DNA of 64,000 nucleotides, taken from Mycolicibacter virginiensis. GTDB taxonomy: Bacteria; Actinomycetota; Actinomycetes; Mycobacteriales; Mycobacteriaceae. The translations under genes were made by a program, and so were the position numbers. Shown one piece after another: positions 1 through 64,000 of this stretch. The DNA is taken from assembly GCF_022374935.2 (NCBI RefSeq), contig NZ_CP092430.2, forward strand, positions 2,666,001 through 2,730,000, in the 5' to 3' direction. Position 1 is the first letter of the stretch; each line of letters starts with the position of its first letter. The notes under the pieces were generated by a model that was not told the origin of the DNA, did not search any database, and saw nothing but the letters and a program-made list of their open reading frames with translations.

Positions 1-752
1 CCGGCCCGCTACTGGTGGTGCTCTGGGTGTTCGGGATCCGATGGTTGGCGTCACCGGCCCAGCGTGAGCATCGTTGGACCTTGGTCGTGGTTGCGGTCGC
101 ATTGGTCATCTTCACCTGCGCTAGCGGCCGGCCCTACTACGCGGCCCCGGTGTTCGCAGTGCTGTTCGCGGCCGGAGCAGTACGTGTCGAGTCCGCTCGT
201 ACAGCCCGCTTGCATCTCAACGGAATGGGCGAGCATGGCTGGCCGCCGCTGCGCTGGACGGCCACTCTTGCGGCGTCGTTCGTGGGCGCCGTTCTGCTGT
301 GCCTGCCGGTGCTGCCGGTCTCGACGGCCCAGGCGTTGCGCTCGATCAACCCGTGGCTTGCCTCGACATACGGCTGGCCGCAGTTCACCAAACAGGTCGT
401 CGCCGCGGCTTCATCGCTGCCCGCACACGTTCCGATCTTCACCGGTTACTACACCGAAGCCGGCGCGTTGAGCATTCTGGGGCCAGCCGCCGACCTTCGC
501 CATCCGGTTTACAGCGCGCATAACAACTACGCCCTGTGGGGCCCGCCGAAGGGCCGCCCGGACACCGTGCTTTGCGTGGGCGACTTCCCGCGCAGTTACC
601 TACTTGAGTACTGGTCCGAAGTGACGGAATTGGCGCCGATCATCGCCGACGATGGCGAACACACCTGGGAAACCGATCGCACGATTTATCTGTGTCAGCA
701 GCCTCGCGGCACCTGGGCCGAAATGTGGCCATCCCTTAGCCATTTCCACTGA
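1..752 (+). CDS. Membrane glycosyltransferase, PMT/ArnT-like (C-terminal part, 5' end outside window)
   Basis: The reading frame is open from base 3 to the TGA at 750-752, so the start lies upstream. About 249 residues remain. Two hydrophobic stretches are visible (near the window start and around residue 90), and a GRPYYAAPVFAVLFAAGAV-type segment matches the inter-helix signature of dolichyl-phosphate-mannose mannosyltransferase/ArnT family proteins (PMT_2). The rest is a soluble, probably extracytoplasmic tail with conserved tryptophans and two cysteines. Such enzymes transfer sugars from a polyprenyl-phosphate donor at the outer face of the membrane. The catalytic N-terminal loop is not in the window, so substrate cannot be judged. 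It converges on whiA with 18 bases between stops. Confidence 0.6.
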   Translation, partial: GPLLVVLWVFGIRWLASPAQREHRWTLVVVAVALVIFTCASGRPYYAAPVFAVLFAAGAVRVESARTARLHLNGMGEHGWPPLRWTATLAASFVGAVLLCLPVLPVSTAQALRSINPWLASTYGWPQFTKQVVAAASSLPAHVPIFTGYYTEAGALSILGPAADLRHPVYSAHNNYALWGPPKGRPDTVLCVGDFPRSYLLEYWSEVTELAPIIADDGEHTWETDRTIYLCQQPRGTWAEMWPSLSHFH

Positions 753-770
753 CGGCTAACGCCGGACCCG

Positions 771-1754
771 CTAGGCGTCTTCGAGCAGCTCTGGGGTGAC
801 CGCCGACTCGGTGTCGGGAATGCCGTCCTGCTTGGCCTTGCGGTCGGCCATCGACAGCAGCCGCCGGATGCGTCCTGCCACCGCGTCTTTGGTCATCGGC
901 GGGTCAGCCAGCCGACCCAGCTCCTCCAGGGAAGCCTGCCGGTGCTCAACGCGCAGCTTGCCGGCCGAAGCCAGATGATCGGGCACGGTGTCGCCGAGGA
1001 TCGCCAGCGCCCGTTCCACCCGCGCCGCCGCCGCCACGGCCGCCCGCGCGGAGCGGCGCAGGTTGGCGTCGTCGAAGTTGGCCAGCCGGTTAGCGGTCGC
1101 CCGCACCTCGCGGCGGATCCGACGCTCTTCCCAGACCAGCCTGGTGTCTTGGGCACCCATACGGGTCAGCAGCGCCCCGATCGCCTCGCCGTCGCGCACC
1201 ACCACCCGGTCCGCGCCCCGCACCTCGCGGGCCTTGGCACTGACCCCGAGCCGGCGCGCCGCGCCGACCAGTGCCAGGGCGGCCTCCGGGCCCGGGCAGC
1301 CGATCTCCAGGGCCGACGAGCGGCCCGGCTCGGTCAGGGATCCGTGCGCCAAAAAGGCTCCCCGCCAGGCAGCTTCGGCGTCAGCGACACTGCCACCGAC
1401 AACTTGGGCTGGCAGGCCCCGCACCGGGCGCCCGCGCAGGTCCAACAGCCCGGTCTGACGGGCCAGAGCTTCACCGTCCTTCGTCACGCGCAGCACATAG
1501 CGGGTGCTCTTGCGCATCCCGCTGGCGGTGAGCACATGCACGATCGCGTTGTAGCCGTACAGGTCGAAGATGTCCTTGCGCAGCCGCCGCGCGATGACCC
1601 CCAGGTCCACCTCGGCTTCGACCACGACCCGACCGGCCACGATGTGCAGTCCGCCGGCGAAGCGCAGCAGCGCCGCGACCTCGGCGCGGCGTGCACTCAC
1701 CGAACTGACCACGAGACGGCTCAGCTCGTCCTTGACTTCGGCCGTCATCGCCAC
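771..1754 (-). CDS. whiA: Sporulation-type transcription regulator WhiA
   Basis: This 327-residue protein is a near-identical match to mycobacterial WhiA as I recall it. It has an N-terminal LAGLIDADG-like fold without nuclease function and a C-terminal helix-turn-helix region (about residues 265-300, [18 protein letters not shown]). In Streptomyces WhiA works with WhiB to switch on division genes; in mycobacteria the role is less defined. The chosen GTG start has an upstream GGGAGG with about nine bases spacing; an ATG two codons later is possible. The start overlaps the end of yvcK by ten bases, so it is the last gene of the uvrC-rapZ-yvcK-whiA operon and probably translationally coupled. 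Confidence 0.95.
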
Positions 1755-2824
1755 GACTTGTCACCTCCCGGCCCGAGCCCGCTCGGTCCACTCACGCCGG
1801 ATTGCCGGCCCCCGCCCTCGGCATGCGTCGCGACCGGTGTCGGAACGGTCAACGTCGATACGTCGATGCTCCGAACCCCGTCCAGCGCCGCCGCCAACTT
1901 TCCTGGGTCATGTAAAGGTGTACCAGGTCGCGCCACGTCCACGAACCGAACCTCGGCAGCGAACAACGTGGCGGCACGCCGCAGCTGCTCACGCTCGCGT
2001 TCGCTGGGCACCCGGCCTGCATCGATGATGATGTGGTCGACGGTGAAACCCGGCGCGTGCTGAGCCAATACGTGTAGGTGTCGCTCCACGGAGAATCCGG
2101 CGGTCTCCCCCGGTTCGGCCACCAGGTTGAGCACCAGGGCGCGTCGGGCCGTGGTGTTCTGCAGCGCCGAGGCCAGCCCTGGCACCAACAGGTGCGGGAT
2201 CACGCTGGTGAACCACGAGCCCGGGCCGAGCACCACCAGATCCGCGGACATGATGGCGTCCACCGCCTGGCGCGTGGCCGGCGGGTTGCCCGGCAACAGC
2301 CGCACCCGGCGCACCTTGCCCGGGGTGGTTGCGATGGCCACCTGGCCCCGAATCAGCCGGAACAGTCGAGGGTCGGCTTCCAACCCAGCCACGTCGGCTT
2401 CGATCTGCAGCGCTATCGGGCACATCGGCAGCACCCGCCCTTTGACTCCCAGCATCCGGCCGAGTTCGTCGAGCGCGGCCACCGGGTCGGCCAGCACTTC
2501 GTTCAGACCGGCCAGCAACAGATTGCCGATCGGGTGTCCGGCCAGGGCACCGGAGCCGCCGAAGCGGTGCTGCAAGATGGTCGCCCACAGCTGGCCCTTC
2601 GGGGTGTCTGAGGCCAGCGCCGCCAGCGCCATCCGTAGGTCACCGGGCGGCACCACGTCGAGCTCACCGCGCAGCCGACCCGACGAGCCGCCGTCGTCGG
2701 CAACGGTCACCACTGCGGTGACGTGTGGGGTCAGCCGGCGGGCAGCCGATAATGTCGCGTACAGGCCATGCCCACCACCGAGCGCGACGATGCTCGGATT
2801 GCCATGCGCGGGCTCAACGCTCAC
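1745..2824 (-). CDS. yvcK: YvcK/CofD-like gluconeogenesis and cell-wall factor
   Basis: This 359-residue protein belongs to the YvcK (CuvA in mycobacteria) family of the CofD-like fold. It shows GGGHGL at residues 16-21, [10 protein letters not shown] around residue 43, and PPGDLR shortly after, motifs that bind nucleotide sugars in this family. In Bacillus and Mycobacterium YvcK supports cell-wall synthesis and growth on gluconeogenic carbon. The GTG start has an AGGAGG ten bases upstream that lies inside a MIRU-like element, so the repeat provides the ribosome-binding site. It sits between rapZ and whiA, the usual order in Gram-positive bacteria. Confidence 0.95.
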
Positions 2825-2914
2825 TGGCGCCGCTCCTCCTCATCGCTCCGCAAGCTCCGTCCCCCTCGCCGCTGCGCGGCCGAGGGCGCCCCCCTGCATC
2901 GTCGCCGGCGCAAC
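2825..2914 (-). repeat. MIRU-like interspersed repeat between rapZ and yvcK
   Basis: Read on the minus strand, the 90 bases between the rapZ stop and the yvcK GTG contain GGCGACGATGCAG, then GCGATGAGGAGGAG, then CGGCGCCA directly before the start. I recognise this as the mycobacterial interspersed repetitive unit pattern known from senX3-regX3. The element links two genes of one operon and carries the ribosome-binding site of the downstream gene. A second copy lies at 39097-39156. Confidence 0.8.
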
Positions 2915-3850
2915 TCATTCGCGGCCCAGATCCCGGTGCAGCACTCGCACCGACAGCTCGTCGTTGTCGTCCTCGGCATCCAGCAGCCGCGCCAACGCCT
3001 CGGCGATGGCCACACTGCGGTGTTTGCCGCCGGTGCACCCGATGGCCAGGGTCATGTACCGCTTTCCCTCTCGCCGATAGCCGCTCACGACCAGGGCCAA
3101 CAGCCGGTGGTAGCCCTCGAGGAACTCATCGGCGCCGGGCTGGCCCAGAACGTAGTCGCGTACCGCCGGATGCTGCCCGGTGTGCGGACGCAGTTCGTCG
3201 ACCCAATGCGGGTTGGGCAGGAAGCGCACGTCCATGACCATGTCGGCGTCCATCGGCAGGCCGTACTTAAAGCCGAAGGACTCCACCGTGATCGACGTGG
3301 GCGCGATGACCGCGTCGCCGCCGAACATCTCCTCGATGCTCTCCCGCAGCTCGCGCACGCTGAGCACCGAGGTGTCGATGACGAGATCAGCCACCGCACG
3401 CACCGGCGCCAGCATGATCCGTTCGGCCGCGATCCCCTCGGTGAGGGTCTGCTGGCCCTGCAGCGGGTGGCTGCGGCGGTTGTGCTCGTAACGCCGAATC
3501 AGTACGTCGTCGCTGGCCTCCATGAACAGCACGCGCGGATTGATGCCACGGGTGGCCAGTTCGGTGCGCACCGAGTCCAGATCGCCGGTGAAACCGGCCG
3601 AGCGCACATCCATCACGACTGCCAGCTGGGTGATTCGGGACCCCGCCGCCAGCCCCAGATCCACCATGCGGGTGATCAGGTCTGGAGGCAGGTTGTCGGC
3701 GACGTACCAACCCAGGTCCTCCAGGACCTTCGCCGCGGTTCCGCGCCCCGCCCCGGAGAGCCCGGTCACCAGGACCACATCGATACCGGCGCCGTCTCCG
3801 GGTCCGGCGACATCGCGCTCCCGTACGCCTTTCGGTGATTCCGTGGTCAT
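2915..3850 (-). CDS. rapZ: RNase adapter / nucleotide-binding protein RapZ
   Basis: This 311-residue protein has an N-terminal P-loop-like domain and the conserved C-terminal RapZ domain ending in HRDLGRE, with [13 protein letters not shown] near residue 275. In E. coli RapZ senses glucosamine-6-phosphate and directs RNase E to small RNAs; the mycobacterial role is unknown. The Walker A is GLSGAGRGT (residues 30-38), where the usual lysine is arginine; I recall the same in M. tuberculosis Rv1421. The ATG overlaps the uvrC stop (ATGA), so translation is coupled. Confidence 0.95.
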
Positions 3851-5805
3851 CCCGACATCCGTTGCTGTTCAGCGGCGCCCGCCGCGCCGTCGGCTCCCAG
3901 CGCCTCGAGGACAGCCGCGGCGGTCGCCGCGCCGATCCCCGGGATCGAGGTGAGCTCTTCGACGGTAGCCCCTTTCAGTCGTGCCACCGAACCGAAATGG
4001 GAGATCAGCACCTTGCGTCGATGCTCGCCCAGCCCGGGCACCGCGTCCAGCACCGACTCCGTCATCCGCTTGGACCGCTTGCTTCGGTGGTAGGTGATGG
4101 CGAACCGGTGCGCCTCGTCCCTGATCCGCTGCAACAGGTAGAGCCCTTCGCTCTGCCGGGGCAGGATGATCGGGTCCGGTTCGGACGGCACCCACACCTC
4201 CTCCAATCGTTTGGCCAGGCCGATGGTCGCGACGTCGGTGATGCCGAGCTCGGCCAGCACCGCGGCCGCGGCATTGACCTGCGGCGCACCGCCGTCCACC
4301 ACGTAGAGGTTGGGCGGATAGGCGAACTTACGCGATTTTCCTTCGGGAGCAAGGACTTCGGCATCCAGGTGCCGACGGAACCGGCGCCGCGTCACTTCGG
4401 CGATCGAGGCCACATCGTCGGAGCGTCCCTCCCCGGCGGCCTCCCGAATCGCGAAGTGACGGTAGTCCGACTTGCGGGGCAGGCCGTCCTCGAACACCAC
4501 CAGCGAACCGACGACGTCGGTGCCCTGCACGTGACTGATATCGACGCATTCGATGCGCAGCGGGGCGTCGGACAGGCCCAGGGATTCCTGAATATTCTGC
4601 AGCGCAGCGGATCTGGCCGTGAAATCCCCGGCCCGCTTCATCTTATGTTGTTGCAGTGCATCTTTGGCGTTGCGCTCGACCGTCTCGGCCAGCGCCCGCT
4701 TGTCGCCGCGCAGCGGGACCCGCAGCGAGACCCGCGAACCGCGCAGCTCAGAAAGCAAGCTGGTCAGCTCGTCGGCGTTGGCCGGCAGGCACGGCACCAG
4801 CACCTCGCGTGGCACCGGGTTGGTCGGCTCGTCGGCCGCGCCTTCCAGTTCGGCCTGGTCGCCGTAGAACTGGGTGACGAACTGCTCGACCAGCTGCCCC
4901 AGGGAGCTGTCGGCATCGCCGGGGTCGCCGGGCTTCTCGACGATCCAGCCGCGCTGCCCACGCACCCGGCCGCCGCGCACGTGAAACACCTGAACCGCCG
5001 CTTCCAGCTCGTCCTCGGCGAACGCCACCACGTCGGCGTCGGTCCCGTCGCCAAGCACCACGGCCTGCTTCTCCAGGGCGCGTTTCAGGGCGGCGACGTC
5101 GTCGCGCAGACGCGCGGCGCGTTCGAAGTCCAGTTCGTCGGAGGCAGCCAGCATCTGCTGCTCGAGACTGCGGACCAGCCGGTCGGTCTTGCCGGCCAGG
5201 AAGTCGCAGAAGTCGTCCACGATCCGCCGGTGTTCCTCGGCGCTGACCCGACCGACGCACGGCGCGGAGCACTTGCCGATGTAGCCGAGCAGGCAGGGCC
5301 GGCCGATCTGCTGGTGACGCTTGAAGACGCCCGCCGAGCAGGTGCGGGCCGGAAAGACCCGCAGCAGCAGGTCCAGGGTTTCGCGAATCGCCCAGGCATG
5401 CGAGTAGGGCCCGAAGTAGCGCACTCCCTTGCGGCGTGGCCCGCGGTAGACCATCAGCCGCGGGTACTCCTCGTTCAAGGTGACCGCCAACACGGGGTAG
5501 GTCTTGTCGTCGCGGTAGCGGACGTTGAACCGCGGGTCGAACTCTTTGATCCAGTTGTATTCCAGCTGGAGCGCCTCGACCTCGGTGTTGACCACCGTCC
5601 ACTCCACCTTGGCGGCGGTAGTCACCATCTGGCGAGTCCGCGGGTGCAGGCCGGCGATGTCGGCGAAGTAGGACGTCAGCCGTGACCGCAGGCTTTTCGC
5701 CTTGCCCACGTAGATGACCCGGCCGTGCGGGTCGACGAACCGGTAGACGCCGGGCGCGACGGGGATTGACCCGGGCGCCGGACGATAGGTCGCGGGGTCT
5801 GCCAC
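3847..5805 (-). CDS. uvrC: Excinuclease ABC subunit C
   Basis: UvrC makes both incisions in nucleotide excision repair after UvrAB finds damage. The 652-residue protein has the N-terminal GIY-YIG nuclease (GVYRF then IYVGKAKSL, about residues 17-40), a UVR motif for UvrB contact (about residues 205-240), the RNase H-like domain with CVDISHVQG, and two C-terminal helix-hairpin-helix motifs ([18 protein letters not shown]). A longer frame runs upstream to 5874, but that part lies in a repeat; the GTG at 5805 gives the family N-terminus ([15 protein letters not shown]). It is first in the uvrC-rapZ-yvcK-whiA operon. Confidence 0.96.
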
Positions 5806-5820
5806 GGCTACCAGGCTAGC

Positions 5821-5915
5821 GACGATCGCAAGCGCGACGGAGTCGGGCGAAGCGGGTCGTCGCCACAGGGTCACGACGATCGCAAGCGCGACGGAGTCGG
5901 GCGAAGCGGGTCGTC
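5821..5915. repeat. Tandem pair of a 41-bp intergenic repeat (family A)
   Basis: Two identical 41-base copies lie at 5821-5861 and 5875-5915, starting GACGATCGCAAGCGCGACGG and ending AAGCGGGTCGTC, 54 bases apart. They fill the space between uvrC and the PH-like gene. The same core with an insertion recurs at 8876-9021, also upstream of a leftward gene and also preceded by CAGGCTAGC. Confidence 0.85.
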
Positions 5916-5919
5916 TCCA

Positions 5920-6878
<959 letters not shown>

Positions 6879-8156
6879 CTACAGCGCCCCGCCGAACTCG
6901 TCCGGCAACTGCGCGGAGTCGTCGAAGTCCTCCAGGCCGGTCAGTTCATGGCCCATCCGGTCACGCTTGGTCAGCAGGTAGCGGATGTTCTCCGAGTTGG
7001 CCCGCACCGGCAGTGGCACCCGCTCGATGATGTGCAGGCCGTAGCCGTCCAGCCCGACGCGCTTGGCTGGGTTGTTGGTGAGCAACCGCATCGAACGAAC
7101 ACCGAGGTCCGAGAGGATCTGGGCCCCGATTCCGTAGTCACGGGCGTCGGCCGGCAAGCCCAGTTTGAGGTTGGCGTCGACGGTGTCGTCGCCGGCGTCC
7201 TGCAGCTGGTAGGCCTGCAGTTTGTGCAGCAGCCCGATGCCTCGGCCCTCGTGGCCACGCATGTAGAGCACCACCCCGCGGCCCTCCTGCGCGACCATCG
7301 CCAGCGCCGCATCCAGTTGCGGGCCACAGTCACAGCGCCGGGAGCCGAAAACATCGCCGGTCAGGCACTCCGAGTGCACGCGAACGAGCACATCATCGCC
7401 GTCGTTGTTCGGCCCGGCGATCTCGCCGCGGACCAGCGCGACATGCTCGACGTCCTCGTAGATGCTGGTGTAGCCGACCGCCCGGAACTCGCCGTGGCGG
7501 GTCGGGATGCGGGCTTCAGCGACCCGTTCGATGTGCTTTTCGTGCTTGCGACGCCACTCGATCATGTCGGCGATGGAGATCAGGGCCAGGCCGTGCTCGT
7601 CGGCGAAGACTCGCAGCTCTTCGGTCTGGGCCATCGCGCCCTCGTCCTTTTGGCTGACGATCTCGCAGATCGCGCCGGCGGGCTGCAGGCCGGCCATCCG
7701 GGCCAGGTCGACCGCGGCCTCGGTGTGGCCCGGCCGCCGCAGTACCCCGCCGTCCTTGGCGCGCAGCGGCACCACGTGACCGGGGCGGGTGAAGTCGTCG
7801 GCGACACTGCCCGGGTCTGCGAGCAGACGCATTGTGGTGGCCCGGTCAGACGCCGAAATCCCGGTTCCGACATTGTTTTTCGCGTCGACGGTGACGGTGT
7901 AGGCAGTGCCATGCTTGTCCTGGTTCACCGCATACATCGGCAGCAGGCCCAGCCGGTCGCAGATGGCGCCGTCCAGGGGCACACACAGATATCCGGAGGT
8001 GTAGCGCACCATGAACGCCACCAGTTCGGGGGTGGCCTTCTCGGCGGCGAAGATCAGATCGCCTTCATTCTCGCGGTCTTCGTCGTCGATGACGACGACG
8101 GCCTTGCCGGCCGCAATGTCGGCAACCGCCCGCTCGACGGTGTCCAACTTCGTCAT
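6879..8156 (-). CDS. ribBA: Bifunctional DHBP synthase / GTP cyclohydrolase II
   Basis: This fused enzyme supplies both riboflavin precursors: the N-terminal half makes dihydroxybutanone phosphate from ribulose 5-phosphate, and the C-terminal half opens GTP. The N-terminal domain shows [10 protein letters not shown] and the [10 protein letters not shown] loop; the cyclohydrolase domain has the zinc site [14 protein letters not shown] and RGHEGRGIG. The ATG at 8156 gives 425 residues, exactly the M. tuberculosis RibA2 length, and has AAGGTGG just upstream; longer frames to 8225 are unlikely. It leads ribH and the PH-like gene. Confidence 0.97.
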
Positions 8157-8252
8157 CTGTGCCACCTTGGTTTCGCCGTCGGAAAGCGCCCCGTCGGCGC
8201 AACCCGCCCATCCAGTATGAACCACCCCAGACCCAGGGTTTGCCCCGTGGAC

Positions 8253-8861
8253 TCATTCCGTGGGCTTTGTCACCAGTCTCTCGACGTACTTGGCGATCAC
8301 GTCCACCTCGAGATTGACCACCGTGCCGACCGGCGCCCGGCCCAGGGTGGTCAGTTCCAGGGTGGTCGGAATCAGCGAGACTTCAAAGAAGTCGTCGGGA
8401 TCAGCACCTAGTCCGGAGACCGTCAGCGAGGTTCCGTCCACGGTGATCGAGCCCTTCTCCACCACGTAGCGTGCCAGCGACGCCGGCAGCCCGATCCGCA
8501 CCACTTCCCAGTGCTGTCCGGGGGTGCGGGACAGCACCCGCCCGGTGCCGTCGACGTGGCCCTGCACGATGTGGCCGCCCAGCCTGCTGTTCAGAGCGGC
8601 CGCACGTTCCAGGTTCACCGGGCTTCCGACCTGCAACGATCCCAGGCTGGACCGCTCCAGCGTCTCGCGCATCACGTCGGCGCTGAACCGGCCGCCAGGC
8701 TGCACATCGACGACGGTCAGGCACACGCCGTTGACGGCGATCGAGTCGCCGTGGCGCGCGTCGGAGGTGACAGTGGGGCCCTGGATGACCAGGCGCGCAG
8801 CGTCGGCGAGGTCCTCGCGGCCGACCAACTCGCCCAGCTCCTCGACGATTCCGGTGAACAT
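8253..8861 (-). CDS. ribC: Riboflavin synthase alpha subunit
   Basis: Riboflavin synthase dismutates two lumazine molecules to riboflavin. The 202-residue protein contains the usual duplicated barrel: MFTGIVEELG at the start, the N-lobe signature SIAVNGVCLTV, and the C-lobe match SITVDGTSLTVSG. I placed the start at the ATG for the conserved MFTGIVEE, one codon after a GTG. It lies 96 bases upstream of ribBA on the same strand. In M. tuberculosis I recall two extra genes (Rv1413, Rv1414) in this gap; they are absent here. No FMN riboswitch core was found around it. Confidence 0.95.
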   Translation of the reverse strand: MFTGIVEELGELVGREDLADAARLVIQGPTVTSDARHGDSIAVNGVCLTVVDVQPGGRFSADVMRETLERSSLGSLQVGSPVNLERAAALNSRLGGHIVQGHVDGTGRVLSRTPGQHWEVVRIGLPASLARYVVEKGSITVDGTSLTVSGLGADPDDFFEVSLIPTTLELTTLGRAPVGTVVNLEVDVIAKYVERLVTKPTE

Positions 8862-8875
8862 CACAACAGGCTAGC

Positions 8876-9021
8876 GACGATCGCCAGTGCGACGAAGTCG
8901 GGCGCTGGGGGCACCTCCCGCTTGCGGGGGACGGGTCGGCGCCACAGTGCCAAGACGATCGCCAGCGCGACGAAGTCGGGCGCTGGGGGCACCTCCCGCT
9001 TGCGGGGGACGGGTCGGCGCC
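8876..9021. repeat. Tandem pair of a 68-bp intergenic repeat (family A with hairpin insert)
   Basis: Two 68-base copies with one mismatch lie at 8876-8943 and 8954-9021 (period 78). They share the GACGATCGC-AG-GCGACG-AGTCGGGCG core with the 5821-5915 pair but carry an insert containing CCCGCTTGCGGG, a potential hairpin. They occupy the divergent space between ribC and lprG, and the second copy ends about 45 bases before the lprG promoter. Confidence 0.8.
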
Positions 9022-9066
9022 GTCGAACAATGTCCCTGCTGCCCTACCTCGACCCGGCGGCCTCTA

Positions 9067-9079
9067 TACGATGTCCCCC
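9067..9079 (+). promoter_or_regulatory. Predicted -10 element for a leaderless lprG transcript
   Basis: TACGAT at 9067-9072 fits the mycobacterial -10 (TANNNT) and is followed by seven bases (GTCCCCC) before the ATG at 9080. Transcription would then start on the ATG itself. This arrangement decides the start codon in favour of 9080 rather than the ATG at 9071, which overlaps the -10. Confidence 0.55.
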
Positions 9080-9769
9080 ATGCGCAGACTTCTCATCGCC
9101 CTGGCCACCGCGACCACCGCCGCCGCGCTGTTCGCGGGCTGTTCTTCCAAGGATGCCGGCGGACCGTTGCCGGACGCGACGACGCTGGTCAAGGAATCGG
9201 CCACCACCACCGCCAACCTCAAGAGCGCCCACCTGGCACTCTCGGTGACCGGCCAGATCAAGAACCTGCCGGTCAAGACCCTTGAGGGTGACCTGACCAC
9301 CCAGCCGACCACCGCAGCCAAGGGCAGCGCGACCATCATGATGCTGGGCTCGGATGTCGACGCCAAGTTCGTCGTGATCGATGGCGACCTCTACGCGGCG
9401 ATCACCGGTGATGACTACGACAACTACGGCTCCGCCGACAAGATCTACGACGTTGCCGCGATTCTGAGCCCGGAGAAGGGCTTGGCCAACATGCTGTCCA
9501 ACCTGACGGACGCGAAGGCCGCCGGCCGCGACACCATCAATGGCCAGAAGGCCGTCCGGGTCACCGGCAACGCGCCCGCCGACGCCGTGAACTCTCTGGC
9601 GCCGCAGCTCAAGGCCACCGCCCCGACGCCGGCCACGGTCTGGATCCAGGAGGACGGTGACCACCAGCTGGTTCAGGCCCAGCTCAACCCCAGCGCGGGC
9701 AACGCCATCCAGATGACCCTGTCGAACTGGAATGCTGCCGTCACGATTGAGAAGCCGGCGGGAGCGTAA
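9080..9769 (+). CDS. lprG: Lipoprotein LprG (lipid carrier)
   Basis: LprG binds triacylated glycolipids and triacylglycerol in the periplasm and hands them on with the P55 pump. The 229-residue protein has a lipoprotein signal peptide with lipobox LFAGC (Cys21) and the LppX_LprAFG fold; segments such as [21 protein letters not shown] and [14 protein letters not shown] match M. tuberculosis LprG closely. An ATG nine bases upstream is possible but overlaps the promoter. The TAA stop overlaps the ATG of the P55 gene (TAATG), so the pair is coupled, as in Rv1411c-Rv1410c. Confidence 0.93.
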
Positions 9770-11307
9770 TGCGGGTCAACCGCACGCTGGCAATCAGCGC
9801 GGGTAGCCTCGCCGTTCTGCTCGGGGCACTCGACACCTATGTCGTGGTCACGATCATGCGCGACATCATGGCTCCGCAGCCGGCGGGTGTGGGCATCCCG
9901 ATCAACAAGATCCAGCAGCTGACGCCGATCATCACCTGTTACCTGCTCGGCTACATCGCAGCGATGCCGCTGCTGGGCCGGGCTTCTGACCGGTTCGGCC
10001 GCAAGCTGTTGCTGCAAGTCAGCCTGGCCACCTTCGCCATCGGATCGGTGGTGACGGCACTGTCGACCGACCTGTCGATGCTGGTGGTCGGCCGCACCAT
10101 CCAGGGCGTCGCGGCCGGGGCGCTGTTGCCGGTGACGTTCGCTCTCGGTGCCGACCTGTGGGCGCAACGCCGCCGGTCGGCGGTGTTGGGCTGGATCGCC
10201 GGCGCCCAGGAACTGGGCAGTGTGCTGGGTCCGCTGTACGGCATCTTCATCGTCTGGGCGCTGACCAGCTGGCGAGACGTGTTCTGGATCAACGTGCCGC
10301 TGACCGTGCTGGCCATGGTGTTGATCCACTTCAGTCTGCCCCCGCAGTCCACGGACGGCCCCCGAGAGCGTGTCGATGTGGTCGGCGGTCTGCTGCTGGC
10401 GGTGATCCTGGGTCTGCTGACGATCGGCCTGTACAACCCCGACCCCAGCGCCAAGCAGGCGCTGCCCGACCACGGTACGGCGTACCTGTTGGTTGCGGCG
10501 ATCGCGCTGGTGGCGTTCGTGGTCTGGGAGATCAAATCGCCGACGAAGCTGCTCGACCCGGCCGGCGCCCGGATTGGTCCGTTTCTGGCCGCGTTGGGTT
10601 CCTCGCTCTGCGCCGGCGCCGCGCTCATGGTCACCCTGGTTGACGTCGAACTGTTCGGCCAGGGCGTGCTCGGCAAGACCCAGAACGAGGCGGCGATGCT
10701 GCTGCTGTGGTTCCTGGCCGCACTGCCCGTCGGTGCCGTGGTGGGCGGGGCGATAGCCACCGCGGTCGGTGACCGACTGGTCACGTTCGTCGGGCTGCTC
10801 ATCGCCGCCGGGGGCTACTGGCTGATCTCGAAGTGGCCGGTCGACCTGATGGCCTACCACCACGATGTCCTGGGCCTCAGCCTTCCGGCGGCACACACCG
10901 ACCAGGTGCTGGCCGGTTTCGGCTTGGGCCTGGTGATCGGCCCGCTGACCTCAGCGGTGATGCGCGTGGTGCCGCCGAGGGAGCACGGTATCGCCGCGGC
11001 GGGTGTGGTGGTGGCCCGAATGACGGGGATGCTGATCGGCATGGCCGCCCTGTCGGCGTGGGGCCTTTACCGGTTCAACCAGATCCTGGCCGGCCTGCCC
11101 AAGATGCCCGGCGGCAGCTTGGCCGAGAAGATGGCCGGAACTGCGGCCAACTCCAAGCTGGCCTTCGCCATGATGTACGGCGAGATCTTCGCGATCACCG
11201 CCATCATCTGTGTGGTGGGCGCGGTGCTCGGATTGTTCATCGGCAGCAACGACGTACACGCCGAAGATCCGGAAGTGCCCGAGCCGGAGGCCGCCATCTC
11301 ACGGTGA
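9769..11307 (+). CDS. P55-like MFS lipid/drug efflux transporter
   Basis: This 512-residue protein is the P55 (Rv1410c) counterpart, a 14-helix DHA2-type major facilitator. Motif A is seen as [12 protein letters not shown] near residue 64, and hydrophobic segments continue to residue 490. With LprG it exports triacylglycerol-type lipids and affects drug tolerance in M. tuberculosis. Its start overlaps the lprG stop. It ends 13 bases from the convergent ribD stop and no clear terminator separates them. Confidence 0.93.
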
Positions 11308-11320
11308 GCGGTGCCAGGCG

Positions 11321-12352
11321 CTAGTGCGGGACCAGCGATAGCAGCAGGTCGGGGCCGATCTGCTCCAGGGTGTCGAACCGCCAGCGCAATGCCCGGGCAA
11401 TGTTGGGCACGCCGACGTCGTCGACGGCGGTGACCGGCCCGCCCAGCAGGATCGGTGCCACGTAGGCCAGGATGCGGTCGATCGCTCCCGCTCGCAGGAA
11501 TGCCCCGGCCAACGTGGGGCCGCCCTCGAGCAGCACATCGGTGCGGTCGGCGAGGGCCCGCAGTACCTCGGCCGGGTCGTGGGTGCGGATCACCATGGTG
11601 CGTGAGTCGTCATTGAGCACGTGCGCGTCCGCGGAGATCTCACGCTGGCCCACCACCACCCGCAGTGGTTGACGTTCGGCCAGGGTGCCGTCGGGCAGCC
11701 GGGCGGTCAATGTGGGGTCGTCGACGAGCACGGTGCCGGTGCCGACCACGATGGCGTCGGCTGCCGCCCGACGGCGGTGCAGATCAGCCCGGGCTGCCTC
11801 GCTGGTGATCCACTGGCTGGAACCGTCGGCGGCCGCGCTGCGACCGTCAATGCTGGTGGCGTATTTCCAGGTGACGTGCGGGCGGCCGGTGCGTTGCTTG
11901 TGCAGCCACTCCCGCAACGGCCCCGTGCTCACGGCCGCGGCCTGCACCCCAGAAATAACCTGAACGCCCGCGTCGGCCAGCCGCGCCGCCCCGCCCCCCG
12001 CATCCGGGTTGGGGTCGTCGACGGCGTAGACCACCTGCGCCACCCCGGCGGCCAGCAGCGCGTCCACGCACGGCGGGGTTCTGCCGTGGTGATTGCAGGG
12101 CTCGAGCGTGACGACCGCCGTACCGCCGACGCTCAGCTCACCGGCCCGGCGCAACGCCACCACTTCGGCGTGCGCCTCGCCGGCCGGACGGGTTCCCCCG
12201 ACGCCGACCACCCGGCCGTCGCGATCCAGAATGACCGCGCCCACGGGTGGATTGGGGTAGGTATTGCCCTTGACCCGCTGCGCCTGTTCGATCGCCAGCA
12301 GCATCGCGGCGTCATGGCCGACGGCATGCCCGCCGTCGCCTTCGGTGCTCAT
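11321..12352 (-). CDS. ribD: Bifunctional riboflavin deaminase/reductase RibD (RibG)
   Basis: RibD performs two consecutive steps between GTP cyclohydrolase II and RibH: deamination of the pyrimidine and NADPH-dependent reduction of the ribose. The 343-residue protein has the cytidine-deaminase-like zinc site (HAEVVAL, then [12 protein letters not shown]) in its N-terminal part and the dihydrofolate-reductase-like RibD C-terminal domain ([16 protein letters not shown] onward). Its start overlaps the rpe stop (ATGA), so it ends a leftward operon with fmt, rsmB and rpe. Confidence 0.96.
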
Positions 12353-13026
12353 GCGCGCAGGTGCGGTGACGCCGCCAGAGCCTGACGTCGCAGTGATTCA
12401 ACGGCGGCGCCCGGGTCAGCGGCGCTGTAGACGGCCGAGCCGGCGACAAAGCAGTCGACGCCGGCTTCCGCGGCCTGTTCGACGGTGTCGGCGTTGATGC
12501 CGCCGTCGATCTCCACCAGGATGTTCAACTCCCCGGAATCCACCAGCTTGCGCACGGCGCGCACCTTGCTCAGCACCTCGGGGATGAAGGACTGCCCGCC
12601 GAAACCGGGCTCCACCGACATCACCAGCAGGGTGTCGAAGTCCCGCAGGATCTCCAGGTAGGGCTCCAATGGCGTGCCGGGCTTGATGCTGAGTCCGGCT
12701 TTAGCGCCCGCGGCGCGGATGTCGCGGGCAACGGCGACCGGGTTGTCGGTGGCCTCGGCGTGGAATGTGACGTTGTATGCGCCGGCCTCGGCGTAGGGCG
12801 GCGCCCAGCGTCCCGGGTCCTCGATCATCAGATGGCAGTCCATCGGGATGTCGGTGGCCGCCAACAGACTCTGCACCACCGGCAAGCCCAGGGTCAGGTT
12901 CGGGACGAAATGGGCGTCCATCACATCGACGTGCAGCCAGTCCGCACCCTTGACAGCGGCGACCTCATCGGCGAGGCGGGCGAAATCGGCCGACAGGATC
13001 GACGGCGCGATCATGGCTCGTGACAT
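12349..13026 (-). CDS. rpe: Ribulose-phosphate 3-epimerase
   Basis: Rpe interconverts ribulose 5-phosphate and xylulose 5-phosphate in the pentose phosphate pathway. The 225-residue TIM-barrel protein shows [13 protein letters not shown], the metal-binding [30 protein letters not shown], and the phosphate-binding EIDGGIN and VAGSAVY motifs. Ribulose 5-phosphate also feeds riboflavin synthesis, which fits coupling with ribD. It begins four bases after the rsmB stop is passed and overlaps ribD. Confidence 0.97.
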
Positions 13027-13030
13027 GCGC

Positions 13031-14437
13031 TCAGATTACTTGTAGCGCCGCAGCGAACATGGCGTCGGTCCCGTGCCGGTGCGGCCACAGCTGCACGTGC
13101 GGTCCGTCGCCGAGCGCGTCGACCGGCGCGAACAGTTCCCGGGTGTCCAACGCACGCACCGGATGCCGGCGTAGTGCGTCGGCCACCACACCGACCGTTT
13201 CGGCCAGGTGCGGCGAGCATGTCGCGTACAGCACCACTCCCCCCGGCCGGGTCAGCCCGATCGCCGCGGCCAGCAATTCACGCTGCAGTTTCGCCAGTAC
13301 CGGGATGTCGGCAGGCAGCCGGCGCCACCGGGCTTCGGGCCTACGCCGCAGGGCTCCCAACCCGGTGCAGGGCGCGTCGACCAGCACCCGGTCGAAGCCG
13401 GGTTCCAGACCCGACTCGCGACCGTCGGCAGTCAGCACCTCCACGCCCAGGCCGCGGGTGTTCTCGGCGACCAGCGCGGCCCGGTGCGGGGCCTGTTCAA
13501 CGGCGGTCACCCGCGCCCCGGTCTGCGCGCCAAGGGCAGCCAGCAGCGCGGTCTTGCCGCCCGGCCCGGCGCATAGGTCCAGCCACCGGCCGGTGTCACC
13601 GTCGACCGGAGCCAATGTCAGGGCGCGGGCCACCAGCTGGCTGCCCTCGTCTTGGACCAGGGCCTGACCGGCGCGCACGGCATCGAGCTTGCCGGGGTCG
13701 CCGCCCGGCAGATAAACGGCGTAGGGCGAATACCGACCGACTTCGCCGTCCACCGCGGCGGCCAATTCGGCCGCGGTCAAGGCGCCCGGCCGGGCCGCCA
13801 GATGCACGCGGGGCCGTTCGTCGTCACCGGCCAGCACCGCATCGAGTTCACCGGCCGCGGCCCCCAGCGCGTCGGCGAACGCCTGCGCGATCCAGCGCGG
13901 GTGGGTGCGGACGAAGGCGGCGTGGCCGATCGGATCGCTGTCGGCATTCGGTGCCAGTTCCGCTGTCCAGGACTGCTCGTCGCGGGTGCTGATGGTGCGC
14001 AGCACGCCGTTGACGAAACCCCCACGTGCGGAGTCGAATTCGATGGCCGCCTGATCGACGGTGGTCGAAACCGCGGCATGCGGCTCGACTCGGGTCCGAA
14101 GCAGTTGATAGCTGCCCAGCCGCAGCAGATCCAGCAGCACCGGGTTGATCGTCTCGGGTGCTCGCTGCGCCGCCGCCCCGATGATGGCGTCAAGCAAGCC
14201 ACGCACCCGGCAGGTGCCGTAGGTCAGTTCCGTGGCGAAAGCAGCGTCACGGCCGGTGATTCCGCGTTCGGCCAGCAGTGCCGGCAGCGCCAGGTTGGCG
14301 TAGGCATCGCGCTGCGAGACCGCCTGCAGCACATCGAATGCGGCACGGCGAGCCGGGTCCAGCGGTTTCCGGCGGGATTTGCGCGGGCCGTCGTGGGGAC
14401 GCTGCGGACGGCGCTGGCCGCGTTGCGGTCCGGTCAT
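13031..14437 (-). CDS. rsmB: 16S rRNA m5C967 methyltransferase RsmB (Fmu)
   Basis: The 468-residue protein joins an N-terminal NusB-like RNA-binding domain (about residues 25-170) to a Rossmann methyltransferase domain. The SAM site [15 protein letters not shown] and both catalytic cysteines ([15 protein letters not shown] and YATCSPH) are visible. It methylates cytosine 967 of 16S rRNA by family knowledge. The frame is open upstream to 14728, but the ATG at 14437 overlaps the fmt stop (ATGA) and gives the Rv1407-like length. Confidence 0.95.
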
Positions 14438-15366
14438 GATGCCCGCACACCCGCGTCGAGCCGGGCGCCGCGCGCCCAGTCGGCGGCATTCATGAGTTTC
14501 TTTCCGGGCGGCTGGATCTGGCCCAACCGCACCGGCACCGATCCGGTACCGACCCACACATGCCGCCGGTCGACATGAATGTCGCCGGGTGACAGTCCTG
14601 CTGGGCCATCGTCGGCGAGGCCGACAGGACCGACCCTGACTCGTTGGTCGCCGATCATGGTCCAGGAGCCCGGGTTCGGGGTGACGGCACGGATCCGGCG
14701 CTCGATCACCGCGGCCGGCAGCTCCCAACGCACCCGTGCGTCATCGACGCTGATCTTCGACGCATAGCTGACCCCCTCGCTCGGCTGCGGCACCGCGTGC
14801 AGCGCTCCCTCATCGATGCCGTCGAGAGTGGCCGCCAGCAGTTCGGCGCCCGAAAGTGCCAGCCTCCCCAGCAGTTCACCCGCGGTGTCATCGGACCGGA
14901 TGGTCTCGGTCACGACCCCGTAGACCGGCCCGGAGTCCAGTTCCGGCTCGATGCGAAAGGTCGTCGCCCCCGTCACCTCGTCGCCGGCGGCGATCGCCGC
15001 CTGCACCGGGGCCGCGCCCCGCCAGGCCGGCAGCAGGGAGAAGTGCAGGTTCACCCAGCCGTGCTTCGGCACCGCCAGCAACGCGTCGCGCAGCAGTGCC
15101 CCGTAGGCGACCACCGGGCAGCACTCCGGTGCCAGTTCGGCCAGCTCGGCGACGGACTCAGGTGCGTTGGGCTGGGCCGGCCGCAGCACCGGGATGCCGT
15201 GGTCGAGGGCCAGGCGGGCCACCGGAGACGGCTGCGGGGTCCCCCGCCGGCCGGATGCCGCGTCGGGTCGGGTCAATACCGCCACCACGTCGTGGCGCGG
15301 CGAATCGATCAGCCGTTGCAACGACGGCAACGCGGTGTCCGGGGTGCCGGCGAAGACAATGCGCAC
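14434..15366 (-). CDS. fmt: Methionyl-tRNA formyltransferase
   Basis: Fmt formylates initiator Met-tRNA using 10-formyl-tetrahydrofolate. The 310-residue protein has the hydrolase-like N-terminal domain with the signature [20 protein letters not shown] (active-site His and the downstream substrate loop) and a C-terminal OB-like domain. It starts with GTG ([13 protein letters not shown]). It overlaps rsmB and follows the phosphotransferase/ATPase gene by nine bases, which suggests possible read-through from that gene. Confidence 0.97.
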
Positions 15367-15375
15367 CGGGACAGT

Positions 15376-16881
15376 TTAGGGAAGTCGCGGCCGCTGGATT
15401 GCGGCGCGCCACAGCTCCTGAGCCTCTCGCACGCAATCATCGAGCGGTTGGGCCGTGTCGACGCGATGCGCGGTGTCCCAGTCAAAGTCCTGAGCGGTCA
15501 GCGCCGCGGCGATCTGCGGTGTGGCATCGGAGTTGCCCGGGGCTCTGTTTCTGATTCGGTCGGCGGCGACATCGCCGGGTACCACGCACTGGATCTCGGT
15601 GGTCGCCGCGTGTTTGTCGGCCGCCAGGCGGCGGGCTTCGGCGCGGACCTGCGCATCGCGCCAGGTGCCGTCGAGGATCACCGACTGACCGCCGGCCAGA
15701 TGCCGGCCCGCCCGATGCAGGATCGCCTGGTAAACGGCAGCGACATTGGCCGGTGCGTACAAACCGGTGCCGAGGGAACCGGCCTCGCCACTTAGCTGCC
15801 CGGACTCGTGTAGTTCTTTGCGCACGTCATCGGTGGACACCACCACCGCCCCGACCCGTTCGGCGAGCGTTCGGGCCAGCGTCGACTTACCGGTTCCGGG
15901 ACCGCCGCCGACGAGCACCAGCCGAATGGCGCCGTGCTCGAGGTGGCTCACGGCGATCTCCAGGTGGCGCGCCGCGGCGGCGTCGGCGCCGGACTTGCCC
16001 TGGGTCAGCTGCACGCAGTCGACTTTGGCCCGCACCGCGGCACGGTAGGCCATATAGAAATCCCGCAGCGACGACGGCGCAGCGTCGCCCGAATAGGCGG
16101 TGTAGCGGTTCAGGAAGTGGTCGCCGAGATCCTTGCGGCCGAGGAATTCCAAGTCCATCGCGAGGAAGGCGGCGTCGTCGATCCGGTCGAGGAAACGCAA
16201 GTCGTCACTGAACTCCAGGCAGTCGAGCAGCACCGGCTGGTTGTCCGTCCAGAAGATGTCGTCGGCGAGCAGGTCGGCGTGGCCGTCGACGATGCAGCCC
16301 TCGTCGATCCGCTGAGCGAACAGGCCCGCCCGGCCGGCAAGGTATGCGCCGGCAAGGTCCTCAACGTGCCGCACCAACTCGGCGGGCACCACGGTGTCGG
16401 CGTGGCGGTGCAGTGTGGGGAAGTTGTCGAACCACCGTTGGTAGATCGCCTCGGGCTTGCCCTGCAGGCTGATTCGCGGGCCGCGCTCAGCCCGGTCGTG
16501 GAAGTCGGCCAGCACCCGGGCGATGCTGTCGAGCACGTTTTCGACGGCAGCACCGCTGGAGACCATCGAAGCCAACCGCTGGTCGTCGTGATAGCGGCGC
16601 ATCACGATGATCGGTTCAGGTGCTCCGGTGGATGCCCCGCTGAGATGGGCCACCCCGAAATAACTGTCGGGGGCAATACGGCTGTTGAGTCGGACTTCCC
16701 GCGCGCACGCCTCTTCGCGCTGCTCGACCGTGCGGAAATCCAGGAAGTCGGTCTGCACCGGCTTTTTGGCCTTGTAGGCCCGATCGCCGGCCAAGACCAC
16801 CACGCCGGAGTGCGTTTCATGGGCCGCGACGTAGGGCGCCGCTTTCGGCGCACCCGCGTCGCCGTGTGTCGCGAACTCCAT
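15376..16881 (-). CDS. Bifunctional aminoglycoside-phosphotransferase-like / P-loop ATPase protein (Rv2004c-like)
   Basis: This 501-residue protein fuses an APH-like kinase-fold domain (residues about 30-290; Brenner-type loop VDGHADLLADD, then LLDCLEF) to a C-terminal P-loop kinase-like domain with Walker A GGGPGTGKST near residue 325 and an STDDVRKE segment. The arrangement and length match Rv2004c of M. tuberculosis, a DosR-regulon protein of unknown substrate. Here it lies downstream of a Rv2005c-like universal stress protein, preserving that pair. A hairpin between the two genes suggests partial termination. Confidence 0.85.
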   Translation of the reverse strand: MEFATHGDAGAPKAAPYVAAHETHSGVVVLAGDRAYKAKKPVQTDFLDFRTVEQREEACAREVRLNSRIAPDSYFGVAHLSGASTGAPEPIIVMRRYHDDQRLASMVSSGAAVENVLDSIARVLADFHDRAERGPRISLQGKPEAIYQRWFDNFPTLHRHADTVVPAELVRHVEDLAGAYLAGRAGLFAQRIDEGCIVDGHADLLADDIFWTDNQPVLLDCLEFSDDLRFLDRIDDAAFLAMDLEFLGRKDLGDHFLNRYTAYSGDAAPSSLRDFYMAYRAAVRAKVDCVQLTQGKSGADAAAARHLEIAVSHLEHGAIRLVLVGGGPGTGKSTLARTLAERVGAVVVSTDDVRKELHESGQLSGEAGSLGTGLYAPANVAAVYQAILHRAGRHLAGGQSVILDGTWRDAQVRAEARRLAADKHAATTEIQCVVPGDVAADRIRNRAPGNSDATPQIAAALTAQDFDWDTAHRVDTAQPLDDCVREAQELWRAAIQRPRLP

Positions 16882-16901
16882 GGAATCCAGTGTTAACCAT
16901 C

Positions 16902-16943
16902 GCGGCCGGGTGCGGGGCGGTCACCCCACCGCCCCGCGCGGCC
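16902..16943 (-). terminator. GC-rich hairpin downstream of the universal stress gene
   Basis: An inverted repeat with arms around GCGGGGCGGT and ACCGCCCCGC, extended by GGCC/GGCC, closes a six-base loop five bases past the usp stop. There is no U-tract, which is common in mycobacteria. It could attenuate read-through into the Rv2004c-like gene. Confidence 0.55.
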
Positions 16944-16948
16944 GACGG

Positions 16949-17833
16949 TCATTTCGAGGCAGGCCGGACCACGATCACCGGAATCCCCGCGGCCTGAACC
17001 ACCGCGGAGCTGACCGACCCCAAGAGCTGACTGGCGAATCCGCCACGGCCGCGACTGCCGACCACCACCAGCTGAGCCTGCTCGGCCGCCTTGATCAACC
17101 AGCGGGCCGGGTGGTCGCAGACGACCCGGCGCTCGACGGCGACATCCGGATATTGCTCCTGATAGCCGGCGAGGCGTTCGGCGAGGATCTCGTGGCCCTG
17201 GACCTCGTACTCATGTCGGTCAACGTTGAGGATCGGCATGACCCCGACGTCACTCCAGGCGTGCAAAGCCACTAGCGGCACCCCGCGGAACGAGGCCTCT
17301 TCAAAAGCCACCGCCGTAGCTCGCTCCGACGCGGGCGAACCGTCGATGCCCACCACTACGGGCGCATCTGTCGAGCAGGCCCGATCGGTGCGAATGACCG
17401 CGACCGGGCCCTGCGCGTGGTGAATCAGGCTGGTGCTCACCGAGCCCAGCAACAGGCGGCCGATCGCACCCAATCCCGTTGAGCCGACGACAGTCAGCCA
17501 GCAGTCCTTGGTGATACCGATCAGCGTCGAAACCACCTGGGAGTAGGCCATCACGGTGTGCACCTCCGGCGACGCGGCGTCGCCCCGGCTGGCGTCGACC
17601 ACGTTGCGGGCCCGCGCCAGGATCTTGGTCGCCTCGTCGGCCTGCCAACTGGGCATCCCTTCAGCTACTGGCCCGGGGGGCCAGCCGGTCTCCAAGGGCG
17701 TCACCACATGCAGCAGCGTGATCGGCAACTGGCGCATGATCGCCTCATGCGTCGCCCAAGCCACTGCCGCGTCGGATTCAGGCGATCCGTCTACACCCAC
17801 CACAACTCCGGGTGCCGTTCTCACTTGTGACAT
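16949..17833 (-). CDS. Tandem universal stress protein (Rv2005c-like)
   Basis: This 294-residue protein has two UspA domains. Each ends with the ATP-binding pattern: VVGSTGLGAIGRLLLGS in the first half and [17 protein letters not shown] in the second, and GVDGSPES/GIDGSPAS begin each domain. Such proteins are induced by hypoxia and nitric oxide through DosR in M. tuberculosis. I chose the ATG at 17833 (MSQVRTAPG) because GGAGGG lies five bases upstream; a frame running to 17926 adds an unconserved leader. It precedes the Rv2004c-like gene. Confidence 0.92.
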   Translation of the reverse strand: MSQVRTAPGVVVGVDGSPESDAAVAWATHEAIMRQLPITLLHVVTPLETGWPPGPVAEGMPSWQADEATKILARARNVVDASRGDAASPEVHTVMAYSQVVSTLIGITKDCWLTVVGSTGLGAIGRLLLGSVSTSLIHHAQGPVAVIRTDRACSTDAPVVVGIDGSPASERATAVAFEEASFRGVPLVALHAWSDVGVMPILNVDRHEYEVQGHEILAERLAGYQEQYPDVAVERRVVCDHPARWLIKAAEQAQLVVVGSRGRGGFASQLLGSVSSAVVQAAGIPVIVVRPASK

Positions 17834-18363
17834 CGCAGCCCTCCAACCATGTTGACCGGCCCGCCAGCCGGCTAGCCGACTTACCTTTGAAATTACTGCG
17901 CCCCGGGACGATTCGGCAGGGGTCATTGGACCTCAATCGCACATCCACCGGCCTATCTCGTGAGATGCCCGCCTGCAAACTCTTGCGACAAAACCGATTC
18001 CGATCATGAAATATCGGTATACGATCTATTAGGGCAGCTGCCGAGTCGACAGCCACCGAACATCAAACGGAGGCGCACCATATGTTCCATCGCAGCAAGC
18101 ACACGTAGCGAAGCGCAGGTTCTCGCGAGTACTGCAGCCGTTTGGCTTTCGCCGCTGCGTATTCCTGCGGGTTGCCATGCAGCTCTCTGGTGCGGACCGG
18201 GATCCACGCGCAGTAGCCACGAACAACTTCGGCGGAGACAACATCCACCGCCCCGCCCGTTTTCATCTCGTCGGGTCAATTGTCAATACAGACAACGGTG
18301 GCGGCCTCCCCCACCAACGGCCGACGACGGGCGCGGTCCGGACAAAGAATGGAGGACCGCGCC
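17834..18363. other. Intergenic region between usp and the DUF732 gene
   Basis: This 530-base stretch separates divergent genes. I found no convincing coding frame in either direction; the open frames lack family resemblance and good start sites. It includes an A+T-rich patch at about 18000-18035, likely promoter DNA, and a small inverted repeat TTGTC/GACAA at 18280-18295. The stretch is long for two ordinary promoters, so a small RNA or decayed gene is possible but not shown. Confidence 0.5.
17917..17936 (-). promoter_or_regulatory. Weak DosR-box candidate upstream of usp
   Basis: On the minus strand the sequence TTGAGGTCCAATGACCCCTG has a GGTC-N4-GACC symmetry about 85-100 bases upstream of the usp start. 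It matches about 13 of 20 positions of the DosR consensus as I remember it. The call rests mostly on the downstream gene pair being DosR-controlled in M. tuberculosis. Confidence 0.25.
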
Positions 18364-19233
18364 ATGTTCACCCTGACGTACCACGGCGTCACAATGGCCG
18401 CCGCTGCCGCGATCGCCGCCGCCACGCTGCCGTACGGTGCGGCAGCGGCAGACCCGAATCAAGACGATCAATTTCTGGCGGTGCTCCAAGAGAAACAGAT
18501 TCCCGCCATGGAGAACATCTCGACCGTTGTCGCCGCCGGCCATACCGTGTGCCGCAAACTCGATGACGGTATACCGGCGCGCACCGTACTCGACGGATTG
18601 AACAACGATGCCTACGGCATGAACCCCGACTTACGCGAGCAGTCGGATCGACTGTCGGCCACCATGAGCCGATTCATCGCGGCAGCGGTCGAGGTTTACT
18701 GCCCAGGCGATCAGAACAAGATTGCATCGCTGGCGGCCGGCCGCACGTGGCGCACCACCGGGCTCGCCCGGGTTTTCGTGGTAGCCAATCACCGTCCCCG
18801 CACCGACCTTCCTGGTGCGGTGCTCGGCTCACCGGTCGACACCATAGCCACCGGCGACGCGTCGCAGCCGAAACCGCCGAAGATTCCGCCGCCGCCGGCA
18901 CCCAAGGCCAAGATCCCCCGGTCCCCCGGCGCCGTCACGAAACCACCGCCCCGGCAACAGCCGCCGCCCCCACAACAACTTCCACCGCCGGCGCCCCAAG
19001 CACCACCAGAGCAGCTGCCGCCCCCGCCACCGGAGCAGCCGCCCCCGCCACCGCAAGACCTGCCGGCCCCGGGCGGTCCGCAGTCCGGCAGTGCCACCGA
19101 CGGCAGCGGCCCAGGCAACGGCGGCAGTGGCAGCGGTGGCGCCGGCGGTGGGGGCGCCGACAACGGCGCGCCCGCAGAGCCCCCACCGGCACCGCCCAGG
19201 CCACCCGGCATGATCCAACTCGTGCCGTGGTGA
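18364..19233 (+). CDS. Secreted DUF732 protein with long proline-rich tail
   Basis: The 289-residue protein begins with a signal peptide ending near ATLPYGAAAA. Residues about 30-120 form a DUF732 domain: DDQFLAVLQE, AAGHTVCRKL and AVEVYCPG, with the two cysteines likely forming a disulfide. Residues about 160-240 are dominated by proline and glutamine, followed by a Gly/Ser-rich stretch and a short PGMIQLVPW end. The ATG at 18364 has GGAGG eight bases upstream; an earlier in-frame ATG at 18280 would bury the signal peptide. DUF732 proteins are common in mycobacteria and of unknown function; the tail suggests a cell-wall-spanning or adhesive role. Confidence 0.8.
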   Translation: MFTLTYHGVTMAAAAAIAAATLPYGAAAADPNQDDQFLAVLQEKQIPAMENISTVVAAGHTVCRKLDDGIPARTVLDGLNNDAYGMNPDLREQSDRLSATMSRFIAAAVEVYCPGDQNKIASLAAGRTWRTTGLARVFVVANHRPRTDLPGAVLGSPVDTIATGDASQPKPPKIPPPPAPKAKIPRSPGAVTKPPPRQQPPPPQQLPPPAPQAPPEQLPPPPPEQPPPPPQDLPAPGGPQSGSATDGSGPGNGGSGSGGAGGGGADNGAPAEPPPAPPRPPGMIQLVPW

Positions 19234-19252
19234 GGCGGGGCCGGCCGATTGG

Positions 19253-21256
19253 CTAACCGATGTGCAGCGGATCGATCTGCACCCGCACCGGGTGGGTCGA
19301 CCCACGTGCACTGAGCACCCCGATGCCGTGGCGCAACGCCGACGCCAACGGTAAGCCGTGATCGCGGCCCACCCGAACCAGCATCCGGATGACATTCAGC
19401 TCGTCGGGGACACCGGCGGGACGCCGCACTCCCGGCGGCAGCGGCACCGGCCCCAGCAGGTCGGCGCCGTCGGGCAGCCGCGCCTGCTCCAGCAACGTCG
19501 TCACCGAGTCCGGATCTCCGTCGAGCGCAGCCATGTGCACCGCGGGCGGCAGCCCCACCTCGGCTCGGGTGGCCAGCTCGGCCTCGGCGTGGCCGACCGG
19601 GTCCCACCGGATCAGGGCCTGCACCGTCGGGATCGACGATTCGGCGACCACCGTCACCAGCCCGCCGGACGCATGGTCACGCACCAGCGCCGCCGCTCCC
19701 ATCCAGCGCCGCAGCGTGTCCTCGGCGGCACGCAGATCCTGGCGGCCCAGCAGCGCCCAACTGTCGAGCAGCAACGCTGCCCCGTAGCCGTGCGGGGCGC
19801 GGGGTTCGGCGCCGGGAGTGGCGATCACCAGGGCTGCACCGTCCTCGATGCGGTCGACGATGGTGTCACCGGCGGAGGTGACGACCGGGGTGCCCGGGAA
19901 GGCGCGGCCAAGTTCTTCGGCGGTGCGCCGGGCGCCGATGACCACCGCCCGCACGGCATCCGACCCGCAGCGCGCACAGCGCAGCGCCGGATCAACCCTG
20001 CCGCACCAGCGGCACAATGCGGCACTACCGCGCTCCGACAGCGACAACGGGCCGGTGCAGTGCCGACAGCGGGCAATCGCGCGACAGCGCCCGCAGGCCA
20101 GCGACGGCACATAACCCCGCCGAGGCACCTGCACCAGTACCGGCGCGCCAGCCGCGAGTGCGCTGCGCGCGCTCTGCAGGGCGACGGTGGGCAAGCGAGC
20201 ACTGCGCGCCGCCGCGTCGCGCTCCTCGGCATAGCCGGTGTCGTCGAGTGCGACCACCCGCGGCACGGCCGCCCGCAACACCGCCCGCGGGGCCACCACG
20301 TCGTGCGCCCACCCGGTGCCCACCAGGGCGTGCGCTTCGGCGGTGCGGGCGTGCCCGCCGATCAGGGCCGCGCAGCCCGCCAGGTGGGCCCGCAGCATCG
20401 CCACGTCGCGGGCATGCGGGTAGGGCGCCCGTGGCTCGGACAGCGAGTCGTCGCCGTCATCCCAGACCATCACCAGGCCCAGATCGGCCAGTGGGGCGAA
20501 CACCGCGCTTCGCGTGCCGATCACCAGGCGTGCCCCGCCGCGCAGTACCGACAGCCAGCGGCGGTAACGGGTGGCCGGACCCAGCCCCGCGGACAGCGCT
20601 ACCACTACCGACGCGTCGATTCGGGCCGTCGCGGCACCACACAGCGCATCGACGTCGCGCTGATCGGGCACGATTGCCAGGGCGGTTCGGCCGGCGCGAA
20701 TCGTCTGGGCGGCAGCGTCGACGAACCGGTCGGTCCACGAGTCGCCGGGTAGCACCTGCCATACCGCGCGAGCGGCCCGGCCTTCGCCCAGCGCGGCCAG
20801 GAACGATCCGCCCGCCACATACCGCTGCCAACCGGCGGGATCTACCGGGGCGATGACGGGGGGCTCGGTTGGCGTCATCGCTTCACGTTCCACCCGGGCG
20901 TGCCGCGGCGGCACGGCCAGCCGCAGCACGTCGGCCCGGCTCCCGGCGTAGCGTGCGGCCACCGCTTCCACCAGCCGGCGGACCTCCTCGGTGAGCACCG
21001 GTTCGGCCGAGACCACCCGCTCCAGCCGGCCCAGCCGGCCGACATGGTCGGTGTCGACGCGGCGCTCCCAGACGAAGGCGTCCACCAGCCGGCCATGAAA
21101 GCGCACCCGCACGCGCGCCCCGGGAAGGGCGTCCTCGGCCTGCTCCGGCGTGACCAGATAGTCGAACTCACGGTCCAGGTGCGGCACCGAGAGCATCGGC
21201 AGTACCCGAGCGATGGGCTCGCCGGGGTCGTCGGGCTCGGTGTCGACACTCACCAC
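19253..21256 (-). CDS. priA: Probable replication restart protein PriA, helicase motifs lost
   Basis: This 667-residue protein aligns with actinobacterial PriA (Rv1402). The N-terminal DNA-binding domain (DREFDYLVTP, VRVRFHGRLVDAFV) and the zinc-binding cysteine cluster (CGRCRAIARCRHC then CRWCG and CARCG, residues about 400-445) are kept. The expected Walker A (GSGKT) is replaced around residue 200, and the DEEH box by WDDGDDS near residue 266. Family annotation already notes that actinobacterial PriA lacks helicase domains. It probably has a structural role in restart. It diverges from the hydrolase gene at 21364. Confidence 0.9.
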   Translation of the reverse strand: MVSVDTEPDDPGEPIARVLPMLSVPHLDREFDYLVTPEQAEDALPGARVRVRFHGRLVDAFVWERRVDTDHVGRLGRLERVVSAEPVLTEEVRRLVEAVAARYAGSRADVLRLAVPPRHARVEREAMTPTEPPVIAPVDPAGWQRYVAGGSFLAALGEGRAARAVWQVLPGDSWTDRFVDAAAQTIRAGRTALAIVPDQRDVDALCGAATARIDASVVVALSAGLGPATRYRRWLSVLRGGARLVIGTRSAVFAPLADLGLVMVWDDGDDSLSEPRAPYPHARDVAMLRAHLAGCAALIGGHARTAEAHALVGTGWAHDVVAPRAVLRAAVPRVVALDDTGYAEERDAAARSARLPTVALQSARSALAAGAPVLVQVPRRGYVPSLACGRCRAIARCRHCTGPLSLSERGSAALCRWCGRVDPALRCARCGSDAVRAVVIGARRTAEELGRAFPGTPVVTSAGDTIVDRIEDGAALVIATPGAEPRAPHGYGAALLLDSWALLGRQDLRAAEDTLRRWMGAAALVRDHASGGLVTVVAESSIPTVQALIRWDPVGHAEAELATRAEVGLPPAVHMAALDGDPDSVTTLLEQARLPDGADLLGPVPLPPGVRRPAGVPDELNVIRMLVRVGRDHGLPLASALRHGIGVLSARGSTHPVRVQIDPLHIG

Positions 21257-21363
21257 GCAGGTCTAGCAGACTCCGCCGACCGCAGCCGACGGCGGATCAC
21301 AAGGGGCGCGGGCTGTGGATCGTCGGAACCGATGCCAGCTGCACTGAATTACGTTGCTGCGGT

Positions 21364-22722
21364 ATGCCCGAACAGCGCGGGGCCCACGCGGCCACGGCGC
21401 GGGTCCGTGAAGCAGACCTCGCCACGCGAATGCAGACTGCGCAACTGACCGATCACGCGCTGGCCGCCGCAGTGAACGCCGCGGCCGATCACGCCCGCGC
21501 CGCGCGCCGCCACCTCGATGCCATCCACGGCGAGATCCGTGACGCGCTGGACGATCCGTGGGCAGCGGTGTGGGACACCCCGGCCGGCGTCCGCCAGTTC
21601 CAGCGGTTCCTGGCTGCCAAGACTCGAGAGATATGGCGGGTGCTCGGCGACGCGGTCGCCGACGACCGACGCCAGACGGCGCGGTTACGGGCGGTGGGTG
21701 CCGGTTACGGTGTGCCGGCCCGGCTGCGCGACCGGATCAACAGGCAGGCGCTGGCCGCCGACATCCGCCGGGTGGTCAACGCGACGTCGGCACTCAGTGC
21801 CGCCGACATCGTGCGCTACGAAAATGCGCTACGCGTCCGCGACGGGCTCGCCGCCAACTCCGGTGACGGCACGGCCCCGGTGCTGCTGCTCACCTATGAA
21901 CCGGCAGCGTTCGGCGGGCGCGGGCGGGCCGCAATCGCGATCGGCGATCCGGACAGCGCTGACAACATCACCGTGCTGGTGCCCGGCGCACACAGCAGCG
22001 TCCGCGATGGCTACCTGGCGCACCCGCAGGGGCGCAATGTCTATCGCGAGGTGGTCCGCTCCGATCCGGATCGCAGCAATTCGGTCGTCGTGTGGATGGG
22101 CTATCGCGCGCCGGACAGCCTGTTCGATCCCGCGGTGACGCAGCCGGCCGCCGCCCGGGCGGGGGGTCGACTGCTGGCCGCCGACGTCCGCGCCCTGGCG
22201 GCGTCGCACGTGGGCGCCTCGCACGTCACCGTGATCGGACACTCCTATGGTTCGACAACCGTGGCCGACGCCGCGGCCTCGGCGGGATTGGGCGCCGACG
22301 ACGTAGTGCTGGTGGGCTCACCGGGAACCGACCTGGCCCACAGCGCCAACGACTTTCACCTGCCCGCGGGAGGACATGTGTATGTGGGGGCGGCCTCGTC
22401 GGATCCGATCACCGGTTTCGGCGGCCAGCCGCAACTGCCCCTGCCGACAACGTCGGCGACGGTCGGGCTCGGCGCCGATCCGGCCGCAGATGGCTACGGA
22501 TCCACTCGGTTCAAAGCCGAGAACCGCGCCGTGACGTTGCCGATGAGCAGCCACAGCTCCTACTTCGCTCCCGGCGGCGAATCGCTTTTCAGCATCGGCG
22601 ACATCGCCTCGGGTCACGGCGATGCGTTGGCGACCCACCACATGACCGCACTGCACCGCCGTCGACTGCCCGCGTTCGATCCGGAACGACTGCGCCCCGG
22701 GACCGGGAATCACCGGCATTGA
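21364..22722 (+). CDS. Alpha/beta hydrolase of the DUF1023 family
   Basis: The 452-residue protein has a helical N-terminal part (residues 1-140) and a C-terminal alpha/beta hydrolase domain of the DUF1023 type common in actinobacteria. The nucleophile elbow is GHSYGS (about residue 295), followed by VLVGSPGTDL and a possible catalytic His near SGHGDALATHH. No signal peptide is visible. The start is uncertain: no clear ribosome-binding site precedes the ATG at 21364, and an ATG at 21433 is an alternative. Substrate is unknown. It ends 23 bases from the convergent YhhN gene. Confidence 0.8.
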   Translation: MPEQRGAHAATARVREADLATRMQTAQLTDHALAAAVNAAADHARAARRHLDAIHGEIRDALDDPWAAVWDTPAGVRQFQRFLAAKTREIWRVLGDAVADDRRQTARLRAVGAGYGVPARLRDRINRQALAADIRRVVNATSALSAADIVRYENALRVRDGLAANSGDGTAPVLLLTYEPAAFGGRGRAAIAIGDPDSADNITVLVPGAHSSVRDGYLAHPQGRNVYREVVRSDPDRSNSVVVWMGYRAPDSLFDPAVTQPAAARAGGRLLAADVRALAASHVGASHVTVIGHSYGSTTVADAAASAGLGADDVVLVGSPGTDLAHSANDFHLPAGGHVYVGAASSDPITGFGGQPQLPLPTTSATVGLGADPAADGYGSTRFKAENRAVTLPMSSHSSYFAPGGESLFSIGDIASGHGDALATHHMTALHRRRLPAFDPERLRPGTGNHRH

Positions 22723-22745
22723 CCGATCTGGCCCGGCGACGAACC

Positions 22746-23486
22746 TCAGCCCGCAGCCGCTTCTTCGGTGCCGGTGGACCGGCCGAAGAAGAATCCGGCC
22801 GTGATCAGCAGCTGTGCTGCCGCGTAGGCCCACCAAATCGGCGCCGCCAGTAGCTCATTGCCCAAGACGAACTGGCTGGCTCCGATCATCGCGTCCGATA
22901 CCGCAAAGCACACCGCACCGACCGCGGTCCAGGGTGTGGGCAGCTTCGCCAGAAGCGCGGCGCACACCATGGCGCCGAGCACCGCGACGTACACCGTCAC
23001 GGGCAGCGTCATACCTTCGCGGGCCATTCCGGGCCAGAACCATGCCAACAGCACCAGGCAGCTCGCCGCGACCACGCCGGCCCCGACCAGCCGGCCGCGC
23101 GACACCACCGCCAGCGGCAGCAACGCGCCCAAAAAGCACAGGTGCGCCACCAGGAACGCGGCCAGACCCGCAACGAAGGACGGTTCCCACCACGGAATCG
23201 CCAGTAACCAGTCGCCGGTCGCCGAGAAGATCAGGGCGGGGATCAGCCAGCGCGCCTCCCGCAGGATCGGGTGGGCAGCCGCAGCGAACGCCAACAGCAC
23301 CGCCATCGCCGCCTTGAAGGCCGGCTGCCCGATCCACTGTCCGGTCAGCGCCTCTCCCGGCGTCGAGCGCAACGCCACCACCGTCAGGAAGATGCCGTAA
23401 GCCACTCCGAGCCATCCCGCCGCTGCCCAGCCGGTGAAAACTCGTCTGGTTGCGTACGGTGTTTTTATGCCAGCAATCGACCCCAT
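22746..23486 (-). CDS. YhhN/TMEM86 family membrane protein (lysoplasmalogenase-like)
   Basis: The protein has about eight hydrophobic segments from residue 20 to the end and conserved family signatures [13 protein letters not shown] and [15 protein letters not shown], whose aspartates are the probable active site. YhhN relatives include eukaryotic lysoplasmalogenase TMEM86B; bacterial substrates are unclear. The ATG at 23486 gives 246 residues but overlaps the divergent esterase start by 20 bases; a frame open to 23651 has no better start. The N-terminus is therefore uncertain. The position next to priA and lipH matches Rv1401. Confidence 0.8.
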
Positions 23487-24393
23487 AGTGCTGAAGGTAC
23501 TGGAAGCCATCCCGTTCCGACTGACACTGGACGACGGCGCGGAGGCGGCGCGTCGCGCCATGCGCGACCTGCCCCATCGACCGGTGTACCCGGAGGTGCC
23601 CAGCGAGGACCGGGTGATCGCCGGACCCGGTGGCGACCTGCCGATCCGCATCTACCGGCCGGCGGGCACCGAATCGGGCGCCGCTCCGGTGGTGGTGTTC
23701 TTTCACGGTGGCGGCTTCGTCGCCGGCGACCTCGACACGCACGACGGCACGGCGCGCATGCATGCCGTCGACGCCGGCGCAGTGGTGGTCTCGGTCGACT
23801 ATCGGCTGGCCCCGGAGAACCTGTTCCCGGCCGCCGTCGAGGACGCGATGGCGGCCACCGAGTGGGTGGCGGCCCACGCCGCCGAGTTGGGCGTAGACCC
23901 GTCGAGGCTGGCGGTCGCCGGGGACTCAGCCGGCGGCAACTTGGCCGCGGTGGTGACACAGCTGGCCCGCGACGCCGGCGCCCCGGCGATCGCCTTCCAG
24001 TTGCTCTGGTACCCGGCCACCACCTACGACGGCAGCCTGCCGTCGTTCACCGAGAACGCCAATGCGCCGATCATCGACAGTGCCGCGATCGCCGCATTGA
24101 CGCGCGCCTATGCCGGGGACCTGGATCTGACCAGCCCGCCGGCGATGCTGGCCCCGGCGCGCGCCGAGAATCTGGCCGGCCTGCCACCGGCCTACATCGC
24201 GGTCGCCGGCCACGATCCGCTGCGCGACGACGGCATCCGTTATGGCGAGTTGCTGGCCGCTGCCGGGGTTCCGGTGCAGGTGCACAACGCCGAGACGCTG
24301 GTGCACGGTTATCTGGGCTACGCCGGAGTGATCCCGGTGGCCACCGACGCCGCCGACCGTGGTCTGGCCGCTTTGCGGGCTGCCCTGGCGTGA
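23467..24393 (+). CDS. lipH: LipH-like carboxylesterase (hormone-sensitive lipase family)
   Basis: This 308-residue alpha/beta hydrolase has the HSL-family oxyanion motif HGGGF (about residue 79), the nucleophile GDSAGGN (about residue 156), and the distal Asp/His pair in GHDPLRDDG and HGYLGY. It resembles LipH/LipI of M. tuberculosis, which hydrolyse short-chain esters. The ATG at 23467 ([11 protein letters not shown]) fits the family N-terminus; a GTG at 23434 extends it with no similarity. A VOC-family gene follows after four bases, so they are co-transcribed. Confidence 0.9.
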
Positions 24394-24397
24394 TGCG

Positions 24398-24796
24398 ATG
24401 CGGCTGAATCAGGTCACCGTCGGCAGCACCGACCTGGACCGTGCCGAGCGGTTCTACCGGCTGCTGGGACTGCGGCTGATCGTCAAAACGGACGACTACC
24501 TGCGATTCGAGTGCCCCGACGGGGACAGCACCTTCTCCGTGGAACGCGTCGGCGAGGTCGTGGCCGGCGAGCAGGTGACCATCTATTTCGAAGCCGACGA
24601 CCTCGACGACCAGTACCAGCGCTTGCGCGGTTCGATTGAGTTCACCCAACCACCGACCGACATGCCGTGGCTGTGGCGAGAGGCTCGGCTGCACGATCCC
24701 GACGGCCACCGGTTGTGCCTGTATCACGCCGGCGAGGCTCGCCGGAATCCGCCATGGCGGCTGGGACCGCCGCGGGGAGCCCAGGATTTGCCCTAA
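24398..24796 (+). CDS. VOC (glyoxalase/dioxygenase) superfamily protein
   Basis: The 132-residue single-domain protein has paired beta-alpha-beta-beta-beta modules: QVTVGSTDLDRAERFYRLLG at the start and LHDPDGHRLCLYHAGE at the end. His/Glu positions typical of metal binding are partly present. The substrate is unknown. It follows lipH by four bases and precedes the monooxygenase gene by about 70. A small detoxification or degradation cluster is a fair guess, not more. Confidence 0.8.
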   Translation: MRLNQVTVGSTDLDRAERFYRLLGLRLIVKTDDYLRFECPDGDSTFSVERVGEVVAGEQVTIYFEADDLDDQYQRLRGSIEFTQPPTDMPWLWREARLHDPDGHRLCLYHAGEARRNPPWRLGPPRGAQDLP

Positions 24797-24865
24797 CACC
24801 ACCCCGGTCCCCCGGCGTGCGCGTTACCGTCGACCTCGATTCACATAGGCGACGAGGAGCGGACC

Positions 24866-26350
24866 GTGAGCGAGGAACCCGACCACGAGATCCTGATCGT
24901 CGGCGCCGGCTTCTCCGGCATCGGAGCGGCGATCACCCTCGACCGCGCCGGGATGACGGACTATGTGATCATCGAAGCCGGCGACGGGGTCGGCGGCACC
25001 TGGCACTGGAACACCTATCCGGGTATCGCCGTGGACATTCCGTCGTTCTCCTACCAGTTCTCCTTCGAGCAGAGCCCGGACTGGTCGCGCACGTACGCGC
25101 CCGGCGGGGAGCTCAAGGCCTACGCCGAGCACTGCGTCGACAAGTACGGTCTGCGCTCGCGAATCCGGTTCGGCACCATGGTGGTTGCCGCGGAGTTCGA
25201 CGTGGACCACGGCTGGTGGCGGGTGCAGACGGACTTCGCCGGCGAGCTCACGGCGCGATTCCTGATCAACGCGAGCGGGGTGCTGACCACCCCGAACCTG
25301 CCTGACATCGCCGGTGTCGACACGTTCGCCGGAGTGACGGTCCACACCGCCCGCTGGGACCACTCGCTAGACCTGACCGGCAAGCGCGTGGCGGTGATCG
25401 GCACCGGAGCCTCTGCGGTGCAGGTGATCCCGGAGATCGCGCCGGAGGTTTCCTCGCTCACCGTGTTTCAGCGGACACCGATCTGGTGTTTCCCGAAATT
25501 CGATGTGCCGCTAGCTGCTCCGATTCGCTGGGCGATGCGAATACCTGGCGGCAAGTCCCTGCAGCGGCTGGTCAGCCAGGCCTACGTCGAGGCGACCTTC
25601 CCCATCGCGGCGCAGTACTTCACGGTGTTTCCGCTGGCCAAGCGGATGGAGTCGGCCGGGCGGGCGTATCTGCGGCGGCAGGTGCACGACCCGGAGCTGC
25701 GTAAGCAGCTCACCCCGCGCTATGCCGTCGGCTGCAAGCGCCCCGGCTTCCACAACACCTACCTGTCGACGTTCAACCGTGACAACGTTCATCTGGTGGT
25801 TGATCCCATCGACCGGATCACCCCCACCGGCATCGTCACCGCCGACGGGACGTCCCACGAGGTCGACGTGCTGATCCTGGCCACCGGGTTCAAAGTGATG
25901 GACAGCGACAACATTCCTACGTTCACCGTCACCGGGACCGGCGGCCAGACCCTGGCCCAGTTCTGGGATGAGCACCGGCTGCAGGCCTACGAGGGGGTCA
26001 GCATCCCCGGATTCCCCAACCTGTTCAGCGTCTTCGGCCCATACGGCTACGTCGGGTCGTCATACTTCGCGCTGGTCGAAGCGCAGACCCACCACATCGT
26101 GCGGTGCCTGACGAGCGCCCGCGACCGTGGGGCGACCCGGATCGAGATATCGGAGGCGGCCAACGCCCGGTACTTCGACGAGATGATGAGCAAACGGCAC
26201 CGGCAGGTGTTCTGGCAGGACAGCTGCAAATCGGCCAACAGCTACTACTTCGACAAGCATGGTGATGTCCCGTTGCGGCCCACCACCACGGTGGAGGCCT
26301 ACTGGCGCAGTCGCCGCTTCGACCTCGACGACTACCGGTTCAGCGCCTGA
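24866..26350 (+). CDS. Flavin-containing Baeyer-Villiger type monooxygenase
   Basis: The 494-residue protein has the FAD Rossmann motif GAGFSG (13-18), the Baeyer-Villiger fingerprint FAGVTVHTARWD (residues 154-165, matching FxGxxxHxxxW), and the NADPH motif GTGASA (near 178). It is similar to Rv1393c, also close to metK. Such enzymes insert oxygen next to ketones or oxidise sulfides; the natural substrate is unknown. The GTG start is preceded by GAGGAG. A long palindromic terminator follows its stop. Confidence 0.9.
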   Translation: MSEEPDHEILIVGAGFSGIGAAITLDRAGMTDYVIIEAGDGVGGTWHWNTYPGIAVDIPSFSYQFSFEQSPDWSRTYAPGGELKAYAEHCVDKYGLRSRIRFGTMVVAAEFDVDHGWWRVQTDFAGELTARFLINASGVLTTPNLPDIAGVDTFAGVTVHTARWDHSLDLTGKRVAVIGTGASAVQVIPEIAPEVSSLTVFQRTPIWCFPKFDVPLAAPIRWAMRIPGGKSLQRLVSQAYVEATFPIAAQYFTVFPLAKRMESAGRAYLRRQVHDPELRKQLTPRYAVGCKRPGFHNTYLSTFNRDNVHLVVDPIDRITPTGIVTADGTSHEVDVLILATGFKVMDSDNIPTFTVTGTGGQTLAQFWDEHRLQAYEGVSIPGFPNLFSVFGPYGYVGSSYFALVEAQTHHIVRCLTSARDRGATRIEISEAANARYFDEMMSKRHRQVFWQDSCKSANSYYFDKHGDVPLRPTTTVEAYWRSRRFDLDDYRFSA

Positions 26351-26362
26351 TTTATTACGGCG

Positions 26363-26420
26363 CGAGCAGACGCATAGGCCCCCAAATCCGGTCGGAAATG
26401 GGGGCCTATGCGTCTGCTCG
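26363..26420. terminator. Perfect 22-bp palindromic bidirectional terminator
   Basis: Arms of 22 bases at 26363-26384 and 26399-26420 are perfect reverse complements with a 14-base loop. They begin CGAGCAGACGCATAGG, a motif I recall recurring between mycobacterial genes as a terminator-like element. It lies exactly between the convergent stops of the monooxygenase and metK. Confidence 0.8.
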
Positions 26421-26426
26421 GCGGAA

Positions 26427-27638
26427 TTAAATGGCGCGCTTGAGGTCGTCGACCTTGTCGAGCTTCTCCCACGGCAGTTCGATGTCGGTGCGGCCGAAGT
26501 GGCCGTAAGCCGCGGTCGGTGCGTAGATCGGACGCAGCAGGTCCAGGTCACGCACGATCGCGCCCGGGCGCAAGTCGAAGACCTCGGGCACGATCTTCTC
26601 GATCTTGACCGGGTCGACGGTGGCGGTGCCGAAGGTCTCGATGAACAGACCGACCGGCGCGGCCTTGCCGATGGCGTAGGCCACCTGAACCTCGACGCGC
26701 TGCGCCAAGCCCGCCGCGACGATGTTCTTGGCCACCCAGCGCATCGCGTACGCGGCGGAGCGGTCCACCTTCGACGGGTCCTTGCCGGAGAAGGCGCCGC
26801 CGCCGTGGCGAGCCCAGCCGCCGTAGGTGTCAACGATGATCTTGCGGCCGGTCAGGCCAGCGTCACCCATGGGCCCGCCGACAACGAAGTTGCCGGTCGG
26901 GTTGATCAGGATGCGGGTCGACGAGGAGTCCAGAGTCTCGTGGGCGAGTTCGGCCAGCACGGTGGAGATCACGTGCTCGCGGAGATCGGGGTCCAGGGTC
27001 TTCACCAGGTCGATGCCCTCGGCGTGCTGGGTGGAGATCACCACGGTGTCCAGCCGGGTCGGGACGTCATCCTCGTACTCGATGGTGACCTGGGTCTTGC
27101 CGTCCGGGCGCAGGTAGTCCAGCGTTCCGTTCTTGCGGACCTCGGTCAGCCGCCGCGACAGCCGGTGGGCCAGCGCGATGGGCAGCGGCATCAGCTCCGG
27201 GGTGTCGGCGATCGCGTAGCCGAACATCAGGCCCTGGTCGCCGGCGCCCTGCGAGTCCAGCGGGTCGGCCGCGCCCTCGACGCGCGCTTCATGCGCGGTG
27301 TCGACGCCCTGGGCGATGTCGGGCGACTGTGCGCCGATCCCGATGTTGACGCCACAGGTCGTGCCGTCGAAGCCCTTGTCCGACGAGTCGTAGCCGATCT
27401 CCAGGATGCGCTCGCGCACGGTGTTGGTGATATTGGCGAACGCTTCGCGGGCGTTGGTCGTCACCTCACCGACTACGTGCACCTGGCCGGTGGTGACCAG
27501 GGTTTCCACCGCAACACGTGAACGGGGGTCATCGGCGAGCAGTGCGTCGAGCACCGAGTCGCTGATGGCGTCACAGATCTTGTCGGGGTGGCCCTCGGTC
27601 ACCGACTCACTGGTGAACAGCCGTCCCTTTTCGCTCAC
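26427..27638 (-). CDS. metK: S-adenosylmethionine synthetase
   Basis: MetK makes S-adenosylmethionine from methionine and ATP. The 403-residue length equals the M. tuberculosis enzyme. Signatures are [10 protein letters not shown] at the start, [12 protein letters not shown], and the phosphate loop [19 protein letters not shown]. The GTG at 27638 gives the conserved [11 protein letters not shown] start and has GGAAGG upstream; the frame upstream to 27728 is not conserved. A likely promoter lies 44 bases upstream. No SAM riboswitch was seen. Confidence 0.97.
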
Positions 27639-27681
27639 AATGTCGCCTTCCGGGTAATCCATCAAGAAGTTAGCTCGGGCT

Positions 27682-27687
27682 AATATA
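27682..27687 (-). promoter_or_regulatory. Predicted -10 of the metK promoter
   Basis: TATATT on the minus strand matches the mycobacterial -10 well in an otherwise GC-rich context and predicts a leader of about 35 bases before the metK GTG. No good -35 is visible. Confidence 0.45.
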
Positions 27688-27839
27688 GCCGTGCGGTCCT
27701 CGGGAGAGCCTGGCAGCCCGGTTCGCATCCCCCGGCGCCAAGGGCCGGGTAATGGCTGCGCTGCCCCGCGTTCAGAAAATCCTCGACAACATCCCCCACG
27801 ACGAGAAACCTGATCGACTCGGCCCTGCGAGCGCCTACT

Positions 27840-28454
27840 CTACCGTCCCGCCGTCGCCGTCGCCTTTTCGACCCGAACCGCCCAGCCGACCAATGACCGC
27901 AGATAACTCAGAACCAAGTCGTCCGGGTGCGCCCGCGGATCGGTGAGGTGCAGCAGGGCCAGTTCCTCCAACGCCGACAACAACAGCCGTGTCGTCACAC
28001 CGTCGGCGTCGACCGGGTAGCCCGCCAACCGAGAGAGCCGCCCCGCGGCGATGGTTCGGGCATAGCGACGGCCCGCTTCGGTGCGAGCCCCCAACTGCGG
28101 CGGAGCGCCGGCCGGCGGACTCAGGATGATGCGCCAACTGGTAGGCGCCGCATGCAGATACGCCAGGATGCCGCGACCGAGTGCATCCGGGTCGTCGTCG
28201 AGCGGACCCTCTACGCTGCGCATCCCAGCGAAGGCGATGGCCGATTCGCGGTCCAGCAGCGCCGTCATCAGTCCGGCCAGATCGCCGAAGTTCTGGTACA
28301 CCACCGTCCGGGTCACCTCCGCGGCGCGGGCCACCCGGTCGATCGTTACCGCGGCATAGCCCTCGGCGGCGACGATGTCGCGAGCGTGGTCGAGCAACTG
28401 CATTCGTCGCGCGTGTGCCGACATCCGCCGCTTCGGCTCCGGCTGGGCGCTCAC
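27840..28454 (-). CDS. TetR-family regulator
   Basis: This 204-residue protein has a TetR helix-turn-helix at residues about 15-62 (AAEGYAAVTIDRVARAAEVTRTVVYQNFGD) and a helical ligand domain. The GTG start overlaps the stop of the upstream HpnE-like gene by four bases (GTGA), so both are one operon. The inverted repeat at 29826-29848 in front of that operon is a good candidate for its own operator. A longer open frame to 28775 is antisense-like noise inside the upstream gene. Confidence 0.88.
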   Translation of the reverse strand: MSAQPEPKRRMSAHARRMQLLDHARDIVAAEGYAAVTIDRVARAAEVTRTVVYQNFGDLAGLMTALLDRESAIAFAGMRSVEGPLDDDPDALGRGILAYLHAAPTSWRIILSPPAGAPPQLGARTEAGRRYARTIAAGRLSRLAGYPVDADGVTTRLLLSALEELALLHLTDPRAHPDDLVLSYLRSLVGWAVRVEKATATAGR

Positions 28455-29809
28455 GTCGATGCCCGCAACTCGAGCAGTAACTCCACGGCGCGGGCAGCGC
28501 TCTGCGCGGCGCTCTCCATGGTCGCCGACCAATCGGTACGGGTCCAGTCGCCGGCGAGCACCAGACTCGGCACCGACGTGCGCTGATCCGGGCGGAGCCC
28601 ATCGGTGCCCACCACCTGCGAAAAGGTGGCCTTGGGCATCTTGACCACCTGCGCGGCCACCACGTTCGCCTCGGCCGCGGCCGGATAGTAGCGGCGCAGC
28701 ATGTCCATCTGTTCGGCCACGATCTGCTCGTTGGACCGGTGGATCTGCTCGTACGCGCCGCTGGTGGTCAGGCAATACAGCCAGGCACCGTTGGGATCGC
28801 GGCGCTGCATCCGCTGCCGGTCGAACACCTCATCGATGACGCCCGTGCCGCCGATCACCGATTCCATCGCCGCCTCGGTGCCCAATGGCCGGTCCAGGTA
28901 GAGGTTGGTACTGACGATCGGTGTGTAGTGCAATTTTTCTGCAGCGGCGTAAATTTCGGCGTGCTCGGGCAGATCATCGAGCAAGCCGGCGATATTCGAG
29001 TTGGGCACGGCACACACCACCGCGTCCGCCGCCACCTCCGTGCCGTCTGCCAATTGCACGGCACGAACGGCATTGCCCTCCAAAACGATTCGCCGAGCGA
29101 CTGCGCGGTAACGCACCTCGACACCAAGTCGGTCGAAAACGGCGAGCGCGCCGGAGATATAGAGCGTGTCGAGATCGGTGGTGGGATAGCCGATCGTCAC
29201 CGCACTGCGGTGGCGCAGCCCGAGTCGGATTCCGGTGGCCAGGACATCGGCAAAGACCTTCGCCGAACCGCGGTCCACCGGCTCGGCGGCAATGCCGAGC
29301 GCCAGCCAGTCCCACACGGCCTCCCGGGCGCGAGCCGGCATCCCGACGCGGCGCAGCCACTGGTCGGTGGTCAGATCGGGCAGATCAGCGGGTTGGAACA
29401 GCGCCTCGCCGGTCAGACGCACCGTCGCCGCAGCGGTCCGCAGCCGGTCGAACAGGCTCGCGTCGGGGTGCGGCCCGAACAGCGTCCGCACCGCGCCCAG
29501 GCCGCGGGTCACCAAGGTGGTGGTGGCCCCGCCGGGCCAGCGCAGCGTTCCACCGGTCGGAAACTCGACCATCGATCGGGTGCCGACACTGGTCAAGTAG
29601 CGAAACAAGTGGTCGTAGCCGCTGGCGATCACATGCTGACCGTTGTCCGCGAGGTCCGCTATCCCCTGCACCCGCATCGCCTGGGTGCGTCCGCCGAGCC
29701 TCCCGCGCCGCTCCAGCAGCGTCACCTTCTTTCCGGCCTCGGCCAGCCAGACCGCTGCGGCCAGCCCGGCCAGGCCGCCCCCGATCACCACGTAGCGACG
29801 ATCGTCCAT
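28451..29809 (-). CDS. FAD-dependent amine-oxidase-family desaturase, HpnE-like
   Basis: The 452-residue protein has the FAD motif VIGGGLAGLAAA, the ERRGRLGGRT motif typical of the phytoene desaturase/amine oxidase family, and a C-terminal LAGDWTRTDWSATMESAAQS segment characteristic of squalene-associated HpnE and carotenoid desaturases. HpnE removes the hydroxyl of hydroxysqualene; no other squalene or hopanoid gene is nearby, so the lipid substrate is uncertain. It is the first gene of an operon with a TetR repressor and has a candidate operator 17 bases upstream. Confidence 0.8.
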   Translation of the reverse strand: MDDRRYVVIGGGLAGLAAAVWLAEAGKKVTLLERRGRLGGRTQAMRVQGIADLADNGQHVIASGYDHLFRYLTSVGTRSMVEFPTGGTLRWPGGATTTLVTRGLGAVRTLFGPHPDASLFDRLRTAAATVRLTGEALFQPADLPDLTTDQWLRRVGMPARAREAVWDWLALGIAAEPVDRGSAKVFADVLATGIRLGLRHRSAVTIGYPTTDLDTLYISGALAVFDRLGVEVRYRAVARRIVLEGNAVRAVQLADGTEVAADAVVCAVPNSNIAGLLDDLPEHAEIYAAAEKLHYTPIVSTNLYLDRPLGTEAAMESVIGGTGVIDEVFDRQRMQRRDPNGAWLYCLTTSGAYEQIHRSNEQIVAEQMDMLRRYYPAAAEANVVAAQVVKMPKATFSQVVGTDGLRPDQRTSVPSLVLAGDWTRTDWSATMESAAQSAARAVELLLELRAST

Positions 29810-29825
29810 GCCCGGCCCCTCTCGG

Positions 29826-29848
29826 CTAACTTACGATTTGAAAGTTAG
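29826..29848 (-). promoter_or_regulatory. TetR-type operator before the HpnE-like operon
   Basis: CTAACTT and AAGTTAG form a perfect 7-bp inverted repeat with a nine-base spacer, centred about 28 bases upstream of the start. AT-rich symmetry of this kind is typical for TetR autorepression, and the operon's own TetR is the natural ligand. Binding is inferred. Confidence 0.6.
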
Positions 29849-29913
29849 TCCAGGGACGACGAGCGGTCAACGGTCCGCTGTAGTAGTGATTTCAGACAGA
29901 GGGCTTAGTCGCG

Positions 29914-31161
29914 CTAACCGCGGTTGCTGGCCAGGAACGCCACGATCGCATCCACGATGCGGCTGGCCATCAACGTCTTGGAGCCCGACTCCAGGGCGGA
30001 CTCGGTCCCGTCCGCGGCCAACAGCCACCCGTCGTTGTGGTCGACCTCGAATGCCCGCCCGTCCCCGACCGCGTTGACCACCAACAGGTCACAGCCCTTG
30101 CGGCGCAGCTTGGCCCGGGCGTGGAACAGCACGTCGCCGTTCTCGTCACCCGTCTCGGCGGCGAAGCCGACAATGGCCCGCATATTGGGCAGCTGCCCGT
30201 CCGTGCGGGCACGCACCGCGCCGGCCAGCACGTCGTCGTTGCGGACCAGCTCGATGGTCGGCTCCCCCGCGCTGTCGGGGCCCTTCTTGATCTTGGCCTG
30301 CGCGACCCGCACCGGACGGAAGTCGGCGACAGCCGCGGCCATCACCAACACGTGCGCCTCGGGGGCATGCTTGGACACCGCATCATGCAGTTGCTGGGCC
30401 GAGCTGACGTGCACCACGTGGACGCCGGCCGGGTCGATCAGCCCCGCGGTGTGCGCGGCGATCAGGGTGACCTCGGCACCACGCTGGGCCGCCACCCGGG
30501 CCACGGCGTAGCCCTGCTTGCCCGAACTGCGGTTACCGATGAAGCGGACCGGGTCGATCGGCTCGCGGGTGCCGCCTGCGGTCACCAGGACCTTCCGCCC
30601 GGCCAGGTCGTGCGGCAATGCGTCGGCGCGCTCCAGCAGCAGCGACGCGAAGGTGTTGATCTCTTCGGCCTCGGGCAGCCGGCCCGGGCCGGTGTCGGCG
30701 CCGGTCAGCCGGCCCGATGCGGGCTCAAGGACGACCGCGCCGCGTTCCCGCAGCGTCGCGACATTGGCGACGGTGGCCGGATGCTGCCACATCTCGGTAT
30801 GCATGGCCGGGGCGAACAGCACCGGACAGCGGGCGGTGAGCAGGGTGGCGGTCAGCAAATCGTCGGCGCGACCGGCCACTGCCCGGGCCAACAGGTCAGC
30901 GGTGGCCGGTGCCACCACCACCAAGTCGGCCTGCTGGCCGATCGCCACATGGGGCACGCGGGGCACGTCGTCGAAGACCCCGGTGTCGACCGGTTGGCCC
31001 GAGAGCGCCTCGAAGGTGGCTGCCCCGACAAACCTCAGGGCGGACTCGGTCGGGACGACGCGAACCGAATGGCCCGCCTCGGCCAGCTGTCGGACGACGG
31101 TGCACGCCTTGTATGCGGCGATGCCTCCGGAGACACCGACGACGACCCGTTTCTGGCCCAC
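29914..31161 (-). CDS. coaBC: Bifunctional phosphopantothenoylcysteine decarboxylase/synthetase CoaBC (Dfp)
   Basis: CoaBC makes two steps of coenzyme A synthesis: ligation of cysteine to phosphopantothenate, then decarboxylation. The 415-residue protein has the FMN decarboxylase domain (GVSGGIAAYKA, PATADLLAR, APAMHTEMW) and the synthetase domain (VTAGGTREPIDPVRFIGNRSSGKQG, and KIKK with VRNDDVL). The GTG at 31161 (VGQKRVVVGVSGG) matches the family start. It is last in the mihF-gmk-rpoZ-coaBC run, 28 bases after rpoZ. Confidence 0.96.
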   Translation of the reverse strand: MGQKRVVVGVSGGIAAYKACTVVRQLAEAGHSVRVVPTESALRFVGAATFEALSGQPVDTGVFDDVPRVPHVAIGQQADLVVVAPATADLLARAVAGRADDLLTATLLTARCPVLFAPAMHTEMWQHPATVANVATLRERGAVVLEPASGRLTGADTGPGRLPEAEEINTFASLLLERADALPHDLAGRKVLVTAGGTREPIDPVRFIGNRSSGKQGYAVARVAAQRGAEVTLIAAHTAGLIDPAGVHVVHVSSAQQLHDAVSKHAPEAHVLVMAAAVADFRPVRVAQAKIKKGPDSAGEPTIELVRNDDVLAGAVRARTDGQLPNMRAIVGFAAETGDENGDVLFHARAKLRRKGCDLLVVNAVGDGRAFEVDHNDGWLLAADGTESALESGSKTLMASRIVDAIVAFLASNRG

Positions 31162-31189
31162 CGGTATGACCCGTCCTGCCCGGCTCCGG

Positions 31190-31510
31190 CTACTCGCCTT
31201 CGGTGTATTCGAGCAGGTCGCCGTGGATCTCGCGCAGCGCGATCGACAGCGGCTTCTCCTGCAGGCCAGGCTCGACCAGCGGCCCGACGTACTCGAGGAT
31301 GCCCTCACCGAGCTGGTTGTAGTAGTCGTTGATCTGCCGCGCCCGCTTGGCCGCGTAGATCACCAGCGCGTACTTGCTCGACGCCCGCTGCAGCAGCTCA
31401 TCGATGGGCGGGTTGGTGATGCCGAGGGGCGTGTCATAACCGCCGATCGAGGCCGGATCGAACTCCTCGGCGTCGGTCACCACGGCCGAGTCGGTCTGCG
31501 AGGTACTCAC
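31190..31510 (-). CDS. rpoZ: RNA polymerase omega subunit
   Basis: Omega helps assemble and stabilise RNA polymerase. The 106-residue protein matches mycobacterial RpoZ nearly throughout after a variable N-terminus: [36 protein letters not shown], and [16 protein letters not shown]. It starts with GTG after GGAG ten bases upstream. It lies between gmk and coaBC, as in all mycobacteria I recall. Confidence 0.97.
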
Positions 31511-31577
31511 TTAAGACAATCTCCTGAAGCTGTTTGGCTGGGGGCGGGTCGCGCCTGCTGGTTGTTGTCCGGGTAAA

Positions 31578-32180
31578 TCAGACCGCGCCCGGTGCGGTAT
31601 CCACCAGCAAGGATACCAATTCTGAGCAGGCTGTTTCCAATCGACCGTTGACCACGATGGCGTCGAAGTCTCCCTGCGCCGCCAACTCGGTGCGTGCGGT
31701 GGCCAATCGGCGTTCCATGACCTCTGCGGATTCGGTGCCGCGGCCGGCCAGTCTGGCCTGCAGCGTCTCCCAGTCCGGCGGGGCCAGAAACACCGTCACA
31801 GCCTCCGGAAGGGCCTGCTTGATGGCCCGGGCCCCGGCCAGGTCGACCTCGATCAGAACGGGCCGGCCGGAGCGGGTGGCGTCGATGACGGGGGCCGCCG
31901 GAGTACCTGAGCGCTGCAGGCCGCCGTGGATATCGGCCCACTCCAGCAGCTCATTTTTCTCAACTAGCCGGTCGAACTCGGCCGGCGAAACAAATCGGTA
32001 GTCGACGCCGTCCACCTCCCCGGGCCTGGGTGCCCGGGTGGTGGCCGACACACTGAAATACAAGTCCGGTACCCGCTCCCGCAGGCACCGGACCACGCTC
32101 GACTTACCGACCGCGGATGGACCGGACAGCACTACAACGCGTCCCGCGTGCCCGCTGTCCGGTCCTCCACCGGTATTCAC
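31578..32180 (-). CDS. gmk: Guanylate kinase
   Basis: Gmk phosphorylates GMP to GDP. The 200-residue protein has Walker [10 protein letters not shown], the GMP-binding [17 protein letters not shown] segment and WADIHGG. The GTG start is seven bases after the mihF stop without its own clear ribosome-binding site, so it relies on coupling to mihF. A 67-base gap follows before rpoZ. Confidence 0.96.
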
Positions 32181-32187
32181 TGCCGGG

Positions 32188-32505
32188 TCAGGAGAAGTCG
32201 AACTTCTCCAGCAGCGCCTTGCGCTGCCGGTCACCCAGGCCGCGCAGCCGGCGGGTGGGGGCGATCTCCAGCTCGGTCATGATCTCCTGCGCCTTGACCT
32301 TGCCGACCTTCGGCAACGCTTCCAGCAGCGCAGACACCTTCATCTTGCCAAGGACCTCGTCGGTCTCGGCGTCCTTGAGCACCTGCTTGAGATTGGTGCC
32401 GCCACGCTTCAGCCGGTCCTTGAGCTCCGCTCGGGCCCGACGTGCGGCCGCCGCCTTCTCCAACGCGGCGGCGCGCTGCTCGTCGGTCAACTGGGGAAGG
32501 GCCAC
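32188..32505 (-). CDS. mihF: Mycobacterial integration host factor mIHF
   Basis: This 105-residue nucleoid-associated protein is nearly identical to the essential mIHF (Rv1388) of M. tuberculosis, with the helix-two-turn-helix DNA-binding part near [23 protein letters not shown]. It bends and organises DNA and assists L5 phage integration. The GTG start ([12 protein letters not shown]) has GGAGGAATC directly upstream. It begins the mihF-gmk-rpoZ-coaBC transcription unit. Confidence 0.96.
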
Positions 32506-33270
32506 GATTCCTCCGTCTCGTCATCATCGACAACGTCGATGTTTTCCTTGTCCCGGCCAGGTACTTCGGCCAGAGACGACGACCGTACCCACGCCGTCTG
32601 ACGAAATCTAACCCCACCCCCCCGTTTCCGGCTACAAATGCCCAGCGTATGGGGTCTGGGCGCGGCGCCGTCGAACCTGAGTCGGCCGCCATCGCTCGGC
32701 CCGCCCCAGGTGAACCGCAATCTTCGGCGAACCAGCCCGAAAAACCACGCTGACCTCGCCTTTTGCCAGTTCTTGTCGGCGGGATGGGACGCCGCGCCAT
32801 GGGCGCAGTGGTGGCCTTCGGGATGTGACCGGACATTCATGCCATTGGCTTCGCACCTCGCGGCGTGTCGGGCGTGTCGAGGTCAGGTTCGGCCCGCCCG
32901 GCGCCATCCCCTGGCGGAGCCACCGCGGCGGGCGCCGCCATCCCGACGCGGTAGGTGACCACCATGTTCTGCCCCGAATTCGTCATGCCAGGGAGCACGG
33001 GCCCGCTGATTCGCCGGCCCGACAGCCCGTAGCCACCAACCCCGTCTATTTCCCCGCGAAGGCCAGTGGCGCGACAAGAAACTGGAATCCAGCAGCCCCG
33101 GTGGACTGACAGCAACTATTCAGGCAGTTTCTACATTTGAACGGTCGAAGGCGCGGGTTAGCCGCCTAATGTTCCGGCCAGGTGGGTGGTCCACCCGGGG
33201 GTGTTTATGGGGGGGGTATGACTATGAACATTTCCGCTGAATACCGTTTCGGTAGAGAAAGTGGGAATTG
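32506..33270. other. Long intergenic region between mihF and the Gly/Asn-rich gene
   Basis: This 765-base gap lies between divergent genes. In M. tuberculosis I recall PE15 and PPE20 between mihF and pyrF; neither is here, and no open frame resembles a known protein. A TAGATT -10 candidate for mihF lies near 32605-32612 on the minus strand. A small palindrome GGGTGGTCCACCC (about 33183-33197) and a run of G near 33210 lie upstream of the Gly-rich gene. Confidence 0.5.
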
Positions 33271-33705
33271 ATGGCGATGACGACAATGGGCCGTGCTGGC
33301 CGGTGGGCTCTTGCGGCGTCCATGGTGTTGACCCTCGGGGCATTCGGGATAGGCGCGGCCAGCGCGGATCCCAACGACGGAATCAACGGCGCCGCCGGCA
33401 ACAACGGCGGGGTGAATGTCAACATGGGGCCCTTCGGCGGCGGTATGAATACCGGCAACAACGGCGGCTTCAACTTCGGCCCTAATGGAATCGGCGCCGG
33501 CGGCGGCCAAAACAACAGCGCCAACGTCAACATGGGGCCCTTCGGCGGCGGTATGAATGTCGGCAGAAACGGCGGCTTCAACTTCGGCCCTAATGGAATC
33601 GGCGCCGGCGGCGGCCAGAACAACAGCGCCAACGTCAACATGGGGCCCTTCGGCGGCGGGTACAACGCCAACACCGGAGGCGGCGTCAACTTCGGCGGCC
33701 GGTAA
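33271..33705 (+). CDS. Small secreted Gly/Asn-rich repeat protein
   Basis: I do not recognise a named family. The 144-residue protein has a clear Sec signal peptide ending near GIGAASADP. The mature part is built from about three copies of a 36-residue unit centred on NVNMGPFGGGMN, NGGFNFGPNG and IGAGGGQNNS. It contains no cysteine and little charge, so a low-complexity wall or matrix protein is likely. The ATG at 33271 is chosen because it opens the signal peptide; the ribosome-binding site is weak (GTGGGAA). It is followed by a strong hairpin terminator. Confidence 0.7.
   Translation: MAMTTMGRAGRWALAASMVLTLGAFGIGAASADPNDGINGAAGNNGGVNVNMGPFGGGMNTGNNGGFNFGPNGIGAGGGQNNSANVNMGPFGGGMNVGRNGGFNFGPNGIGAGGGQNNSANVNMGPFGGGYNANTGGGVNFGGR
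33412..33660 (+). repeat. 108-bp in-frame tandem repeat inside the Gly/Asn-rich gene
   Basis: The marker CATGGGGCCC recurs at 33423, 33531 and 33639, exactly 108 bases apart. The first two units are nearly identical over their length and the third is partial. Each unit encodes 36 residues. Near-identity of DNA suggests recent unit duplication and possible copy-number variation between strains. Confidence 0.9.
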
Positions 33706-33714
33706 CCAGCAAGC

Positions 33715-33758
33715 CAGGGCCTGCGTGGGCGCCCCGACCGGGCGTCCCGCAGGCCCTG
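33715..33758. terminator. Strong hairpin terminator between the Gly/Asn-rich gene and pyrF
   Basis: CAGGGCCTGCG...GGGCGCCC pairs with GGGCG...CGCAGGCCCTG around a short loop, giving about 19 paired bases with one bulge, followed by TTGTGTG. It lies between convergent stops and could stop transcription from both sides. Confidence 0.75.
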
Positions 33759-33791
33759 TTGTGTGGAGGGGACCTCGCTGGGTCGCCGGAG

Positions 33792-34628
33792 CTATCCCGC
33801 GGCGGCCAGATAGGCCACGGTGTCCCGCAGCCGCTCCGCCGCGGCACGCAGCGCACCGGCGTCCGGGCCGGCGCGCAGCACCTCACGCGAGACCGCCGGC
33901 AGCAACGTGCCCGCAGCGGCCCCTCCCAGCCCGGCAAGGGCCTCTGGGCGCCCTCCCTGGGCCCCAACGCCGGGCACCAGCACCGGCCCGCCCAGGGCAC
34001 TCAGATCGGGCACCTCACGCAGCGTGGCGCCCACCACCACGCCGATCGAACCCAAACCGGCCGCATTGTCGGCCCGATTGGCTGCTGCGGCGGCGTCGAC
34101 GATCGCCTGCGCCACAGTGCGGCCGTCCCCGCCCTGGGCACGTTGCACGCTCGCGCCCTCGGGATTGGAGGTGGCGGCCAACACGAACACTCCGCGCCGG
34201 TGCTGTGCCGCGGTCTCCAGCAGCGGTTCCAGGGACCCGAAGCCCAGGTAGGGCGACGCCGTCACCGCATCCGCCGCCAACGGCGACGGTCCGGCCCAGG
34301 CAGCGGCGTAGGCGGCCATGGTCGAGCCGATGTCGCCGCGCTTGGCGTCGGCGAGCACCAACACACCGGCCTCGCGCAGCGCCGCGATGGTGCGCTCCAG
34401 CACCGCGAAGCCGGCCGACCCATAGGCCTCGAAGAACGCCACCTGCGGCTTGACCACCGCGAAGCCGGCGAACGCCGTCACGCAGGTCTCGCTGAACGCC
34501 GCCAGCCCGTCGGGCGTCGCGGGCAGGCCCCACGCCGCCAGCAGTTCGGGGTGCGGATCGATGCCCAGACACAGGGGCCCGCGGGCCGCCGTCGCTTCGG
34601 CCAGGCGCGCGCCGAACCCCGGTACCAC
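33792..34628 (-). CDS. pyrF: Orotidine 5'-phosphate decarboxylase
   Basis: PyrF makes UMP, the last step of pyrimidine synthesis. The 278-residue protein is of the long mycobacterial type with [23 protein letters not shown] and the catalytic [14 protein letters not shown] motif. The GTG start overlaps the carB stop by one base (TAGTG), so translation is coupled. A longer frame to 34922 lies inside carB and is not conserved. It ends the pyr operon. Confidence 0.96.
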
Positions 34629-37600
34629 TACTGCCCGCCGAGCGTGCTGTGCAGTTCCTGCAAGGAGCGCACCCCGATATCGCCCCGGATGCCGGCCTCG
34701 ATGCCCTGCACCGCCGCGGCCGCACCCTGAACAGTGGTGATGCACGGGATGTTCACGCTGACCGCTGCCGAACGGATCTCGTAGCCGTCCACCCGCGGAC
34801 CGGAGTTGCCGTACGGGGTGTTGATCACCAGGTCCACCTCCCCGGCCCGGATCGCGTCCACCGCGGTCAGCTCCGGGCGCTGCGGACTGGGCTCCTCGAA
34901 ATTCTTGCGTACCACGTCGCACGGAATACCGTTGCGCCGCAGCATCTCCGCGGTCCCCTCGGTGGCCAGGACCCGGAAGCCCAAGTCGGCGAGCCGTTTG
35001 ACCGGAAACACCAGCGACCGCTTGTCGTGGTTGGCCACCGACACGAACACCGTGCCCTGAGCCGGCAGCGACCCGTAAGCGGCGGTCTGACTCTTGGCGA
35101 ACGCGGTGCCGAAGTCGCGGTCGATGCCCATCACCTCACCGGTGGACTTCATCTCCGGGCCGAGGAGCGAGTCGATGCCCGAGCCGTCCGCGCGACGGAA
35201 GCGGTGGAACGGCAGCACGGCCTCCTTGACCGCGATGGGGGCGTTCGGGCCGACGGTGGCCCCGTCCCCCGACGCGGCCAACAGGCCCTCGGATCGCAGC
35301 TCGGCGATCGTGGTGCCCAGCATGACGCGCGCACAGGCCTTGGCCAGCGGCACCGCGGTGGCCTTGGACACGAACGGGACCGTGCGGCTGGCCCGCGGAT
35401 TGGCCTCCAGGACGTAGAGCACGTCGTCTTTGAGGGCGAACTGCACATTGAGCAGCCCCACCACCCCGACGCCATGAGCGATGGCCTCGGTGGCCCGCCG
35501 CACCTTTTCGATGTCGCTGCGCCCCAGCGTCACCGGCGGCAGCGCGCAGGCCGAGTCACCGGAGTGGATGCCGGCTTCTTCGATGTGTTCCATGATGCCG
35601 CCGATGTAGACCTCGGTGCCGTCGCACAGCGCATCGACGTCGATCTCGATGGCGTCTTCGAGGAACCGGTCGACCAGCACCGGGTGCTCCGGTGACAGCT
35701 GGGTAGCCCGAGTGATGTAGCCGTGCAGGGTCTCTTCGTCGTAGACGATCTCCATGCCGCGGCCGCCCAGCACATACGAGGGACGCACCAGGACCGGGTA
35801 GCCGATGTCGGCGGCGATCCGCTTGGCCTGCTCGAAGGTAGTCGCCGTGCCGTACCGGGGCGCCGGCAAACCGGCCGTGGTCAACACGTCACCGAACGCA
35901 CCGCGGTCCTCAGCCAGATCGATGGCTTCCGGGCTGGTTCCGACGATCGGCACGCCGGCATCGGCCAGCCGCTGGGCCAGCCGCAGCGGGGTCTGTCCGC
36001 CCAGCTGGACGATCACGCCGACGACCCCGGGGCCACCCTGCCCGGACTGCTGCTCGGCGTAGTACACCTCGAGCACGTCCTCGAACGTCAACGGTTCGAA
36101 GTAGAGCCGGTCGGCGGTGTCGTAGTCGGTGGACACCGTCTCGGGGTTGCAGTTGATCATCACCGTCTCGAACCCGGCCTGGCTCAAGGTGGTCGCGGCA
36201 TGCACGCAGCTGTAGTCGAACTCGATGCCCTGGCCGATCCGGTTGGGCCCAGAACCCAGGATGAGCACCTTGGGTTTGACGTCCTGGGCCGCCACCTCGG
36301 TCTCGGCGGCGGGGTCGAGCTCGAACGTGCTGTAGTGATACGGCGTCTTGGACTCGAATTCCGCGGCGCAGGTGTCGACGGTCTTGAACACCGGATGAAT
36401 GCCCAGCCGATCCCGCAGCAGCCGCACCCCGTCCTCGCCGGCCAACTCCGGGCGCAACACGGCGATCTGGTGATCGGACAGGCCGCTGTATTTGCAGCGC
36501 CGCAGCAGGTCCGCGTCGAGCACCGGGGTGTCGACGACCTCGGTGCGCAGCGCCACCAGGCCGTTGATCTGCTCAACGAACCACGGGTCCACCCCGGAGG
36601 CTTCGGCGACCGCTTCCACACTGGCGCCCTGCCGCAGGGCCAGCTCGATGTCGTAGAGCCGGCCTTCGGTGGGCACCCGCAACCGTTCCAGCGCTGCGGC
36701 GGCCGAGTCTTCCTCGGGGTCGGGTTTGGTCCAGAACCCGGCCCGGTCGGTCTCCAGCGAGCGCATCACCTTGCCGAGCGACTCGATGAAGTTGCGGCCC
36801 AACGACATCGCTTCGCCCACCGACTTCATGGTGGTGGTCAGGCGCGGGTCGGCGCCAGGGAACTTCTCGAACGCGAAGCGTGGTGCCTTGACCACCACGT
36901 AGTCCAGCGCCGGCTCGAAGCAGGCCGGGGTCTCTTTGGTGATGTCGTTGATGATCTCGTCGAGGGTGTAGCCGATGGCCAGCTTGGCAGCGATCTTGGC
37001 GATCGGGAAGCCGGTGGCCTTCGACGCCAGCGCAGAGGATCGCGAGACTCGCGGGTTCATCTCGATCACGATGAGCCGGCCGTCTTTCGGGTTGACCGCG
37101 AACTGGATGTTGCAGCCGCCGGTGTCCACCCCGACCTCGCGCAGGATCGCGATGCCCAGGTCGCGCATCTTCTGGTATTCCCGGTCGGTCAGCGTCATCG
37201 CCGGGGCGACGGTCACCGAATCACCAGTGTGCACGCCCATCGGGTCAACGTTCTCGATCGAGCAGACCACCACGACGTTGTCGTTGCCGTCGCGCATCAA
37301 CTCGAGCTCGAATTCTTTCCACCCGTAGATGGATTCCTCGATCAGGACGTTGGCGGTCGGCGAGGCGGCGAGGCCGTCGCCGGCCATCCGCGCCACCTCG
37401 TCGAGGCTGGCCGCCAGCCCGGATCCCAAGCCACCCATGGTGAACGAGGGGCGAACGACGACCGGCAGGCCTAGTTCGGCGACGGTCTCGGTGACCTCGT
37501 CCATGGTGTAGCAGACCCTGGAACGCGCCGACTCGCCGCCGACCTTGGCGACGATGTCCTTGAACTGCTGGCGGTCCTCGCCACGCTGGATGGCCTCGAA

Positions 37601-37972
37601 GTCGGCGCCGATCAGTTCGACGCCGTACCGCTCCAGCACCCCGTGCTCGTGCAGCGCCACCGCGGTGTTGAGCGCGGTCTGCCCGCCCAGGGTGGCCAGC
37701 AGGGCATCGACCTTGTTGCCGCGCTCGGCCTGCTGGGCGAGCACCTTTTCGACGAACTCCCAGGTGATGGGCTCGACGTAGGTGTTGTCGGCGTATTCGG
37801 GGTCGGTCATGATGGTGGCCGGATTGGAGTTGACCAGGCTCACCTGCAGGCCTTCGGCCTTGAGCACCCGGCAGGCCTGGGTTCCCGAATAGTCGAATTC
37901 GCAGGCCTGTCCGATCACGATCGGCCCGGAGCCGATCACCAGAACATGGCGCAGGTCACTACGGCGCGGCAT
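34628..37972 (-). CDS. carB: Carbamoyl-phosphate synthase large subunit
   Basis: CarB uses ammonia from CarA, bicarbonate and two ATP to make carbamoyl phosphate for pyrimidines and arginine. The 1114-residue protein has two ATP-grasp halves (each with a [17 protein letters not shown] or [16 protein letters not shown] opening), the oligomerisation domain between, and the C-terminal allosteric domain ([21 protein letters not shown]). Its ATG overlaps the carA TAA (TAATG), and its stop overlaps pyrF. Confidence 0.97.
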
Positions 37973-39096
37973 TACTTCTCCCCTGCCATCAGGTCGACGA
38001 ACTGGTCGAACAGGTATTCCGCGTCATGCGGTCCGGCCGCGGCTTCCGGGTGGTACTGCACCGAGAACGCCCGGCCGTCGGCGAGCTTGACGCCCTCGAC
38101 GACTCCGTCGTTGGCGCAGGTGTGGCTGACCACCGCCGGGCCGAAGTCGGTGTCAAAGCGCTGGCCTGCTTCGCCCTCTAATGCGAAGCCATGGTTCTGC
38201 GCGGTCACCGCTACCCGGCCGGTGGCGTGGTCGATCACCGGGATGTTGATGCCGCGGTGGCCGAACGTCATCTTGTAGGTGTTCAGGCCCAGCGCCCGGC
38301 CCAGGATCTGGTTTCCGAAACAGATTCCGAACAGCGGAATTCCGGCGCCGAGCACCTCGCGGGTCAACGCCACCATCCGATCGGCGGTGGCCGGGTCCCC
38401 GGGCCCATTGGACAGAAACACCCCGTCGGGCTTCAGGTCGGCGATCTGTGCGAAGTCCACCGAGGACGGCAGTACGTGGCTGCGGATTCCGCGCCGCGAG
38501 AAGTTTCGGGGCGTGTTGGTCTTGATGCCCAGGTCCAGCGCGGCGATGGTGAACCGGTGTGCGCCATCGGGTTCCACCACGTATCCCGCCTCGGTGCTGA
38601 CCTGGCCGGCGAGGTCGGCGCCGAGCATCGACGGCTGCTCGCGGACCCGGGTCACCAGCTCGTCCGGTGATGCCAGCGCGTCACCGGAGAACACCCCGGC
38701 CTTCATCGAGCCGTGATTGCGCAGGTGGCGCACGATGGTCCGGGTGTCAACGCCGGCGATACCGACGATGCCCTGGCGTACCAGCTCGTCGTCGAGGGTT
38801 CCGGTGGCCCGCCAGTTCGATGCCCGCGGCGACGGGTCGCGCACCACGTAGCCCGCCACCCAGATCTTCTCGTCGCGGCTCTCCCCGTCCTCGCGGTTCC
38901 AGCCGGTGTTGCCGATCTGCGGGGCGGTGGCCACCACGATCTGCCGGTGGTAACTGGGGTCGGTCAGGGTCTCCTGGTAGCCGGACATCCCGGTGGAGAA
39001 CACCGCCTCGCCCAGGGTCTGTCCCACGGCCCCGAACGGTGTTCCTGTGAACGTCCGGCCGTCCTCAAGCACCAGCACCGCTCGCGCGTTACTCAC
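37972..39096 (-). CDS. carA: Carbamoyl-phosphate synthase small subunit
   Basis: CarA hydrolyses glutamine to supply ammonia to CarB. The 374-residue protein has the N-terminal CPSase domain ([16 protein letters not shown]) and a class I amidotransferase domain with the nucleophile in [12 protein letters not shown] and a HPEAAAGP triad segment. I chose the GTG at 39096 ([13 protein letters not shown]) because AGGAGG lies ten bases upstream; the GTG at 39105 is too close to it. That ribosome-binding site is part of a MIRU-like repeat. Confidence 0.95.
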
Positions 39097-39156
39097 TTGC
39101 GCCACTCCTCCTCATCGCTGCGCTCTGCATCGTCGCGGCGCTTCCGTCACTCGTCT
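39097..39156 (-). repeat. MIRU-like repeat between the Rv1382-like gene and carA
   Basis: On the minus strand the 60 bases contain GCGACGATGCAGAGCGCAGC and then GATGAGGAGGAGTGGCGCAA directly before the carA GTG. This is a short MIRU form. Like the copy at 2825-2914, it separates two genes of one operon and provides the downstream ribosome-binding site with the same ten-base spacing. Confidence 0.8.
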
Positions 39157-39663
39157 TCACTTTTCTTCTAACCAGCGGCTGTGCTCTGCGCGGTCGTCCG
39201 CGCGGAAGCCGGTGTCTATCTCGGTGCCCGACGGCAGTCGCCAGCGGATCGCCAGCACCCCGTCGTGGTTTCGGGTAGGAATAGCGCGTCCGGCGATGCC
39301 GCGTTCGGTGCGGACCGCGATCACCGCGTCTGCGGGGATCCAGATCGGCCGGGCGCCGCTGCGCTGCACCATGATTCCCTCGGGGTAGCGGGTCAGCACC
39401 GCCTTGGTGCGATAACCCAGGTCGCCGACCACCACCCGGTCGTTCCACTTCGGCGCCAGCGTGCACCCCAGATACTGCCCGCGGGTGGCGGCCACGGTGG
39501 GCGACCCCACCGTGTCGGGCACCATCGGCAGTGTCCCGATCAGCGCGTCCTGCAGCTGGCCGCGGCGGCGCCAGCCGCGCATCATCAATCGGATCACCAC
39601 GCCGATCAGCACCACCAGCAGAAAAGCGAAGACCAGCGAGCCGATCAACGTGGGGGTGTTCAT
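39157..39663 (-). CDS. Membrane-anchored PH-like protein of the pyr operon (Rv1382-like)
   Basis: This 168-residue protein has one N-terminal transmembrane helix (about residues 6-28) and a cytosolic beta-rich domain ([44 protein letters not shown]) of the bacterial PH-like type. It is the Rv1382 counterpart, conserved between pyrC and carA in mycobacteria. The function is unknown. It overlaps the pyrC stop by four bases (ATGA), so it is translated as part of the pyrimidine operon. Confidence 0.85.
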
Positions 39664-40952
39664 GCCGGGCTCTTCCCGTCCCGGGCGGTGATCCGGCCGC
39701 GCAGCAGGGTCGCGGTGACGGTCGCGGGCAGGATCATCTCTTCATAAGGGGTGTTGTCCGAGCGGCTCGCCAGCTGCGCACCGGTGACCACCCAGGTGGT
39801 GTCGGGATCGATGACGGTCAGGTTGGCCGGCTCGCCCACCTCCAGTGGACGGCCCTGGTCGGGCAGGCCGACGATCTGGGCCGGCCGCTCGCTCATCACC
39901 CGGGCCACATCGCGCCAGCTCAACAGGCCGGTCTGCACCATGGTGGCCACCACCACCGACAGTGCGGTCTGCAGGCCCAACATCCCGGGCCGGGCCGAGG
40001 CGAATTCGCAGGTCTTCTCGTGGTCGGCGTGCGGTGCGTGATCGGTAGCCACGCAGTCGATCACGCCGTCGGCCAATGCCTGGCGCAGCGCCTCAGTGTC
40101 GGAGGCCTCGCGCAGCGGCGGGTTGACCCGGTTCATTCCGTCGTAGTCGGCGAGCCGGCTGTCATCGAGCATCAGGTGATGCGGGGTGACCTCGGCGGTC
40201 ACCGAGATACCTTGCGCCTTAGCCCATTTGAGGAGCTCGACCGTACCGGCGGTGGATGCATGGCAGATGTGCAGTCGGGCGCCGGCGTCGCGGGCCAGCA
40301 GGACGTCCCGGGCCACGATCGACTCTTCGGCGACGCGCGGCCAGCCGGCCAGGCCCAGCCTTGCGGCGTTGGGCCCCTCGTGGGCCACCGAGCCGACCGT
40401 CAGCCGCGGCTCCTCGGCGTGCTGAGCGATCAACACCCCCAGTCCGGTCGCGTACTCCAGTGCGCGTCGCATCACCAGGGGGTGGTCCACACAGACACCG
40501 TCGTCGGAGAACATCCGAACACCGGCGGTACCGGCGGCCATCATGCCCATCTCCGTCAGCTGCGTGCCGCCCAGTCCGACCGTGACGGCGCCGACCGGGT
40601 GCACGTCGACCAGGCCGATCTGCTGCCCGCGCGCCCAGACATGATCGGTGACCACCGGGGAGTCGGCCACCGGATCGGTGTTGGCCATCGCGAATACCGC
40701 GGTGTAGCCGCCCAGGGCCGCCGCCGCCGAGCCGGTTTCGATGTCCTCGGCGTATTCGCGTCCCGGTTCACGCAGATGGGTGTGCAGGTCGACGAAGCCC
40801 GGGAGCAACACCTGCCCGGGCGCGTCGATGATCTCGCACTCGTCCGGAACAGCCAGGCCGGTACCGATCTGCGTGATCTGACCGCCTTCGACCAGGACGT
40901 CGACCTGGTCGCCTTCGCCGTAACACCGCACACCGCGGATCAGCACGCTCAC
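39660..40952 (-). CDS. pyrC: Dihydroorotase
   Basis: PyrC cyclises carbamoyl aspartate to dihydroorotate. The 430-residue class I enzyme equals the M. tuberculosis length. Zinc ligands are visible in [12 protein letters not shown], the CHAS segment ([14 protein letters not shown]) and [10 protein letters not shown]. The GTG start overlaps the pyrB stop by four bases, and the stop overlaps the next gene, so coupling is tight across the operon. Confidence 0.97.
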
Positions 40953-41929
40953 AACGCTGCTTCCTCTCCAACCGACCCGGCGCCCGACGCGGATTCGCTG
41001 CCCACCAGCAGGTGAAACAGCACCGCCATACGCACATGTACCCCGTTGGAAACCTGTTGCAGCACCGCCGATTGCGACGAGTCGGCCACCGACGAGGAGA
41101 TTTCCATGCCGCGCAGCATCGGCCCGGGATGCAGTACCACCGCGTGGTCGGGCAGCATCGCCCGGCGCTTCTCGCTCAGCCCGTAGCGCACCGAGTACTC
41201 CCGCGTCGACGGGAAGAATCCGCCGGTCATCCGTTCGGCCTGCACCCGCAGCATCAGCACCGCGTCGGCGGCCGGCAACTCGGCATCGAAGTCATGCGAG
41301 ACCCTCACCGGCCAGTCGGCCACCCCGACCGGTAGCAGGGTCGGCGGGGCCACCAGCACCACCTCGGCGCCCAGCGTCGACAGCAGGCTCACGTTGGAGC
41401 GGGCCACCCGGCTGTGCACGATGTCGCCGACGATGACGACGCGGCGGCCCTCGATGCCGCCGAGGCGCTGGCGCACAGTCAGGGCGTCGAGCAATGCCTG
41501 GGTGGGGTGTTCGTGGGTGCCGTCACCGGCGTTGATCACCGCCGGACCGCCGTCTTCGGCGGCTCCGGTCCACTCCGAGAGCAGGTGTGCCGCACCCGAA
41601 GCCGGGTGACGGATGATCAGCGCGTCGGCGCCGGCGGCCCGCAAGGTGAACGCGGTGTCGCGCAGCGACTCCCCCTTGTTGACCGAGGATCCCGACGCGG
41701 ACACGTTGATCACATCGGCGCTCATCCACTTGCCGGCCACCTCGAAGGAGACCCGGGTCCGGGTGGAGTTCTCGTAGAACATGGTGATCACGGTGCGCCC
41801 GCGCAGGGTGGGCAGCTTTTTGACCTCGCGCCCCACCAGCGCCTGAGCGAAGCGGTCGGCGTCGTCGAGGATCGCGGTGGCCTCATCGCGGCTCAAGTCG
41901 CCGGCTGCCAGCAGATGCCTGGTGCTCAT
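40949..41929 (-). CDS. pyrB: Aspartate carbamoyltransferase catalytic subunit
   Basis: PyrB joins carbamoyl phosphate and aspartate. The 326-residue protein has the carbamoyl-phosphate motif [12 protein letters not shown], the HPTQALLD motif and the C-terminal [11 protein letters not shown] loop. No regulatory PyrI gene is nearby, as usual in actinobacteria. The ATG overlaps the pyrR stop (ATGA) and its end overlaps pyrC. Confidence 0.97.
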
Positions 41930-42498
41930 CGGGTAATCACCACCTGGTCGCGACCGTCGTGTTCAGCCAGTAGTACGTGCACGCTTTCGCCGCGGGCGGT
42001 CGGCACGTTCTTGCCGACGTAGTCGGCGCGCACCGGCAGTTCGCGGTGGCCGCGGTCCACCAACACGGCCAGCTGCACGATCCGGGGCCGGCCCACGTCG
42101 CGCAGCGCGTCCAGTGCGGCCCGTACCGATCGGCCGGCGAAGAGCACGTCATCGACCAGGATCACGCACGCGTCGTCGATGCCGCCTGCCGGAATCGAGG
42201 TGGGCTCCAGGGGCCGCGGAGGCTGCCGCATCAGGTCGTCGCGGTACAAGGTGATGTCCAGCGCGCCGTGCGCGACATCGACACCACAGAATTCGCTGAT
42301 CTTGGCGGCCAGCCGCTGGGCCAGGGTGACACCGCGGGTGGGAATACCCAACAACACGACGCGCGGGGCATTAGCTCTATCGGGGTCGTCTAAAGCCGTC
42401 TTCTCGATGATCTGATGCGCGATCCGAGAAACGGTGCGACCTACGTCCGCCGAGGACATCAATTCCCGGTCGGTGCTGGAATTACCGGCAGCGCCCAT
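41926..42498 (-). CDS. pyrR: Pyrimidine operon regulator PyrR
   Basis: PyrR binds UMP/UTP and pyr mRNA and has weak uracil phosphoribosyltransferase activity. The 190-residue protein shows the PRPP loop [22 protein letters not shown] and ends [12 protein letters not shown]. The ATG at 42498 ([13 protein letters not shown]) corresponds to the family start; an open frame running to 43128 is spurious and antisense to the next gene. AAGGAGGT lies 13 bases upstream, next to a PyrR-binding-type loop, consistent with translational autoregulation as described in M. smegmatis. Confidence 0.95.
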
Positions 42499-42510
42499 GC
42501 GAAACCGCAG

Positions 42511-42540
42511 GACCTCCTTCTCCGCCTCGCAGGACGGATC
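42511..42540 (-). promoter_or_regulatory. PyrR-binding RNA element overlapping the pyrR ribosome-binding site
   Basis: In the leader RNA, TCCTGCGAGG at 42525-42534 (minus strand) fits the PyrR loop pattern UCCNGNGAGG, flanked by CCG and CGG that can form a stem. The AAGGAGG ribosome-binding site begins within a few bases of it, so PyrR bound at high UMP would block translation. I see no terminator/antiterminator pair, so control is probably translational. Confidence 0.75.
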
Positions 42541-42565
42541 GTTAAAGGATGTCGAACTGCCGCGT

Positions 42566-42571
42566 AGCCTA
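42566..42571 (-). promoter_or_regulatory. Predicted -10 of the pyr operon promoter
   Basis: TAGGCT on the minus strand fits TANNNT and would give a leader of about 60 bases that includes the whole PyrR-binding element before the pyrR ATG. No strong -35 is visible. Confidence 0.45.
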
Positions 42572-42597
42572 ACATCTGCCGCGCTTGCGATCGCCGC

Positions 42598-42609
42598 TAA
42601 CCTGACCAG
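42598..42609 (+). promoter_or_regulatory. Predicted leaderless promoter for the serine hydrolase gene
   Basis: TAACCT at 42598-42603 is followed by six bases and the GTG at 42610, so transcription is expected to start at the start codon. No ribosome-binding site precedes this gene, in agreement with a leaderless mRNA. Confidence 0.45.
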
Positions 42610-43812
42610 GTGAATCTCGACCCGAATCAGGCGCCGCTGCGCGAGGCCTGCGACAGCGGCCTGCTCGCCGGCGTGGTGACGCTCGTCTGGCAGCGCGGCT
42701 CGGTGCTGCAGGTCAATGAGATCGGCCACCGCGATGTCGGCGCCGGCCTGCCGATGACCCGCGACACGATCTTCCGGATCGCCTCCATGACCAAGCCGGT
42801 CACCATCGCCGCCGCGATGACCCTGGTCGACGAAGGACGGCTGCGGCTGACCGACCCGATCGCGCACTGGTTGCCGGAGTTCGCCGCGCCGCGGGTGCTG
42901 GTCGACCCGGCTGGTTCGCTGGAATCGACCACCGCGGCACGGCGCGCAATCACGGTCGACGATCTGATGACGCACCGCTGCGGCATCGGCTACGGGTTCT
43001 CCGTACCCGGTCCGATCGCGCGGGAGTACCAGCGGCTGCCCTTCGGGCGCGGGCCCGAGGCGTGGCTGACCGCGCTGGCGGCGCTTCCCCTGGTGGATCA
43101 GCCCGGTGAACGTGTCACCTACGGCCACGGCACCGACGTGCTGGGCGTGCTGATGTCGCGGATGGAGGGCAAGCCGCTACCGCAGGTGATCGAGGAAAGG
43201 ATCCTGGGCCCGCTGGGGATGGCCGACACCGGTTTCTGCGTCACACCGCAGGCCCGCGGACGCAGCGCCACCATGTACCGCGTCGACGGGGACACACTGC
43301 GCGACGACGCGATGGGGCCGGTCCCGATCGCGATGCCGGCGTTTCCCAACGCCGGGGGCGGCTTGATGTCCACCGCCGACGACTATCTGGCCTTCACCCG
43401 GATGTTGTTGGCCGACGGGATGTTCGACGGCACCCGGGTGCTCTCGGCCTCCTCGGCGCGGGCGATGCGCACCGATCAGCTCACCGACGACCAGAAGCGC
43501 CACCCGTTCCTGGGCGCCCCGTTCTGGGTCGGCCGCGGCTTCGGGCTCAATCTGTCGGTGGTGACCGACCCGGCGAAGTCCCAACCACTGTTCGGACCGG
43601 GCGGTGCCGGCGCGTTCGGCTGGCCGGGCGCCTACGGCACCTGGTGGCAAGCGGATCCGGCCGCGGATCTGATCCTGATCTACCTGGTCCAGAACTCGCC
43701 GACGCTGTCCACCGACATGGCCGTCGCGGTCGCCGGCAATACCTCGATCGCCAAGCTGCGGGTGGCGCAGCCGAAGTTCGTCCGGCGGACCTACGCGGCC
43801 CTGGGTTTGTGA
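42610..43812 (+). CDS. Beta-lactamase-fold serine hydrolase/esterase
   Basis: The 400-residue protein belongs to the class C beta-lactamase-related (EstB-like) family. The nucleophile motif is SMTK (about residues 59-62), the second motif is YGH (near 178) in place of YxN, and a C-terminal [13 protein letters not shown] takes the KTG/HxG position. No signal peptide is seen, so it is probably a cytosolic esterase rather than a lactamase. It diverges from the pyr operon by 111 bases and converges on the FMN reductase gene across a hairpin terminator. Confidence 0.87.
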
Positions 43813-43848
43813 GCCCGGGCTGGCGGCAAGACCGTTGAGCATCAGGCG

Positions 43849-43913
43849 TGCATCGAGTGTGCGGTTCGGTAGGCCAGAAGACGATTTCGCCGACCAAACC
43901 GCACACTCGGCAC
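43849..43913. terminator. Long palindromic bidirectional terminator
   Basis: Arms of 21 bases at 43854-43874 and 43889-43909 match except at two positions; thirteen outer bases (CGAGTGTGCGGTT / AACCGCACACTCG) are perfect, and GTGC/GCAC extends the stem past a small bulge. The loop is 14 bases. It sits between convergent stops, like the different palindrome at 26363-26420. Confidence 0.8.
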
Positions 43914-43920
43914 GTTTCTC

Positions 43921-44544
43921 CTAGAGCCGCTCCCCCGCCAACCGCGCCTTCTCCAGCGCCGCGTCGCGCATCTGTGCCCGCTCCTCGGGGGTCCACCGGG
44001 TGGTCGGTTCGAAGACCAGTGTCTCGACGGCGTAGCCCAGCATGGTGAACACGTACTCCAGATACGGCCGCTGAAAGTCCTGCAGGTCGGCGCGATCGCC
44101 GTCGTAGGCGCTGGAGCGCGTCAAGATGAGTTGCAGCGGCTTGCCCTCCCCCAACGTGCCCACGTGTTCGCCGCGCTCGTTGAGGGTGAAGCTGGCCATC
44201 GGCTGCACGATGACGTCGATCCAGGCCTTCAGGGCATGCGGCACATGCCAATTCCACATCGGCGAGGAGACCACCAACCGATCGAATGACCGCACCCGCT
44301 CGATCTCGGCCAGCACCTGCGACCAGATCTGCTTCTGCTCGGGGGTTCGGCGTTCGCCGTAGAGCGGTGCGAACTTGGCGAACGCGGCATCACGGCCGAA
44401 CACCAGCATCTCGTCGGTCCACACCGAGAACCGTTCGACGTCGCCGACCGCTGCCGCGGGCGCGGCGTCCAGGAAGGCCTGGGTCAGCGCCGAGGACAGC
44501 GAGTGCTCTTGTTTCGGGCTCGCCTCCACCCACAGAGTTTTCAT
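43921..44544 (-). CDS. Flavodoxin-fold FMN-dependent NAD(P)H reductase (AzoR-like)
   Basis: This 207-residue protein has an ASPKQEHSLSSALTQAF phosphate-binding start and the SSPMWNWHVPHALKAWID segment that matches the FMN-binding (P)MYNFxxPxxLKxWID motif of azoreductases. It likely reduces FMN or quinones with NAD(P)H. It begins 17 bases after the flavin monooxygenase gene with AAGGA upstream, so I infer it supplies reduced flavin to that enzyme, as in two-component monooxygenases. An independent quinone/azo reductase role remains possible. Confidence 0.82.
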   Translation of the reverse strand: MKTLWVEASPKQEHSLSSALTQAFLDAAPAAAVGDVERFSVWTDEMLVFGRDAAFAKFAPLYGERRTPEQKQIWSQVLAEIERVRSFDRLVVSSPMWNWHVPHALKAWIDVIVQPMASFTLNERGEHVGTLGEGKPLQLILTRSSAYDGDRADLQDFQRPYLEYVFTMLGYAVETLVFEPTTRWTPEERAQMRDAALEKARLAGERL

Positions 44545-44561
44545 GGTGTCCTTCGCCTCGG

Positions 44562-45731
44562 TCAGATCATCGAGATCGGTGAGATCTTCACGCCGGCCTC
44601 GAGTGCGCCCGACAATTCGCGTGCCACGTCGTAGTCGAAGACGACGTGTCCGCAGATGACGTCGACATCGCGTTTGGCGCGCTGGAGCGGGTTGGCCACG
44701 AACTGCGCGCTGGCACCGGAGGCTTCGAGCAGATCGGCGATCACGGCCCGGGATTCGTGCACGATATAGGCGGCCGCAGCCCGGGCATCGGCCCGAACGG
44801 GGCGACTGATCCGCTCGCGCGCATCCACCGCGTCTTGAATCCGGCCCGCGGTGTCATCGAGAAGCCCGCGCAGCGCACGCAGCCGAACCCGCGCATCGCC
44901 CAGGCGGATCTGGGCCGCCGGCTGATTCTTCTGCGCCGCACCGGAATACGCCAGCACCCGCTCGGTCAGGCGTTCGGCGAACAGGTCGGCGACCCATTCG
45001 GCCGACCCGAGGGCGGGCATCGCGGCGACCAGGGCCAGCGCCGGGACCATCGGCCACCGGTACGCCGAGGCGTCATGCAGCTCGGCGCCGGGAGCGGTTC
45101 CGGAGTAGATGTCAAGGACCTTGACCAGTCGGTGCGACGGCACGTGCACGTTCTCGATGACGACATCGTTGGAGCCGGTGGCCCGCATGCCCGCGGTGTG
45201 CCAGACGTCCTCGATGCGTATGTCGGCCGCCGGGAGCAGCACCAGCGCCGGGTAGGGCGCCTCAGAGCCGTCGCTGGGTCCGCAGATCGCCCCGACCATG
45301 ATCCAGTCGGCGTCCATCACGCCGGTCGCCCACGACCAGCGCCCGGACAATCGGATGCCATCACCGTCGGGCACGCCGCGCCCGGTCGGCGCCAACGGCG
45401 CCGGGCACAGCACCGGCCCGGAAGCGAACACCTCGTCTTGGGCCTGCTCACCGAAGAGCGCCAGCATCCAGTTGTGCAGCATGTAGAACCCGAGCGTCCA
45501 GGCACTGGACGCGCAGCCGTGTGCCATGCGCCGAATCGGGTCGAGGATCTCGGGAAATTCCGCCTGCTGCCCGCCATAGCGGGCCGGTAAGAGCAGGTCG
45601 GCCAGTCCGGACTTGCGGAAGTCCTCGACGGTCTCGGCCGGAAGACGGCGCAGCTCCTCGGCGGCTGCGGCGCGTTGCGCCAGTCGAGAGATGAATTCCT
45701 CGGGCACCACCGGTGCCGTCATGGTCGCCAT
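44562..45731 (-). CDS. Acyl-CoA-dehydrogenase-fold flavin monooxygenase (group D type)
   Basis: The 389-residue protein has the acyl-CoA dehydrogenase fold but C-terminal features of reduced-flavin monooxygenases such as HsaA, DszC and SfnB: LLEASGASAQFVANPLQRAKRDVDVICGH. The N-terminal RLPAETVEDFRKSGLADLLLPARYGG is standard for the superfamily. These enzymes use FMNH2/FADH2 from a partner reductase to hydroxylate aromatics or oxidise sulfur compounds. A candidate TetR operator lies 13-30 bases upstream of the ATG, and the FMN reductase gene follows. The exact substrate cannot be read from the sequence. Confidence 0.8.
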   Translation of the reverse strand: MATMTAPVVPEEFISRLAQRAAAAEELRRLPAETVEDFRKSGLADLLLPARYGGQQAEFPEILDPIRRMAHGCASSAWTLGFYMLHNWMLALFGEQAQDEVFASGPVLCPAPLAPTGRGVPDGDGIRLSGRWSWATGVMDADWIMVGAICGPSDGSEAPYPALVLLPAADIRIEDVWHTAGMRATGSNDVVIENVHVPSHRLVKVLDIYSGTAPGAELHDASAYRWPMVPALALVAAMPALGSAEWVADLFAERLTERVLAYSGAAQKNQPAAQIRLGDARVRLRALRGLLDDTAGRIQDAVDARERISRPVRADARAAAAYIVHESRAVIADLLEASGASAQFVANPLQRAKRDVDVICGHVVFDYDVARELSGALEAGVKISPISMI

Positions 45732-45743
45732 ACCCGGACCGTA

Positions 45744-45761
45744 CCATACCTTTTGGTATGG
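45744..45761 (-). promoter_or_regulatory. TetR-type operator between tetR and the monooxygenase gene
   Basis: CCATACC and GGTATGG form a perfect 7-bp inverted repeat around TTTT. It occupies most of the 33-base gap after the tetR stop and in front of the monooxygenase ATG. Its AT-rich symmetry and place suggest that the adjacent TetR controls the downstream monooxygenase-reductase pair from within the larger cluster. Confidence 0.6.
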
Positions 45762-45764
45762 AGG

Positions 45765-46343
45765 TCAGTGTCGCAGCATGACGTCCAGGAACCGTTCCCG
45801 CCCGCTCGCCGCTCGTGCGCTCGGCGCCGAACCGGACAGATGCAGAAATCCGATTCCGACGGCGAACGTTGCATTGGCGCGCATGTCGGCCTCGTCGGTG
45901 TCGAAGCCGTCGTCGAGAAACGCCTGCCGAACCGCCTTGAGCACCCGCCGATCCGAGCTGCGGACCGCCGCGGCGACACTGTCCTCCGACCGGGCCCATT
46001 CGCGCATGGCACGTTCGAGCATCCAGTGGGCGGGCCCGACCAGGGCGGCCATCATCCGCGACAGCCGCTCGCGCGGCGGCAGTTCCGACAGCGCATCGAA
46101 GTCGCCGCGGTCCGAGTCACGCACTGCGGCAAAGGTGTCGACCAGCGCCTGCCGGTAGGTCTTCATATCGGCGAAATGCCAGTAGAAACTGCCTTTAGTG
46201 ACTCCGAGCCGCTTGCAGAGCCGGTCGATGGTCAGCGCCTTGACGCCGTCTTCGGCCAGAATGCGGAAGCCGGCCTGCACCCAGTCCTGTACGGACAGCC
46301 GGGGATTGCCGCCCGACCCGCCAACTGTGTCCGACGTGGCCAT
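45765..46343 (-). CDS. TetR-family regulator of the monooxygenase pair
   Basis: This 192-residue protein has a TetR DNA-binding domain at residues about 18-65 (GFRILAEDGVKALTIDRLCKRLGVTKGSFYWHF), where TKGSFYWHF is the recognition helix signature, followed by a helical ligand domain. It starts six bases after the flavoprotein stop and is followed by the monooxygenase gene, so it lies inside the nine-gene leftward run. The inverted repeat at 45744-45761 is the likely operator. Confidence 0.9.
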   Translation of the reverse strand: MATSDTVGGSGGNPRLSVQDWVQAGFRILAEDGVKALTIDRLCKRLGVTKGSFYWHFADMKTYRQALVDTFAAVRDSDRGDFDALSELPPRERLSRMMAALVGPAHWMLERAMREWARSEDSVAAAVRSSDRRVLKAVRQAFLDDGFDTDEADMRANATFAVGIGFLHLSGSAPSARAASGRERFLDVMLRH

Positions 46344-46349
46344 GGCGAG

Positions 46350-49061
46350 TCAGCGTACTGACCCGGCCGCTTCCTGCAAGGCCCGACGCGCGTACGCGCG
46401 AACGTCGGCGTCGTTGTCCTTGACCGCGAGCCCGAGCGCATCGCGAGCGGCGACGTCGGATTCGGCCCAGAGGGTCAGCCCCAGCACGGCGGCTTTGCGC
46501 ACGTCGAGATGCGGGTCCTCCAGTGCCACCGTCAGCAGCGGCACCGCCGCTTCGGCGTGCGCACCGACCAGCGCGCGGGCCGCGCCGACCCGAACCTGCC
46601 ACGCCGACTCGCGTAGTGCCGGGGTGATGACGGTGAGGTCCTGCGGCCCGCAGCCGATCTCACCGAGCGCGGCCAGTGCCGCCGCACGCACCAGCGGGTC
46701 CGGGTCGCCGATCAGGACCCGTACGGTATCGGCCCCGGCGCGCAACGTCGCCAAGGCGTTGGCTGCGGCGACGCGCACTTCGCGGTTGCCGTCGTCGGCG
46801 GCGATCGCCACCGTTGCCGCGTCGTCGACCGAGACCAGTGCCCGCACCGCTTCGATGCGCACGCGGTGGTCGGGATCGGCCAGTGCGGCCCGGTAGTCCG
46901 CCGGGTCTCCGGCCCGCCGGCTGGACAGCAGGTACACCACGCAGGCCCGCACCGCCGGATCCGGCGAGTTCAACTGCGCACCTGCCGACTCCGGATCGGC
47001 AACCACTTCGACGAGCTCACGCGCCCCGTCGGCAGCGGTCCGGCGCACCGCCGCATCAGCGTCGGCGAGCGCGCCGAACAGCGCAGCGGCGTAACCGTCG
47101 GGAGTGTGCTCGCTCAGCGCGGCGACCGCGGTGCGGCGCACCGCCGGATCGGGATCACCGAGGTATTCGGCCAGATCGGCCAGTGTCGGCTCCTCCAGGG
47201 CCACGACCGCCGCGATACGCGGCGATGGCGGGTGCACCGCGGCCGGTGCCGCAACCCGTGAACCCGCGGTCGCCGGAGCCTGGCCGCCCAGCAGCGGCGG
47301 CTGCGCCACCGCACGCACGGACTGGTCGGTCGGCGGCAACCCGTCCAGTTCGGGGACGGCCACGAAGTAGGGGGCGACCGGGCGTTTGAGGAATTCCATG
47401 GTGCCGTCGGCACGTTTGCGCACGTTGAGGTGGTAGCCCCACTGCGCGTCGTCACGACCGGGCAGGTCGGCACGGTCGTGGTACAGACCCCACCGGGACT
47501 CGGTCCGAGTCAACGATGACCGGGCGGCCAACTCCGCGCAATCACGGATGAACGACACCTCGACGGCCCGCATCAGCTCGTGCGGGCTGCGGGCGCCCAT
47601 CTCGGCGATCTCACCGCGCATCCGCTCGAAGGTCTGCACCGCCAGCGAGAGTTTGGCAGCCGACTTCGGCGGCGCCACATAGTCGTTGACGAACCGACGC
47701 AGCTTGTATTCCACCTGCGGCTGCGGCGGACCCTCGGGGTGGCGCAACGGGCGATAGATCAGCTCGTGAGCCTCGGCGAGCTGATCGGCCGGCAGCTCCC
47801 CCGGCGCCGTGACCTCGCCCAGTGTCGCGGCCGCATCCGCACCGGCGAGGTCACCGAACACGAAGGCGCCGATCATGTAGTTGTGCGGTACGCAGGCCAG
47901 GTCGCCGGCGGCGTACAGGCCGCCAACCGTGGTGCGGGCATTCTCGTCGACCCACACCCCCGATGCGGAATGCCCCGAGCACAAACCGATCTCGGAGATG
48001 TGCATCTCGATGTCGTGGGTGCGGTAGTCGTGACCGCGGTTGGCGTGAAAGGTTCCCCGGGTGGGCCGCTCGGTGGTGTGCAGGATGTCCTCCAGCGCCG
48101 AGAGCGTCTCGTCGGGCAGGTGCGACACCTTGAGGTAGATCGGCCCGCGCGCGGAGTCGATCTCGGATTTGACCTCGGCCATCATCTGACCGGACCAGTA
48201 GTCGGAATCGACGAACCGCTCCCCCAGCGAGTTCACCTGATAGCCGCCGAACGGGTTGGCCACGTACGCGCAGGCTGGCCCGTTGTAATCCTTGATCAGC
48301 GGATTGACCTGGAAGCATTCGATGCCGGACAGCTCGGCGCCGGCGTGGTAGGCCATCGAATAGCCGTCGCCGGCGTTGGTCGGGTTCTCGTAGGTGCCAT
48401 ACAGATAGCCCGACGCGGGCAGCCCGAGGCGCCCGCACGGCCCGGTCGCCAGGATCACCGCCTTGGCGCCGACGGCCACGAACTCACCGGTGCGGGTGTG
48501 CAATGCGGCGGCCCCGACCGCCCGGCCGTCGCGAGTGAGCACCCGCACCGGCATCAGCCGATTTTCGATGCGGATCTTCTCCCGCATCGAGCGCTGCCGA
48601 AGCACCCGGTAGAGCGCCTTCTTGACGTCTTTGCCCTCGGGCATCGGCAACACGTAGGAGCCGGAGCGGTGTACCCGACGTACCGCGTACTCGCCGTGCT
48701 CGTCCTTCTCGAACTTCACTCCGTAACGTTCCAGCCGCTGCACCATCGCGAAGCCGCGGGTGGCGGTCTGATAGACGGTGCGCTGGTTGACGATTCCGTC
48801 GTTGGCGCGGGTGATCTCGGCGACGTAATCCTCGGGCTCGGCTTTGCCGGGGATCACGGCGTTGTTGACGCCGTCCATGCCCATCGCCAGCGCCCCGGAG
48901 TGGCGCACGTGCGCCTTCTCCAACAACAGCACCTGCGCGCCGTGCTCGGCGGCGGTCAGCGCGGCCATGGTGCCGGCGGTGCCGCCGCCGATCACCAGCA
49001 CATCGCAGTCCAGCCGCTGCGGGGTGGCGACATCCGGGATCTGCAGGGACGTCTGCGTCAT
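46350..49061 (-). CDS. AprA/AsfA-like FAD flavoprotein fused to HEAT repeats
   Basis: The 903-residue protein has an N-terminal fumarate-reductase/AprA-type flavoprotein part (residues about 15-590): FAD motif VIGGGTAGTMAALTA, LLEKAHVRHSGALAMGMDGVN, ILATGPCGR, and the second FAD segment GGLYAAGDLACVPH. Residues about 620-900 are eight HEAT (PBS-lyase type) repeats of 30-35 residues with the DPDPAVRRTAVAAL pattern, a domain normally absent from AprA or AsfA. The family reduces or releases sulfur compounds with electrons from a ferredoxin; a two-cluster ferredoxin is in the same operon. An SsuABC-like transporter between them points to organosulfonate use. The start overlaps the ATPase stop (ATGA). 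Dissimilatory APS reduction is unlikely, since sat and dsr genes are absent here. Confidence 0.8.
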   Translation of the reverse strand: MTQTSLQIPDVATPQRLDCDVLVIGGGTAGTMAALTAAEHGAQVLLLEKAHVRHSGALAMGMDGVNNAVIPGKAEPEDYVAEITRANDGIVNQRTVYQTATRGFAMVQRLERYGVKFEKDEHGEYAVRRVHRSGSYVLPMPEGKDVKKALYRVLRQRSMREKIRIENRLMPVRVLTRDGRAVGAAALHTRTGEFVAVGAKAVILATGPCGRLGLPASGYLYGTYENPTNAGDGYSMAYHAGAELSGIECFQVNPLIKDYNGPACAYVANPFGGYQVNSLGERFVDSDYWSGQMMAEVKSEIDSARGPIYLKVSHLPDETLSALEDILHTTERPTRGTFHANRGHDYRTHDIEMHISEIGLCSGHSASGVWVDENARTTVGGLYAAGDLACVPHNYMIGAFVFGDLAGADAAATLGEVTAPGELPADQLAEAHELIYRPLRHPEGPPQPQVEYKLRRFVNDYVAPPKSAAKLSLAVQTFERMRGEIAEMGARSPHELMRAVEVSFIRDCAELAARSSLTRTESRWGLYHDRADLPGRDDAQWGYHLNVRKRADGTMEFLKRPVAPYFVAVPELDGLPPTDQSVRAVAQPPLLGGQAPATAGSRVAAPAAVHPPSPRIAAVVALEEPTLADLAEYLGDPDPAVRRTAVAALSEHTPDGYAAALFGALADADAAVRRTAADGARELVEVVADPESAGAQLNSPDPAVRACVVYLLSSRRAGDPADYRAALADPDHRVRIEAVRALVSVDDAATVAIAADDGNREVRVAAANALATLRAGADTVRVLIGDPDPLVRAAALAALGEIGCGPQDLTVITPALRESAWQVRVGAARALVGAHAEAAVPLLTVALEDPHLDVRKAAVLGLTLWAESDVAARDALGLAVKDNDADVRAYARRALQEAAGSVR

Positions 49062-49789
49062 GAGTGCTCCAATGCGGTGAGGATGGCGGCCCGCAGTGCG
49101 GGTTCTGCCCGGCCGCAGCGCGGTTCGGGAACCTCGATCAGTGCCCGCAGTGGCTGTCCAGCACGCCCGAGCACCGCCACCCGGTCACCGAGTGCCAGTG
49201 CCTCGTCGACGTCGTGGGTGACGAACACGATCGTGGTGGGGTGGGATCGCCAGGTGTCGATCAGCAGCGCCTGCATGGCGGCGCGGGTCGCGCTGTCCAG
49301 CGCCCCGAACGGTTCGTCCATCATCACCGCACGAGGCGCGCCGGCCAGGCCGCGGGCCAACTGAACCCGTTGCCGCATCCCGCCGGAGAGGCTTTTCGGC
49401 AGATAATCGCCGAACCCGGTCAGCCCAAGCTCAGCGATCCACCGGTCGGCTTGGGCCCGCCGCCCGGCGCGCGGGACACCGCGCAGTCGCAGCGCCAGCT
49501 CGATGTTGGAGCGCACCGAACGCCACGGCAACAGCGCGTTGTCCTGAAACACCACGCCGCGGTCCCGCGAGGTGGTCCTCACCACGGCGTCGTCGGCCAG
49601 CACTTGTCCCTGCTCGGGATGCAGTAACCCGGCCAGGGCGCGCAGCACGGTCGATTTGCCGCAGCCGGATGGACCGGTCAGCACCAGGATCTCGCCCGGG
49701 CGCACGGCCAGGCTCAGCTCATCAATCACCGGAAAGTCGGTGTAGGACAGCCGGACCCGGTCCAGTGTGAGGCTCATGCCGACCGTCAT
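49058..49789 (-). CDS. ABC transporter ATPase, SsuB/TauB/NrtD type
   Basis: This 243-residue ATPase has Walker A GPSGCGKST, the Q-loop VFQDNALLPWRSV, signature LSGGMRQRVQLARGL, Walker B VMMDEPFGALD and the H-loop FVTHDVDEAL. The LLPW after the Q-loop is characteristic of nitrate/sulfonate/taurine importers. It overlaps the permease stop (ATGA) and the flavoprotein start, so it is expressed with both. An internal ATG five codons in is a possible alternative start. Confidence 0.92.
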   Translation of the reverse strand: MTVGMSLTLDRVRLSYTDFPVIDELSLAVRPGEILVLTGPSGCGKSTVLRALAGLLHPEQGQVLADDAVVRTTSRDRGVVFQDNALLPWRSVRSNIELALRLRGVPRAGRRAQADRWIAELGLTGFGDYLPKSLSGGMRQRVQLARGLAGAPRAVMMDEPFGALDSATRAAMQALLIDTWRSHPTTIVFVTHDVDEALALGDRVAVLGRAGQPLRALIEVPEPRCGRAEPALRAAILTALEHS

Positions 49790-50634
49790 CGACCGTTCTC
49801 CTCACTGCGCGGCAGCCAGCGGGTCAGCCGCCGCCCGACCGTCTCCACCGCAGCCGAGGTGGCGAACCCCAGCACGCCGATGGTGATGATGCCGACGAAC
49901 ACGTCCGGGTAGGCCAGCACGGTGTAGGCCTGCCACGTCCGATACCCGATACCGAGGCGCCCGGAGATCATCTCCGCGGAGATCACGCAGATCCACGACA
50001 CACCCATGCCGACCGACAGGCCGCCGAAGACCCCCGGCAGGATGCCCGGAATCACCACCTGGCTCAACACATCCCAGCGTCCGCCGCCCAGGGTGCGGAC
50101 CGAGTCCTCCCACAGCGTGGGCAGGGCGCGCACCGCGTGCCGGGTGCTGACCAAGATCGGGAAGAAGGCGGCCAGGAACGTGATGAACACGATGCCCTGT
50201 TCGCTGGCCGGAAAGAGCAGGATCGCGACCGGAACCAACGCGATGGCCGGGATGGGCCGGATCAGTTCGGTGAGCGGGCCGACGACATCGGCGGCCACCC
50301 GCGATCTGCCCAGCAGGATGCCGGTGGCGACACCGACCGTCGCGGCCAGACCGAAGCCGGTGAGAATCCGAATCAGCGACTGGGCCAGATCCAGCCAGTA
50401 CGCCTCGGTGCCCAACCGGCGCACCAACGTGGTGAACACCTCATCGACGGTCGGCAGCGTGTCGAACCGCAGCCACCACCGCACGTCAGCGACGGTCAGC
50501 AACTGCCACAGCCCCAGTGCGGCCACCACCGAGGCCAGGCGCAGCAGCCAGGACCACCGTAGGGTCCGGGCCCGGCGCGGTACGGCGCCGACCGGAGCGG
50601 ACGCGGCCGGGGCGCCGGCGAGGACCGCGGTCAC
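49786..50634 (-). CDS. ABC transporter permease, SsuC/TauC type
   Basis: The 282-residue protein has six hydrophobic segments and the EAA loop EDSVRTLGGGRWDVLSQVVIPGILP, which contacts the ATPase. It belongs to the BPD_transp_1 family of sulfonate/nitrate/taurine permeases. The GTG at 50634 overlaps the binding-protein stop by four bases; longer frames to 50775 would lie inside that gene. It probably forms one importer with the adjacent ATPase and lipoprotein. Confidence 0.92.
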   Translation of the reverse strand: MTAVLAGAPAASAPVGAVPRRARTLRWSWLLRLASVVAALGLWQLLTVADVRWWLRFDTLPTVDEVFTTLVRRLGTEAYWLDLAQSLIRILTGFGLAATVGVATGILLGRSRVAADVVGPLTELIRPIPAIALVPVAILLFPASEQGIVFITFLAAFFPILVSTRHAVRALPTLWEDSVRTLGGGRWDVLSQVVIPGILPGVFGGLSVGMGVSWICVISAEMISGRLGIGYRTWQAYTVLAYPDVFVGIITIGVLGFATSAAVETVGRRLTRWLPRSEENGR

Positions 50635-51992
50635 GCCGCACCCGCCAGGGCCTGCCGGTAATCCAGCACGACGCCACCAGGATGCGCGGCGACATAGCGC
50701 CTCGCCCCGGCTGTCGTGTCGAAAGACAGGTAGCGCGTACCGTCGCGAACCCACGCCGATTTGTCGGCGAACCATCGAGTCCCCAGCTCGGCGTCGTGCA
50801 CATAGGCGGCCCGCAGGTGATCACCGCGGGCCGTCGCGGCGCGCACGGCGTCCAGCAGCGCGCCGGAATCCGGCACCGTCACGGTGGTTTCGGATCCATC
50901 CAGCCAGAGCTCGCCGCCGACCGTCGTGGGTTTGTCGATCTCGGCGACCGTCTTGTCGTAGTCCAGCTTTCGCGCATCGAACGCCGCGCGTAGCGGCTTG
51001 TCGTCGACGAATCCGTCCACGTCGAAGTCGTCCAGCTCGGCGAAGTCGCCGATCGACTTGAGGTAGGGCACGTCGTTCTTCAACGCGGCGACCAGCTGCG
51101 GCTTGAGGGTGGCGTCGAACGAGGTGCCGCCCGGCCCGTTATAGAGGTAGACCACCTCCTGCGGCAGCCCGCTGCCCTCGGCGACGATGCGGGCCGCCTC
51201 CAACGGCTTGCGTTTCAGGAAGTCGGTCGCATCCAGCTGGGCTTGCAGGAATGCGTCGAGCACTTCTGGGTGGGCCCGCGCATAGCTTTGGCGCACCACC
51301 ACCCCGTGCAGGGTCGGGTAGTTGAGTTCGGCACCGTCGTAGAGCAGCCGTGCCCGGTCCTGATACACCAGCAGTCCGGGCCAGGCCACGAATTGCGACA
51401 GGCCTTGGACCTGACCGGATTCCAGTGCTGAGGCACCCACCTGAGGCTGCTGATTGAGCACCTCGACGCCGGTTCCGGTGCCGGCCAGCGCGCGCAGCAG
51501 GGTGCCGTGGCCGGCCGAGCCCACGCTGGCCGACACCTTGGCACCGGCCAGATCGGCCAACGTGTCCGCACGGGAGTCGGGCGACACCACCACCATGTTC
51601 AAGGCACCGGCGGGGTGATAACCGGTCACCGCAACGATCGCGGTGCGGGCCTGCTCGTTGGCCCGGGTTCGGACGCCATTGACCAGCATGGGGTAATCCC
51701 CCATCGAGCCGATGTCGATCTTCTCGGCGAGCATCTGCGCGGTGATCGGCGCCCCGGTGTCGTAGTCCTGCCAGTCGACCCGGTAACGAGTTCCGGTCCG
51801 GTTGGTGATGTCGGCGAGCCGGCGCTCCAGGTAGCCGCGAGCGCGCAGCAGTGTGCCGGCGGTCGCGGTGTTGATGGTCTTGGACTGATAACCCACCACC
51901 ACGTCGACGGAATCACCCGCGGTCGTGGAATCCAGCGAGCATCCGGCCAGCGCGAGGATGGCGCTGGTCAGCAGAACGAGGGATCTCTTCAT
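50631..51992 (-). CDS. ABC transporter substrate-binding lipoprotein with NosL-like C-terminal domain
   Basis: The 453-residue protein begins with a lipoprotein signal (LALAGC, Cys18). Residues about 30-350 are an SsuA/NrtA/TauA-type binding domain: VVVGYQS, DIGSMGDYPMLVNG, SASVGSAGHGTLLRALA and VVVRQSYARAHPEVLDAFL. Residues about 365-450 (TVTVPDSGALLDAV, AAYVHDAELGTRWF, RYLSFDTTAGARRYVAAHPGG) resemble NosL copper-chaperone proteins, without obvious Met/Cys copper ligands. This tail explains why it is about 100 residues longer than usual. It follows the ferredoxin gene by 24 bases and overlaps the permease. Confidence 0.85.
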   Translation of the reverse strand: MKRSLVLLTSAILALAGCSLDSTTAGDSVDVVVGYQSKTINTATAGTLLRARGYLERRLADITNRTGTRYRVDWQDYDTGAPITAQMLAEKIDIGSMGDYPMLVNGVRTRANEQARTAIVAVTGYHPAGALNMVVVSPDSRADTLADLAGAKVSASVGSAGHGTLLRALAGTGTGVEVLNQQPQVGASALESGQVQGLSQFVAWPGLLVYQDRARLLYDGAELNYPTLHGVVVRQSYARAHPEVLDAFLQAQLDATDFLKRKPLEAARIVAEGSGLPQEVVYLYNGPGGTSFDATLKPQLVAALKNDVPYLKSIGDFAELDDFDVDGFVDDKPLRAAFDARKLDYDKTVAEIDKPTTVGGELWLDGSETTVTVPDSGALLDAVRAATARGDHLRAAYVHDAELGTRWFADKSAWVRDGTRYLSFDTTAGARRYVAAHPGGVVLDYRQALAGAA

Positions 51993-52016
51993 GAAACACC
52001 TTGATGGTCAATGCAT

Positions 52017-52244
52017 TCAGCGAATGAGATAGGGCATGTTGACGGTGACGGCGCCGGTCGGACAGCGCGCCGCACACGGTCCGCAGTACCAGCACTCGTC
52101 GACGTGCATGAAGGCCTTGCCGTTGTCCGGGTTGATCGCCAGGGAATCCAGCGGGCAGATGTCGACGCACAGCGTGCAGCCGGAGATGCACAGTGATTCA
52201 TCGATCGTCACGGGAACATCGGTACGGCCGTTGACCAGTGTCAT
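52017..52244 (-). CDS. Small 2[4Fe-4S] ferredoxin (AprB/AsfB-like)
   Basis: The 75-residue protein has two cluster motifs: CISGCTLCVDICP (residues about 19-31) and CWYCGPCAARCP (residues about 51-62), eight cysteines for two [4Fe-4S] clusters. Such a dicluster ferredoxin is the usual electron partner of AprA-type flavoproteins. The ATG overlaps the GntR stop (ATGA) and has AGGAG seven bases upstream. It precedes the binding-protein gene; I infer that it serves the HEAT-repeat flavoprotein at the other end of the transporter genes. Confidence 0.9.
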   Translation of the reverse strand: MTLVNGRTDVPVTIDESLCISGCTLCVDICPLDSLAINPDNGKAFMHVDECWYCGPCAARCPTGAVTVNMPYLIR

Positions 52245-52981
52245 GGATCGCTCCTTGTCAGGGTGCCGCGCATGGTGACGCGGTCACCGCGCATCCGGAT
52301 GTATTCAAGATCGACGGGCCGGCCGTCCTCGAGGCTGGTGAGCCGTTCCAGCATCAGCAGGGCCGCGCCGCCGGGAAGTTGCAGGAGAGCCGCGGTGTGC
52401 GGGTCGGCCGGAATCGCCTCCAGCGCCAAGGTCGCATCGCCCAGGCGCTGGCCGCTGATCTGTTCGATCAACGGGAACACGTCGGTGGACTCCAAGGGAT
52501 GGGCCAGCACAGCAGCGCCGATGTCGGGCGCCAGATAGGTCTGGTCCAGGCTCAGCGGCACATCACCGAGGTAACGCAGTCGTTCGATGAAGACCACCTG
52601 GGCGCCGGCGCCGAGGCCGAGCCGGCGGGCGACCGACGGCGGGGCGCCTACCGTGGTCGCCACCCGCACCTCGTTGCGCACCTCTTGCGCATCGAAGGTC
52701 TCCTGCAGGCCGCGCAGTGAGTCCAGTCCGTGGTCGTATTTGTGTTGAGCCACGTGGGTGCCGGTTCTCGGCCCGCGGTGGATCAGTCCTTCGGCCTTCA
52801 GCGCGGCCAATGCCTCACGAACGATATTGCGGGAGACGACGAACTCGGTGGCCAGTTCCGGTTCGCCGGGCAACCCGTCGTCGTAGGCGCCGGCATGGAT
52901 CTGATGGCGTAGCACGTCGGCGACCTGCCGGGCCCGATCCGCACGGCGAATCGGCTGCGATGCGACAGGGGCTTCGGCCAT
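52241..52981 (-). CDS. GntR-family (HutC/UTRA) regulator of the cluster
   Basis: The 246-residue protein has a winged-helix GntR domain (residues 15-80: LPGEPELATEFVVSRNIVREALAALKAEGLIHRGPRTGTHV) and a C-terminal UTRA ligand domain (residues 95-240). It is the first gene of the cluster and overlaps the ferredoxin start, so it should be autoregulated. Direct repeats in the 172-base upstream region are candidate binding sites. The ligand is unknown, probably the imported compound or a product. Confidence 0.92.
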   Translation of the reverse strand: MAEAPVASQPIRRADRARQVADVLRHQIHAGAYDDGLPGEPELATEFVVSRNIVREALAALKAEGLIHRGPRTGTHVAQHKYDHGLDSLRGLQETFDAQEVRNEVRVATTVGAPPSVARRLGLGAGAQVVFIERLRYLGDVPLSLDQTYLAPDIGAAVLAHPLESTDVFPLIEQISGQRLGDATLALEAIPADPHTAALLQLPGGAALLMLERLTSLEDGRPVDLEYIRMRGDRVTMRGTLTRSDP

Positions 52982-53153
52982 GCAGACACGCTAAGGGCCG
53001 GTACCTCGGCGACCCCAGAGCTGCGAATTCCGCTGATCGGGGGGTGAAACTCATTGCGCCACCCACCCGCTGCGGGCTGCCAGCGGAAACCTCGTGGTGT
53101 GAACGCATTGCGCCGCCGCGGCACCCGCGGCCCGGGTAACAATCGCGGTGAGG
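52982..53153 (-). promoter_or_regulatory. Promoter region of the nine-gene cluster with imperfect direct repeats
   Basis: This gap separates the decarboxylase stop from the GntR start. CATTGCGCC occurs at 53052-53060 and 53106-53114, each preceded by GTGAA-type bases (about 17 bases matching at 14 or more). The 54-base spacing places both on about the same helix face. A CCGCGGCACCCGCGG palindrome lies beside the upstream copy. I see no definite -10. Confidence 0.45.
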
Positions 53154-55907
53154 CTAATCGGCGACGCCGGGTGCCCGCGCATAGCGGGCCAGGGCCTCGG
53201 GAGTGAACACCGCCAACCCCAGCTCGGGGTTGTAGCCGTGAATCTCTTTCACGTCGAGTTCGGCCAGGAAGTACAGAATCTCCTTGGAGATCACCTGACC
53301 GGGAACCAGCACCGGGAAGCCGGGCGGGTACGGCACGACGAAGGTGGTCGAGACCAGGGTCTTGCCGTCGGCGACCCGGCGGCCGGCGTCGCCGAGCATC
53401 ACATATTCGCGATCGGACTCCTCATAGCCGGCGTAGAACGCCAATCGCATGTCACCGAACGTGCTGGCACCGCCGGGACGAAACGCGGGGGCGAACTCGC
53501 TGAAGTCCGGCAGCGGCGGCAGGTCTTCGGTGATCTCAACGATTTTGCGCTGCTGCAACGCCCGATCTTCGCTGCTGGCCGCCGCCCAGGCCCGGTCCAG
53601 TTCGCCGGCCACCCGGCGCAATGCGTCGAGCAGATAGTGCACGCTGGACCAGGTGACGCCAATGGTGAAGATCAACAGCACAGAGTTGATAGAGGTCTTG
53701 TTGATCTGGATGCCGAAGCGATCCATCAGGACCTTCTCGCGGAACTCGTAGCCGTTCATCCCGGTCTGACCCACGAACAGCGTTACCCGGGTCGGGTCCA
53801 ACACGAATTCGTCGGAACGCCAGGCCTCGTTCCACTCCGCCAGCCCGCCCTGGCGGACCTGACGGTAGGAATTGACCGTGGAAGTCCGGAATTCGCCGGG
53901 CACCAGATCGTCCTCATCGAGAATCCGGAACCATTTGTTGATCAGCCGGTCTTTTCGAACCCGGTGGCGAAACACCAGCGCCATGTCGTAAACCCGCCGG
54001 ACTATGTCAAACCCTTCGATGTCGACCTGGCGGCGGGCCAGGTCCAGTGAAGCGAGCAGCTGCTGATTCGGTGAGGTGGAGGTGTGGGTCAAAAACGCCT
54101 CGGCGAACGCATCACGCGCCAGCGCGTTGAAGTCCTTATCCCGGACGTGGATCATCGACGCCTGCCGCAGCGCCGACAGTGACTTGTGCGTGGAGTGGGT
54201 CGCATAGACCCGCACCCGTGCCGAAGGGGCGGGCAGCAGCCGGTGCTCGCTCCACTGGTCGCGATCAATTCCCTCCATGGATTCGCGCCACGCTTGGTAC
54301 TCGTTGGCATATCGCGGTGAGCCGAGCATGCTCTCCAGGCGTTCGGCGGCAACCATGGCGGTGCGTTGCCGGGCCCACGGCACCGCAGTCGCAAACGCGT
54401 ACCAGGCCTCATCCCAAAGGAAGCAGATGTCCGGCTTGATCGCCAGGACTTCCTCCATCACCCGTTGAGGGTTATAGACAACGCCGTCGAATGTGCAGTT
54501 GGTCAAAGACAACATCCGGACCCGGTGCAGCTGTCCGGCAGCCTCCAGGTCCAGCAACGCCCGCTTGATGGTGTGCAACGACACCGCGCCATATATCGCC
54601 GTAGGCGCCAACGGGTAGGCGTCCAGATACATCGGATAAGCACCGGCCAGCACCAGGCTGTAGTGATGCGACTTGTGACAGTTCCGGTCGATCAGCACGA
54701 TGTCACCGGGCCGGGTCAACGCCTGCCCCACGATCTTGTTAGCCGTCGAGGTCCCGTTGGTGACGAAGTAGGTATGGTCGGCGTTCCAGGTCTTGGCGGC
54801 CTTGTTCATCGCCACCCGGATAGTGCCGTGGGGGTCCAGTAGCGAGTCCAACCCGCCGGAAGTCGACGAGGTTTCGGCCATGAAGATGTTGCGGCCGTAG
54901 AACTCCCCCATGTCCTGCAGCGAGCGGGAATTGAAGATGCTGGCGCCGCGCGCCACCGGCAACGCGTGGAACTGACCGACCGGCTCGGCAGCGTAAGCCC
55001 GCAACGCATCGAAATACGGTGTGGCGTAGCGTTTCCGGATGCCGGCCAGCACCGTGCTGTGCAGATCGGTGACGTCGTTGAGCCGATAGAAGGTGCGGTC
55101 GTAGACGTCGGGTTCTGCCTCGGTGTCCGCGGCGATTGATTCGTCAGTCAGCATGTACAGGTCGATGTGGGGACGCAGCAGCCGCATCCATTCGCCGCAC
55201 TCGATTGCATCGTGGCTGCCATCGACGACTCCCGCGTCGTCGTTGGCGCCCAAAAGTGTGTTCATCAACGGGACCCGGTCGCGCGATCGCAGCGGAAGGT
55301 CATGCCGCACGATCGCCGCCTGAATCTCACCGTTGAGCGCTACGGCAGTGATGGCGTCCTCGACGCTGGAAGCCACCAACAGCTCGATCTGCACGTCATC
55401 GTCGACGTTACGCAGTGCGCGAAGGCTTTCCGCCAGGCTTTCCGGTGCTTCAGGCGGCGAGTCGTCGGCCAGCAGCACGGTGTAGAACTGCTGCCGCCGG
55501 GCCTGTGCCACCAATTCCTGATCGGCCAACGGTGAACCGATGTCGAACAACGCCGCCCGGTCCCCATAGTCCGACAGCAGCCGCACCACCAGCGATACCT
55601 GCTCGGTCAGCGACACCGTCGCCATGCCTTCGAGGTAGTTGCGAAACGCCGTCAGCCTTCCCGCGCCGGGGAACAACCAATATCGCTCGTAGGCCGCCAG
55701 TCGTTGCATCAGGCGCTTGACCTGCGCATATTGATGGGTGGTATCCATGCCGGCGCGGTCGACCGCAGCCAACTCCCGACACGCGTCGTCCAGCAGGTTC
55801 CAGGTGTCCACCCGTGAATACGACGGGTTCGCCACCGCCGCCAACGCCGATACTCTCAGTCTCCGATTCCGTGCGTCCCAATCTTGGCCCATGGGGCCAG
55901 TCTGCAT
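53154..55907 (-). CDS. Orn/Lys/Arg decarboxylase-family protein (Rv2531c-like)
   Basis: The 917-residue PLP enzyme is of the large fold-type I Orn/Lys/Arg decarboxylase family. It has an N-terminal wing (residues 1-270), the PLP domain with FVTNGTSTANKIV, LWDEAWYAF and the lysine in ATHSTHKSLSALRQASMIHV (about residue 575), and a C-terminal domain (YPPGFPVLVPGQVI). Substrate may be ornithine, lysine or arginine. The M. tuberculosis counterpart Rv2531c likewise lies next to nusB. The start may be the ATG at 55907 or one five codons later (GQDWDARN). It is separated from nusB by 72 bases. Confidence 0.9.
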   Translation of the reverse strand: MQTGPMGQDWDARNRRLRVSALAAVANPSYSRVDTWNLLDDACRELAAVDRAGMDTTHQYAQVKRLMQRLAAYERYWLFPGAGRLTAFRNYLEGMATVSLTEQVSLVVRLLSDYGDRAALFDIGSPLADQELVAQARRQQFYTVLLADDSPPEAPESLAESLRALRNVDDDVQIELLVASSVEDAITAVALNGEIQAAIVRHDLPLRSRDRVPLMNTLLGANDDAGVVDGSHDAIECGEWMRLLRPHIDLYMLTDESIAADTEAEPDVYDRTFYRLNDVTDLHSTVLAGIRKRYATPYFDALRAYAAEPVGQFHALPVARGASIFNSRSLQDMGEFYGRNIFMAETSSTSGGLDSLLDPHGTIRVAMNKAAKTWNADHTYFVTNGTSTANKIVGQALTRPGDIVLIDRNCHKSHHYSLVLAGAYPMYLDAYPLAPTAIYGAVSLHTIKRALLDLEAAGQLHRVRMLSLTNCTFDGVVYNPQRVMEEVLAIKPDICFLWDEAWYAFATAVPWARQRTAMVAAERLESMLGSPRYANEYQAWRESMEGIDRDQWSEHRLLPAPSARVRVYATHSTHKSLSALRQASMIHVRDKDFNALARDAFAEAFLTHTSTSPNQQLLASLDLARRQVDIEGFDIVRRVYDMALVFRHRVRKDRLINKWFRILDEDDLVPGEFRTSTVNSYRQVRQGGLAEWNEAWRSDEFVLDPTRVTLFVGQTGMNGYEFREKVLMDRFGIQINKTSINSVLLIFTIGVTWSSVHYLLDALRRVAGELDRAWAAASSEDRALQQRKIVEITEDLPPLPDFSEFAPAFRPGGASTFGDMRLAFYAGYEESDREYVMLGDAGRRVADGKTLVSTTFVVPYPPGFPVLVPGQVISKEILYFLAELDVKEIHGYNPELGLAVFTPEALARYARAPGVAD

Positions 55908-55979
55908 GATCTTGACGCGGCCTGGCCGGTTTAGCGACCCCCGGCCCCCTCCGCCGGCAGGCTCGCGAGAGCGCGGCGA

Positions 55980-56501
55980 TCAGTCCTGCGGGGTGGCTTC
56001 GGAGTCGGTCTCACCGGATGCGGCCGCAGGTTCAGTCGCCCCGCGAACGGCCAGCGAAGCGGCCCGCAGCTGCGGGGTCACCAGCATCACCTGGCCGAGC
56101 ACGCCGTTGACGAATCCGGGCGAGTCGTCGGTGGACAATTCCTTGGCCAGCTTGACCGCTTCGTCCACGGCGACCGGCTCCGGCACGTCGTCGGCGTGCA
56201 GCAACTCCCAGATCGCCACCCGCAGGATCGCCCGGTCCACGGCCGGCAGCCGCTCCAGTTTCCAGCCCTGCAGGTGCGAGGTGATCAGGTCGTCGATGTG
56301 GGCGGCGTGCTCGGTGACCCCCTTGGCCACCGTCACGGTGTACGGGTGCAGCGGCGACACGTCGGGCTGCTCACTCGCCAGTGCCGTACGCAACTCCGCA
56401 CCTTGGGCCGGGGTCAGTCCCCGGGCCTCAGCCTCGAAGAGCACGTCGACGGCACGCTTACGGGCCTGGTGCCGGCCCTTTACCGGCTTGCCAGCGGGCA
56501 T
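55980..56501 (-). CDS. nusB: Transcription antitermination factor NusB
   Basis: NusB joins NusE and boxA RNA in rRNA antitermination. The 173-residue protein has the all-helical NusB fold with [20 protein letters not shown] at the start and [29 protein letters not shown]-terminal Ala/Glu-rich tail of about 25 residues is typical for mycobacteria. The ATG at 56501 lies two bases after the efp stop; the longer open frame to 57011 is antisense noise in efp. It ends the pepQ-efp-nusB run. Confidence 0.95.
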
Positions 56502-56503
56502 GG

Positions 56504-57067
56504 TCAGGAGTTGACCCGTCCCAGGTAGCTGCCGTCGCGGGTGTCGACCTTCAGCTTGTCCCCGGTGTTGATGAACAGCGGCACGTTGATCTGGGCGCCG
56601 GTCTCCATGGTGGCCGGCTTCGTGCCCGCGCTCGACCGATCGCCCTGCAACCCGGGCTCGGTGTGGGTGACCTCCAGCTCGACGCTGACCGGCAGCTCCA
56701 GGTACAGCGGCACTCCGTTGTGGAAGGCGATCTGTACCAGCATGCTCTCCAGCAGGTAGTTCGCCGAGTCGCCGACCAGCGATTCGGGCAGCGGGTGCTG
56801 CTCGTAGTCCTCGCTGTCCATGAACACGAAGTCGTTGCCGTCGCGGTACAGGTAGGTGGCGTCGCGGCGGTCGACGGTGGCGGTCTCCACCTTCACGCCG
56901 GCGTTGTAAGTCTTGTCCACGACCTTGCCCGACACCACGTTCTTGAGCTTGGTGCGCACGAAGGCCGGACCCTTGCCCGGCTTGACGTGCTGAAACTCGG
57001 TGATCTGCCACAGCTGGCCGTCGATCACCAATACCAGTCCGTTTTTGAAGTCAGCAGTTGAAGCCAC
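56504..57067 (-). CDS. efp: Translation elongation factor P
   Basis: EF-P relieves ribosome stalling at polyproline, which fits a genome with proline-rich proteins such as the one at 18364. The 187-residue length equals the M. tuberculosis protein. The tip loop is KPGKGPAF, with the lysine at residue 32-34 as the modification position, and the C-terminal signature is [25 protein letters not shown]. The GTG start follows GGAG at a long distance. It lies 15 bases after pepQ. Confidence 0.97.
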
Positions 57068-57082
57068 GGTCGTTCACGTCTC

Positions 57083-58204
57083 CTAGAGAATGGTCAGTTC
57101 CTTGGGGAACCGAGTCAGCAGGTCCGGGGCCTGCCCGGCAGTATCAGCGACCACGAGCGTGTCCTCGATACGGACCCCGCCACGATCAGCCAGATAGACG
57201 CCGGGCTCTACGGTCACCACAGCACCGGCAAGCAGTGTACCGTCGGCCGCCGCATTGATTCCGGGCGCTTCGTGAATCCGCAACCCGACTCCGTGGCCGA
57301 GGCCGTGACCGAACGTCTCGCCGTAGCCGGCCTCGGCGATCACCATGCGCGCGGCCGCGTCGACTGCACGCAGTTCCGCGCCCGGTTGCAGTGCCTCGCG
57401 GCCGGCCCGCTGCGCCGCTTCGACCACCTGATAGATCTCCCGTTGCCAGTCGGCGGGCGGCCCCAGCACGAAGGTGCGGGTCATGTCGGAGTGGTAGCCG
57501 GCCACCAGGGCGCCGAAGTCGATCTTGACGAAGTCACCGGTGGCCAGCACCGCGTCGGTGGGCCGGTGATGCGGAATCGCCGAGTTGGGGCCGGTGGCCA
57601 CGATGGTCTCGAACGACGCGGCGTCGGCGCCGTGGTCGAGCATCAGCGCTTCCAGCTCCCGGCGGACCTCACGTTCGGTGCGCCCCGGTCGCAGGCCGCC
57701 GCGCTCCACCAGGTCGCCCAGGGCCGCGTCGGCCGCCTCGCAGGCCCGTCTCAGCAGGTCGACTTCGCCGGCGTCTTTGACCTCGCGCAGCGTCTCCACG
57801 GTGTTCGAGGCGCGGACCAGCTCGACGGGACTGTCCGCGCCGGCCACTGCGCCCTGTGCCTGCATGGCCGCCGAAAGGGCGTCGAATCCGTCCACGGTCA
57901 CCACGTGGGCTTCGAACCCGACCCGGCGCGCCCCGGCCGCCGCGGCCTGGGTGATCAGGTGGCGGGCTCCGGTGCGTTCGATCGCGACCTGCAGGTCGGG
58001 GGCCTGTCGGGCAGCCTGTGTGCGGTAGCGGCCGTCGGTTGCCAACACCGGCGCCCGCTCGTCTGCATAGACCAGCAGCGCCCCGGCCGAGCCGGTGAAT
58101 CCGGACAGATAACGCACGTTGATCAGGTCGGTGACCAGCATCGCGTCCAGGTCGGCGGCGCCGATCGCGGCACTCAGACGCGCCCGACGGGAGGAATGTG
58201 TCAC
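57083..58204 (-). CDS. pepQ: Xaa-Pro aminopeptidase / dipeptidase PepQ
   Basis: The 373-residue creatinase-fold metallopeptidase has metal ligands in VKIDFGALVAGYHSDMTRTF (two Asp), the GHGLGHGVGLRIHEAPG histidine region, and VTVEPGVYLADRGGVRIEDT (two Glu). It cleaves peptides next to proline. It is first in the pepQ-efp-nusB group, starting with GTG 33 bases from the divergent membrane-protein gene. Confidence 0.93.
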   Translation of the reverse strand: MTHSSRRARLSAAIGAADLDAMLVTDLINVRYLSGFTGSAGALLVYADERAPVLATDGRYRTQAARQAPDLQVAIERTGARHLITQAAAAGARRVGFEAHVVTVDGFDALSAAMQAQGAVAGADSPVELVRASNTVETLREVKDAGEVDLLRRACEAADAALGDLVERGGLRPGRTEREVRRELEALMLDHGADAASFETIVATGPNSAIPHHRPTDAVLATGDFVKIDFGALVAGYHSDMTRTFVLGPPADWQREIYQVVEAAQRAGREALQPGAELRAVDAAARMVIAEAGYGETFGHGLGHGVGLRIHEAPGINAAADGTLLAGAVVTVEPGVYLADRGGVRIEDTLVVADTAGQAPDLLTRFPKELTIL

Positions 58205-58223
58205 GCGGTGTGACGGTACTCGC

Positions 58224-58237
58224 TACGCTGTGGCCCC
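58224..58237 (+). promoter_or_regulatory. Predicted near-leaderless promoter for the B-4DMT gene
   Basis: TACGCT at 58224-58229 is followed by eight bases and the ATG at 58238. With no ribosome-binding site in between, the transcript should begin at or one to two bases before the ATG. The whole divergent spacer to pepQ is only 33 bases, so the two promoters overlap. Confidence 0.45.
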
Positions 58238-58920
58238 ATGAGCAAGTGGTTTCTGCGCGGGCTGGTGTTCGCTGCACTGATGGTCGTGATCCGCCTCATC
58301 CAGGGGGTGCTGATCAACGCCTTCGAGGCGCAGGCCGGTCTGATCAGCCTGGCGTTGATGATCTTGTTCGCGATTGCGGTGTTCATCTGGGGCCGTTCCG
58401 ATGGCCGCGAGGACGCCAAGGCCAACGCCGACCCGGACCGGCGCGCTGACCTCGCGATGACCTGGCTGGGCGCCGGCCTGGTCGCCGGGCTGCTCAGCGG
58501 GTTCGTCTCGTGGCTCATCGGTCAGGTCGACAAGGCGCTCTACATCAGCACCTTCTTCAACGAGCTGACCAGCTTCGCCGCCTTCACCGCGTTGCTGGTG
58601 TTCGTGGTGGCGGTGGCCGCGGTGGCACTCGGGCGCCGCGCCATCGACAAGGAGTACGAGAAGCATCCGGAACGCCGCCCAGTCCCGGCCGCCGCGGATG
58701 AGAGCCAGCCGCCGACCGACGTGTTCGCCACCGTGGGCGCTCCCGCGCTGACCGCCGAAGAGACCGGCGCCGTGCAGACCGAAGCCGCCGCGCCGGCTAC
58801 CGACGCGACACTGGCCGCCCCCGCCGGCCTTTCTGGCGGCTTCACCACCGAGGAGTTCCCGGCCGACACCGACGCCACCACCGAGTTCCCCGTGATCGAG
58901 GACAATGGCGGCGCCGAGGC

Positions 58921-61105
<2,185 letters not shown>

Positions 61106-61108
61106 GAA

Positions 61109-62326
61109 CTACCCCGAGGCCCGTTCCTGGTCGCCGGCCGGCACGCGGTCGGCCACCGAACGCCGGTAGGCCTCGATGTTGCGCCGGGTCTCGGTCAGCG
61201 AGTCGCCGCCGAACTTGTCCAGCGCGGCGCGGGCCAGCACCAACGCCACCATGGCTTCGGCCACCACACCGGCGGCCGGCACCGCGCACACATCGGAGCG
61301 TTGATGGATCGCGACGGCTTCCTCGCCGGTGGCCATGTCGACGGTGGCCAGGGCGCGCGGCACCGTGGAGATCGGCTTCATCGCCGCACGCACCCGCAAC
61401 GGCAGACCGTTGGTCATACCCCCCTCGAGCCCGCCGGCCCGGTTGGTGGAGCGCACCACACCGTCGGGCCCGGGGTACATCTCGTCGTGGGCCGCGCTGC
61501 CACGCCGACGGGCGGTGGTGAAACCGTCGCCGATCTCGACGCCCTTGATCGCTTGGATGCCCATGATCGCGGCAGCCAGTTGACTGTCGAGCCGGTCGTC
61601 ACCGCTGATGAAGGAGCCCAGACCGATCGGCAGGCCCGACACGACCACCTCGACCACACCGCCGAGGGTGTCGCCGTCGGCCTTGGCCGCCTCGATCTCG
61701 GCGATCATGGATTCCTGGGCGCCCGCGTCGAAGGCACGCACCGGGCTGGCATCGATGGCGGCCAGGTCGGCCGGTTGCGGCACCGGTCCGTCGTACGGGT
61801 CGGAAGCGCCGATCGAGATCACGTGGGAGATCACCTGAACGCCCAGCGCCTGGTCCAGGAAGGCCCGCGCGATGGTGCCCGCGGTGACGCGGGCGGCCGT
61901 CTCGCGTGCGCTGGCACGTTCGAGTACCGGACGAGCGTCGTCGAAACCGTATTTGAGCATGCCGGCGAAGTCGGCGTGGCCGGGCCGTGGCCGCGTCAGC
62001 GGCGCATTGCGGGCGCCGCCCTCGCTGTCCAGCACTGCCGGATCGACGGGATCGGTCGACATCACCGTCTCCCATTTGGGCCATTCGGTGTTGCCGATCT
62101 CGACAGCGATCGGGCCGCCCAGGGTGATCCCGTGCCGCACTCCCGACAGCACGGTGACCGCGTCGGCCTCGAACTTCATCCGGGCCCCGCGGCCATAGCC
62201 CAGACGCCGGCGAGCGAGCTGATCGGCGATGTCAGCCGAGGTGACGGCCACTCCGGCGACCATGCCCTCGACCATGGCCACCAACGCGCGACCGTGCGAT
62301 TCCCCGGCAGTTATCCAACGCAACAC
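61109..62326 (-). CDS. aroC: Chorismate synthase
   Basis: AroC uses reduced FMN to form chorismate from EPSP. The 405-residue protein has the three family signatures: [26 protein letters not shown] with [13 protein letters not shown], and [21 protein letters not shown] prefer the GTG at 62326 ([11 protein letters not shown]) because GGGAAG lies nine bases upstream and the family begins there; an ATG three codons earlier is less likely. It starts the aroC-aroK-aroB-aroQ operon. Confidence 0.96.
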
Positions 62327-62450
62327 GTGTCCCATCTTCCCATGCCGGTCAGGCCCGCCGGGGCTTGGAGGAGTTTACGGTTGCACACACCGGCTGCTCA
62401 GTGCAGCGACAACCGTGATTCGATCTCGGCTCGAGACCCGTCAGCCGGGT

Positions 62451-62858
62451 TCAGGAACCGTTTTTGAGGATCAGGTAGGTGACGGCGTCGCGGCCGTTGC
62501 TCGGCGAGGTCACCGCGTTGAGCTGACTACCGGCATTGCCGACCACCCCGTCAAGGATCTGGTCGAAGTCCTCCGCGGAGGTCTCCGGGTCGATCAGAAC
62601 TAACGGCGATTCACCCGGCGGGACAGCCGAACTCGGGTCCAGCAGGTAGCCGCCGAAGGAATCCGCGTTGGCGGCCGAGGTCTGCGCAAACAGGTCCAGC
62701 CACTGCACGGTGGCGTCGTTTCCTTCTGCGCTGGACAGCTGAATCGCCGGAACCTGCACGTCAGGCAAGGATGGTGATGCCATGTTGCCGGCAAGGACAA
62801 TGCCGCCACCAGCGGCAACCGCAGCAGCTGCCACGCCCCCAACTACAGCTCGCTTCAC
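62451..62858 (-). CDS. Unrecognised small exported protein
   Basis: I do not recognise a family. The 135-residue product has an N-terminal hydrophobic Ala/Gly-rich segment (about residues 3-24) that fits a signal peptide or anchor, then a soluble acidic part with no cysteine and an end DAVTYLILKNGS. The GTG at 62858 has AGGGGG five bases upstream; a GTG two codons earlier is possible. It lies alone between aroC and the prepilin peptidase, where M. tuberculosis has a different set of genes. Confidence 0.6.
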   Translation of the reverse strand: MKRAVVGGVAAAAVAAGGGIVLAGNMASPSLPDVQVPAIQLSSAEGNDATVQWLDLFAQTSAANADSFGGYLLDPSSAVPPGESPLVLIDPETSAEDFDQILDGVVGNAGSQLNAVTSPSNGRDAVTYLILKNGS

Positions 62859-63019
62859 GGTCACCCCCTCTGGCTACGCACCGGTCAGCAGCAGTTCAAT
62901 ACGGTCGATGCTACCTAATAATGGGCTGAGCGGCAAACGATTCCTGACAAGGTCACACTCGACGTTAATTTACGTTCCCTGAGCATTACACCGCTGAACG
63001 GCCGCCGGCGCGCACCTGT

Positions 63020-63448
63020 TCACCACGCGCCCAAGCCCGCCGCCAGCGCGCTGGCCAGGCACATCGAGGGTCCGTGCGGCACCGTGCGGCCGCGGCCCGC
63101 CGTCGCCACGAACAACCCCCACAGTCCGGTCAGCAGCGGTGCGGCCAGCGCGGCCAGCAGCCACACGTCGGCGCCGAAAGAGCCGGTCAGCGCCCCGAGC
63201 GCCACGGCCAGCTTGACGTCGCCGGCGCCCAGTCCGGCCGGGGCGATCAGGTGAACGGCCAGATAGACCCCGGTCAAAGCCGCCGCACCGGCCAGCGCCG
63301 CCGGTCCTCGGCCAACGGCGGCAGCCACCGCCGGAACCAGCACCGCCGCGGGCAGCGTCAGCCAGTTCGGCAGTCGGCGCTGCCGGATGTCGTAGCCGCT
63401 CAGCAGCGTCAGCCACGCCAGTACAGAACCAGCCGCCGCCACTTCCAT
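63020..63448 (-). CDS. A24-type prepilin peptidase (Rv2551c-like)
   Basis: The 142-residue membrane protein has the two catalytic aspartates of type IV prepilin peptidases: SGYDIRQRRLPNW (Asp near residue 19) and the GxGD motif in GLGAGDVKLAVALG (near residue 76). It has four or five hydrophobic segments and lacks the N-terminal methyltransferase domain, as in Flp/Tad systems. No tad or flp genes are in the window. It lies ten bases after aroE, as Rv2551c does next to Rv2552c. Confidence 0.87.
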   Translation of the reverse strand: MEVAAAGSVLAWLTLLSGYDIRQRRLPNWLTLPAAVLVPAVAAAVGRGPAALAGAAALTGVYLAVHLIAPAGLGAGDVKLAVALGALTGSFGADVWLLAALAAPLLTGLWGLFVATAGRGRTVPHGPSMCLASALAAGLGAW

Positions 63449-63458
63449 GGCGTCATGC

Positions 63459-64000
63459 TCAGCCGAGGTCAGCGACCGCGCAAGTCATCTGTGCGCGGGG
63501 CGCGGGCCGACCGGTGAACAGCTCAACCTGGGTGAACGCTTGATGCAGCAGCATCTGCAGGCCGCTGATCACGGTGCCGCCGGCCACGCTCACCGCTGTC
63601 GCCAGTGGAGTGGGCCACGGGTTGTAGATGGCGTCCAGCAGGACGGGCACACCGGACAGGACCGGCGCATACCGGGCGGCGACGTCGGCCGGCAATGTGC
63701 TGACCAGTACCGACGCTTCGGCGGCCGCCGCGGCCAGGTCGGGGTCATCGAGTGCGCAGAAGCGCGCCGGCACACCGACTTCGGTGGCCAACGCCACCAC
63801 CCGCGCGGCGTTGTCGGCGTTGCGTGCGGCCACCGTGATGTGGCTGGCGCCCAGTTCGGTCAGCGCCACAACCGCGGCTGGCGCGGTGCCGCCGGAGCCC
63901 AGCACGATCGCTGACCCCGACACCGAACCGAGCGCCCCGCTCACCCCGTCGACATCGGTGTTGTCGGCCAACCATCCGGTTGCGGTGCGTACCAGCGTGT
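63459..64000 (-). CDS. aroE: Shikimate dehydrogenase (C-terminal part, start outside window)
   Basis: AroE reduces 3-dehydroshikimate to shikimate with NADPH. The frame is open to the window edge, giving the last 180 residues. Visible are NTDVDG (shikimate-binding Asp), the NADP Rossmann loop VLGSGGTAPAA, DAIYNPWPTPL and GLQMLLHQAFTQVELFTG at the end. An ATG at 63971 is internal and not the start. It is followed by the prepilin peptidase gene. Confidence 0.93.
   Translation of the reverse strand, partial: TLVRTATGWLADNTDVDGVSGALGSVSGSAIVLGSGGTAPAAVVALTELGASHITVAARNADNAARVVALATEVGVPARFCALDDPDLAAAAAEASVLVSTLPADVAARYAPVLSGVPVLLDAIYNPWPTPLATAVSVAGGTVISGLQMLLHQAFTQVELFTGRPAPRAQMTCAVADLG

Follow-up and report, generated by a model that had tools for sequence, protein, structure and literature searches.

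Nine minus-strand genes at 43921-52981 of the window, the 64,000-nucleotide stretch of Mycolicibacter virginiensis DNA analyzed here, are two juxtaposed modules: a six-gene core, comprising gntR, fdx, sbp, perm, atp, and a flavoprotein-HEAT fusion, and a separate tetR-mox-fmnR trio. Judging from alignments and a tree, the core flavoprotein represents a sister family of the APS/PAPS reductases, which is mostly annotated as fumarate reductase and needs renaming. We tentatively describe the core as an import-and-reduce cassette, in which a sulfonate-like anion may be imported and reduced by an APS/PAPS-reductase-like enzyme with its ferredoxin, releasing sulfite. The features of the region, from upstream to downstream, are as follows.

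53107..53114, minus strand: distal GGCGCAAT box in the control region upstream of gntR
53053..53060, minus strand: proximal GGCGCAAT box (spacing to its distal counterpart, 54 bp)
52988..52993, minus strand: TAGCGT, a -10-like element (TANNNT) just 5' of the gntR start codon, with a putative promoter role
52241..52981, minus strand: gntR, GntR/UTRA regulator, first core gene (PF07702, 108.6 bits; PF00392, 55.9 bits)
52017..52244, minus strand: fdx, 75-aa dicluster 4Fe-4S ferredoxin, AprB/PAPSR-beta-like (Fer4_7, 38.2 bits)
50631..51992, minus strand: sbp, lipoprotein-like substrate-binding protein of the SsuA/TauA family (TIGR01728, 109.2 bits; cut-off 163.5)
49786..50634, minus strand: perm, ABC permease of the SsuC/TauC/NrtB type (PF00528, 64.3 bits), with a putative start
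49058..49789, minus strand: atp, ABC ATPase of the TauB/SsuB type (tauB model 205.8 bits, ssuB 180.9 bits, both below cut-off)
46350..49061, minus strand: flavoprotein-HEAT fusion, 903 aa (residues 1-600 APS/PAPS-reductase-alpha-like, C-terminal part HEAT repeats)
45765..46343, minus strand: tetR, trio member (PF00440, 38.5 bits)
44562..45731, minus strand: mox, HsaA-like two-component flavin hydroxylase of the trio (HsaA model, 244.2 bits; PDB 2rfq, 183.1 bits)
43921..44544, minus strand: fmnR, Flavodoxin_2/azoreductase-like flavin reductase of the trio (PF02525, 108.3 bits)

The leftward order and the protein identities given in the original prediction are borne out by the open reading frames and by the Pfam/NCBIfam assignments of all nine genes (GntR-UTRA, Fer4 dicluster, SsuA/TauA-like binding protein, BPD permease, ABC ATPase, and FAD_binding_2 with HEAT in the core; TetR, HsaA-type hydroxylase, and Flavodoxin_2 reductase in the trio). 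The tight spacing it described is found as well, with 4-base overlaps at gntR/fdx, perm/atp, and atp/flavoprotein and gaps of 24, 6, 33, and 17 bases at four other junctions; the listed permease frame shares 145 bases with sbp, and we infer a start at GTG 50634 instead of ATG 50775, which would give a 4-base overlap here too.

The two modules are separated by their distribution. Of 41 Mycobacteriaceae-family loci, the window counted in, 37 have the full core, and therefore its arrangement exceeds chance; among the other four, L049 is truncated close to the end of its contig, and some of the genes are lacking in L052, L055, and L070. Gene order differs in four of the 37 (L074-L077), and the match to the L078 flavoprotein falls in two pieces. 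Among all 41 loci, only three carry tetR and mox and only two carry fmnR, and mox was found in none of 82 further, mostly proteobacterial loci. Moreover, six fetched relatives (L303-L308) carry tetR with mox, then fmnR, without the core. The trio is thus a separate flavin hydroxylase module that stands beside the core only in some mycobacteria; its mox, at 244.2 bits against the HsaA equivalog cut-off of 450, is related to HsaA without falling within that equivalog.

The flavoprotein family was found in Actinomycetota, Pseudomonadota, and Cyanobacteriota. In the proteobacterial and cyanobacterial variants HEAT is encoded by its own gene and the importer is sometimes located elsewhere. All three importer genes lie beside the flavoprotein in 56 of 82 non-mycobacterial loci; in the remaining 26, seven of which are truncated by contig ends, they are not all adjacent, which may make the importer a loosely linked partner. 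Two plasmid copies have no importer directly within the cassette. When 1,919 flank ORFs, picked by a composition rule that may miss genes, were clustered across 120 loci, few conserved families emerged outside the cassette. Of 14 annotated plasmid loci with the core (L079-L087, L090, and L092-L095), 7 (L079, L081, L085, L087, L090, L092, and L093) have sulfur-type annotations in their flanks; this count, made by eye and without a control, lends weak support and was rejected as proof of function.

A GntR-UTRA gene accompanies the core in the window and in 38 of 40 other Mycobacteriaceae-family loci, and of 82 mostly proteobacterial loci, 80 have a GntR relative close to the flavoprotein; in several alphaproteobacterial and cyanobacterial copies a Crp/Fnr-type gene is nearby in its place. 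Upstream of gntR, the two GGCGCAAT boxes of the window form the only same-strand pair at that spacing in 864 kb of genome, and roughly one in two actinobacterial copies has paired boxes 53-54 bp apart ahead of gntR. In a de-duplicated set of 42 upstream regions from actinobacteria, 29 have TANCGT within -40..+6 of gntR; GTNTANAC operators occur in 2 of 134 upstream regions. No title in the open-licence PMC text connects the GGCGCAAT motif with this operon.

The description of the flavoprotein as AprA-like is upheld by the tree, where its family joins four APR/PAPSR rows with support 95/93, and the SDH and L-aspartate oxidase (NadB) rows are placed elsewhere (99/98), so that the protein lies outside the fumarate reductase and L-aspartate oxidase clades. 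One row assigned to the joined group, L216, has a long branch outside both clades, and L215 was too short to be included. The window protein passes the cut-offs of NF010374 (PRK13800) and NF006131 (PRK08275), its named family by score; however, the name of these models, fumarate reductase/succinate dehydrogenase flavoprotein subunit, is unsupported, since there is no grouping with SDH in the tree. A fumarate reductase identity was rejected on the same ground, and also because the position of the substrate histidine of SDH is occupied by Asn253. The closest solved structure is 8a8o, the PAPS reductase alpha-beta complex of Methanothermococcus thermolithotrophicus, to which the window protein is approximately 25% identical. 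The predicted model reaches a pLDDT of 81.3 (60.6 in an earlier model) with an alignment of 64 rows, 35 of them APS-reductase-like, and hence leans to that fold; a core-only predicted model also ranks 8a8o top.

At the same time, the pocket differs from those of the characterized reductases. The Arg and Trp of 8a8o are replaced by Leu255 and Tyr224, and relative to AprAB (Archaeoglobus structures 1jnr and 2fja) Arg265, Trp234, Tyr235, and Tyr95 are all substituted. Leu and Tyr stand at the Arg265 and Trp234 positions in 240 of 240 core proteins, a set that unites two best-120 lists and holds many near copies (e.g., from Burkholderia multivorans); the 120 sister proteins all have Arg and Trp there. 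The APR Asn and His are retained as Asn66 and His364 in all 240 and all 120. In Archaeoglobus numbering, Arg265 and Trp234 are pocket residues, Asn66 corresponds to the conserved Asn74, and His364 to the active-site His; the loss of Arg265 means that an APS-type pocket is not kept. Four cysteines are invariant in the 240 core proteins, absent from 8a8o and from the 120 aligned sister proteins, and three of them (Cys249, Cys264, and Cys361) appear in the alignment to lie beside the flavin pocket. The broader set of 145 loci agrees with this signature, which offers a simple means of sorting the core family from its APS/PAPS-reductase sister family.

The dicluster ferredoxin expected beside the flavoprotein is encoded by fdx. 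It matches PAPSR beta (8a8o_C, 35.7 bits) and AprB (3gyx_B, 35.3 bits), with several polyferredoxins scoring higher, and is much shorter than AprB (75 versus 150-166 aa); the Trp of its second cluster motif is conserved in 143 of 143 ferredoxins from the 145 loci. As for the sulfonate-type importer of the original prediction, the best models do place it in the SsuABC/TauABC type, although every equivalog or subfamily score is below cut-off. All three components belong to the sulfonate/nitrate/taurine superfamily; the best PDB match of the binding protein is the taurine-binding protein 6ssy (51.6 bits), then the aliphatic sulphonate-binding protein 2x26 (50.3 bits), and the permease scores 127.9 bits with ntrB (nitrate), its top model, 122.2 with SaoP, 111.9 with tauC, and 103.8 with ssuC.

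In the proposed scheme, the transporter would import a small sulfonate-like anion, and the flavoprotein and ferredoxin would form an alpha-beta enzyme in which electrons pass from the ferredoxin via the conserved Trp to FAD. By analogy with the mechanism proposed for APS and PAPS reductases, flavin N5 might then attack the sulfur, and reductive cleavage would release sulfite for assimilation; the HEAT repeats probably have a scaffolding or regulatory role in the complex. That the family is specifically an oxygen-tolerant reductive desulfonase derived from APS reductase, in which electrons from the ferredoxin serve to cleave sulfite from imported sulfonates with the help of an extra catalytic site (a redox thiol group or metal cluster) built from Cys249, Cys264, and Cys361, we regard as doubtful. 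The nitrate model at the top of the permease list, the below-cut-off importer scores, the incomplete importer adjacency in 26 loci and the two plasmid copies, the Crp/Fnr-type neighbors, the loss of Arg265, the narI-type gene near four actinobacterial cores, and the mostly unconserved non-cassette genes speak against the import-and-reduce reading in general.

Some of these observations suit a possible but less favored alternative, in which the importer and reductase handle a sulfur-free compound such as a nitrate-like anion, an organic acid, an aromatic, or a heterocycle. The superfamily of the binding protein is broad, the importer is incompletely adjacent in the 26 loci mentioned, and four actinobacterial loci have a narI-type gene close to the core, which would suit a nitrogen-related role; in addition, the family shares Gln251 with both SDH and NadB, the latter having a Cys at the Cys361 position as well. 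However, the nearest characterized enzymes have the sulfur atom of APS or PAPS as their target, the SDH substrate His is replaced by Asn253, and taurine/sulfonate models score best for the ATPase and the binding protein.

The asfRABC system of Pseudomonas putida S-313 and Cupriavidus metallidurans likewise combines a flavoprotein and a ferredoxin (AsfA/AsfB) with a nearby SsuABC/TauABC-type transporter; the original prediction had noted the likeness to asfAB of Pseudomonas. According to PMC2864759, asfAB is annotated in C. metallidurans CH34. CH34 has no member of the window family (best match 121.6 bits, cut-off 587). Its AsfA candidate, a reference inferred via TauD and gene-number interpolation rather than the S-313 sequence, scores 56.2 bits with PRK08275 (cut-off 587) and forms a clade separate from the window family (100/99 and 100/100), so that identity with AsfA was rejected. 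An asfR-like LysR neighbor is replaced by a GntR-UTRA/GntR gene in most loci, a LysR relative being found somewhere in the flanks of 10 of 82. The review PMC4267179 links asfAB to aromatic sulfonate use and describes AsfAB as a reductase/ferredoxin system for C-S bond oxygenation. It is correspondingly conceivable, if improbable, that the core flavoprotein and ferredoxin form an electron chain for a separate oxygenase in oxygenolytic desulfonation, and in the window a two-component hydroxylase indeed follows the core; nevertheless, apart from the distinct clade of the AsfA candidate, mox is missing from 38 of the 41 Mycobacteriaceae-family loci and from the 82 others, and the invariant pocket round the flavin suggests a substrate site.

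The original prediction went further, joining all nine genes into a single route that combines reductive and oxidative arms. Their common strand and tight spacing are in its favor, as is the core-tetR-mox order in more distant genomes (G863, G842, G822, and G929). But all nine were seen together in 5 of 121 core-bearing genomes (matched by hand, a lower bound), the trio of L303-L308 is core-free, and most core loci examined are without it; a conserved nine-gene unit was rejected, and a joint route is very unlikely. Finally, an assimilatory APS or PAPS reductase with a sulfate importer, despite the PAPS reductase being the closest solved structure, can hardly be upheld given the uniform Leu/Tyr substitution, the SsuABC/TauABC type of the importer, and a cassette without an identified sulfurylase or kinase gene.

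In the open-licence PMC literature we found no expression, growth, or enzyme reports on the cassette, and searches by title or abstract start returned only AsfA or other topics for the flavoprotein family. No such flavoprotein is named in the IGTS8 sulfur-source proteome table or mentioned in the available parts of two Gordonia transcriptome papers, the strains being taken irrespective of cassette carriage.

The sister family of APS/PAPS reductases described here often sits with its own importer and regulator. Compared with the M. thermolithotrophicus PAPS reductase, its cassette has an importer and HEAT repeats, and no APS kinase or PAP phosphatase gene was identified in it. An anaerobic route to sulfonate sulfur, isethionate assimilation by a nitrogenase-like enzyme and a radical SAM protein (IsrBHDK), is described for Rhodobacter capsulatus in PMC11423573; the proposed cassette would share the sulfur source but is of an unrelated enzyme class. 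If it cleaves sulfonates reductively, it would provide a second, non-nitrogenase, oxygenase-free route to sulfonate sulfur; if its substrate is another, renaming would still be needed, as the present annotation shows a TCA-cycle enzyme.

The nine closely spaced minus-strand genes of the original prediction, with the identities assigned to them, are borne out by ORF and profile checks. The features discussed are as follows.

43921-52981, minus strand: gntR, fdx (dicluster ferredoxin), sbp, perm and atp (SsuABC-type importer), flavoprotein-HEAT, tetR, mox (HsaA-like flavin hydroxylase) and fmnR (flavin reductase)
53053-53060 and 53107-53114: GGCGCA box pair, both boxes on the same strand
53154-55907, minus strand: Orn/Lys/Arg-decarboxylase-like gene, 917 aa, ending 172 bp upstream of gntR

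Four-base overlaps occur at three junctions, and a fourth is probable, if perm starts at GTG 50634. The genome is one contig of 4.98 Mb; relatives of its flavoprotein at 88-90% identity include those of Mycolicibacter senuensis and [Mycobacterium] kokjensenii.

The reading of these genes as a single sulfur-scavenging route with a reductive and an oxidative arm was not upheld. Among 41 Mycobacteriaceae-family loci (40 and the window), the complete six-gene core, gntR to flavoprotein, was found in 37, tetR and mox in three, and fmnR in two; the tetR-mox-fmnR trio is also present without the core. The flavoprotein is found in 121 of 248 genomes of the genus at E <= 1e-200, and a mox relative in 163 at E <= 1e-90. 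From hand-matched places and fetched loci, mox adjoins the core in at least 12 of the 121 (G000, G874, G780, G157, G187, G891, G775, G863, G842, G822, G929, G835), a lower bound for the matches listed, since weaker mox matches fall outside them. The contig of G835 breaks inside the flavoprotein gene, and in G775 mox stands beside the core without tetR. The full nine-gene set was seen in five of the 121 core-bearing genomes (G000, G874, G780, G157, G891); beside the mox-adjacent core of the remaining seven, fmnR was not found. Six genomes (L303-L308) were picked for a close mox and no core at E <= 1e-200. Because the trio lies near the same upstream decarboxylase gene in all six, directly adjoining it in four, we infer that the core was gained or lost as one block between decarboxylase and trio. 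The decarboxylase-tetR junction of L303-L306 is an empty site for that block.

Relatives of the core cassette are also found in Beta-, Gamma- and Alphaproteobacteria, Acidithiobacillus and Cyanobacteria. A further set of 82 loci comprises Variovorax, Nonomuraea and the 80 top-ranking of 587 confirmed matches, these 80 being close to a Cupriavidus sequence; in none of the 82 did a relative of the window tetR, mox or fmnR get through the filter. The ferredoxin is present in all 82, GntR in 80, HEAT in 79 and DUF971 (PF06155) in 66. The importer is complete, with its three genes on one strand inside 7 kb, in 56 loci, and none of the three was found in 24; contig ends shorten seven of the 26 loci with an incomplete importer. 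HEAT repeats are fused to the flavoprotein in 45/51 actinobacterial, 0/92 proteobacterial and 0/2 cyanobacterial loci, and form their own gene outside Actinobacteria; L302, one of the six actinobacterial loci where no fusion was found, is interrupted by a contig end. Two cyanobacterial copies carry an Mrp/NBP35 gene, which, like DUF971, would fit Fe-S maturation. A Crp/Fnr gene lies near some alphaproteobacterial and cyanobacterial copies. A narI-type nitrate reductase gamma gene, grouped by clustering of flanking ORFs with Pfam confirmation for one member, lies near the core at L050:7404-8141 and in three more actinobacterial loci.

Of 49 actinobacterial loci, 40 have GGCGCA[AT]T on either strand in the 200 bp upstream of gntR, 39 of them on the coding strand; once near copies are removed, the count is 32 of 42. 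GGCGCA pairs spaced by 52-55 bp occur in 24/49 loci (19/42 without near copies). Random 200-bp windows elsewhere in the same loci contain the box in 0.52% and the pair in 0.03% of cases. Across 864 kb (17% of the genome), no other same-strand pair shows the 54-bp spacing of the pair in the window, and the box pair is absent from the core-less L303-L308. In 17 of 18 pairs, a middle GCNGG/CAGGT/CTGGT stretch lies between the boxes; of the 42 actinobacterial upstream regions left after removal of near copies, 29 have TANCGT ahead of the start codon. In proteobacteria, a CTTGTN4ACAAG palindrome lies near the gntR start in 34/85 loci (27/59 without near copies; random windows, 0.6%), as upstream of gntR in L104, L115 and L137. 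The GntR regulator encoded in the cassette itself is the obvious candidate to bind the upstream boxes.

We aligned 240 core flavoproteins (two best-120 lists, with many near copies) with 120 APR-like proteins of the sister family, APS/PAPS reductase alpha. Asn66 and His364 (window numbers) are invariant in both. Tyr224, Glu225 and Leu255 are present in 240/240 core proteins and replaced by Trp, Tyr and Arg in 120/120 sister proteins; Cys249, Cys264, Cys361 and Cys508 are likewise universal in the core, with no Cys at these positions in any sister protein. In a broader set of 145 loci, all these residues are invariant, Cys508 wherever a row extends to it (145 rows). NadB also has a Cys where Cys361 aligns. 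Cys249, Cys264 and Cys361 align beside SDH positions that we take to be substrate contacts, a neighbourhood in the alignment and not a spatial distance; residues 262-264 have pLDDT <50 in the predicted structure. The Trp of the second-cluster motif is conserved in 143/143 ferredoxins of core loci, and probably corresponds to PAPS reductase Trp42, for which an electron-transfer role was proposed (PMC10322725). On a plasmid of Ilyobacter polytropus, an AprAB-like pair lies between cysC and cysD (L091:4300-7779). Because its alpha subunit clusters in the tree with methanogen PAPS reductase, its sequence suggests a bacterial assimilatory PAPS reductase of methanogen-like kind.

Identity with asfAB of arylsulfonate desulfurisation did not hold: G587, taken to be Cupriavidus metallidurans CH34, where asfAB is annotated, has no member of the core flavoprotein family (best match 121.6 bits versus a cut-off of 587). 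AsfA/AsfB are named as Rmet_4334/5 on CHR2 of CH34 (PMC2864759). Six TauD genes named there match six TauD hits on the CH34 replicon, if the numbering wraps once, and interpolation between them places Rmet_4334 near 923 kb. A flavoprotein-ferredoxin pair at about 927.9-929.9 kb provides the putative AsfA reference, with no recognisable LysR gene next to it. Relatives of this candidate were found in nine of 149 Pseudomonas genomes searched (L262:5882-7863 and L263-L271), with LysR, ABC or LLM-type genes, judged by eye, in four displayed neighbourhoods.

The core importer is similar to taurine/sulfonate systems by profile and PDB matches. For APS/PAPS reductases, it has been proposed that flavin N5 attacks sulfur and that an FAD-sulfite intermediate forms (PMC10322725). 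By analogy, the importer would bring in a sulfonate-like anion, and flavin N5 of the core enzyme would attack its sulfur as in these reductases, but in a different pocket, with release of sulfite. A look for expression evidence found none: the IGTS8 table (PMC8557817, section 6) contains no core-type flavoprotein, and passages of two Gordonia transcriptome papers (PMC3868597, PMC7661421) do not mention one either, for strains that may or may not carry the cassette. Within the literature searched, we found nothing in print on this family. The core flavoproteins form a widespread family, apparently uncharacterised and misnamed, that is sister to APS/PAPS reductase and in many loci has an importer adjoining it.
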